NCBI GenBank assembly: GCA_020073585.1
Contig: JAIQEV010000037.1
Location: 1-37,640, forward strand
Direction: 5' to 3'
Length of the DNA stretch: 37,640 nt
Source: Terriglobia bacterium
GTDB taxonomy: Bacteria > Acidobacteriota > Terriglobia > Acidiferrales > UBA7541
How positions within the stretch are numbered: position 1 is the first letter of the stretch; each line of letters opens with the position of its first letter. The translations under genes and the position numbers were made by a program. Shown here in pieces: positions 1 through 37,640 of this stretch. The notes below the pieces were generated by a model that saw nothing but the letters and a program-made list of their open reading frames with translations, was not told the origin of the DNA and made no database searches.

Positions 1-273
1 CACCCGCCGCAGCAGCGCCTCCGCCGACCCGCGATACCGCGCCGGATCTTTCCCCAGCGCCTTGTACCCCGCGCGCGTGGCCGTAATCTGCGCCGCTTCC
101 AGCGCCGCGCGCGGTTCCGGCAACTTCGCGATTTTCTCCTCGATGGCCCGCAGCTCTTCCGTCAGCGCCGCGGGCGCTTCCCCCGCCGCCACCTGCGCGG
201 TCACGCACCCCAGCGCCGCCCGCGGGCATTTCGCTTTCAATCCGGCATCGATCGTCACTTGCGTCGCGCTCAT
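1..273 (-). CDS. B3/B4-domain protein, stand-alone PheT-like editing domain (partial, runs off the window)
   Basis: The first 91 codons are present; the gene continues past base 1. The ATG at 273-271 is preceded by a GGGGAG ribosome site. The visible protein begins MSATQVTIDAGLKAKCP and continues with AALGCVTAQV, a helix rich in E/K, and RYRGSAEALLRRV. This order (beta strand, CP..ALG.., then ARYR near residue 80) resembles the free-standing B3/B4 domain proteins related to the editing domain of the phenylalanyl-tRNA synthetase beta chain (COG3382). Members are thought to act on RNA or on mischarged tRNA, but their role is poorly known. It lies 251 bases downstream of the transketolase gene on the same strand. 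Only the N-terminal part can be judged, so the family call is moderate. Confidence 0.65.
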   Translation of the reverse strand, partial: MSATQVTIDAGLKAKCPRAALGCVTAQVAAGEAPAALTEELRAIEEKIAKLPEPRAALEAAQITATRAGYKALGKDPARYRGSAEALLRRV

Positions 274-524
274 TCCGCACTCCCCGGAACCGGTGTACTC
301 TCTCGGCCGCGCGCGTTCCCCGGCGCAAGGAGAGCCGCCATGAGTCTAACCATTCGCGTTCATTCCGACTACGTCCGACTCTTTTGTTTTCTGGCGGAGG
401 CTCCGCTGGAGGAAGCGGCCCGGACGCAGGCGTTTTCCGCCGCGCCCTGGAAACGCGGGTATGAGTTGAACGCTGCGCGGTCAGAGATATGGAGGAATCG
501 AGCCGCGGCGAGTGATCCTGGGCC

Positions 525-2777
525 TCAGCACAGCACCGTGCTCTCCCGGCACTCCCGGCAGAAGCAGGTGTAGTTCTCGTTGATGCGCGCCCACTGCACA
601 TGGCACTGAATGCACAGCTCCGGCGCGCGCCGCTGGCAGTCCGCGCAGTCTTCGCCGGACGGCTGCAGAAATTCACTCGCCAGCTCGCTCACGGAAATGG
701 CCGCGCCGCAGCGCGCGCACTGGAACGTGGCTTCCTCGCGTTCCGCGGCGTCCAGCGATTCCTGCATCTGTTCGAGAAGCCCGGTCACGCGCCGCGCCAG
801 ATGCTCGCCGGTTAGGCCGAAGCTCTGCACCAGCTCCCAGGGCTTTCCGGAAACCCCGAAGCGGTCCGCGACGCCGACCATGGCCAGTTGCAGCGGCAGC
901 CGGAAATCCGCGCGGTGCCGCAGCATGGCGCCGGCCACGATGTTCCCGAAGCCGCCGGTCTGGTGTTCTTCCGCGGTGACCACCACCTGCGTCTCCTCCG
1001 CCGCGCGCGCCAGCGTGGCCACGTCCAGCGGCTTCACCGTGTGCACGTTCACCACCCGCGTCTCCATCCCGTACTCTTCCTTCAGCAGCCAGGCGGCGCG
1101 CATCGCTTCCGCGACCATCGGCCCGCAGGCTACGATCGTCGCGTCCTCCCCTTCGTTCTTGTACTCCGGCCCGGCGACGGTCTCAAAGGCCTCGAGAAAG
1201 CGCGGCTGCGCCCCGCGGTAGCGGATGACGTTGGCGACCCCGAAGCGGTACGGCGTCGCCGCCGTGGTCACCACCGGCGTGGCCTCGCGCGCGAAGCGCA
1301 GGTAGCACGGTCCCTCCACTTCCAGCAGGCAGTGCCGCGTGGCCTTTTCCGTCTCCACGGAATCGCAGGGCACCGCCACGCACATGTTCGGCAGGATGCT
1401 CATCAGCGAAATCTCTTCGAGCGACTGGTGCGTGGCCCCGTCCGGCCCCACGGAGATTCCGCCGTGCGCGCCGGCGATCTTCACGTTCAGGTTCGAATAG
1501 CAGATGGTGGTGCGGATCTGGTCCCAGGCGCGCCCGGAAGCGAACACGCCGTAGGTTCCGGTGACCGGGATCAGCCCTTCGCGGGCCAGCCCCGCGGCTA
1601 CGCTCATCATGTTCTGTTCCGCGATGCCCACGCTGAAGACGCGGTTTTTGCGCTCCGGATGCCTGGCCTCGAAATCGGTGATGCGGATCGATCCGGAGAT
1701 GTCCGCGTGCAGCGTCACCACGCGCGGATCTTCCCCGGCGCGCTCCAGCCCGCGCCCGAATCCCATGCGCGTGGGGTCCATCTCCGCTTTCATCGCTTGG
1801 CCCGCGTTCCACCAGTAGTCCCGGCTGAACTTGGGCACGCTGTCCTGGGCCTCCTGCGCCACGCGGCGCGCATTTTCCGCTGCGCGCGCCAGCAGCGCGT
1901 CCACGCGGGCGCGCGGAAATTCCGGCGTGAGCAGCTCGGGCAGCGCGCGTTCGAACTGCTCCTGGTTCGGCGCCACGCCGTGCCAGCCCGCCTCATTCTC
2001 CATGAACGAGACGCCCTTGCCCTTCACCGTGTTTGCGATGATCACCGTCGGCCGCCCCTGCACCCCCCGCGCCGACTCGAACGCCTGCAGAATCGCCGCC
2101 ATGTCGTGCCCGTCGATCTCCATCACGTTCCAGCCGAAGGCCGCGTACTTTTCCGCCAGCGGCTCGACGTTCATCACGTCCTGCACCCAGCCGTCGATCT
2201 GCAGGCGGTTGCGGTCCACGATGGCGCAGAGATTGTCCAGGTGATGATGCGCCGCGGCCATGGCCGCTTCCCAGACGCTTCCTTCCTGCTGCTCGCCGTC
2301 GCCCATCAGCGCGTACACGCGGTAGCCGCTGCCGCGCAGCTTCCCCGCCAGCGCATTGCCCACGGCTGCGCCCAGCCCCTGCCCCAGCGAGCCGCTGGAA
2401 ATTTCCACGCCCGGCACCTTCAGCCAGTTGGGATGGCCTTCGAATCCCGAGCCGAGCTGCCGCAGCAGCACCACATCATCCAGCGGGAAATAGCCCGCGC
2501 GCCCCAGCGCCACGTACAGCGCCGGCGCCTTGTGCCCCGCGGACCAGAAGACGCGGTCGCGCTCGGTCCAGTTGGGATCGGCCGGATCGTGATTCAGCAC
2601 GCGCAGGTACAATGCCGCGGCGATGTCCATCACCGAGAGCGTGCCTCCGGGATGGCCCGAGCCCGCGGCATAGATGCTCACCAGGTTCATGGCGCGCATC
2701 TCCGCAGCCGCCGCCTGCAATTCCTGCACATTCAACCGGGGCCCGCGCTGCCCGTGGTGGTTGTCGCGCGCATTCAT
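525..2777 (-). CDS. tkt: Transketolase (fused N and C halves) with C-terminal cysteine-rich zinc-ribbon-like tail
   Basis: This 750-residue thiamine-diphosphate enzyme should transfer two-carbon ketol units in the pentose phosphate pathway in the cytoplasm. Residues 1-300 form the pyrophosphate-binding half: GSGHPGGTLS near 39, SAGHKAPALY near 79, SSGSLGQGLG near 127 and the TPP motif MGDGEQQEG at 158-166. The pyrimidine-binding half contains VGIAEQN with the catalytic Glu, followed by the C-terminal transketolase domain. In many bacteria and archaea of this subtype the halves are separate genes. The last 70 residues are an extension with ten cysteines: CARC at 687, CADC at 711, CIQC at 722, and C738, C740, C743 and C750. 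CIQCH there matches the heme motif by chance; the enzyme has no signal peptide, so a zinc ribbon is more likely. The ATG at 2777 follows GAGGAG, so the 33 codons of open frame upstream are not used. Confidence 0.9.
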   Translation of the reverse strand: MNARDNHHGQRGPRLNVQELQAAAAEMRAMNLVSIYAAGSGHPGGTLSVMDIAAALYLRVLNHDPADPNWTERDRVFWSAGHKAPALYVALGRAGYFPLDDVVLLRQLGSGFEGHPNWLKVPGVEISSGSLGQGLGAAVGNALAGKLRGSGYRVYALMGDGEQQEGSVWEAAMAAAHHHLDNLCAIVDRNRLQIDGWVQDVMNVEPLAEKYAAFGWNVMEIDGHDMAAILQAFESARGVQGRPTVIIANTVKGKGVSFMENEAGWHGVAPNQEQFERALPELLTPEFPRARVDALLARAAENARRVAQEAQDSVPKFSRDYWWNAGQAMKAEMDPTRMGFGRGLERAGEDPRVVTLHADISGSIRITDFEARHPERKNRVFSVGIAEQNMMSVAAGLAREGLIPVTGTYGVFASGRAWDQIRTTICYSNLNVKIAGAHGGISVGPDGATHQSLEEISLMSILPNMCVAVPCDSVETEKATRHCLLEVEGPCYLRFAREATPVVTTAATPYRFGVANVIRYRGAQPRFLEAFETVAGPEYKNEGEDATIVACGPMVAEAMRAAWLLKEEYGMETRVVNVHTVKPLDVATLARAAEETQVVVTAEEHQTGGFGNIVAGAMLRHRADFRLPLQLAMVGVADRFGVSGKPWELVQSFGLTGEHLARRVTGLLEQMQESLDAAEREEATFQCARCGAAISVSELASEFLQPSGEDCADCQRRAPELCIQCHVQWARINENYTCFCRECRESTVLC

Positions 2778-3071
2778 GGGAAAATCTCCTCGACTCTGCC
2801 GATTGGGCGAGAACACGCACCCCTTGCGCCGATTCGCCCTGCCCGGAATTGTGGGGTGAGTGCCGCGCCCGGACAATGGGCCTTCCCACTTTCAGATAAG
2901 CCTTTGTCCATCAGTCGGTTGCGTCCGCTCGAAGGTGTCGGCGAAACCTCCGAGAAGCTGCAACCCTTCCCAGGGTGTAGCGACGTGCACTCACCTCGGT
3001 TTCTCCTAATGCACGAGGAAGGCCAGAACCCCGGCCCTGCCGCGCCCGCCCCCAAAGCTTGGCCCCGCGCC

Positions 3072-4430
3072 TCACCCCGCCAGCGGGCGCAGACGCGCCG
3101 TGAAGTGCCGCAGAAACGGCGCCTGCTGCGTCACCTCGTAGCCGCGAATCTTCCCGCGCCGCCGCCACACGTCCAGGATCACCTCCACCACGTACTCGAT
3201 GTGGCTCTGGGTGTACACGCGCCGCGGAATCGCCAGGCGCACCAGATCCATGGTGGCATGCTCGCCAAACATCAGCCGCCCGATCTCCACCGAGCGGATC
3301 CCGCCTTCCAGATACAGCTCCACCGCCAGGGCCACGCCGGGAAACTGCTCGGGCGGAATGTGCGGCAGAAACGCCCGCGCATCCAGGTAAATCGCGTGGC
3401 CGCCCGGCGGCTGCATGATGGGCACGCCCTCGCTGGCGATGTGGTTGCCGAGAAAGGCCGTGGAGGCGATGCGGTATTTCAGATACTCCTCTTCCAGCGC
3501 TTCGTTCAAGCCGACGGCAATCGCTTCCAGGTCCCGCCCGGCCAGCCCGCCGTAGGTGGGAAAGCCTTCGGTGAGGATGAGCAGGTCCTTCTCCTGCCGC
3601 GCCAGGGCGTCATCGTTGGTGCACAGGAAACCGCCGATATTCGCCAGGCCGTCCTTTTTCGCGGACATGGTGCAGCCGTCGGCAAGGGAAAACATCTCCT
3701 GGGCGATGGCCCGCGGCGCCTTCTCCGCGTAGCCGGCCTCGCGCGTCTTGATGAACCAGGCGTTTTCCGCGAAGCGGCAGGCGTCGATGTACAGCGGAAT
3801 GCCGTGCCACCCGCAGATCTCCTTCACCGCGCGGATGTTGGCCATCGAGACCGGCTGCCCGCCCCCGGAATTGTTGGTCACCGTGAGCATCACCAGCGGA
3901 ATGCGCTTGGCGCCCACGCGCGCGATGGTTTCCGCGAGCCTGGCGGTGTCCATGTTGCCCTTGAAGGGCAGCACCCGCGCCGGCTCCTTGGCTTCCGGAA
4001 TGGGCAGGTCCAGCGCCTCCGCACCGGCGTATTCGCAGTTGGCCCGCGTGGTGTCGAAATGGGTGTTGTTGGGCACCACGTCGCCCTTCTTGCACATCAC
4101 CGTGAACAAAATGCGCTCCGCCGCGCGCCCCTGGTGCGTGGGGATCACGTGCCGGAAGCCGAAGATCCCCTGCACCGATGCGCGGAAGCGGTCGAAGCTC
4201 GAAGAACCCGCATAGCTTTCGTCGCCGCGCATCATTGCCGCCCACTGCTCCGTGGACATCGCCGAGGTTCCCGAATCCGTCAGCAGATCGATCAGGATCG
4301 CTTCCGCGGGAACCAGAAACAGGTTGTAGCCCGCCGCTTCGATCAGCCGCTGCCGCTCTTCCCGCGTCGTGCCGCGGATGGCCTCGATGCTCTTGATGCG
4401 AAAGGGTTCGATGATCGTTCGAATGGCCAT
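3072..4430 (-). CDS. tnaA: Tryptophanase (tryptophan indole-lyase), PLP-dependent
   Basis: The 452-residue protein matches the beta-eliminating lyase family along its whole length: EPFRIKSIEAIRGTTR at the N-terminus, IDLLTDSGTSAM near 47, THQGRAAE near 98, the SAKKD motif with the PLP lysine at 259, FPTYGGLAGRD near 290, IPRRVYTQSH and LRHFTARL at the end. Tryptophanase and tyrosine phenol-lyase differ at two substrate-pocket positions. Here FDTTR has Asp126 where phenol-lyase has Thr, and RSVEIG has Ile383 where phenol-lyase has its phenol-binding Arg. Both favour tryptophanase, which splits tryptophan to indole, pyruvate and ammonia. It starts 73 bases after the last cytochrome gene and could share its transcript. 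No TnaC-like leader was recognised. The length lies between E. coli TnaA and phenol-lyases. Confidence 0.88.
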   Translation of the reverse strand: MAIRTIIEPFRIKSIEAIRGTTREERQRLIEAAGYNLFLVPAEAILIDLLTDSGTSAMSTEQWAAMMRGDESYAGSSSFDRFRASVQGIFGFRHVIPTHQGRAAERILFTVMCKKGDVVPNNTHFDTTRANCEYAGAEALDLPIPEAKEPARVLPFKGNMDTARLAETIARVGAKRIPLVMLTVTNNSGGGQPVSMANIRAVKEICGWHGIPLYIDACRFAENAWFIKTREAGYAEKAPRAIAQEMFSLADGCTMSAKKDGLANIGGFLCTNDDALARQEKDLLILTEGFPTYGGLAGRDLEAIAVGLNEALEEEYLKYRIASTAFLGNHIASEGVPIMQPPGGHAIYLDARAFLPHIPPEQFPGVALAVELYLEGGIRSVEIGRLMFGEHATMDLVRLAIPRRVYTQSHIEYVVEVILDVWRRRGKIRGYEVTQQAPFLRHFTARLRPLAG

Positions 4431-4503
4431 GTGGCGATACTCTCCCAGCCGCAGACACTAGCACATCCGCTTGGGCTCGATGTGCGTAAACGAAAAGTTC
4501 GGC

Positions 4504-6627
4504 CTACCCCTGCTCCGGCGGGTTTTTCACTTCCTCCGGCTCGGCCTCCGCGGGCGCCGGGGGTTCCGCGGGGCCCGAGGGTTCGCGCACCAGCCCCGCG
4601 GCCGCCAGCGCGCGGTAGTAGTCCGGCCGCGCATGGCGGTAATGCTCCGCGGGCACCTTGCCGTGCAGCCACGCCAGGTCCATGGGATAGACCACCGGGT
4701 CGAAGATGACCATGTAGAAGTGCCACAACAGAATCGAGAAGGTGGCCAGCAGCGCTTCGTAGAAGTGCACCGCGGTGGCCGCATCCAGCACCCACTTCGG
4801 GAAATAGCGCAGGGTGAAGCTGTTGAACCACAGCAAAAGGCCGGAGAACGTCATCACCGCCGTGCCCCACAGAAACGCCCAGTATTCGATCTTCTCCGCG
4901 TAGTTGAATTTCGCGAATTTCGGCTCTTCCGCGGTGCGGCCGCAGTTGTAGCGGAAGACGTCCACGAGATCGGTGAAGTCCCGAAAGCGCGGGAGCATGG
5001 CCTTCAGGAAGGCGCGGTCGCGCCGGTTCACCGCCAGGTGCACGCAGTGGTAGAGCGTCGCCGCCACCAGCACCACCGCCGCCAGCCGGTGCAGCGTGCC
5101 GCGAAAGGCCACGTGGCTCTCCCACAGCAGCAGCGGCTGCGCCCACCATTTCCCGGGATACTTGAGCGCGAACCCCGTGAGCACCAGCGTCGGGAAGCTG
5201 AGCATTACCCCCCAGTGCGCCGCGCGAAAATAGAAATTCATGCGCAGGGCCTGCTGCGGTCCCTCGTGCCGCGGGCGCCGCCGCACCAGCTTCGAAAGCA
5301 AGTCCACGCCGTTGTGCGCCACCATGAATCCCAGCGCCAGGGGGATCAGCACCCAGTAGGTCCAGCGGATCCACTGCACCACCGGATGCGCCGGCCCGCT
5401 GCCCGTCTGCACGTGCACCGGCCCGATCGCGAATTTTTCTCCCGCGCCCGCGTGGCAATGCCCGCAGGTCTTCGCCAGGTTGGCGGGATGCACCGTGGAA
5501 CGCGGATCGCTGGAGCGGAAGATGTCGTGCACGCCGTGGCACGACGAGCAGTTGGCCACCGTCTGCGAGCCCTGGCGCATGGCCAGCCCGTGGAAGCTGT
5601 CGGCATAGGACGGCACGCGGTCCTTGGCCAGGCTGTAGCGCTCGGCCAGGCGCTCGTCGCTGTGGCACCGCGCGCAGGTGTCCATGGAGACCCGCGCGGC
5701 GTTCACCCGCGACCCGGCCTCCAGCGGAGAAAGAATGTTGTGCTCGCCGTGGCAATCCGTGCACACCGGAGCGTCGCGCACCCCCGCCCGCATGGCCTGC
5801 CCGTGGATGCTCTCCAGATAGCTCTTGGCGATGGCGCTGTGACACCGCCCGCAAGTGGCCGCCACGTTCCAGTGGTTGATCGGCGCGCGCGCCTCGCGCC
5901 CCCCGGCGATGCCGTGGCTGCCGTGACAATCCGAACAGCTCGCCGCGTTCTTCCCGGACTGCACCGCGCGCGCGTGCACGCTCTGCCGGTAGGCTTCCAC
6001 GGGATGCGCGAAGGGAATCTGGTGGCGCGCGAGAAACTCCTTGTGGCTGTGGCAGGTGGCACAGGTGTCCGGCAAATTCTTTTTCGCCACCGGCGCGTCC
6101 GCTGCGCTGGAAGCCACCATGCGGTGCGCCGCTCCGTGGCAGCTCGCGCAACCCGGCGCTTCCGGATCGCCGGACTTCGCCGCCCGCCCGTGCGCGCTTT
6201 CCTGCAGCTCGCGGACTTCTTGCGCATGACATTCCGCGCACTTCCCCGGCGCCGTCTTGGCCCCCGGCGGCAGTTCGTGCACGTCGCCGTGGCAGGATTG
6301 GCAGGCCTGCCCGCCCAGCGCGCCGTGAACGCTATTCGGCACGTCGGAGCCCTGCTCGGCGTGGCACGCCACGCATTTCACCCGCGGGATCTTCGCCGGA
6401 TGCGGATACTCGCGCAGCGCCGTGTGGCAATCCCGGCACGCCAGGATGCCGTGGACGCTCGCGCGGCGCTTGGCCGGATCCACGGAAATGTTTTTTCCGC
6501 CGCCGCTCTTCATTCCCGCCTGGCCGTGGCAGTCCAGGCAGGCCTGGTCCTCCTTTTCTCCGGCCGCCGCGCCCAGCGCCAGGAGCAGCACGGTCAGGAC
6601 CAGCGCGGCCATCCACAGTGCGCGCAT
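4504..6627 (-). CDS. 13-heme cytochrome c fused to a cytochrome b561-type membrane domain
   Basis: This 707-residue protein has a signal peptide (residues 1-22), then 13 CxxCH heme sites between about residues 30 and 391, many in the CHGxH/SxHG pattern of cytochrome c3/NrfA-like repeats. Residues of roughly 415-630 are a membrane domain of cytochrome b561/formate-dehydrogenase gamma type. Candidate b-heme histidines lie in RAAHWGVM, TLHRLAAVV.. LYHCVHLAV and AVHFYEALLA.. WHFYM. The tail is rich in Pro and Glu. The architecture resembles Geobacter CbcL (multiheme c plus HydC-like b), an inner-membrane quinol:cytochrome module, but with more hemes. It is a paralog of the larger fusion that starts upstream. 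A GGAGGAAGG site precedes the ATG. Its likely role is to pass electrons between the quinone pool and periplasmic carriers. Confidence 0.88.
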   Translation of the reverse strand: MRALWMAALVLTVLLLALGAAAGEKEDQACLDCHGQAGMKSGGGKNISVDPAKRRASVHGILACRDCHTALREYPHPAKIPRVKCVACHAEQGSDVPNSVHGALGGQACQSCHGDVHELPPGAKTAPGKCAECHAQEVRELQESAHGRAAKSGDPEAPGCASCHGAAHRMVASSAADAPVAKKNLPDTCATCHSHKEFLARHQIPFAHPVEAYRQSVHARAVQSGKNAASCSDCHGSHGIAGGREARAPINHWNVAATCGRCHSAIAKSYLESIHGQAMRAGVRDAPVCTDCHGEHNILSPLEAGSRVNAARVSMDTCARCHSDERLAERYSLAKDRVPSYADSFHGLAMRQGSQTVANCSSCHGVHDIFRSSDPRSTVHPANLAKTCGHCHAGAGEKFAIGPVHVQTGSGPAHPVVQWIRWTYWVLIPLALGFMVAHNGVDLLSKLVRRRPRHEGPQQALRMNFYFRAAHWGVMLSFPTLVLTGFALKYPGKWWAQPLLLWESHVAFRGTLHRLAAVVLVAATLYHCVHLAVNRRDRAFLKAMLPRFRDFTDLVDVFRYNCGRTAEEPKFAKFNYAEKIEYWAFLWGTAVMTFSGLLLWFNSFTLRYFPKWVLDAATAVHFYEALLATFSILLWHFYMVIFDPVVYPMDLAWLHGKVPAEHYRHARPDYYRALAAAGLVREPSGPAEPPAPAEAEPEEVKNPPEQG

Positions 6628-6664
6628 CTCAGCACCTTCCTCCGCCGCCCATCGCCCACTCCTC

Positions 6665-9505
6665 CTAGCGGTACGCGAACAGCATCGCGTACACGATCCA
6701 CAGCACGATGCTGAAGCCCGTCGCCAGCGCCGCCCACGCGAATGCGCGGATCGTCTGAATGACGATCGGCGGATACGCCACGTCCATTTTTTCCTCGAGC
6801 TTGCCGCCGGCCACCAGGGCCTCGTAGTCCCGCGGCTTGTCGCGCTGCAACTCCTCGAGCGGCATGCGCCCCGTGAAGATGGTGATGTCCATGGGGAACT
6901 TCTCCGGCCGCAGGTGGGTGTTGAAGAAATGCACGGTAAAGATGAAGCCCGTGGCCAGCAGGGCTTCGTCGCTGTGGATGATGGTGGCGACGTTGATGAA
7001 CGAGCCCGGCAGCAGGCGCGTGAAGAGCACCGGGAACCACAGGCTGAGGCCCGTCAAGCCGATGATGGCGATGCCCCAGAACACCGCGAAGTAATCGAAT
7101 TTCTCCCAATAGGTCCAGCGCCCGTAGGCCGGCCGCGGCCCCAGCCCCACGAACCACTTCAGCGTGCCCGCGAACTCGGCAAGATCCCGCCGCGTGGGCA
7201 GCATGCTGTTCGGTCCCAGCAGCAGCGCGCGCCACGAGCCGTACTCCTCCCTCTTCAAGCGCAGCAGGTCCGCCAGGTGGGTGGCGAAGATCCCGAACAT
7301 CACCACGGCCGCGGCCCGGTGGATGTACCCCGCGGTCTGGAAGCCGCCCAGCAGCCGCGAGAGCAGCACCGCCCATCCCGTGTAGGAAAACTTCAGCGTC
7401 AGCCCGGTCAGCGCCAGGCTCATGAAGCTCACGATCATCCCCGTGTGCATGATGCGGTGCAGCCGGGTGAAGCGCACGAACTGCCGCTCGGGCGCCGCGC
7501 CCTCCGCTCCCGCCAGCCGCGCCTGGGCCGCGCGCGCGGCGCGCAGCTCCCCGCGCATCTGGAACGCGCGCGGCAGCCACAGCAGGGTATGCAGGCCGCT
7601 GACCACGAAGGTGCCCACCAGCAGCGCGGTCATGCCCCAGAACGCGAAGAAGAGGAAGGGATACTTGCGGGGATCGTGATGCGTGGCGTGCGTCAGGTAC
7701 CCGGCGAAGCGGCGCGTGGCGCCGGGGTGGCACTTCTGGCAGGTGGCCACCACGTTGGCGCGGCTCAGCCGCGAGCGCGGGTCGGTCACCGCCTGGACGT
7801 CGTGGGCGCCGTGGCAGTCGTAGCACTTCGCCGTCTTGGTGTAGCCGAGGCGCGACACTTTTCCGTGATAGGTGTCGAAGTAGGTCTTGGCAATGGCCTC
7901 GTGGCAGCGCCCGCACTTGGCCATGATCTCCAGCCGGAAGACATCCTCATCGGCGCGGCGGATGGAGTGCGCGGTGTGGCAGTCGCTGCAGATGGGCAGC
8001 TCCTTGCCGGCCTTCCCGGGTCCCCGGGCATGAATGCTTTTCTCGAACTGCTCCTCGATGCCGTGGTGGCAGCGGCCGCAGGTGAGCGGCACATTGGCGG
8101 GGTTGACGCTGGATTCGGGGTCGGAGCGCGGCAAAACGTGGTGCGCCGTGTGGCAGTTGGTGCAGGTCGCGGTCACCGTCAAGCCGCTCTTCAGCAGCCC
8201 CTTGCCGTGAATGCTCTCGGTGTAGTGCTCGATGATCTCGTGCTGGCGTCCGGTATAGCGCTTGGCGGCCTTCTGCCCCTCGCGGTGACATTGCCCGCAG
8301 AGCCGCGGGATGTTGGTGGCGAACGCCGGCGACGCCGGATTCGTCTTGCCCAGCACGCCGTGCGTGCCGTGGCACTCCTTGCAGGTCGGCGCATTGGAAT
8401 CATTCCTGGCCAGAAGCTGCCCGTGGGTGCTCCGCTGGTACTGCTTGGCGATCTCGTCGTGGCAGGCGGAGCAGTCCACCTCCCGGGTGATGGTCTCGCA
8501 GGGCCGCACGCGCGAAGCGTTCACCTCCGAGTGGCACTGGCTGCAGGCCACCTTGGCGTGCCGCGAACCCGCCAGCTCGGCGGCCTTCACGTACAGCGGC
8601 AAGCCGTCCCGCGCGCGCGTGAGCCGCTCGTTGGCGTGGCAGCGCAGGCAATCGGCGTCGGCCATGCCCTGCTGGTAGAAAACTTTGCGGATCTTGTGCG
8701 GCTGGTGGCAGTCCACGCAGGCCGGCAGGACGTTCGCTTCCTTCTCCCATAGCTCGCCTTTGATCGTCTTGCGGTGCACCTCCTCGATCTGCGCGTGGCA
8801 CCGCGTGCAGGTCGCGGCAATGTTTCGCCGGGCGATGGAAGAGCCGGGGTCCGTGTGCGGCAGGATCAAGTGCGCGGTGTGGCAGGTGGCGCAGTTGGGC
8901 GCGACCACCAGCCCCTTCCTGAGCAGGCCCTCCCCGTGAATGCTTTCCGAGTAGTTTTCCAGGATGTTCTGCTGCGGGATGGAGCGGTTGCGCTGCACCG
9001 GCGTTCCCTCGCGGTGGCACCGCCCGCACACAAAGGGCACTTTCAGCGGCGCCACCGCCGAGAGCCGGTCTTTCACCGGAAGAATGTCGTGGTTGCCGTG
9101 GCAGTCCTTGCAGCGCGGCGCCAGCGGGTCGCCGCGGGCCACCGCTTTGCCGTGCAGCGAGCGCGCGTGCTGCTCCTGCTCGGTGCCGTGGCAGGTGCCG
9201 CAGTTCACCCGCGCCAGCGGCGCTTCGTGCGGCAGCTCCTTGCCCTCCAGATCGGCGTGGCAGGCGGTGCATCCCAGGCTGCCGTGCACCGAGGAAGAAA
9301 ACTTCCTGGCGTCCACGAACAGCGAGACCGTCTTGCCGGCCCGCTTCGTGGTCATGCCCTTGTCGCCGTGGCAGGCCAGGCATTCCTCGCCCGGCGCGGG
9401 CCGCGCGGCGCGCGCCGGGCGAGGCGGGAGAAACAACAGTCCGGCGAGGACCAGGGCGATCCCGCCCGTGCACCCCGGAATCCGCTGCGCTCTCGTTTTC
9501 CGCAC
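6665..9505 (-). CDS. 19-heme cytochrome c fused to a cytochrome b561-type membrane domain
   Basis: The 946-residue protein has an N-terminal signal segment (about 10-35, ending in Ala-rich ARAARPA), 19 CxxCH sites from residue 42 to about 592, and a membrane domain with about five or six helices from 610 to the C-terminus. Histidines placed as in b-type cytochromes are seen in RIMHTGM, GYIHRAAAVV.. ATHLADL and IIHSDEALLA.. FTVHFFNTH. Heme repeats alternate CxxCH.H (CKDCHGNHDI, CATCHTAHLI) with SIHG spacers, which suggests duplication of a two- or three-heme unit. The start is taken as GTG at 9505, 21 bases after the stop of the preceding gene; the open frame continues upstream but only overlaps that gene. 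A weak GGAAAG lies before it. The role should be as for the 13-heme paralog, quinone-linked electron transfer along a long periplasmic heme wire. Confidence 0.87.
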   Translation of the reverse strand: MRKTRAQRIPGCTGGIALVLAGLLFLPPRPARAARPAPGEECLACHGDKGMTTKRAGKTVSLFVDARKFSSSVHGSLGCTACHADLEGKELPHEAPLARVNCGTCHGTEQEQHARSLHGKAVARGDPLAPRCKDCHGNHDILPVKDRLSAVAPLKVPFVCGRCHREGTPVQRNRSIPQQNILENYSESIHGEGLLRKGLVVAPNCATCHTAHLILPHTDPGSSIARRNIAATCTRCHAQIEEVHRKTIKGELWEKEANVLPACVDCHQPHKIRKVFYQQGMADADCLRCHANERLTRARDGLPLYVKAAELAGSRHAKVACSQCHSEVNASRVRPCETITREVDCSACHDEIAKQYQRSTHGQLLARNDSNAPTCKECHGTHGVLGKTNPASPAFATNIPRLCGQCHREGQKAAKRYTGRQHEIIEHYTESIHGKGLLKSGLTVTATCTNCHTAHHVLPRSDPESSVNPANVPLTCGRCHHGIEEQFEKSIHARGPGKAGKELPICSDCHTAHSIRRADEDVFRLEIMAKCGRCHEAIAKTYFDTYHGKVSRLGYTKTAKCYDCHGAHDVQAVTDPRSRLSRANVVATCQKCHPGATRRFAGYLTHATHHDPRKYPFLFFAFWGMTALLVGTFVVSGLHTLLWLPRAFQMRGELRAARAAQARLAGAEGAAPERQFVRFTRLHRIMHTGMIVSFMSLALTGLTLKFSYTGWAVLLSRLLGGFQTAGYIHRAAAVVMFGIFATHLADLLRLKREEYGSWRALLLGPNSMLPTRRDLAEFAGTLKWFVGLGPRPAYGRWTYWEKFDYFAVFWGIAIIGLTGLSLWFPVLFTRLLPGSFINVATIIHSDEALLATGFIFTVHFFNTHLRPEKFPMDITIFTGRMPLEELQRDKPRDYEALVAGGKLEEKMDVAYPPIVIQTIRAFAWAALATGFSIVLWIVYAMLFAYR

Positions 9506-9525
9506 GACTGCACTTTCCGCGCCGG

Positions 9526-10974
9526 CTACTTCATGCCCAGGTCGCTCAGCACCTTGGGGTTCTCTTCTTCCACCGCCAGCATGTTGTGGCACGCCGAACA
9601 ATCGTTGTTGATGGTCTTGCCGTCGGCGCTGGTGTGGCTGCCGTCGTGGCACCGGAAGCATCCCGGAAAATCGTTGTGCCCCAGATTGTTCGGGTGCGTG
9701 CCCCAGGTCAGCCGCATGCTCGGAAAAATATTCCGCTCGTAGATCGCCGCCACCTGCTCCGCGGACTGCTGCACGATGGTGCGCCGCGCCTGATAGATCT
9801 GCGGGTAGCTGGTCCGGTAAAACTCGCTGATCTCGCTGACGATGCGCTGCCGCGCCGCGTCGCGGTCCGCGTACTCCGCCTTGAGCAGCTCCACGGCCTT
9901 CTTCTTGATGTACGGCAGCTCGGGGCTGATCAGCCCTTCCTGCATGCGTTTATCCACCGCGCCGTCCGGCATCTCGAAGGCATGCGTCGGCCGGTTGTGG
10001 CAGTCCACGCAGTCCATGGTGCGGTGCTCGCCCTGCGCCAGTTGTTGCGGCGTAACCTTCGCGTCGCTGGAGACGTACTCCACGGTCTTCCCCGCGTCGT
10101 CCGTGTAATACACCACCGGAATCACCTGGCGCTGCGCGTCGATCGAGATGTAGCGGATGCGCGACCCCGCGTCCAGGTGCCGCCCGTGGATTCCCGCCCC
10201 GCCCTGCCAGGTGCGCCCCCCGATCTTCATCACCAGCACCGTGGTCAGCGCCGTGTTCTTCTCGTCGTCCTTGTACTTGGTCTTCACCAGGAATTTGTCG
10301 CCGGTAAAGCGCTGCGGCCAGTGGCACTGCTCGCAGGTTTCCCGCGCCGGGCGCAGAAACTTCACCGGCGCCGGAATCGGCCGCGAGTAGGTGTGCAGCG
10401 TCACCGCGAACACCTGGCGCACCCCGGAAAGCTTCGAGCGCACGAACCAGCCCGCCCCCGGCCCGATGTGGCATTCCACGCAGGAGACGCTGGAGTGCGG
10501 CGAATTCTGATAGGCCGTGAATTCCGGGGTCATCACCGTGTGGCAGGTCTGCCCGCAGAATTGCGTGGTGTCCATGTATTCCACGCCGCGGTACGACGCC
10601 GTGCCCACGATCAGCAGGTTCAGCAGCGTGGCCACGCTCGTCAGCCAGAAGGCCCGGCGCACCGACGGCACGCTGAAGTCCACGGCCGGATAGCGCAGCG
10701 GCAGCGCTTCCCGCCCGCGCAGGCCCCGCCGCCGCACCCAGATTCCCGCCGGGATCAGCGCCAGCCCGAACACAAAAACGCCGGGGAGAATCAGGAAGAG
10801 CAGGATGCCGATGTACGGATGGACCGGGCCGGTCAGCAGGACTTCATAGAACCAGAAGGCGATCAGGGTAAGCGCGCTACTGGTGGTCAGCACCACACCC
10901 AGCAGGGAAATGAAATTCTGTCCCAGGAAGTAGACCAGCCGAATCCAGTCCCGGATGCTCTCGCGCACTTTCAT
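9526..10974 (-). CDS. NapC/NirT-like membrane-bound multiheme cytochrome c
   Basis: The 482-residue protein has three hydrophobic helices in its first 150 residues (around FISLLGVVLTTSSALTLIAF, GILLFLILPGVFVFGLALIP and FWLTSVATLLNLLIVGTASY). A periplasmic domain follows with five CxxCH sites (CVECH, CEQCH, CVDCH, CFRCH, CSACH) and one CxxxCH site, FCGQTCH, giving up to six c hemes. The CGQTCH-HSSVSCVECH block resembles the NapC/NirT quinol dehydrogenase family, which passes electrons from quinol to periplasmic partners. The last two hemes sit in a C-terminal stretch with FPGCFRCHDGSH. ATG 10974 is chosen because the conserved-looking protein begins there, though no clear ribosome site precedes it; a GTG at 11094 would add 40 unlikely residues. 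It lies between a monoheme cytochrome gene and the 19-heme fusion. Confidence 0.85.
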   Translation of the reverse strand: MKVRESIRDWIRLVYFLGQNFISLLGVVLTTSSALTLIAFWFYEVLLTGPVHPYIGILLFLILPGVFVFGLALIPAGIWVRRRGLRGREALPLRYPAVDFSVPSVRRAFWLTSVATLLNLLIVGTASYRGVEYMDTTQFCGQTCHTVMTPEFTAYQNSPHSSVSCVECHIGPGAGWFVRSKLSGVRQVFAVTLHTYSRPIPAPVKFLRPARETCEQCHWPQRFTGDKFLVKTKYKDDEKNTALTTVLVMKIGGRTWQGGAGIHGRHLDAGSRIRYISIDAQRQVIPVVYYTDDAGKTVEYVSSDAKVTPQQLAQGEHRTMDCVDCHNRPTHAFEMPDGAVDKRMQEGLISPELPYIKKKAVELLKAEYADRDAARQRIVSEISEFYRTSYPQIYQARRTIVQQSAEQVAAIYERNIFPSMRLTWGTHPNNLGHNDFPGCFRCHDGSHTSADGKTINNDCSACHNMLAVEEENPKVLSDLGMK

Positions 10975-11097
10975 GGAGGGTAGTTGCTGCCTTTTCGCCC
11001 GCGCCGTTGCACACCGGCAGAGTGCAGTCCCCGGCGCAGCTTCCGCCAGGGACTGCCGGACACCGCGGAGTATATCGCCCGGGCCGCCGGGCACGCC

Positions 11098-11442
11098 TTA
11101 CTTCTTGCAGAGGCTCCGCATGTAGGCGACGACGTCCTTGATTTCGGCCTCGCTGAGTTTCTTGTCGTACGCGGGCATCTTGTTCTTGCCCTTGACGATG
11201 ATCTCCGTCCAGGCGGCGTCGCTGGCCTTCTTGGCTTCGTCCGAGCACAGGCTGGTCACCTTCATGGCCTTGCCCGCCGCCGTGGCCCCGGCCCCGTCGG
11301 GCCCGTGGCAGCCCGCGCACTTGGCCTTGTACACCTTTTCCCCGGCGCCCTGGGCCTGGGCCGGCGCGCTCAGCAGCAAGATCACCGCCAGCGCCGTCAG
11401 CGCCACCGCGGCCTTCACGTACCAGTTTCCTCGAATCGTCAT
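11098..11442 (-). CDS. Monoheme class I cytochrome c (periplasmic)
   Basis: The protein has 114 residues, with a signal peptide ending near APAQAQG (about 30) and one heme site CAGCHGPDG at 42-50. The likely distal ligand is the Met of NKMPAYDKKLS near 89, followed by the usual C-terminal helix IKDVVAYMRSLCKK. It is a small soluble electron shuttle. It is a paralog of the monoheme cytochrome at 14362-14700 (shared KMPAY..KLS and similar ends), so the locus has two such shuttles, one on each side of the Rieske/cytochrome b genes. AAGGGAG lies 7 bases before the ATG. Two extra cysteines (C66 in SLCSDE and C112) are unusual for this class and absent from the paralog. Confidence 0.9.
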   Translation of the reverse strand: MTIRGNWYVKAAVALTALAVILLLSAPAQAQGAGEKVYKAKCAGCHGPDGAGATAAGKAMKVTSLCSDEAKKASDAAWTEIIVKGKNKMPAYDKKLSEAEIKDVVAYMRSLCKK

Positions 11443-11528
11443 GGTCTTCTCCCTTCGCGCTTCCTTGGGCGGCGCACCTGCACGCCTCCCGGAACTCTTC
11501 CACCGGGCGCGCCGCAATCCCCGCGGAT

Positions 11529-12791
11529 TCAGCGCGCCTTCTGTTCGATCTTCCCGATGTACAGCCGCAGCCCCACCAGCACCAGCAGGATGCTCAGCAG
11601 CGCCACGCCCAGCCCCATGCGCCGGTAGCCGCGCTCGCGCAGCGCATCCTGCCCTGCCTGCAGGTTCTTGGCCGCGATTTTCAGCCCCGCTTGCACATCC
11701 TGATCCACCGGCGGCACCTGGAAACGATGAATGGAAACCCGCGCCTTGGTCAGCGCATCCCGCGCCTGATCCTGTTCCAGCCGGGCCTGGCTGACCTCCA
11801 TGCCCGAAGCTTCGGCGTCCGCGAGAACCTGGTCGGCGTTCCGGATGGCTTGGTCCAGACGCATCAGGCTGCCCAGGATTTCCGCCCGCGCCTGATCGCA
11901 GACGTCCCCGGTTTTGTGGCACTGCATGCACGCGGCCTCCGGGCCCCCGTCCAGCTTTGCGTCCGAGGGCTGGCTGATGTCGTGCTTGCTGTGACACACC
12001 ACGCACCCCGGCAGACCGGCTTTCTGAAAGGCCGCCCGGTGCGAGCTCTTTTCGTACAGTTGCGACTGGAAGACGTGGCAGTTCGAGCACACGTTCTGCA
12101 CCGTGCCCACGCCCGGCGGCGCGGCCCCATGATTGCCGTGGCACGTCGTGCACGTCGGCGCGCTCAGGTCCCCGCGCATGGTCATGGCCTCGTAGTGCAC
12201 GCTGCCCTTGTACTTCGCGAACTGGTCGGTGGGAATCGCGTAGCTCTTCATGTACGCGGCGTCGGCATGGCAGCGCGAACAGGTCTGGGCCACGTTCAGC
12301 GGGTGCACTTTCGAGCGCGTGTCGCTCGCCGGACGCAGCCCGTGCACCCCGTGGCAGTCGGTGCACACCGCCACCTTGGTGTCGCCCTGCGCCAGCCGCT
12401 TGCCGTGCACGCTGGTCTTGTACTGGCTCAACTGGTCGGTGCGCAGCGAGGGGTTGTACTGGCGCATGTATGCGCCGTCGGAGTGGCAGCGCCCGCACAG
12501 CTCGGGAACCTGTTTCCGCTCCACTTTGCCGCGGAACCCCGCCGCCTTGCTCATGGCGTCCATGTCCGCTTTGCTGGGATCGCCGCCGTGGCAGCTCGCG
12601 CACGTCAGCCCCTTCTGTGCGTGGATGTCCGCGGCGAACTGCTCCGCGGTCACCTGCAGCGGCGCATCCAGCGCCCCGTGGCAGTCCGCGCAGGTGCTCG
12701 CCGTCTGCGCGGCGGCCGCCCCCGCGAAGCATCCCATCCCCAGCAACAGCCCCAGCACCTGATACAGCCGCTTATTTCGCCACATAGCCAT
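11529..12791 (-). CDS. Nine-heme c-type cytochrome with C-terminal helical hairpin and membrane anchor
   Basis: The 420-residue protein has a signal peptide ([10 protein letters not shown], cleavage near 29) and nine CxxCH sites from CADCHG near 34 to CMQCHK near 290. About 100 residues of charged helix without hemes follow ([20 protein letters not shown] and similar). The C-terminus has a single hydrophobic helix, [18 protein letters not shown], and a short basic tail. The design is a periplasmic heme domain held at the inner membrane by a C-terminal anchor. The start codon lies inside the 3' end of the cytochrome b gene (20-base overlap), so the two are probably translationally coupled, and this protein may accept electrons from that complex in place of cytochrome c1 or f. 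An ATG two codons further in is an alternative start. Confidence 0.87.
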
Positions 12792-13857
12792 AAATGGTCA
12801 TCGCCACGATGAATCCCAGCGCGAACATGCCCGCTCCCATGATCAGCCGCCGCCCGCGCCCGCCCTTGCATCCGTCGAAGAACGGCAGCAGCAGCCACAG
12901 CAATCCGGCCACGCCGAACACCAGAATCCCCAGCAGCTCTCCGTCCACAAACCACACCTTCGCCGGAATCAGCTTCAACGACTGGAACATGAATAGGAAA
13001 TACCACTCCGGCTTGATGCCCACGGGCGCCGCCGCAAACGGGTCGGCCTTCGTGCCCAAGCCCCACGGCGACACCGCCGCCAGCGCCCCCAGCACGGCCA
13101 GCGCGATGTACCAGGCCATTAGCTCGCGCAGGAAAAAACTGGGGAAAAATTTCATCTCCCGGGCCTGCTCCGGAGCGCCCTTCCAGCGCTCTTCCACCCC
13201 CGGCGGCACGCTGATCCCGAACTTCTGCACCAGCAGCACGTGCACCAGCACCAGCACGGTGGTGATCCCCGGCAGCACCGCCACGTGGAAGCCGAAGAAG
13301 CGCGTCAGCGTCGCTCCGGTCACCTCTTCCCCGCCGCGCAGGAAGATCATCACCCACTTGCCCGCCACCGGCAGCTGCCCGGCGATGTCCGTGCCCACTT
13401 TCGTCGCGAAAAACGCCAGGGTGTTCCACGGCAGCAGGTAGCCGCTGAACCCGAAGCCCATGGCCAGGAACAGCAGGATCATCCCCGTGACCCAGGTCAG
13501 CTCCCGCGGCTTGCGGTACGCGCGCAGGAACAGCACGCTGAACATGTGCGCGAACGCCGTGAAGATCATCAGATTGGCCGCCCAGGAATGGATCGAGCGC
13601 ACCAGCCAGCCGAACTGCACCCGGGTCATGATGTACTGCACGCTCTCGAAGGCTTCGCTGGCGCTCGGCCGGTAATACAGCAGCAGCAGAATCCCCGTGC
13701 AGATCTGCACCCCGAACAGGAACAGGGTGATCCCGCCCAGGAAATACCAGTAGGAAAGCCCGTGCACCGGCACCGACTTCTTGCGCAGCGGCGCGGTCAG
13801 CTCCGCCCAGTCGAAGCGCTCGTCCAGCCAGTTGTGCACATGCTTCAGCAGCCTCAC
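12772..13857 (-). CDS. Cytochrome b of a Rieske/cytochrome b complex (b6 and subunit IV parts in one chain)
   Basis: The 361-residue membrane protein aligns with cytochrome b6 ([56 protein letters not shown]) and then with subunit IV, including the quinol-site motif PEWYF. The bis-His pairs for two b hemes are visible: [15 protein letters not shown], and HVAVLPG with the later VLVHVLL. The cysteine that attaches the extra heme ci in b6f and Firmicutes complexes is replaced by Leu (GITLFLF against GITFTCF). The GTG at 13857 is one base after the Rieske stop and behind a GGGGGG tract; an ATG at 13893 inside the Rieske gene is possible. With the Rieske protein it should oxidise quinol, or run in reverse, at the inner membrane. 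No cytochrome c1 or f gene is present; multiheme cytochromes probably take that role. Confidence 0.93.
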
Positions 13858-13858
13858 G

Positions 13859-14320
13859 TCAGGCCCCCCGCTTGCGGCTGACCACCACTTCATCGCCGCG
13901 CACGTGCACTTGAAACACTTCCAGCGGACGCGGCGGCGGCCCCGCGATGTTCCGCCCGTTCAGGTCGTACATGCCGTTGTGGCAGGCGCACCAGATCTGG
14001 TGCAGGTCATTGCGGTACTGCACCGTGCAGCTCAGGTGCGTGCAGGTGGCGGACAGGGCGCGGTATTCGCCTTCGGCGGTCAGCAGCAAAAGCGCCGGGC
14101 GGTTGCCGAAACGGAAGATCTTCGAGCCGTTGCTCTTCAGCTCGCCGGTCTTGCAGGCGACCACCTCGTCCCCGCCCAGATCGGGCACGGGCGGCGGAAC
14201 GAGGTAGCGCAGCACGGGATAGAGAAACGATACGATCGAAGCCAGCAGCCCGCCGCCCAGCAAGATTTCCACAACACGGCGGCGGGCTGGTTGAACCTGA
14301 GGCGGTTCCTGAGTCTCCAT
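13859..14320 (-). CDS. Rieske iron-sulfur protein
   Basis: The 153-residue protein has an N-terminal membrane anchor preceded by PARRR (a twin-arginine-like patch) and hydrophobic residues 17-41. The 2Fe-2S ligands are Cys93-Thr-His95 with Cys98 (CTHLSC, box I) and Cys111-Ala-Cys113-His114 (CACHNG, box II). The family carries electrons from quinol at cytochrome b to a c-type cytochrome. It is the first gene of the Rieske-cytochrome b pair, with almost no gap to the b gene, and lies 41 bases after the monoheme cytochrome gene. Box II reads CACHNG rather than the common CPCHGS, as in Rieske ferredoxin-like and some bacterial bc proteins. Confidence 0.94.
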
Positions 14321-14361
14321 TGGGGCTCTGCTTTTTTTGCTGGCGAATGGCTGCCAGAGAT

Positions 14362-14700
14362 TTACTTTTTCTTGCCCGCTTCGCGGAGGAAGCCCACCAG
14401 CTTGCTGATTTGCTCCTTGCTCAGCTTGCTGCCGTACGCCGGCATCTTTTCCTTGCCCTTGCTGATGATGCCTTCCAGTTCGGCGTCCGTCTGCTTCTGC
14501 ACTTCGGCCGAACGCAGGTCGCGGATCTTCATCTTCTCGCCCATGGCCGTCTTGCCGCTGGCGTCGGCGCCGTGGCACATCGCGCACTTCGTTTTGAACA
14601 GATCGGCGCCCTCGTCCGCGGCGATAGCCGTGACCGGCAAAGCAAGCAAAACCAGGCTCATCGCCCCGACCGCCATTCTCCTGCTCCGTGCTGCGTTCAT
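14362..14700 (-). CDS. Monoheme class I cytochrome c (periplasmic)
   Basis: The protein has 112 residues, with a signal peptide ending near VTAIAADEG (about 28), the heme site CAMCHGADAS near 39, the probable Met ligand in EKMPAYGSKLS near 86 and a C-terminal helix ending in a lysine cluster. It is a soluble shuttle, paralogous to the one at 11098-11442. It follows the outer-membrane barrel gene by 68 bases and precedes the Rieske gene, which suits a carrier between the porin-cytochrome conduit and the inner-membrane bc-like complex. A strong AGGAGGAAA site precedes the ATG. Confidence 0.92.
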   Translation of the reverse strand: MNAARSRRMAVGAMSLVLLALPVTAIAADEGADLFKTKCAMCHGADASGKTAMGEKMKIRDLRSAEVQKQTDAELEGIISKGKEKMPAYGSKLSKEQISKLVGFLREAGKKK

Positions 14701-14768
14701 GCTCTTTTCCTCCTGAAGGATGGACCTAGGGACAGGCTATTCCTCCCGCCCCCGGCATTGCAAGACAC

Positions 14769-17366
14769 CTAAAAATGATACTCCAGCGTGGCCGTCAAGT
14801 AGTGGGCGTGGTACGAGGGCTGATCCACACCCAGGAACAGGAACCGCGCGGACGACGTATCGCCCACCACGTACCCGGGATAGAAGGGGCTGGCGACGCC
14901 CACCGGACTGGGAGTGTTGCTGGTCAGGAGCGGAGTCGTGCAGCCAGCCACGGAATTGGTGACGGGAGGCCCGTTGGGAATCGGGCTCACGCAGCCCATG
15001 TACTGCGTCATGGGCGAAGTCTGGTAGTCCTTGTAATCCCATCGCTGGTAGCGGTACTCGAGTTTCGGCAGCAGGTTCTTCGTCAGCTTGTACTTGAAGA
15101 TCACCACAACCTCGTGATTGCGGTTGACCGTCTCCGGATAGGGCGTGGCGGAGTTGGTGCCGACCAGCATGAACCGGTTCGGATCATTGGCCAGCGGCTG
15201 GTTGGGATGGTTGATGGGGTCGCCCAGATAGCTCGAAAAGACAATGCCGCGCGCCGCCGACAGCGAGTAGTAGGCGGTGATATAGGCCTTCTTGCCCACA
15301 TAGGTGTCCGCGCCGGCGGACCAGATGTCCACCCGTTCGCGGGAAGTGCTTTCCCAGTCGTTGTTGGGGGTGTCGCACGCGCCGCGGTCGGGCAACAACG
15401 CGCTGTTCGGGCCGCAGCCGTTCGCGGTCCCCGTTGCGCCTTGCTCCGGCGCGCGATAGCGGGTGATCATCCGCTTGTGGTAATTTTCGCGCGAGTACTC
15501 GGCAAACAGGGTTACCTCCGTCGAAACCGCGTAGTCCGCGTTGAAGCCGTAGTTGTAGGAAATGTCCTTCAACAGCCCGTAGAGGTAATAGGGACTGGTG
15601 GTGGCCGCCGCGCCGGTGAGGAAGTTCAGCGCCGTGGCGTTGTTGGTGCCCCCGGCCCGGTTGTAGTCGTCCTGCAGCGTGCCGCCGAAGGCCGACAGCG
15701 TCAGCTTGTCGAACGGGCTGTACTGCACCAGGCCATCGGCGCTGTTCCGCAGCCGGGCCGCTTCGTCGAAGCGCCGCCCGTAGGGACTGTCCACCGGAAT
15801 GTTCCCGGAAATTTCCTCGGACACGTCATCCAGGTACGCGTCGGGTTTGCGATCGGCGTGCCGGTAGGAGATCCGGACAAGCAGGTCCTTGTTGGGGCTC
15901 AGGTCCAGGGCGGTGACGATCGTGTTCTCCAGGGAATGCGTCACGTCGCGATGCGCGCGGTCCATCCATTCCGCTTCGTACCCGATCTTGAAAGAACTCC
16001 GCTTGGTGAAGAACCAGTTGCCGCTCAGCTCCAGGTTCTTCCGGTTGTAGCCGAATGGAGTGTTCTCCACGGCCGTGCCCAGGGCCGGCGCCGAGGCGTC
16101 GCCCTCGGCGGGCGTGAAGGAGAACACCGGGGTGTTGTTGTTGTAGTCGTAGTGCCGGTAGGCCGCCTTGGCTTGGAGGTTCTTCCAGGGCGTGGTCGTC
16201 AGCGTGTAATTCATGGCCAGGGTCTGTTTGCTGCCCCCCAGACTCGCCACGGGCAGCGCGGCCAGCGAGGTGCAGGCCTGGGTCCCGTCGCCGCAGGTCA
16301 GCAGGGCCGTGTTGGTGCTGTACGGCAGGAAGGCGTCGTTCTGCCGCAGCCAGCCGGGGCTCAGGCTGCCGGTCAGATGCAGGTATTTGCCCAGATCGGT
16401 TCCCCCGGCAAACAGCAGGTAATGCGCGTGGTTGTCGGGGTACAAGTCCATGCGCCCAGTCAGCGGATTGCCCGCGCTCTCGAGGGTGAGCCGGAACGGA
16501 TTGTCCCACGTCAGCGCGCCGATATTGTTCTGGAAGAACGATCCCATGTAGCCGGCCTGCAGGGCCCAGCTGCGCCTGCCGTATTCGGCGCCGAACCGCA
16601 CCGTGTTGATGAAGTAGTTGACGGGTTCCGGGAGCTCGACGCCATAACCGCTGCTGGTGGTGGTGCTGGGGCTGGAGTTCATCACCAGCCCGATGGGCCG
16701 CGTGCCCTTTTCGCTTTCCCGCCGGAACAGGAAATTCAGGTCCCAGTCCGCGGTCGGATTGTAGGCAGCCAGCACGGTTCCCGCCTTGCGGATGATCGAG
16801 GGGGTGAGGAAGTTGAACTGCGGCACCAGCTGCGTGTTGATGACCGAGGGGAGATTGGCGGCGGTGGTGGCCTGCAAGGTTTGCCGCAGCAGCGCCGGGA
16901 AGCTCCACACACCCGGCGCGGTTTCGGTGAACAGGGTGCGCGTGGTGTTGCTGTAGATATGCGGGGTCTCGTCGTAACGGAACTGGATCTTGAACTTGCC
17001 GTACTGCCCGAAGGTCCCCAGGTAACTCTGGTCCCGGTACAGCGTCTTCTGCGATTGCAGGGAGACGTAATTCTTGGAGTCCAGCACGTTTTCGAACTTG
17101 ACGTCGAAGCGCCGGACGTAGAAGCCGTTGCGCATATCGCGGTACTCGCCGTATTTCGAGCTATTCAAGGAAGGTTGGAACGGGCTTCCGCAGCCCAGGC
17201 ATTGACCGGACAGGAGATCCGGCCGGCCATCCACTTCGCCCCAATCATACCGGACCCCGAAATCGATGCTCCCATGCTCGGTGCTCTGCTCCTGGGCGAA
17301 GAGGCCCGCGGGGCACAACAGGAGCGCTATGCCTGCCAATGCTGCGAACTGCATGAATTTTCTCAT
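14769..17366 (-). CDS. MtrB/PioB-family outer-membrane beta-barrel porin of a porin-cytochrome conduit
   Basis: This 865-residue protein has a signal peptide (FAALAGIALLLCPAGLFAQ, cleavage near 25). It then shows alternating amphipathic, aromatic-rich strands with long loops and ends in aromatic Phe (ATLEYHF), the usual barrel insertion signal. Near the mature N-terminus is GQCLGCG with Cys56 and Cys59, like the CxxC seen in MtrB proteins. The length and the decaheme cytochrome gene 17 bases upstream fit the MtrB/PioB/decaheme-associated porin family, which sheathes the decaheme cytochrome across the outer membrane. Loops contain several extra cysteines (around LTCGDGTQAC and NGCGPNS..RGAC) that could form surface disulfides. 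GGGAGAG precedes the ATG. No extracellular MtrC-like cytochrome gene is seen beside it. Confidence 0.88.
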   Translation of the reverse strand: MRKFMQFAALAGIALLLCPAGLFAQEQSTEHGSIDFGVRYDWGEVDGRPDLLSGQCLGCGSPFQPSLNSSKYGEYRDMRNGFYVRRFDVKFENVLDSKNYVSLQSQKTLYRDQSYLGTFGQYGKFKIQFRYDETPHIYSNTTRTLFTETAPGVWSFPALLRQTLQATTAANLPSVINTQLVPQFNFLTPSIIRKAGTVLAAYNPTADWDLNFLFRRESEKGTRPIGLVMNSSPSTTTSSGYGVELPEPVNYFINTVRFGAEYGRRSWALQAGYMGSFFQNNIGALTWDNPFRLTLESAGNPLTGRMDLYPDNHAHYLLFAGGTDLGKYLHLTGSLSPGWLRQNDAFLPYSTNTALLTCGDGTQACTSLAALPVASLGGSKQTLAMNYTLTTTPWKNLQAKAAYRHYDYNNNTPVFSFTPAEGDASAPALGTAVENTPFGYNRKNLELSGNWFFTKRSSFKIGYEAEWMDRAHRDVTHSLENTIVTALDLSPNKDLLVRISYRHADRKPDAYLDDVSEEISGNIPVDSPYGRRFDEAARLRNSADGLVQYSPFDKLTLSAFGGTLQDDYNRAGGTNNATALNFLTGAAATTSPYYLYGLLKDISYNYGFNADYAVSTEVTLFAEYSRENYHKRMITRYRAPEQGATGTANGCGPNSALLPDRGACDTPNNDWESTSRERVDIWSAGADTYVGKKAYITAYYSLSAARGIVFSSYLGDPINHPNQPLANDPNRFMLVGTNSATPYPETVNRNHEVVVIFKYKLTKNLLPKLEYRYQRWDYKDYQTSPMTQYMGCVSPIPNGPPVTNSVAGCTTPLLTSNTPSPVGVASPFYPGYVVGDTSSARFLFLGVDQPSYHAHYLTATLEYHF

Positions 17367-17383
17367 TTTCGCGCTCTCCCTTC

Positions 17384-18400
17384 CTAGCGTAGGAACTTGT
17401 CGCCCGACGGGTGATTCGACCCGTGGATGGCGGAATGGCAGTTGGTGCAGCCGCGGTTGAAATTCTTGATCGAGCCCAGGGGTTGCGCTTGCGTTGGGTG
17501 CCGCGTGGCCACGTGGCAGGAATCGCAGACCCGCGGCATGCGCACCTTCAGCAACTGCGGGTTGCTGGTGCCGTGCGGCTCATGGCAGTTCGCGCAATTC
17601 TCCATCACCGGCGGGTGCTCCCACAGGAAGGGGCCGCGCCGCTCGGTGTGGCAGCTCAGGCAATTCTCGTTGGTCGTGCTCTGCAGGAGCTGCTTGGGAT
17701 TCGGCGAGCCGTGCGGATTGTGGCAGCTGGTGCAGGTCACCTTGCCTTCGCGGTAGGGCATGTGCGACGAGCGCTGCAACTGGGCGCGCCGCATCTGGTG
17801 GCACTGCAGGCACAACTCCGGCTGCGACTTCTTGACGCCCCGGTTCTCCGACAGCGGGGCGTTGTAGCGCCCGTCGGAAGACAACGCTACGTGCAGCTCC
17901 TGCTTCACCTGATGGCAGTCCACGCAGGCCATGCCCCGGGAATCGTGCGGGCTGCCCTTCCAGAACAGGCGGTTGCCGCGCGCATGGCAGCTCAGGCAGG
18001 CGTCGTTTTGCTCCGCGACCGAATTCTTGGAATCCCGCCCGAAGCGCACCGGAATGGTCTCCTTGCCGCCGCCCGCTTCCACGTGGGCTTTCCCCGGCCC
18101 GTGACACGCTTCGCAACCGCGGGCCTCCAGGGGCGTCCGGGAATTGGCCATCACCTTGCCCATGATGGTGTTCTTGAAGCGGCGCTGCTGATCTTCATGG
18201 CAGGTTATGCAGGTGTCGCTGCCTACATAATCACCGTCGGCCCCCGCGGGCGCCGCCGCTTTGGCCTTTTCCTGGGCGGGTGCGGGCCCGGCCTCCTTGT
18301 TGGCAGGCTGCCCCGCGCCGGCACCGGCAAAAGCCAGCACCGCGGCGCATCCGAGAATCAGCGGCAGGGCGATGAGCTGCAGTGGTGTCGCGGGCTTCAT
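17384..18400 (-). CDS. DmsE/MtrA-type decaheme c-type cytochrome
   Basis: The 338-residue protein has an N-terminal export signal and an Ala/Pro/Lys-rich linker (to about 55), then ten CxxCH sites: CITCH, CEACH, CLSCH, CVDCH, CLQCH, CTSCH, CLSCH, CANCH, CDSCH and CTNCH. The pattern YVGSDTCITCHEDQ.. RGCEACHGPG.. CTSCHNPHG.. CANCHEPHG is that of the DmsE/MtrA/PioA family, which forms the heme wire inside the MtrB-type barrel. It is the first gene of the cytochrome run, with AAAGGAG five bases before the ATG. The signal region contains LILGC, so a lipoprotein form is conceivable, but hydrophobic residues continue past that Cys and ordinary cleavage near AGAGAGQ is more likely. Confidence 0.93.
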   Translation of the reverse strand: MKPATPLQLIALPLILGCAAVLAFAGAGAGQPANKEAGPAPAQEKAKAAAPAGADGDYVGSDTCITCHEDQQRRFKNTIMGKVMANSRTPLEARGCEACHGPGKAHVEAGGGKETIPVRFGRDSKNSVAEQNDACLSCHARGNRLFWKGSPHDSRGMACVDCHQVKQELHVALSSDGRYNAPLSENRGVKKSQPELCLQCHQMRRAQLQRSSHMPYREGKVTCTSCHNPHGSPNPKQLLQSTTNENCLSCHTERRGPFLWEHPPVMENCANCHEPHGTSNPQLLKVRMPRVCDSCHVATRHPTQAQPLGSIKNFNRGCTNCHSAIHGSNHPSGDKFLR

Positions 18401-18566
18401 GAAAGCTCCTTTGGGCGGTCGCTAGCCGCGCAAATAGAAACACTGAACCAAATTGTCATGGATGTCCGGAATGAGGCAGGAGACCCCTCGTGCGTGAGAT
18501 GCTTCCTCAACAGGAGTTTCCGTCGCGAAGGACTCACTCGCGAACAACTGCTAGAAGGGCACCCAT

Positions 18567-18595
18567 CGAATACCACGATCCCCTGTTGGCGTCAA
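18567..18595 (-). promoter_or_regulatory. Candidate sigma-70-type promoter of the cytochrome run
   Basis: Reading the minus strand, TTGACG (18595-18590) is followed after 17 bases by TATTCG (18572-18567) with TGG directly before it, as in an extended -10. The -35 matches 5 of 6 and the -10 matches 3 of 6 consensus bases. Transcription would start near 18560, leaving an untranslated leader of about 160 bases before the decaheme gene. Confidence 0.35.
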
Positions 18596-18719
18596 ACAAA
18601 AAAAGCGCCCGCAGGGTTAACTGATTCAACAAGTTGGACAATCCTAGTCCGCTTTCCCGGCCGCCGCCGGCCCGCTCTCGGCCCTCCTTCCCGATTCCGC
18701 CACACGTTCGCACTCGTGT

Positions 18720-18725
18720 TAAACT
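18720..18725 (+). promoter_or_regulatory. Possible -10 element of the tRNA-Val gene
   Basis: TAAACT with TG three bases upstream (TGTTAAACT) lies 11 bases before the tRNA 5' end, a suitable place for an extended -10. No good -35 was found 16-18 bases upstream. Confidence 0.25.
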
Positions 18726-18736
18726 GGTTGCGCTTT

Positions 18737-18813
18737 AGGCCCGTAGCTCAGTTGGTTAGAGCGCCACCTTGACACGGTGGAGGTCTGGGGTTCGAGCCCC
18801 CACGGGCCTACCA
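18737..18813 (+). tRNA. tRNA-Val (anticodon GAC), CCA end encoded
   Basis: The cloverleaf folds by eye. The acceptor stem AGGCCCG pairs with CGGGCCT, the D arm contains AGCTCAGTTGGTTAGAGC, the anticodon stem CCACC/GGTGG holds loop TTGACAC with anticodon GAC, and the T arm CTGGGG-TTCGAGC-CCCCAC carries the TTCGA motif. The discriminator is A at 18810, followed by genomic CCA at 18811-18813. Confidence 0.95.
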
Positions 18814-18981
18814 TCTACACGGCCGGGGCTTTCCTCTACATCCGGCTGAGCGCATCCTCGCAGCGCTAATACCCGGCTTCCGTTAACGATCCGCCTCGCC
18901 GTCCATCCATATGCGCGCGAACGCTCGGCCTCCCGCCCTGCCGGTTGAGGCCCTGTGGAACGCGGTGCTATCCTGCCTGCC

Positions 18982-21114
18982 ATGGCCGATCCCGTTCCTT
19001 CCGCCCCCAACGCGGCCGCGCCGCTGGAACAATCCCGGCGCCAGCTCGAAGCCCTGCTGGAAGTCAGCGAAGCCGTGGCCCAACACCGCGACCTGCAAGC
19101 CCTCTTCCACGATCTTTCCGGCCGCCTCCCTTCCGTCGTCTCCTTCGATTTCCTGGCCCTGGTGCTCCACGATCCCGCGCGCAACGTCATGCGCCTGCAC
19201 CTCCTCGAATCCCGCCTGCCCACCACGCAGGCCGTCGGCACCGAAGCCCCCGTGGACAAATTTCCCTCCGGCTGGGTCTGGCAGACGCAGCAGCCCTTTC
19301 TCGTCGCCGACTCCGCCGCCGATTCCCGCTATCCGGAATTCATGCAACTCCTCCAGACCCAGGGCGTGCACTCCTGCGCCCTGCTGCCCCTGACCACCGC
19401 GCAGCGCCGCCTCGGCGCGCTGGCCTTCGGCCGCCGCGCCGCCCAGCGCATCACCGACGCCGAGCTGCAGTTCATGCAGCGCGTCGCCAGCCAGGTGGCC
19501 GTCGCCGTGGACAACGCCCTCAACTCCGAGAGCTCCCAGGCCTACCAGCAGCAGTTGGCCCGCGAACGCGACCGCCTCCAGGTCCTCCTCGAAGTCAACA
19601 ACCTGCTCGTCGCCCACCGCGACTTCCAGGAGCTTTTCCGCGGCATCGTCACCACTCTCGAGCGCGTCATCCACCACGACTACACCAGCCTCGCCCTCTT
19701 CGATCCCGCCAGCGGCCTCCTGCGCCTCCACGCCCTCGATTTCCCCGGCGCCCAGGGCCTCCTCCGCACGGAGATGGTCGTGCCCCTCGACGCCTCGCCC
19801 TCCGGCCGCTGTTTCTCCACCGGCCAGCCCTGCCTCCTGCGCGGCCCCGAACTCGACCGCTTCCCCGGCGAGATCATCGGCATCCTGCGCCGCGAAGGCG
19901 TCACCTCCATCTGCTGCGTTCCGCTCTTCACCCACGGCCGCACCTTCGGCACTCTCAATCTCGCCAGCCGCCGCCCCGATGCCTTCCCCGACGCCGACGT
20001 CGAGCTTCTCCGCCAGGTCGCCGGGCAGGTGGCCATCGCCGTCGAAAACGCCCTGGCCTTCAAGGAGATTGACGCCCTCAAGAACAAGCTCGCCGAGGAA
20101 AAGCTCTACCTCGAGGAAGAGATCCGCAGCGAGTTCAATTTCGAGGAGATCATCGGCGAAAGCGCCGCCCTCAAGCGCACCCTCGCCCAGGTCGAGCTGG
20201 TCGCCGCCGCCAACACCGCCGTGCTCATCCTCGGCGAAACCGGCACCGGCAAGGAGCTCATCGCCCGCGCCATCCACAACCTCAGCGCCCGCCGCGCCCG
20301 CACCTTCGTCAAGGTCAACTGCGCCGCCATTCCCTCCGGCCTCCTCGAATCCGAGCTTTTCGGCCACGAGCGCGGCGCCTTCACCGGCGCCATCGCCCAG
20401 AAGATCGGCCGCTTCGAGCTCGCCGACAAAGGCACCCTCTTCCTCGACGAAATCGGCGACATCCCCCTCGACCTGCAGCCCAAACTCCTCCGCGTCCTCC
20501 AGGAGCAGGAGTTCGAGCGCCTCGGCAGCCCGCGCACCCTGCGCGTGGACACCCGCGTCGTCGCCGCCACCAACCGCGACCTCGCCAAGCTCGTCGCCGA
20601 AAAACAGTTCCGCAGCGACCTCTACTACCGCCTCAACGTCTTCCCCATTCACGTTCCCGCGCTGCGCGAGCGCCGCGAGGACGTGCCCCTCCTGGTCCGC
20701 TACTTCGTGCAGCGCTACAGCCGCCAGCTCAACAAAAAAGTCGAGTACATCCCCGCCGAGGTCATGGACACCCTGGCCCGCTACTCCTGGCCCGGCAACA
20801 TCCGCGAACTCGAAAATCTCATCGAGCGCGCCGTGCTCCTCTCTCCCGGCAACGAACTCCGCGTCCCTCTCGCCGAGCTGAAGCCCGCGCCCGCCGCCGC
20901 CTTCGGCGATGCCTTTTCCTTCGTTCCCTCCCGCGCTCCCGCCGAGACCCCCATCTCCACTCTCGAAGAAGCCGAGCGCCAGCACATCCTCCGCGCCCTC
21001 CGCCACACCCATTGGCGTATCGCCGGCCCTAACGGCGCCGCCGCCCTCCTCGGCCTCAAGCGCACCACCCTGCAAGCCCGCATGCGCAAACTCGGCCTCC
21101 GCCGCCCCATCTGA
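18982..21114 (+). CDS. Sigma-54-dependent transcriptional activator, GAF-GAF-AAA+-HTH (FhlA-like)
   Basis: The 710-residue protein has two GAF sensor domains (about 40-180 and 215-370; each ends with AxQVAxAVxNA) and a linking coiled helix (EIDALKNKLAEEKLYLEEEI). The AAA+ domain follows, with Walker A GETGTGKE near 418, the sigma-54 contact loop GAFTGA near 465, Walker B GTLFLDEIGD and the arginine-finger region YYRLNVF. A Fis-type helix-turn-helix closes it (ERQHILRALRHTHW.. GAAALLGLKRTTLQARM). Such proteins activate RNA polymerase-sigma-54 from upstream sites. GAF pairs often sense small molecules, redox state or formate-like ligands; two cysteines side by side in GAF2 (TSICCVPL) could sense redox state. 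ATG 18982 is preferred over GTG 18955, though neither has a strong ribosome site. It diverges from the cytochrome run across the tRNA and is a plausible but unproven regulator of it. Confidence 0.93.
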   Translation: MADPVPSAPNAAAPLEQSRRQLEALLEVSEAVAQHRDLQALFHDLSGRLPSVVSFDFLALVLHDPARNVMRLHLLESRLPTTQAVGTEAPVDKFPSGWVWQTQQPFLVADSAADSRYPEFMQLLQTQGVHSCALLPLTTAQRRLGALAFGRRAAQRITDAELQFMQRVASQVAVAVDNALNSESSQAYQQQLARERDRLQVLLEVNNLLVAHRDFQELFRGIVTTLERVIHHDYTSLALFDPASGLLRLHALDFPGAQGLLRTEMVVPLDASPSGRCFSTGQPCLLRGPELDRFPGEIIGILRREGVTSICCVPLFTHGRTFGTLNLASRRPDAFPDADVELLRQVAGQVAIAVENALAFKEIDALKNKLAEEKLYLEEEIRSEFNFEEIIGESAALKRTLAQVELVAAANTAVLILGETGTGKELIARAIHNLSARRARTFVKVNCAAIPSGLLESELFGHERGAFTGAIAQKIGRFELADKGTLFLDEIGDIPLDLQPKLLRVLQEQEFERLGSPRTLRVDTRVVAATNRDLAKLVAEKQFRSDLYYRLNVFPIHVPALRERREDVPLLVRYFVQRYSRQLNKKVEYIPAEVMDTLARYSWPGNIRELENLIERAVLLSPGNELRVPLAELKPAPAAAFGDAFSFVPSRAPAETPISTLEEAERQHILRALRHTHWRIAGPNGAAALLGLKRTTLQARMRKLGLRRPI

Positions 21115-21142
21115 CGCGGCGCCTTCGCGCGCCCCCAACTCC

Positions 21143-21173
21143 GTCATTCCCAGCGGAGCGAGGAATCTCTCTT
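21143..21173. repeat. Dispersed intergenic repeat, copy 1 (GTCATTCC..GAGGAATCTCTCTT)
   Basis: This 31-base segment reads GTCATTCC then CAGCGGAGC then GAGGAATCTCTCTT. The same two ends recur at 25985-26043, where a hairpin sits in the middle. It lies just after the regulator gene and is probably a genome-wide intergenic repeat. Confidence 0.6.
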
Positions 21174-21284
21174 CGGCGGTAGCCCAGACTTTGTGACCGA
21201 GCAGCTTCGGGGTGCCCCGTCCCACTACTCCTCGATAACTTACGGAAGTGGTATCCTCTCCCCGTGCGCCGCCTGGACGATGGC

Positions 21285-21312
21285 AAAAATCCGCAGGAGT
21301 CGGCCACCCACC
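21285..21312. repeat. Short direct repeat, copy A (AATCCGCAGGAG..GGCCACCC)
   Basis: This 28-base segment matches 22576-22603 at 23 of 28 positions in the same orientation. It lies just before the start of the small gene at 21326. Confidence 0.55.
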
Positions 21313-21325
21313 AGGGGAAATGAGC

Positions 21326-21700
21326 ATGGCGATTAAGTCTTTAAGCTACAGCGATCTTGAAAAACGCATCCTCGAAGGTTTCCTACAGCTCGCTGCACTG
21401 CATCAACAGGAGTTCAGCGATTGGGTGGACTGGGATAAAGAACGCCCAGGGAACTATTTGGTCTTTGCAACGGTGGTAGTTCCCTACCTTCGTGCGCGAC
21501 TCGATGAACCGGAAGACGAACGAACCCTAACCAAACTCTTCGCATTTTTTGAGGAAATGGCGACCTCGGGTGACCCTGAGGTGGTTAATCTGCTCAAGTC
21601 TGAAGTGGTCCAAACGTTGGTCCGAGATCCTGAACGTCTTGCGAAGGCACAGAAACACATGAGGCAACAAGTCCGGGAACTGCTGCTAACCGTTCGATAG
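21326..21700 (+). CDS. Small acidic helical protein of unknown function (possibly DUF7674-like)
   Basis: The protein has 124 residues, beginning MAIKSLSYSDLEKRILEGFL and containing LTKLFAFFEEMATSGDPEVV followed by NLLKSEVVQTL. The pattern of helix, FxEEMxxSGDxEVxNLL and a second helix recalls small proteins of the DUF7674 type, some found near toxin or polymorphic loci; this is recalled from memory and is weak. No signal peptide or membrane helix is seen. AGGGG at 21313-21317 is well spaced for ATG 21326; an ATG two codons earlier is too close to it. The gene sits at the left side of the lower-GC segment, convergent with the PilZ gene. The function is unknown. Confidence 0.6.
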   Translation: MAIKSLSYSDLEKRILEGFLQLAALHQQEFSDWVDWDKERPGNYLVFATVVVPYLRARLDEPEDERTLTKLFAFFEEMATSGDPEVVNLLKSEVVQTLVRDPERLAKAQKHMRQQVRELLLTVR

Positions 21701-21737
21701 GAGAAGAAAGCGGGTGGATCTCACCCGCCGGGCTAGC

Positions 21738-22145
21738 CTAATCGCCGATTGTCTCCGGTTTTTCAAGGAGAGCATCCGCAGCCCCACTGCCCGGTTGTTC
21801 TTCCTTTACATTGCGGCGAAGGGTTGGGATGGCAGCTTGCAGCCAGCCTGCGAGAATTGGCATCTGCTCGGATGGCACGTTCAGAAAAGCTGCCCCCATC
21901 GCTTTGGCTTCCAGGCTGTACGCTACGGTTGCTCGCGTCACGAAAAGAATTTCGCCTTTCTTGATTTCCAGCTGGATCAAGCTGCCACGACGCAATGGCT
22001 CACGAGTACGGATGCAACATCCGCCTTTACTCAAATCCTCCGTTTCGCCATAGACCTGTTTTCCGGAGGCCAAATCCGTCGCCCGCACTTCGGCAACAAA
22101 CGGGTACCTCCCTGGACGTCTTCCACGGGAAGACTGTGTTTCCAC
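21738..22145 (-). CDS. PilZ-domain protein
   Basis: The 135-residue protein consists mostly of a PilZ domain (about 8-105). RRPGRYPFV carries the Arg-rich c-di-GMP entry motif, ETEDLSKGGCCIRT the (D/N)xSxxG motif, and GAAFLNVP lies at the domain end. PilZ proteins bind c-di-GMP and change partner activity, often motility, exopolysaccharide or secretion. The start is GTG at 22145, supported by GGAGGAG six bases upstream. The C-terminal 30 residues look unstructured. It converges with the small gene at 21326-21700 and has no clear partner; the first motif has RPGR rather than the classic RxxxR order, so ligand binding is likely but not certain. Confidence 0.8.
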   Translation of the reverse strand: METQSSRGRRPGRYPFVAEVRATDLASGKQVYGETEDLSKGGCCIRTREPLRRGSLIQLEIKKGEILFVTRATVAYSLEAKAMGAAFLNVPSEQMPILAGWLQAAIPTLRRNVKEEQPGSGAADALLEKPETIGD

Positions 22146-22440
22146 TGGCCGCTCCTCCGTAGAACGCAGTCTGCGACGATCGTTTCTGACTTTTCAGTAT
22201 CCGCATCGCTCCCAGGAATTTTTCCGAAATTCAGAATCCTGCTTGGCATGCAGAGCAAGCGGACCGGGGTCTTGATTGAAGAACCGGACGAGGTGCCGAT
22301 TTGCGCTCAGGACCCTGCCAGGAAGTTGCTCCGATAGCACCCCGCCTCACTGCCTCCGGAATCTGTTCTGGACCGGGCCTCGATGCACGGGCCAATGACA
22401 CGGCCGTTGGTCGGAATCCGAACCACAGGACTCCATGGCA

Positions 22441-22520
22441 GGTGGCCCAGGTTTGATGAGCAAGCAGGCTCGGGGTGGTGGGTGGCCTAAGTTTAATCAC
22501 CGAGCGGGTTCGTGCCACCC
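22441..22520. repeat. Imperfect 40-base tandem repeat, second unit forming a hairpin (REP-like)
   Basis: Units 22441-22480 and 22481-22520 both begin GGTGGCC and match at 22 of their first 30 positions. The second unit is bounded by a perfect 7-base inverted repeat, GGGTGGC (22480-22486) and GCCACCC (22514-22520), so it can fold into a stem-loop. Confidence 0.65.
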
Positions 22521-22575
22521 CTATCGCCCTGTTCCACGATGAAGCACCCAAACACTGCGCCGCCAGGAAGAAGGG

Positions 22576-22618
22576 GAAAATCCGGAGGAGCGGGCCACCC
22601 GCCCCTGAAATAGAGGGG
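22576..22618. repeat. Short direct repeat copy B, joined to a small hairpin
   Basis: Bases 22576-22603 repeat 21285-21312 with 5 mismatches in 28. Directly after it CCCCT (22602-22606) and AGGGG (22614-22618) pair around a 7-base loop. Confidence 0.55.
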
Positions 22619-22710
22619 ACTAGGACTATGTAAGTCATTGAGAAGCAAAGACGGGCGAATCGTTCGTTTGGCTCATAAACCAACCGCCCTTACACCAGCA
22701 CCGCTTGTTG

Positions 22711-22738
22711 TTGACCTTATGCAAGATGCTGCTATGCT
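22711..22738 (+). promoter_or_regulatory. Sigma-70-type promoter of the DHH/membrane-protein unit
   Basis: TTGACC (22711-22716) and TATGCT (22733-22738) are 16 bases apart, matching 5 of 6 and 4 of 6 consensus bases. Transcription would begin near 22745, about 20 bases before the leader ORF and its GAGGAG ribosome site. Confidence 0.6.
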
Positions 22739-22766
22739 TCTCCCGAATAATACAGAACGAGGAGAA

Positions 22767-22811
22767 ATGGTCCGGGCAGAACTCCGGAACGTCCCTAAGG
22801 GGGCAGACTAG
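22767..22811 (+). CDS. 14-codon leader ORF overlapping the DHH gene start
   Basis: Directly behind an excellent GAGGAGAA site, the ATG at 22767 opens MVRAELRNVPKGAD. It stops at TAG, whose G is the first base of the GTG start of the DHH gene (TAGTG). This tight stop-start overlap suggests that ribosomes reading the leader re-initiate on the phosphoesterase, or that the leader is a regulatory peptide. It could also be chance. It does not resemble a known attenuator peptide. Confidence 0.45.
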   Translation: MVRAELRNVPKGAD

Positions 22812-23797
22812 TGCGACACGATGCAACACTGTATCTCCACTTTCCCTGCTTTGATGGGGTCATCTCAGGAGTACTCGCATCAGACCTCCTAGAACAGCAA
22901 GGATGGTCTTTTAAGCGATTCTGCCCCGTCAACTATGATCTGCGGGCTGGCTGGGCTTCCAATCGCTTAGATACTCCGTCAGCTGTCGTCGATTTTCTTT
23001 ATCACCCTGACGCACAGTTTTGGGCAGACCACCATTCGACTACCTTTTTGTCCCAGGAACTTCGGCTTGATTACGAACGGCGAAAAGAACCCCGGCTTTT
23101 GTACGACAGCGCGGCAGGCTCTTGCGCGCTCTTGCTATGGCGGAACTTTTCAGATTGGTTCAATTCAAAGAGGGCTAGTTATCGGGAGATGGTGGATTGG
23201 GCAGATAAAATCGACTCTGCTAATTATGCAGACGTACGCGAGGCGGTTTTCGGAGACACCCCCGCACTTGTAATACACCGCAGTTTAATTATTCGGAGTG
23301 ACGCGGAATACTGTGGTTTTTTAATTCAAGCTCTGCGAAATGGCAGTTTGGGCGAAGTTGCGAAGCTCCTGGAGGTTCGTGACAGATCGAACGAGTCACG
23401 TGCCTTGATTGATGCGGGCTTGGCAAGTTTTCGGGGCTCTGCGCATCTCGAAGGGGGTGAAATTGTTTTTTTTCTGTTGGATGCGAAGCCCAATGAGATT
23501 GTTAGCCGATACGCTCCTTTCTATTTCTTCCCTCGGGCCCGATACTCTATAGGCCTCGTTCGCGGCGATAAAAGCGCGAAAATTACCGCAATGAGAAACC
23601 CCTGGATTGAGTTTGATAGCGTGCCTCTAGGTCCGATCTTTGAGCGCTATGGGGGCGGCGGGCATCATCGTGTCGCCTCAGTCATTCTGAAGGACGAGCG
23701 CTTCGGTGAGGCTGAGGGTATTGTTAGACAACTACTGTCCGAGATTCAAAGGCAGGACACGGCTTATTTCGAACCTCTCCGTCGAGCGCTGGCATGA
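22811..23797 (+). CDS. DHH/DHHA1-family phosphoesterase
   Basis: The 328-residue protein carries DHH-family metal motifs: LHFPCFDGVISG (His10, Asp15), VVDF (Asp61), the name motif WADHHST (Asp73-His74-His75) and WADKIDSA (Asp132, Asp135). The C-terminal DHHA1 substrate motif YGGGGHHR is at 280-287. Relatives hydrolyse short oligonucleotides, pAp or linear and cyclic dinucleotides with Mn ions. Motif I here lacks the usual second Asp (CFDG instead of DxD), as in some divergent branches, so the substrate is open. The start is GTG, with AGGGGG 8-9 bases upstream, and the gene overlaps the preceding leader by one base and the next gene by four. Base composition is clearly lower in GC than the flanks, which suggests acquisition. 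No signal peptide; it should act in the cytoplasm or at the membrane with its partner. Confidence 0.85.
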   Translation: MRHDATLYLHFPCFDGVISGVLASDLLEQQGWSFKRFCPVNYDLRAGWASNRLDTPSAVVDFLYHPDAQFWADHHSTTFLSQELRLDYERRKEPRLLYDSAAGSCALLLWRNFSDWFNSKRASYREMVDWADKIDSANYADVREAVFGDTPALVIHRSLIIRSDAEYCGFLIQALRNGSLGEVAKLLEVRDRSNESRALIDAGLASFRGSAHLEGGEIVFFLLDAKPNEIVSRYAPFYFFPRARYSIGLVRGDKSAKITAMRNPWIEFDSVPLGPIFERYGGGGHHRVASVILKDERFGEAEGIVRQLLSEIQRQDTAYFEPLRRALA

Positions 23798-24711
23798 TTG
23801 AGAGATTCAACTTTTACGATGTTTACGGGTATTTCTTACCGGGTTTTGGCCTCCTAGGATTGATTTGGCTTCCCTTTGGACTCTTCAAACATTCTTGGCC
23901 TTCGAAAGAAGTGGGGTCGGCCCTAATCGCTGTAGTTCTTGCCTACATCGTGGGGCATTTTATCCAAACTCTGGCTACCCAAGCTCTTCCATCTCGAACC
24001 AAGGATTCGTTTGGAAACTCGCGATATCCTTCTGATTTTTTCTTGGATCCCGAAAACCCCACATTCTCGAAGCAGTTCAAGGAACAGCTCGCCAGCATTG
24101 TCAGGAGCAGCTTTGGCATAGACCTGATGGTCGAAAAGGCGCCAGCGCGAAAAAATGATCCGGAGTTCGCCGCTGTCACGAGGCGGCGGCAAGACGCATT
24201 CTTGCTGAGCCGCGGGGTTCTCATACGAGAGAAAATCGCCGCCTACCCGGAGCAATTCGAGGGTATGTATACTTTGATGCGTGGGCTCGCCACTGCTTCT
24301 TTTTTTGGATTCGCATACTTCGTTGGCTGGACCTCAGCTATTTCTCAGGCTGAATGTCTCACGAAGCTGGCTATCGGATTCCTCACTTTAGCTTTGGCAT
24401 GCATTGTGATATTCGCTTTCCTTCCGATTCGTTTCACCGTAAGTCCGGCTATGCGTGCTTGGCTTGAAAAGACCAGTCTTGCCGCATTCTTACTGGCGTT
24501 CCTCTGCTCTGGGCATCTGTGTGGACTCGGATTCGTCAATTCAGGGTCCGAAGCTGCACTACTCGCTGGACTCGCGGCTGTTTCACTGATTCTCTTTCTA
24601 CGGTTTTTCACCGCATATAAGAGCTTCGCGCAAGAATTTGCGAAGGCTGTCTGGCGCGATTATGTGGGTCATAGCAGAGTTGCCGTTCGTCTTAACGACA
24701 CAGTCGAGTAA
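23794..24711 (+). CDS. Multi-pass membrane protein of unknown function, coupled to the DHH phosphoesterase
   Basis: The 305-residue protein shows hydrophobic helices near 13-31 (YFLPGFGLLGLIWLPFG), 42-62, 168-188, 194-214, 228-248 and 252-272. A soluble segment of about 100 residues (64-165) between helices two and three is rich in charged residues (VEKAPARKNDPEFAAVTRRR). The N-terminus IERFNFYDVYGYFLPG resembles other orphan membrane proteins from accessory loci that start with a YDxYGYxLPG signature; I know no function for them. ATG 23794 overlaps the phosphoesterase stop (ATGA), so the two are translated together. A membrane effector gated by a nucleotide that the DHH enzyme makes or removes is one possible reading, by analogy with two-gene sensor-effector units, but nothing here proves it. 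Confidence 0.75.
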   Translation: MIERFNFYDVYGYFLPGFGLLGLIWLPFGLFKHSWPSKEVGSALIAVVLAYIVGHFIQTLATQALPSRTKDSFGNSRYPSDFFLDPENPTFSKQFKEQLASIVRSSFGIDLMVEKAPARKNDPEFAAVTRRRQDAFLLSRGVLIREKIAAYPEQFEGMYTLMRGLATASFFGFAYFVGWTSAISQAECLTKLAIGFLTLALACIVIFAFLPIRFTVSPAMRAWLEKTSLAAFLLAFLCSGHLCGLGFVNSGSEAALLAGLAAVSLILFLRFFTAYKSFAQEFAKAVWRDYVGHSRVAVRLNDTVE

Positions 24712-24782
24712 TGACATACTTTGGCGGGTGGCTCTCGATAAGAGCGAAGGCGCTCCGCCACAACATTCGAATACCCGAAAAA

Positions 24783-24816
24783 TTATATCGAACATGTTTA
24801 TCGGTTGAGATATAAT
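24783..24816 (+). promoter_or_regulatory. Perfect TATAAT box inside an imperfect inverted repeat
   Basis: TATAAT lies at 24811-24816, with a poor -35 (TCGAAC, 24788-24793) 17 bases upstream. The arms TTATATCGAAC (24783-24793) and GTTGAGATATAA (24804-24815) are near-complementary and embrace the spacer, as an operator would. Confidence 0.35.
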
Positions 24817-25063
24817 GTCGTTTGTGTTCGGCGCGGAGGAGACAGGACGACACGCCCTTGTCCGCGCAACCTGCCCGCCCGCAAATCCCTTTTCCCTGCA
24901 TCCACTTTACGAACTTCCGGCTCGCGGAACCGCTTCCGCAACCCCTGCAGAATCAGCTCTTACCAACCCATCCGCAAGAATATGCAAACAAAGAATTTCA
25001 ACTCCCTTCGTTTGATACTTTTGTCCATCCCTCCCGTGTAACCCCTTTAGATTCCGCTCTTAC

Positions 25064-25080
25064 AAAAAACACCGGGGGTG
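25064..25080 (-). terminator. Possible weak terminator of the ABC ATPase gene
   Basis: On the minus strand CACC-CCC-GGTG is followed by six T, 33 bases after the ABC gene stop. The stem is only 4 bp, so the call is tentative. Confidence 0.3.
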
Positions 25081-25112
25081 GGGGTGGCAAAAAGGCAGGG
25101 TCCTGGTACCGG

Positions 25113-25907
25113 CTACCACAAATGGAAGTGTCCGTCGTGCTGCGCCAGCCGCACCGGCGCCCCGAACAGCTCCGTCAGCCGCTCGGACGTCAGCACGCGC
25201 GCCTTCGGCCCGTCCGCCAGGATGCGCCCGGCGCGCAGCAGCACCACCCGCTCGATCTCCGGGATGATCTCCGAGACGTGGTGCGTCACCAGCAGAATCC
25301 CCAGCCCGGCCTGCGCCAGCTCGCGCATCGTCGCGCGCAGTTGCATCTGCGCGGCGATGTCCAGCGCGTTGCTCGGCTCGTCGAAGAGCAGCGTCCGCGG
25401 ATTGTGCACCAGGGCGCGGGCAATCAGCGTGCGCTTGGCCTCCCCGGAGGACATCTCCGCCACCGCGCGCCCCGCCAGATGCGCGATGCCCAGCCGCGCC
25501 AGCGCCGCTTCGGCCCGCTCCCGGTGCTCCGGCGCGGGATGGTGATTGGGGAAAATGCGCGTGCTGCTGAAGAATCCCGAGAGCACCACGTCGCGGCACG
25601 TGGCGTCGGTCGCGCACATCGCCAGCAGGTCCGGCGAAACGATGCCCAGCAGCGCGCGCAGCTCGAAAATGTCCCAGCGTTCCTTGCCCAGAATGGAGAT
25701 GGACGAGCCCTCTTGGACCACGGGATAGCATTCCCGGGTAATGGTCTTGATCAGCGTGGATTTCCCGCACCCGTTCGGCCCCAGGATGCACACGTGCTCC
25801 CCGTCGCCGATGCGCAGCGAAACGTCGTCCAGCGCCGCGCGCTCCCCGCGCAGCACCGTGACGTGCCGCATCTCCAGCAGCGCCGGCCTCGTCTTGTTCG
25901 CCGTCAT
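25113..25907 (-). CDS. ABC transporter ATP-binding protein (lone ATPase)
   Basis: The 264-residue ATPase has Walker A GPNGCGKST near 45, a Q-loop region around GIVSPDLLAM, the signature MSSGEAKR (in place of LSGGQ), Walker B RTLLFDEPSNALD and the H-loop VTHHVSEI. The sequence style (LRGERAALDDVSLRIGDGEH.. SILGKERWDIFELRALLGIVS) resembles ModF/YlmA-like ATPases, which often stand alone and have no certain substrate. No permease or binding protein gene is beside it. ATG 25907 is used; a GTG one codon upstream is equally possible and neither has a clear ribosome site. Upstream, 25908-25984 is unremarkable. Confidence 0.88.
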   Translation of the reverse strand: MTANKTRPALLEMRHVTVLRGERAALDDVSLRIGDGEHVCILGPNGCGKSTLIKTITRECYPVVQEGSSISILGKERWDIFELRALLGIVSPDLLAMCATDATCRDVVLSGFFSSTRIFPNHHPAPEHRERAEAALARLGIAHLAGRAVAEMSSGEAKRTLIARALVHNPRTLLFDEPSNALDIAAQMQLRATMRELAQAGLGILLVTHHVSEIIPEIERVVLLRAGRILADGPKARVLTSERLTELFGAPVRLAQHDGHFHLW

Positions 25908-25984
25908 CACGATGCGATTAACAATACCTCAGAAACGCTTCTCGTCCTTCCGGGTGCAGCGCGGCCGGCCGGAAAGGAACCGTT

Positions 25985-26090
25985 CGTCATTCCGAGCGCA
26001 GCGGGCCGGTTTTATCGGCCCGCGCAGTCGAGGAATCTCTCTTACTCCCTACTTCCTTACCTCTTTACTTCTTTACTTCCCTGCTTCTCC
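25985..26090. repeat. Dispersed intergenic repeat, copy 2, with an inserted hairpin and pyrimidine tract
   Basis: CGTCATTCC (25985-25993) and GAGGAATCTCTCTTA (26030-26044) repeat the ends of 21143-21173. Between them, GCGGGCCG (26001-26008) and CGGCCCGC (26016-26023) form a perfect 8-bp hairpin with loop GTTTTAT. A C/T-rich run with repeated TTACTTC/CTTTACTT units follows to about 26090. Confidence 0.6.
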
Positions 26091-26126
26091 GCCCACAATC
26101 CCCCGGGCGGTTATACAATGATAGGG

Positions 26127-27017
26127 ATGCGCATCACCGCCCATTCCGCGAAATCCGGGCTGCTCCTGGTGCTGGGGCTGCTGCTGAGCGGCCTCGCCGC
26201 CGCGCAAAGTCCCGCTCCCGCGGACGGCGCGCCCGGCACCGCGGCGGGCAATGTCGCCGCCGCCGGTCCGGTGATCCGCTTCGTGCGCAATCCCGACCCG
26301 GCCCCGCCTTTTGCGCTCAAAGATCTCGACGGCAAGCCGCTCGCGCTCGAAGCGCTGCGCGGCAAAGTGGTCCTGCTCAATTTCTGGGCCACCTGGTGCA
26401 AGCCCTGCCGCGCGGAAGTTCCCGATCTCATCGAGCTGCAGGCGAAATACGCCGGCAAGCTGCAGATCGTCGGCCTCACCGTGGACGACGATGCGATCGA
26501 GGGCGTGCAGAAGTTCGTGCAGGAGTTCGGCATCAACTATCCCGTGGCCATCACCCCGCCGGAGCTGCGCGCGAGTTACGGCGGAATTCCCGCGCTGCCC
26601 ACGTCGTTCCTGCTGGACACCGAAGGGCGCGTGGTGCAGAAGCACACCGGGCTGCGCGACCCGGCGCTCTACGAAACGGAGATTCGCGCGCTGCTCGGCC
26701 TGCCTTTCGGCGCCCGGATCGAAACTTTCGAGGACACCGGCCAGATCTTTCTGCAGCACGCCGACCGCGCCACCGAGCTTCCCGGCGTGGACCTCGCGAA
26801 GCTCACTCCGGAACAGAAGCAGGCTGCGCTGCGCCGCTTCAACGCGGAAAGCTGCCCCTGCCCCTGCCAGTTGACGCTGGCGCAGTGCCGCATCAACGAT
26901 TCCTCCTGCCCGCTGAGCCAGGCCGCCGCCAGAAAGATCGTCGCGGCCCTCCTGGCCCCGGCGCATCGCCGCGCAAAATCCGCCCGGCCCGCCGCCTCGG
27001 ACAAGAAAAAGCCGTGA
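26127..27017 (+). CDS. TlpA/ResA-like thioredoxin-fold thiol oxidoreductase with Cys-rich tail
   Basis: The 296-residue exported protein has a signal peptide (SGLLLVLGLLLSGLAAAQ, cleavage near 26). It then has a thioredoxin domain (about 55-190) with the active site FWATWCKPCRAEVP and the cis-Pro region GIPALPTSFLLD. TlpA/ResA proteins reduce or exchange disulfides in the periplasm, often on apocytochrome c or copper-site proteins, which would suit a host with many c hemes. The C-terminal 60 residues form an extension with six cysteines (ESCPCPCQLTLAQCRINDSSCPLS). ATG 26127 gives the cleaner signal peptide; ATG 26118 is the alternative. Neither has a normal ribosome site, and a TATACAAT box at 26112-26119 would place the transcript start close to 26127, so leaderless translation is possible. 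Confidence 0.85.
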   Translation: MRITAHSAKSGLLLVLGLLLSGLAAAQSPAPADGAPGTAAGNVAAAGPVIRFVRNPDPAPPFALKDLDGKPLALEALRGKVVLLNFWATWCKPCRAEVPDLIELQAKYAGKLQIVGLTVDDDAIEGVQKFVQEFGINYPVAITPPELRASYGGIPALPTSFLLDTEGRVVQKHTGLRDPALYETEIRALLGLPFGARIETFEDTGQIFLQHADRATELPGVDLAKLTPEQKQAALRRFNAESCPCPCQLTLAQCRINDSSCPLSQAAARKIVAALLAPAHRRAKSARPAASDKKKP

Positions 27018-27099
27018 AGCGCGCGCACTTCGCGGAAGAAATTCCTGCCGCCGCAGCGCACCGGAAAAGTCCGCGGCCTGCTAAACTAACAGGGATCCT

Positions 27100-28029
27100 A
27101 TGAACATAAACACGAAAACGCTATTTTTCCTGGGGCTGATCGTCTCCGCGACGGGTTTGCTCTCTCCGCCCCTGGCGCTGACCGCGGGCCTGCTGTACGG
27201 GCTGAGTTTCGCCCATCCCTTTCATACCGACAGCCGCAACCTCGCCAAGTTCCTCCTGCAGTCCTCGGTGGTGGCCCTGGGATTCGGCATGAATCTGCAG
27301 GAAGTGCTGAAGGCCGGACGCAGCGGATTTGTGTACACCGCGGTGGGCATCGCGTTTGCCTTGAGCGCGGGATACGCCATCGGGCGGCTGCTGCAGGTGC
27401 AGGGCGCGCCGTCCTTTCTGATCAGCACGGGCACGGCCATCTGCGGCGGCAGCGCCATTGCCGCGGTGGGACCGATCATCGAAGCCGGCGAGGAGGAGAT
27501 GGCCGTCTCGCTGGGCACGGTGTTCATTCTGAATTCCATCGCGCTGCTGATCTTTCCGCTGATCGGCTGGTCGCTGCATCTGACGCAGGGGCAGTTCGGG
27601 CTGTGGGCGGCGCTGGCGATTCATGATACGAGCTCGGTGGTGGGAGCGGCGGCGCGCTACGGCGCGGCGGCCCTGGTGGTGGGCACGACGGTGAAACTGG
27701 CGCGAGCGCTGTGGATCGTGCCGCTGTCGCTGGGCACGGCGGCGGCGCGGAAGAGCGATTCGCGGGTGCAGATTCCCTGGTTTATTTTTCTGTTTTGCCT
27801 GGCCGCGGTGGTCAACACCTACGTGCCGCGGATTTCCGGGGCGACGCACGCCCTGTTCAACCTGGGACGCCTGGGGCTGACGGCCACGCTGTTCCTGATC
27901 GGCACGGGCATCTCCCGGGGCACGCTCAAGCAAGTGGGCTGGCGGCCGCTGCTGCAGGGCGTTCTGCTGTGGATGGTGGTGGGCGCCGGGTCGCTGTGGC
28001 TCATCCGCGCCGGCTGGATCAGTTTCTAG
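27100..28029 (+). CDS. YeiH-family (PF03601) putative sulfate/anion exporter membrane protein
   Basis: The 309-residue protein has about nine or ten membrane helices. Family landmarks include NLAKFLLQSSVVALGFGMNL near 47, ISTGTAICGGSAIAAVGPII near 108, and AIHDTSSVVGAAARYG near 175, all typical of the YeiH/UPF0324 family. Members are annotated as putative sulfate exporters, but direct transport data are few. AGGGATCCT precedes the ATG. It follows the TlpA-like gene by 82 bases on the same strand, but a shared transcript is not evident. It converges with the hybrid kinase gene with only 40 bases between stops. Confidence 0.88.
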   Translation: MNINTKTLFFLGLIVSATGLLSPPLALTAGLLYGLSFAHPFHTDSRNLAKFLLQSSVVALGFGMNLQEVLKAGRSGFVYTAVGIAFALSAGYAIGRLLQVQGAPSFLISTGTAICGGSAIAAVGPIIEAGEEEMAVSLGTVFILNSIALLIFPLIGWSLHLTQGQFGLWAALAIHDTSSVVGAAARYGAAALVVGTTVKLARALWIVPLSLGTAAARKSDSRVQIPWFIFLFCLAAVVNTYVPRISGATHALFNLGRLGLTATLFLIGTGISRGTLKQVGWRPLLQGVLLWMVVGAGSLWLIRAGWISF

Positions 28030-28069
28030 CTGGCCGCGAAGAAGACGGAACCCGCGTCCGGCCGGGCTG

Positions 28070-31000
28070 TTATTGCGGCTTCCCCTCGAGCGCGCGCGGC
28101 GCATTTTCCTTGCGCTGCGGCGCGGCCTTGTCCAGTATGCCGCGCACTTTGCGCGCCAGATCGGAAGGCCGGTAGGGCTTGGCGAGGAACTCAATTCCCG
28201 GATCGAGCACTCCGTGGTGAACGATGGCATCTTGCGTGTAGCCGGAGACGTAGAGCGCCTTGATGCCGGGGCGCAACTCCGTCAATTTCTGAACCAGCTG
28301 GGGACCGCTTAGTCCGGGCATGACCACATCGGTAATCACGATCGCAATCGGTCCGGGATGACTTTCCACAATGGGGAGCGCCTCGGCGCTGTTGCTGGCC
28401 ACGAGGAGGGTGTAGCCCTGCGCGGCGAGATACTCGCGGGCCATGGTGCGCAATTCCTCATCGTCCTCGACCACGAGGACGGTCTCCGTGCCGCGCATCT
28501 CTCCTTGCTGGGGCGTGGCGGCCGGCAAGGCCTGCGGTTTTTCGTTTACGCGCGGCAGGTAGATCTTGAAGGATGTGCCTTTGCCCACCTCGCTGTAGAC
28601 CTCGATGTGCCCGCCGCTCTGCTTGACGATACCGTAGACGGTGGAGAGTCCCAGCCCCGTGCCCTTGCCCGGCTCCTTGGTGGTGAAAAAGGGCTCGAAG
28701 ATGCGCTGCCGGGTGGCCTCGTCTATACCGGTCCCGGTGTCCGAGATGGCCAGCATGACGTATTCTCCAGGCTCTCCGGTTACATGCTTGCGGCAGTACT
28801 CCTCGTCCAGAGTCACATTGGCGGCCTCCAGAGTGAGAATGCCGCCGTGGGGCATGGCGTCTCTGGCGTTGACGGCTAGATTCATGACGACCTGCTCCAT
28901 CTGTCCGGGGTCGACTCGCACTTGTCCGAGGGAAGGATCGGCATGCCTGCGCAGTTCGATATTTTCTCCGATGAGATGCTGCAGCAGGTGATCCATGTCC
29001 TGGAGGAAGCCGTTCAGGTCCAGGACGCGGAGGGCCAGAACCTGTTTTCTGCTGAAGGCCAGCAATTGCTGGATGAGGGAAGCGGCGCGGCGGCCGGCTT
29101 TCTCGATGTGTTCGATTTTCTTGCGCTGGGGATCGCCGGGGGCCATGGCTTCCATGACGAGATCGGAGTAGCCCAGAATGGCACTTAACAGATTGTTAAA
29201 GTCGTGGGCGATGCCCCCGGCGAGCTGGCCGACGGCTTCCATTTTTTGCGCTTGACGATATTGCTCTTCGAGCTTGCGGAGCTCGGTAATGTCGTTGGCC
29301 TGGGAGGCGATTCCGACGACTTGCCCGGCGGCGTCCACCAAGGGAGAGCTGTACCATTCGCAGAGAATGATTTTGCCGTCCTTGGTGATGTTTTCCTGGG
29401 TGCCGCGGGCGCCGCCGCAACGCGCGAGGAGGCCGCCGGCGATCTCCCGCAAATGTTCGCGGGCGCTTTCCGGGAAGATGAAATTGAGTTCCCGCCCCAA
29501 AGCCTCGGCCCGGGAGTATCCGAAGACTTTCTCGGCGGCGAGATTCCATTCGGTGACCTGCAGAGCGTGGTTCCATTCGATGGCGGCCATGGGCGATTGC
29601 CGGACGTAGAGGGAGAGGCGCTGCTGGGATTCGCGCAGCTCTTCCAGCATCCGCAGGTGCTCCTGCATCTTTTCGCGCAGAATGGCGTTGGCCTGGGAGA
29701 ATTGGGTGGTGCGCTCGCGGACGCGCTGCTCCAATTCTTCCTGGTAGCGGCGCACCTCGTCTTCCATTTTTTTGCGCTCGGTGATGTCCGTCAGGGAGCC
29801 CACATAGCCGGTGATTTTTCCATCGTGGGTGACGACGGGGGCGGCCTGGGCGATGACCCACACCACGCCGAAGCTAGGATTCAGGTAGCGATGCTCGGAG
29901 TGGAAGCGGGAGCCCTGGCGGATAGCGCGCGCCAGGCCGCTGACGACGAGTTCGCGGTCGCCGGGATGGAGGGCCTGGGTCCATTCTCCGTTGCGCGCCT
30001 GTTTGGAGGAAAGACCGGTGATCTCACACCAGCGATGATTGACGTACAGGCTTTGCCCCTGGGCATCGGTGTAGAAGAATCCGACCGGGGAGACCTCCGC
30101 CAGATTGCGGAAGCGCTCTTCGCTCTGGCGCAGGGCCTGCTCCATCTGCTTGCGCTCGGTGATGTCCTCGGAGAGACCGAGGAGAAAGGCCGGAGAGCCG
30201 GAAGCGTCGCGAATGGAGATTTTCCTGGTATGGAGAATGCGGACGCCCTGGCGCTTGGTATGCAGGGCTTCCTCGGCAATGTCCACCAGCCGGCCGCTGG
30301 AGAAGACCTCGCGATCCTTGGAGGTGAAGAAGTCGGCCTCCGGCTTGGGGAACAGATCGTAGACATTGCGGCCCAGGAGCTCCGTGCGGGCAAAGCCCAG
30401 GAGCTCTTCGGCGGCTTTGTTGACGCGGACAAAGCGCAGGTCCTGGGCGTCCTTGAGGAAGACCATGTTGGGGATGTTTTCGACGATGGAATCGAGAAAA
30501 CTGTTGGCTTGGCTGACGATTTCTTCGCCAAACTTGCGCGCGCTGATGTCGGTCAAGGAGCCGGCCATGCGGCAGGGCCTGCCGGCGGCGTCGCGCCGGG
30601 AGATCCCCCGCGCGAGGACCCAGCGGTAGCTGCCGTTCTTGTGCAGCAGGCGGTGTTCGACCTCGAAGGCCGGAAGCGAGCCCTGCAGATGGGCCTGCAA
30701 CGCCGAGTGCACGCTGTTCCGATCGTCGGGATGAATGCGGCTGGCCCAACTCTCATAGACATTGGGCAGCTCGGAGTCCTGAAAGCCCAGAATCTGCTTG
30801 AAGCGCGGAGACAAGAAATTTTCGTTGGTGGGGATATGCCAGTCCCACAAGCCGTCGTTGGAACCGCCCACGGCCAGGGCATAGCGTTCCTCGCTCTCGC
30901 GCAGGGCCGCGGCAGCGCGGCGGCGATCCTGGATGTCCCGCGCCAGCATGTAGTAGACCGCGCCCAGCAGAAAGAGGAGCGCGGCCACGACCGCGGCAAT

Positions 31001-31555
31001 CAGCGCGAGGGTCCTGCGGGAGAGCAGAGCGAAGGTTTGTTCCCGGGAGTGGTGAAGGTCTTCGGCTGCTTGCTGCATCTCGGCGGCGGTCTGGAAGAAC
31101 TGGCGCATCTCCGCCGCGCCCCCGCCGGTCTGGACAAAGTCGCGGGAAGCTGCGAAGCCGGCGCGGCGGTGCAGGTCCAGGGCTTGCTGGAGCAGGTCCA
31201 GGCGCGCGGCAAGGTGGAACTCCAGGGAGGCGAGACGCTGGCGCTGGCGGGGGTTGTCCGCAACCAGCAGCCGCAGGCGGTCCAGGTGTTGCGGGAGGCG
31301 GAGACGCGCGGAATTGTAAAGATCGAGGTAGGAGTTGTCGCCGGTAAGTACAAAGCCGCGGCTGCTGGTTTCAGCCTCGGCGATGGCGGAGCGGGTGGCT
31401 GCGATTTCCTGGAGAAGGTCGTGGGAGCGCCAGACCACCCGGTTGTCGTCCGCGGCGGCGCGGATATTGTGGTAGGAAAAGAGAGCGAGGCCCAGGATGA
31501 CCGCGCCCGCCAGGGCGAGACCCGCCGCCGCCCTTGCTTGCATGGAAAACTTCAT
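28070..31555 (-). CDS. Hybrid sensor histidine kinase: CHASE3, four PAS, HisKA/HATPase, receiver
   Basis: The 1161-residue membrane kinase has a first helix (10-27) and a periplasmic CHASE3-like four-helix region (30-180, with [14 protein letters not shown]). A second helix spans 183-204. PAS domains lie near 220-340, 345-468, 475-592 and 645-760 (several end in [16 protein letters not shown]), and a coiled coil at 598-645. HisKA has His784 in [11 protein letters not shown]. The ATPase domain shows [21 protein letters not shown] and [11 protein letters not shown]. The receiver begins near 1020, with EDD at 1030-1032, phospho-acceptor Asp1076 in VITDVVMPG and Lys1126 in FLAKPY. It should sense an envelope signal plus cytoplasmic cues and relay phosphate. 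No separate response regulator or HPt gene is adjacent. ATG 31555 has only a distant GGAAG; an ATG four codons in is possible. Confidence 0.92.
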
Positions 31556-31776
31556 GGCGCGACACGCTTCCTTCGTGTCTCCGAACGGGCGAAAGGGGTC
31601 CTAGAAACAGGGTGCAGTCGGAGGCTTAACGTTTTTTCGAGCGCACAGGGCAGGAAGGGGGTGGAAAAGAGGCCCTGCAACCACCAACAAACTTACATTA
31701 TAGCACAAGTATACGCCGGGGTACGGCCTCTATTTTCCGGGAGGGGAGCGCGGCGGGAGCCGTGCGCCGGGCCGGT

Positions 31777-31920
31777 TCAAGCGCGGGAAGCGGGGCGCGT
31801 GGCCAGCATGTTGTGAACTTTCTGGGCCAGATCGAAGAGCTTGTAGGGCTTTTGCAGGAACTCGACGCCGGCATCAATCACGCCGTCCTGGAAGATGACG
31901 TTCTGGGTAAAGCCGGAGAC
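31777..31920 (-). pseudogene. Truncated response-regulator receiver domain (C-terminal third only)
   Basis: Reading the minus strand from 31920 to the TGA at 31777, the sequence encodes VSGFTQNVIFQDGVIDAGVE and then FLQKPYKLFDLAQKVHNML. This is the last strand-helix part of a receiver domain, with the conserved T/S (SGFT) and Lys (QKPY). The phospho-Asp half is missing: upstream of about 31921 the frame continues into unrelated, AT-richer sequence (FFIFLF). It resembles the end of the neighbouring kinase's receiver ([10 protein letters not shown].. [19 protein letters not shown]) but is clearly diverged, so it is probably the remnant of a second hybrid kinase or regulator cut by a rearrangement. 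Confidence 0.7.
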
Positions 31921-32407
31921 GAACAGAAAAATGAAGAATGGAATAATGGAATTTCCGAAATCGCCACGATAACACCAGAGCGCGAAGTCACATGTCGTAA
32001 TTTGAAACATGCGGCGTTTCGCAAAGAGCGTATTCCCTTTATTTCTGAGAGCGCAAAACGGTCAGCTAATGCTGTGACCGCAAAACGGAAACTGTTGCAG
32101 AAATCGTGGGTGAGGTCTGATCCGGGGAGCGAAGGGCAAGCTAGGCGAGGGTGGAGGACAGGAGGAAAGGAAAGGAGAAGGGGCACGGGAGAGAAGGTGA
32201 GAGAGTTGGTGACTGACCTTATTTCAGCACTTCAAAAAGACCTAATATAAACCATTGCCCATATATGGTCTTTTTAAAGTCTTCGCGTAGACCGCAAAAG
32301 CAGCGTAAGTTATACTTATACAATGTCTTAACTTCCTTGCATCGTTTTCCGCTATTTGTTCGTCTAATTGCAGGAAAGACGGGCGGAACAGCCGACACCT
32401 TTATGCG
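31921..32407. other. AT-richer noncoding scar between the receiver remnant and the efflux operon
   Basis: No gene is supported. Composition drops compared with both sides, with AT-rich runs (32210-32340). Isolated GACCGCAAAA-type words occur at about 32084 and 32290, matching the units of the tandem repeat that follows. The efflux operon promoter should lie here, but no convincing -35/-10 pair was found. Confidence 0.5.
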
Positions 32408-32485
32408 GGTGACGACGAAGCGGTCGCCCATAGGTGGGACCGCAAAGCGGTCAACACTAGGGATGATCGCAGAGCGAACAACATG
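32408..32485. repeat. Three tandem units of about 26 bases around GACCGCAAAGCGGTC palindromes
   Basis: Units are 32408-32433, 32434-32460 and 32461-32485. The middle one carries the perfect inverted repeat GACCGC-AAA-GCGGTC (32438-32452); the others have degenerate forms (GACGAAGCGGTC, GATCGCAGAGCGAAC). The last unit ends on the ATG of the following gene. Confidence 0.6.
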
Positions 32486-34150
32486 TTGAAGATTACTACA
32501 GAACGGAAGCGCGGGAAGCTGACTCTGAGCGTCGAGGGGCGGCTGGCCGGGCCGTGGGTGGCTACGCTGGAGCAGTGCTGGCGGGAGCTGCACGCGGGGT
32601 TCCCGAAACTGAAATTTTCCGTGAATTTGTGCGCGGTGAGTTTTATCGATGCGGCGGGACGGGAGCTGCTGCAGGAGATCCACCGGCGGGGCGCGCAGTT
32701 GCTGGCGGAAGGCTGTCTGAACCAGGAGATCATCCGGAAAATTGTGGGCTGCAAGAAGGGCCCGGACGGTGAAAAGAACGGCCCGGGCAAGGGCGGAAAC
32801 GGGTCGCAGATTATTTTTTACGGGTTTCTGTTGATGGCGCTGCTGCTGCCGGGCCGGCTGGCGGCGCAGCAGAGCGCGGCGCCGGGCGGGAGCGCGCCGA
32901 GCGGGGTGCTGCGGCTGACGCTGGACCAGGTGGTGGCGCTGGCGCTGAAGCAGAACACCACGGCGCGGATCGCGGCGCTGACGGCGGCGCAGAGCGAGCA
33001 GGAGAAGAACGTGGCGCGGGCGGCGCTGCTGCCGCAGGCGCAGATCACGGTGGACGACGCGGCGCGGCGCTTGAACCTGGAGACGGGATTCGGGCAGCGC
33101 TTTCCCGGGTTTCCGCAACACGCGGGTCCGTTCCAGGTGTTCAGCGCGGGGAGTTCGTTCGGGGGGCCGGTGCTAGACCTGACGCTGTGGCGGAAGTATC
33201 AGGCGGCGCGGGAGGCGGCGCGGGCGGAGCGCGCGACGAGCCTGGGGGTGCGCGAGGAAGTGGTGCTGGTGGTGGTGTCGCAATACATCGCGACGCTGCG
33301 CGCGCAAGCCAGCGTAAAGGCCTCGGAAGCGCGGGTGGCGCTGGGGGAGGCGTTGTTTGAGCTGGCGACGGACCTGCAGAAGGCCGGGGTGGGGACGGGG
33401 CTGGACACGCTGCGGGCCAACGTGGAGCTGCAGAACGAGAAGCAGCGGCTCTTGGAAGGGCAGGCGGAGCGCGCGGCGGCGCTCTATGGGCTGAGCCGGC
33501 TGCTGAATCTGGATCCGCGGCAGGAGATCGAGCTGGCCGATGCGAGCGAATTTTTCGATGCGTCACAGCCGGAGCTGGACGCGAGCCTGGAACAGGCGCA
33601 GGCGGCGCGGCCGGAATGGCAGGCGCTGGAAGCGAAGCTGCGCGCGGCGCGGGAGACGCGGAAGGCGGCCAGCGCGGCGCGGCTGCCGGCGCTGCGCTTC
33701 GACGGAAACTGGGCCTATGCGGGGGTCTCCGCGGGGACGGGAATCCCGGTCTACAACTATCAGGCCAGCGTGAATGTGCCGCTGTTCACCGGCGGACGGA
33801 TACACGCGGAGGTGGCGCGGGCGGGGCTGGAGATCCAGAAGCTGGAGCAGCAGCAAGCGGACCTGCGCAACGAAATCGCGCGGGAGGTGAAGACCGCGCT
33901 GGTGAACCTGAACGCGGCGCGCAGCGAAGTGCAGCTGGCGAATCTGAGCGTGCAACTGGCGAACGAGGAGGTGGCGCAGTCGCGCGACCGCTTCCGGGCC
34001 GGGGTGAGCAGCAACATCGAAGTGATCACGGCGCAAGCCGCGCTGGAGCGGGCCAACGACAACCAGATCACGGCGGTGTACCGCTGCAATCAGGCGCGGG
34101 CGGAACTGGCGCGGGCCACCGGACAGATGGAAAAGCGGTACGCGAAGTGA
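32483..34150 (+). CDS. STAS domain fused in frame to a TolC-family outer-membrane efflux protein
   Basis: The reading frame encodes 555 residues. Residues 1-90 look like a STAS/MlaB-type domain (LTLSVEGRLAGPWVATLE, then VSFIDAAGRELLQEI, with Ala where phosphorylated STAS proteins have Ser). Residues 91-107 are a Gly/Lys linker, 108-128 a hydrophobic signal-like segment (IIFYGFLLMALLLPGRLAAQ), and 140-550 a TolC-type outer-membrane factor with long coiled helices (LTLDQVVALALKQN, GRIHAEVARAGLEIQKLE). A cytoplasmic STAS module before an exported barrel is odd. Internal initiation at GTG 32744 (codon 88), behind a GGA, would give a normal TolC precursor. The gene leads an operon with the adaptor and pump genes, 7 and 24 bases apart. 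ATG 32483 has no clear ribosome site. Confidence 0.8.
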   Translation: MLKITTERKRGKLTLSVEGRLAGPWVATLEQCWRELHAGFPKLKFSVNLCAVSFIDAAGRELLQEIHRRGAQLLAEGCLNQEIIRKIVGCKKGPDGEKNGPGKGGNGSQIIFYGFLLMALLLPGRLAAQQSAAPGGSAPSGVLRLTLDQVVALALKQNTTARIAALTAAQSEQEKNVARAALLPQAQITVDDAARRLNLETGFGQRFPGFPQHAGPFQVFSAGSSFGGPVLDLTLWRKYQAAREAARAERATSLGVREEVVLVVVSQYIATLRAQASVKASEARVALGEALFELATDLQKAGVGTGLDTLRANVELQNEKQRLLEGQAERAAALYGLSRLLNLDPRQEIELADASEFFDASQPELDASLEQAQAARPEWQALEAKLRAARETRKAASAARLPALRFDGNWAYAGVSAGTGIPVYNYQASVNVPLFTGGRIHAEVARAGLEIQKLEQQQADLRNEIAREVKTALVNLNAARSEVQLANLSVQLANEEVAQSRDRFRAGVSSNIEVITAQAALERANDNQITAVYRCNQARAELARATGQMEKRYAK

Positions 34151-34157
34151 GGGACTG

Positions 34158-35459
34158 ATGGGCATCGAGATCGAAGTCGGACTGGAAAACGCGCCGCGGA
34201 TGCCGGCCGCCGCGGAGGAGCCGCCGGCGCAGAAAGCGGAAGCGACGGGGCTGGCGAACCCGAAGCTGCAGCGGGCGCTGCTGGGCGCGGGGATGGGGCT
34301 GCTAGCGGTGATCAGCGGGCTGTACTTCTATTACCACCTGCGGGAGAGCACGGATGACGCGCAGGTGGACGGACACGTCACGCCGGTGGCGGCCAAGGTG
34401 TACGGGCGCGTGGAGCAGGTGCTGGTGGAGGACAACCAGGCGGTGAAGGCCGGGCAGGTGCTGGTGCGGCTGGACGCGCGGGATTATCAGGCCAACGTGG
34501 ACCAGGCGCGGGCGGCGGTGACGCTGGCGGAGAGCGAAGCGCGGGCAGCGGGGATCGACGTGCCGCGGACGCGCGAGAGCATGGCCAGCGGAACGTCCAG
34601 CGCGGAAGCGCAACTGGCGGGGGCGGAGGCGGAGCTGCAGCGCGCGCAGGGGGCCTACGACCTGGCGCGCACGGCGGACCTGGCGTACGCGCAGGCCAAC
34701 GTGGCGCGGAGCCAGGCGAATGCGCAATTGGCCAAGGCCGATCTGGAGCGCTTCCTGCCGCTGGCGGCGAAGGACGAAATTTCCAAGCAGCAACTGGACG
34801 CGGCGCGGGCCAACGCGGAGGCCGCGGGCAGCACGCTGCACGCGGACCAGGAGCGGCTGGCGCAGGCGGAGCGGAACATCTCGATCACCCAGTCGGCGTA
34901 TCAGGCGGCGCAGGCGCGGGTGGACCAAGCGCGCGCGGGGATCGGGGCGGCGCGGGCCAACCTGAAGCAGGTGACGATGCGCAGCGCGGAAGCGCAGGCC
35001 AAACTGGCGCGGGTGGAGCAGGCGCGGGCGGCGCTGACGTACGCGGAGCTGACGCTGCAGGCGGCGACGGTGGTGGCGCCGGCGGACGGAGTGGTGACGC
35101 GCAAGCAGGTGGAACCGGGGCAGGTGGTGCAGGGAGGGCAGGGGCTGCTGGTGCTGGTGCCGCTGCACAACGTGTGGGTGACGGCGAACTTCAAGGAGAC
35201 GCAACTGCGGCGGATGAAGGCGGGGCAGAAGGCGTACGTGCAGGTGGACACCTACGGGAGCACGTTCACCGGGCACGTGGACTCGATCGCGGGAGCGACG
35301 GGGGCGCGGCTGAGCCTGCTGCCGGCGGAAAACGCGACGGGGAATTTCGTGAAGGTGGTGCAGCGCATCCCGGTAAAGATCGTGCTGGACGCGATCCCGG
35401 GAGAGAAAGCGGTGCTGCGGCCGGGGATGAACGCGGACGTGACGGTGGTGACGAAGTAA
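34158..35459 (+). CDS. emrA: EmrA/HlyD-family membrane-fusion (periplasmic adaptor) protein
   Basis: The 433-residue adaptor has a cytoplasmic N-terminus, one membrane helix near 40-58 (LLGAGMGLLAVISGLYFYYH) and the EmrA signature STDDAQVDGHVTPVAAKVYG. The first half of the lipoyl domain (VLVRLDARDYQ) follows, then a long alpha-helical hairpin rich in Ala/Gln/Arg (about 105-300). The second lipoyl half and barrel contain APADGVVTRKQVEPGQVVQ, WVTANFKETQLRRM and LRPGMNADVTV. It bridges the inner-membrane pump to the TolC-like channel for export of drugs or other toxic compounds. It starts 7 bases after the TolC gene stop, with GAGGG just before the ATG. Confidence 0.93.
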   Translation: MGIEIEVGLENAPRMPAAAEEPPAQKAEATGLANPKLQRALLGAGMGLLAVISGLYFYYHLRESTDDAQVDGHVTPVAAKVYGRVEQVLVEDNQAVKAGQVLVRLDARDYQANVDQARAAVTLAESEARAAGIDVPRTRESMASGTSSAEAQLAGAEAELQRAQGAYDLARTADLAYAQANVARSQANAQLAKADLERFLPLAAKDEISKQQLDAARANAEAAGSTLHADQERLAQAERNISITQSAYQAAQARVDQARAGIGAARANLKQVTMRSAEAQAKLARVEQARAALTYAELTLQAATVVAPADGVVTRKQVEPGQVVQGGQGLLVLVPLHNVWVTANFKETQLRRMKAGQKAYVQVDTYGSTFTGHVDSIAGATGARLSLLPAENATGNFVKVVQRIPVKIVLDAIPGEKAVLRPGMNADVTVVTK

Positions 35460-35483
35460 GAGCGGCGAGGGAAGAACAGGTGC

Positions 35484-37073
35484 ATGGGCGAGCGAATCTT
35501 AGCGAAGCTGCGGACGGCGGACGGGGGCATCAACCCCTGGGTGATCGCCGTAACGGTGACGCTGGCGACGTTTATGGAGGTGCTGGACACCTCGATCGCC
35601 AACGTGGCGCTGCCGCACATCGCGGGAAATCTCTCGGCGGGGATCGACGAATCGACGTGGGTGCTGACGTCGTACCTGGTGTCGAACGCGATCGTGCTGC
35701 CGCTGTCGGGGTGGTTTTCGTCGCTGCTGGGGCGCAAGCGGTTCTACATGATGTGCGTGGCGCTGTTCACGGCGAGCTCGTTTCTGTGCGGGCTGGCGCC
35801 GAGCCTTGGCGTGCTGGTGTTCTTCCGGATCTTGCAGGGGGCGGGGGGCGGGGGATTGCAGCCAAGCGAGCAGGCGATCCTGAGCGACACGTTTCCGGCG
35901 GCGAAGAAGGGCATGGCCTTCGCGGTGTACGGAGTGGCGGTGGTGGTGGCGCCGACGCTGGGGCCGTGGCTGGGCGGGTGGATCACGGACAACTTTTCGT
36001 GGCGCTGGATTTTCTACATCAACGTGCCGGTGGGGATCATCTCGCTGCTGCTGACGTCGCTGCTGATCAGCGATCCGCCGTACATGAAGCGCATCAATTT
36101 GAAGCAGGGGTTCCGGGTGGACTACATCGGGATCGGGCTGCTGAGCCTGGGGCTGGGCAGCCTGCAGATCATCCTGGACAAGGGGCAGCGCGAGGACTGG
36201 CTGCACTCGGACTTCATCCGGGTCTTTTTCGTGTTGATGATCGTGGGGCTGGCGGCGGCGGTGATCTGGGAGCTGCGGGAGAAGGAACCGGTGGTGGATC
36301 TGCGGATGCTGAAGAACCGCAACTTCGCGATCGGGACGATGAGCATGTTCTTTCTGGGGTTCGTGCTGTACGCGAGCACGGTGCTGATTCCGCAGTTTCT
36401 GCAGCAGCTGATGGGCTACAACGCGGAGCTGGCGGGACTGGCGCTGTCGCCGGGCGGGCTGGTGATCATGCTGATGATGCCGGTGGTGGGGACGCTGGTG
36501 TCCAAGGTGGAAGCGCGCTGGCTGGTGATGTTGGGGTGCGTGGTGTGCTCGGCGGCGCTGTTCGTGATGGCCGGGTGGAACCTGGATATTTCCTACGGGA
36601 TCGCGGTGAAGGCGCGGATGCTGCAGAGCCTGGGGCTGGCGTTTCTGTTCATCCCCATCAACGTGGCGGCGTTTTCCTACGTGGCCAAAGAGAAGACGAA
36701 CATGGGCACGGGGATCATCAATTTGGCGCGGAACATCGGGGCGAGCGTGGGGATCGCCACGGTGACGACGATGCTGGAACGGCGGGCGCAGTTTCACCAG
36801 GCGCACCTGGCGGAGCACGTGAATGCCATGAGCCCGGCGTATCAAGGCTTTATGGCCCAGACGTCGGCGTATTTCGCGGGGCGCGGGGCGGATGCGGCGC
36901 AGGCCGCAGGGCAGGCGCACCGGCTGCTGTACAACCTGGTGGGGCGGCAGGCGGCGATGCTGGCGTTCATCGACAACTTCTGGATGCTGGGCGTGATTTT
37001 TCTGGGGATGATGCCGCTGCTGGTGTTCCTGAAGAAGGCGGAACCGCCCCAGGGGCCGCTGGCGGGGCACTGA
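35484..37073 (+). CDS. emrB: DHA2-family MFS drug:proton antiporter (EmrB/QacA type)
   Basis: The 529-residue pump has the 14-helix DHA2 pattern. Motifs seen: LATFMEVLDTSIANVALPHI in helix 1, the loop 2-3 motif GRKRFY, QGAGGGGLQPSEQAILSD, and the antiporter motif C region GPTLGPxLGG, here APTLGPWLGGWITD, then WRWIFYINVPVGI. It exports lipophilic compounds through the adaptor and TolC-type channel encoded upstream, forming a three-part EmrAB-TolC-like efflux line. It is the last gene of the operon, 24 bases after the adaptor. The substrate cannot be told from sequence, and no adjacent TetR/MarR regulator is visible. Confidence 0.94.
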   Translation: MGERILAKLRTADGGINPWVIAVTVTLATFMEVLDTSIANVALPHIAGNLSAGIDESTWVLTSYLVSNAIVLPLSGWFSSLLGRKRFYMMCVALFTASSFLCGLAPSLGVLVFFRILQGAGGGGLQPSEQAILSDTFPAAKKGMAFAVYGVAVVVAPTLGPWLGGWITDNFSWRWIFYINVPVGIISLLLTSLLISDPPYMKRINLKQGFRVDYIGIGLLSLGLGSLQIILDKGQREDWLHSDFIRVFFVLMIVGLAAAVIWELREKEPVVDLRMLKNRNFAIGTMSMFFLGFVLYASTVLIPQFLQQLMGYNAELAGLALSPGGLVIMLMMPVVGTLVSKVEARWLVMLGCVVCSAALFVMAGWNLDISYGIAVKARMLQSLGLAFLFIPINVAAFSYVAKEKTNMGTGIINLARNIGASVGIATVTTMLERRAQFHQAHLAEHVNAMSPAYQGFMAQTSAYFAGRGADAAQAAGQAHRLLYNLVGRQAAMLAFIDNFWMLGVIFLGMMPLLVFLKKAEPPQGPLAGH

Positions 37074-37143
37074 GGGCGCGGCGGGGGCCGGATTTTGCGC
37101 TTGGTTTTGCGGGGATTGAGTTTTGAACCATGGGGGGGAAGAG

Positions 37144-37640
37144 ATGGCGACACAGACGATCGGAAAACTGGCGGGCAATGACGCGGAGCTGATCCGCGCG
37201 GGACAACGCGGCGACGCGGAAGCAGTCGAGACGCTGTTCCGGCGCTACCAGCGGCCGCTGTTTCAGACCGCGCTGCGGGTGCTGGGGAACGCGGAGGAGG
37301 CCGAGGACGCGGTGCAGGACGGGCTGCTCTCGGCGTACCGCAACCTGAAGCGCTTCGAAGGGCGCTCGCAATTCTCGACGTGGCTGACGCGCATCGTGAT
37401 CAACGCGGCGCTGATGCGGCGGCGCAGCCAGAAGTCGCGGCCGGCGGTTTCGCTGGACGACACGACGCACGAGGACGCGCTGTCGGTCGCGGAGCGCTTC
37501 GCGGACGACGCGCCGAACCCGGAACAGGTGTTCGCCGGGACGGAGCTGCGGGAGATGATCCGGGAAAACCTGGACGAGCTGTCGCCGCTGCTGCGCACGG
37601 CGTTTGTGCTGCGCGAGGTGGAGGGCTACTCGACGGGGGA
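37144..37640 (+). CDS. ECF-type RNA polymerase sigma factor (partial, runs off the window)
   Basis: The first 165 codons are present. Region 2 (about 15-85) shows the ECF pattern: LIRAGQRGDAEAVETLFRRY, then AEEAEDAVQDGLLSAYRNLKRF and FSTWLTRIVINAALMRRR. After a linker, region 4 begins (LREMIRENLDELSPLLRTAFVLREVEGYSTG) and is cut by the window end. It directs RNA polymerase to a specific promoter set. GGGGGGAAGAG precedes the ATG. It lies 70 bases after the efflux pump gene and may be an independent unit; any anti-sigma gene would lie beyond the window. Confidence 0.92.
   Translation, partial: MATQTIGKLAGNDAELIRAGQRGDAEAVETLFRRYQRPLFQTALRVLGNAEEAEDAVQDGLLSAYRNLKRFEGRSQFSTWLTRIVINAALMRRRSQKSRPAVSLDDTTHEDALSVAERFADDAPNPEQVFAGTELREMIRENLDELSPLLRTAFVLREVEGYSTG

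Follow-up and report, generated by a model that had tools for sequence, protein, structure and literature searches.

A STAS domain and a TolC-type outer-membrane channel are encoded as one protein in the window analysed here, a stretch of 37,640 nucleotides that is also the entire contig of a Terriglobia bacterium. This STAS-TolC fusion is genuine: a single frame of 555 codons runs from its ATG to its stop on the forward strand without an internal stop, as the initial annotation had observed (Table 1). The STAS-channel fusion is furthermore old and recurrent. With a probability of about 0.72, the single polypeptide would be divided by signal peptidase into a STAS regulator, either anchored in the membrane or freed, and the exported channel of a pump operon, the export, the cleavage and the function of STAS being the parts that we infer.

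The channel part belongs to the Pfam OEP family (PF02321, E 4.8e-48), and its fold is matched to TolC by Foldseek (E 2.2e-20). The full-length AlphaFold2 model (pLDDT 76.9, pTM 0.53) is composed of the STAS domain, a low-confidence stretch and a TolC-like domain. The pLDDT is below 50 over most of residues 91-138, and a helix is modelled at residues 112-120.

Table 1. Features of the fused gene and its surroundings (positions in the window).
Feature	Positions	Strand	Basis
PAS hybrid kinase, upstream of the fusion	28070-31555	divergent	domain scan
REP-like repeat GACCGCAAAGCGGTC	32438..32452	+	56 exact genome copies, 0 of the reversed control
Fused STAS-TolC gene, 555 aa	32483..34150	+	open frame; relatives in the same frame
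STAS domain, residues 1-88, Ala57 at the phospho-Ser position	32483..32746	+	family profile, PDB profile matches, fold
Charged low-confidence linker, residues 89-109	32747..32809	+	low pLDDT; dN/dS above STAS and channel
Internal signal-peptide-like segment, residues 110-128, predicted cut after Ala128	32810..32866	+	hydrophobic core; A128/Q129 kept
Predicted mature outer-membrane channel (OEP/TolC), residues 129-555	32867..34150	+	PF02321; Foldseek to TolC
EmrA-type HlyD adaptor	34158..35459	+	Pfam
EmrB-type MFS exporter	35484..37073	+	Pfam
ECF-type sigma factor, cut by the contig end	37144..37640	+	PF04542 2.4e-20; PF07638 2.2e-4

Conservation and selection

The fusion is found in frame, from residue 1 through the junction and without a stop, in 33 of the 36 genomes of the genus (Acidobacteriota, Ca. 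Acidiferrum-like). This excludes chance, an assembly error, and the frameshift or base error between the domains that the initial annotation had raised against it. Thirty of the 33 cover essentially the whole protein; the matches in G025 and G029 extend to residues 518 and 427, respectively, and that in G001 reaches residue 347 and continues in further pieces. In the other three genomes, the match ends at a contig end (G011) or is distant only (G014 and G026). Among named genomes, 32 records were retrieved, many of them evidently identical contigs judging by their equal lengths, and 31 of the 32 match residues 1 to 149 or 150. They are mostly labelled Acidobacteria gp2 and Candidatus Acidiferrum/Acidoferrales MAGs, and one is labelled Betaproteobacteria.

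The STAS codons are under strong purifying selection. Over 12 hand-chosen pairs, with three values (one each for STAS, linker and signal) set to 0 because synonymous sites are saturated, STAS has the lowest median dN/dS (0.043), followed by the channel (0.064), the signal (0.18), and the linker (0.19).

The STAS domain

By sequence and by fold, the STAS domain is nearest to SpoIIAA/RsbV. A Pfam scan of the window's own N-terminal domain alone gives no match, and the other 17 of the 18 aligned family members match PF01740 at a permissive cut-off of E ≤ 10 (best 1.2e-6). Compared with the PDB, the family profile retrieves TM1442 at 1.1e-5, RsfB and SpoIIAA at up to 2e-3 (SpoIIAA at 1.1e-3), and MlaB at 0.44 only. 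The Foldseek matches of the AlphaFold2 model of the domain (pLDDT 85) are headed by RsbV/SpoIIAA, with a probability of 1.00, and include MlaB structures at ranks 16, 18, 20, and 24.

The domain carries Asp56-Ala57, and the alanine at the phospho-Ser position noticed in the initial annotation is Ala57; position 57 is taken as the STAS phospho-site, on the basis of Thr52 in MlaB (PMC7367683) among others. A Ser or Thr is observed at position 57 in 1/33 genus fusions, 0/16 other channel fusions, 0/6 ECF-linked STAS, 0/3 other fusions, and 0/17 other channel-linked STAS, the last being "split" rows that include the frameshifted fusions L112 and L113. It is found in 9 of the 29 CRP-linked STAS and in 5 of the 21 having none of these neighbours. 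The near absence of Ser/Thr from pump-linked STAS makes phospho-switching unlikely in that group. In Vibrio fischeri, the activity of the S56A mutant of the STAS protein SypA no longer depends on its regulator SypE (PMC4517449); by analogy, Ala57 may correspond to an "always on" STAS.

Operon and regulatory neighbours

By gene content, the channel, the linked HlyD adaptor and the MFS exporter constitute an EmrAB-TolC-type set. Downstream of the pump genes, an ECF sigma gene is present in 19/19 genus loci that reach that far (18 fetched loci and L043). In two genus genomes (L066 8582-8671 and L069 4230-4319), emrB is seemingly lost, and a 90-nt remnant lies between emrA and the ECF gene. Several tolC-emrA-emrB operons also harbor a cytidylate-kinase-like gene (PF13189), as in L033 (5572-6246).

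No RsbW/SpoIIAB-type kinase is matched in the window. Elsewhere in its own genome, two RsbW-type matches exceed the cut-off, a strong, unlinked one (29% identical over 146 residues) and a marginal one. An RsbW-type gene accompanies four ECF-linked STAS loci from three genomes (L041, L080, L083, and L193), HATPase_c_2 being confirmed for three of the four, and none is matched at other ECF-linked loci such as L036, L042, L085, L100, L104, and L150. In L193 (834-4837) and L083 (650-6767), a sensor/activator-like gene, an RsbW-type kinase, a membrane-anchored STAS and an ECF sigma gene lie close together, with another frame between STAS and ECF sigma in L083. A membrane partner-switch module is a possible reading of this cluster. 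The ECF sigma and RsbW-type neighbours, together with the position-57 pattern, favour with moderate confidence an RsbV-like regulatory role for STAS.

In 27 of the 30 genus loci, a TGG-N9-TGC element of the sigma54 type (-24/-12) precedes the STAS start, its usual position being -44. With these loci included, it starts 30-72 nt before the STAS start in 78/123 upstream regions, for a mean of 1.29 and a maximum of 4 after shuffling. This count is post hoc, since both the core and the range of -72 to -30 were picked after positional clustering had been noticed; the shuffles preserve nothing but base composition, and loci from the same genus do not count as independent. In most groups, the full 11-position sigma54 score is close to that of the shuffles. 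The element is absent from the window, L002 and L004, and no sigma54-type site is found upstream of the window's gene, between 31500 and 32482. The REP-like repeat stands about where most genus relatives carry the element; several of its genome copies follow one another at intervals of 26-27 bases. A sigma54-type promoter inside the gene, ahead of the channel, was considered and rejected: the initial 420 nt of 30 genes contain three scattered matches. The sites ahead of the STAS start in relatives and the STAS dN/dS of about 0.04 argue against the initial proposal of a STAS translated solely by readthrough.

The rpoN gene is present in the own genome. A GAFTGA-bearing activator gene adjoins 53 of the 88 STAS genes tested, including 15/31 channel-linked and 24/28 CRP-linked ones, and none is found beside the genus channel loci of the tested set (L039, L041-L044); the PF00158 profile also matches in 14/14 control genomes. 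The CRP-linked arrangement, in which STAS precedes a CRP/FNR gene, is observed in L034, L035, L037, L038, and 25 more loci.

Distribution and origin of the fusion

The STAS profile is matched at E ≤ 1e-8 in 70/151 genomes of the class and in 29/247 drawn from the phylum, and at 1e-10 in 61/89 genomes of the family. Sorting by neighbours of 100 loci (20 plus 80, selected among the profile matches listed) separates STAS genes that precede a CRP/FNR gene from those that precede tolC-emrA-emrB, those that adjoin ECF sigma and pump genes, and those with no such neighbour; L149 gives no match at the cut-off used in this sorting. In many operons, STAS stands as a separate gene directly before tolC-emrA, in keeping with the link between STAS and envelope export suspected in the initial annotation. 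In L079, L093, and L097, the STAS gene lies 0.8-1.4 kb before a channel. Split operons being common, the fusion is not required for function.

A tree was computed from selected rows, with the genus represented by 8 of its 30 loci plus L043 and L044, and with the frameshifted channels L112 and L113 and the stop-containing L039 omitted. It contains 38 STAS-linked channels (26 fused and 12 split) and three extra rows devoid of STAS. Twenty-four of the fused rows, belonging to families f1, f6, f7, and f11, cluster together with a support of 92/86 (not starred); inside this group are found one long-branch STAS-less row and no split row. The split pair L108/L109 is located beside this group, their joint clade being supported at 100/100, and the L041/L042 fusions are placed elsewhere. 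Two gains of the fusion, that of L041/L042 being the second, are the most parsimonious account, three losses being the alternative; with a midpoint root, gain and loss are not separable for certain. Separate genes, which the initial annotation had set against the fusion, thus do occur in other lineages, and the fusion conserved in the window's own lineage stands.

Beyond the genus, the fusion sought in relatives is found in other families and in one genome from outside the class (L187); further cases are L183, L185, L186, and the second-type fusion L184. In the latter (1600-2060), the STAS C-terminus and the signal helix are duplicated in tandem. The STAS family is also fused to other partners: to a HlyD adaptor in L080 (HlyD_D23 1.5e-8 and STAS_2 9.1e-4 in one protein) and to a channel named NodT-type by eye in L141 (OEP 3.5e-39). 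In L148 (4540-5727), STAS and signal are joined to a protein without Pfam match. A search of an open-access library for a STAS-channel fusion or for bacterial signal-peptidase polyproteins gave no description of this fusion among the matches listed.

Linker, internal signal and predicted cut

In the window's protein, STAS and linker are followed by a hydrophobic segment (about residues 110-122) and by GRLAA|QQ, so that the signal would act internally, as first anticipated. A128 and Q129 are invariant in 12 genus sequences, and the 30 full genus loci align throughout STAS, linker, IIFY-type helix and (A)xAQ. Among 56 fused or anchored proteins, 51 have a net positive charge in the 12 residues ahead of the hydrophobic core, 55 a core of mean KD ≥ 2.0, and 32 an AxA after the core, sought over a stretch and not at one place. 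A loose signal-peptidase pattern matches 56/56 and discriminates little, and a lipobox pattern matches 0/56. Lipobox-like signals were read by eye at the junctions of the sister fusions L080 and L141. The window's own fusion has Leu at -3 (LAA|Q) in place of a strict AxA. A signal peptidase I gene is present in the own genome. The internal export signal is probably cut.

Core hydrophobicity is greater in fused channels (median 2.96, n=18) than in the signals of stand-alone channels (median 2.21, n=16); the p value of 2.5e-4 is indicative only, because the rows are related. This comparison leaves out the first-type fusions of the genus, 2/18 fused rows (L041 and L042) being second-type fusions of the window's genus, and 3/16 stand-alone channel rows lack STAS. 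Such stronger hydrophobicity would be expected if targeting must be co-translational. In L083, L190, and L193, STAS ends soon after a helix of this kind, and may thus resemble the product that cutting the fusion would leave.

Proposed mechanism and alternatives

In the proposed mechanism, STAS would be translated first and fold in the cytoplasm, and the helix after the linker would act as an internal, N-in signal sequence. The channel part would then be exported by the Sec machinery, signal peptidase I would cut after Ala128, and the channel would reach the outer membrane, there serving an EmrAB-TolC-type pump. STAS itself would remain as an inner-membrane tail-anchored protein, or be freed by later proteolysis of the signal peptide. 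Most likely, it would be an RsbV-like regulatory partner that cannot be phosphorylated, in a sigma54- and ECF sigma-associated circuit, the fusion setting one STAS per exported channel subunit.

A neutral fusion, a serious contender at somewhat less than even odds, has the processing step in common with this mechanism, the sole difference being that the joint would have no function: a stop codon would have been lost, and signal peptidase would restore both old products. Split and fused operons are alike in gene order and promoter-like site, the linker and signal evolve faster than the two domains, and the partners of the fusion vary, all of which such a fusion would accommodate. It is less easily reconciled with the absence of any split row within the 24 fused rows of four families, a group of the support given above with its one STAS-less row, and with the greater hydrophobicity of the fused-channel cores.

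At the other end, the joint may itself carry a signal. Each channel subunit translocated and cut would leave one STAS at the inner membrane, or free it, and the cell would count completed exports in order to control the pump operon through sigma54 and ECF sigma. This export-coupled signalling is speculative and rather unlikely, as is, within the same reading, the view of the STAS prefix as a reusable "report-on-export" module that would serve TolC-type channels, a NodT-type lipoprotein channel, an RND adaptor lipoprotein, and an exported protein without assignment.

Two products from one frame, the channel by internal initiation (e.g. at GTG 32744) and STAS by a separate or terminated event, are improbable. 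The initial annotation proposed this GTG as the channel start, and it does form codon 88 of the window. This codon is, however, start-capable in only 9/30 genus relatives, two of which, the window not among them, have a Shine-Dalgarno-like stretch, and GTG 32744 was rejected as the channel start. Between codons 60 and 128, no column exceeds 16/30, the best being codon 84, which is never ATG, and ATG is present in at most 3/30 loci at any column. No stop codon separates STAS and channel in 30/30 genus loci. In the split relative L108, the channel ATG directly follows the STAS stop codon in the same frame, and four of the 30 (L006, L008, L009, and L015) have a start-capable linker codon, 97 or 99, with a Shine-Dalgarno-like stretch; both observations speak for internal initiation, which is nevertheless unlikely.

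An uncut signal, by which STAS would stay tethered to the channel in a protein spanning from inner to outer membrane, would fit the Leu at -3 and the lack of a strict AxA in the window. It is very improbable in view of the conserved A128-Q129, the AxA near the expected place in 32/56, and the lipobox-like sites seen by eye in two sister fusions, and an outer-membrane channel is unlikely to be held at the inner membrane. Weakest of all is the reading of STAS as an MlaB-like subunit of a lipid transporter, to which the initial annotation had alluded: MlaB structures do figure among the fold matches, but the sequence profile prefers TM1442 and SpoIIAA, and the scanned neighbours (HlyD, MFS, ECF sigma, PAS hybrid kinase) include no MlaF/MlaE ABC genes.

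A signal-peptidase-divided polyprotein is hence the most likely mechanism. A cytoplasmic regulatory domain and an outer-membrane channel on one polypeptide are unexpected, and the fusion makes export-coupled signalling directly testable. It also suggests that STAS-prefixed genes are easily mis-started or trimmed during annotation.

Comparison with known systems

MlaB shares with the window's STAS its fold and a link to envelope transport, and binds an ABC ATPase (PMC7367683); no such partner is recognised at this locus. SypA of Vibrio fischeri is a STAS protein whose gene opens a locus with the sigma54-dependent activator SypG, and its authors see no evidence of an anti-anti-sigma role (PMC4517449). 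The window's STAS likewise belongs to genes standing first in a sigma54-associated locus; SypA, however, retains its Ser, stands alone, and serves a biofilm locus.

The SpoIIAA/RsbV antagonists resemble the window's STAS in fold and sequence profile, and some members of the sister family likewise lie beside ECF sigma and RsbW-type kinase genes. In contrast to them, the window's STAS has Ala57 for the phospho-Ser, is fused to an exported protein, and has no linked kinase in the window. The EmrAB-TolC pump is, as here, composed of a channel, a HlyD adaptor and an MFS exporter. In E. coli, tolC is unlinked; in the window, the three genes form one operon, and the channel differs by its STAS prefix.

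The conserved and recurrent fusion across an internal signal suggests that regulators can be produced from polyproteins through processing by signal peptidase. In the Bradyrhizobium FbcH cytochrome b/c1 polyprotein, one product is reportedly divided at an internal signal by signal peptidase, in the way proposed here for a single gene product. FbcH is said to give rise to two respiratory subunits, whereas the fusion of the window would yield a cytoplasmic regulator and an outer-membrane channel.
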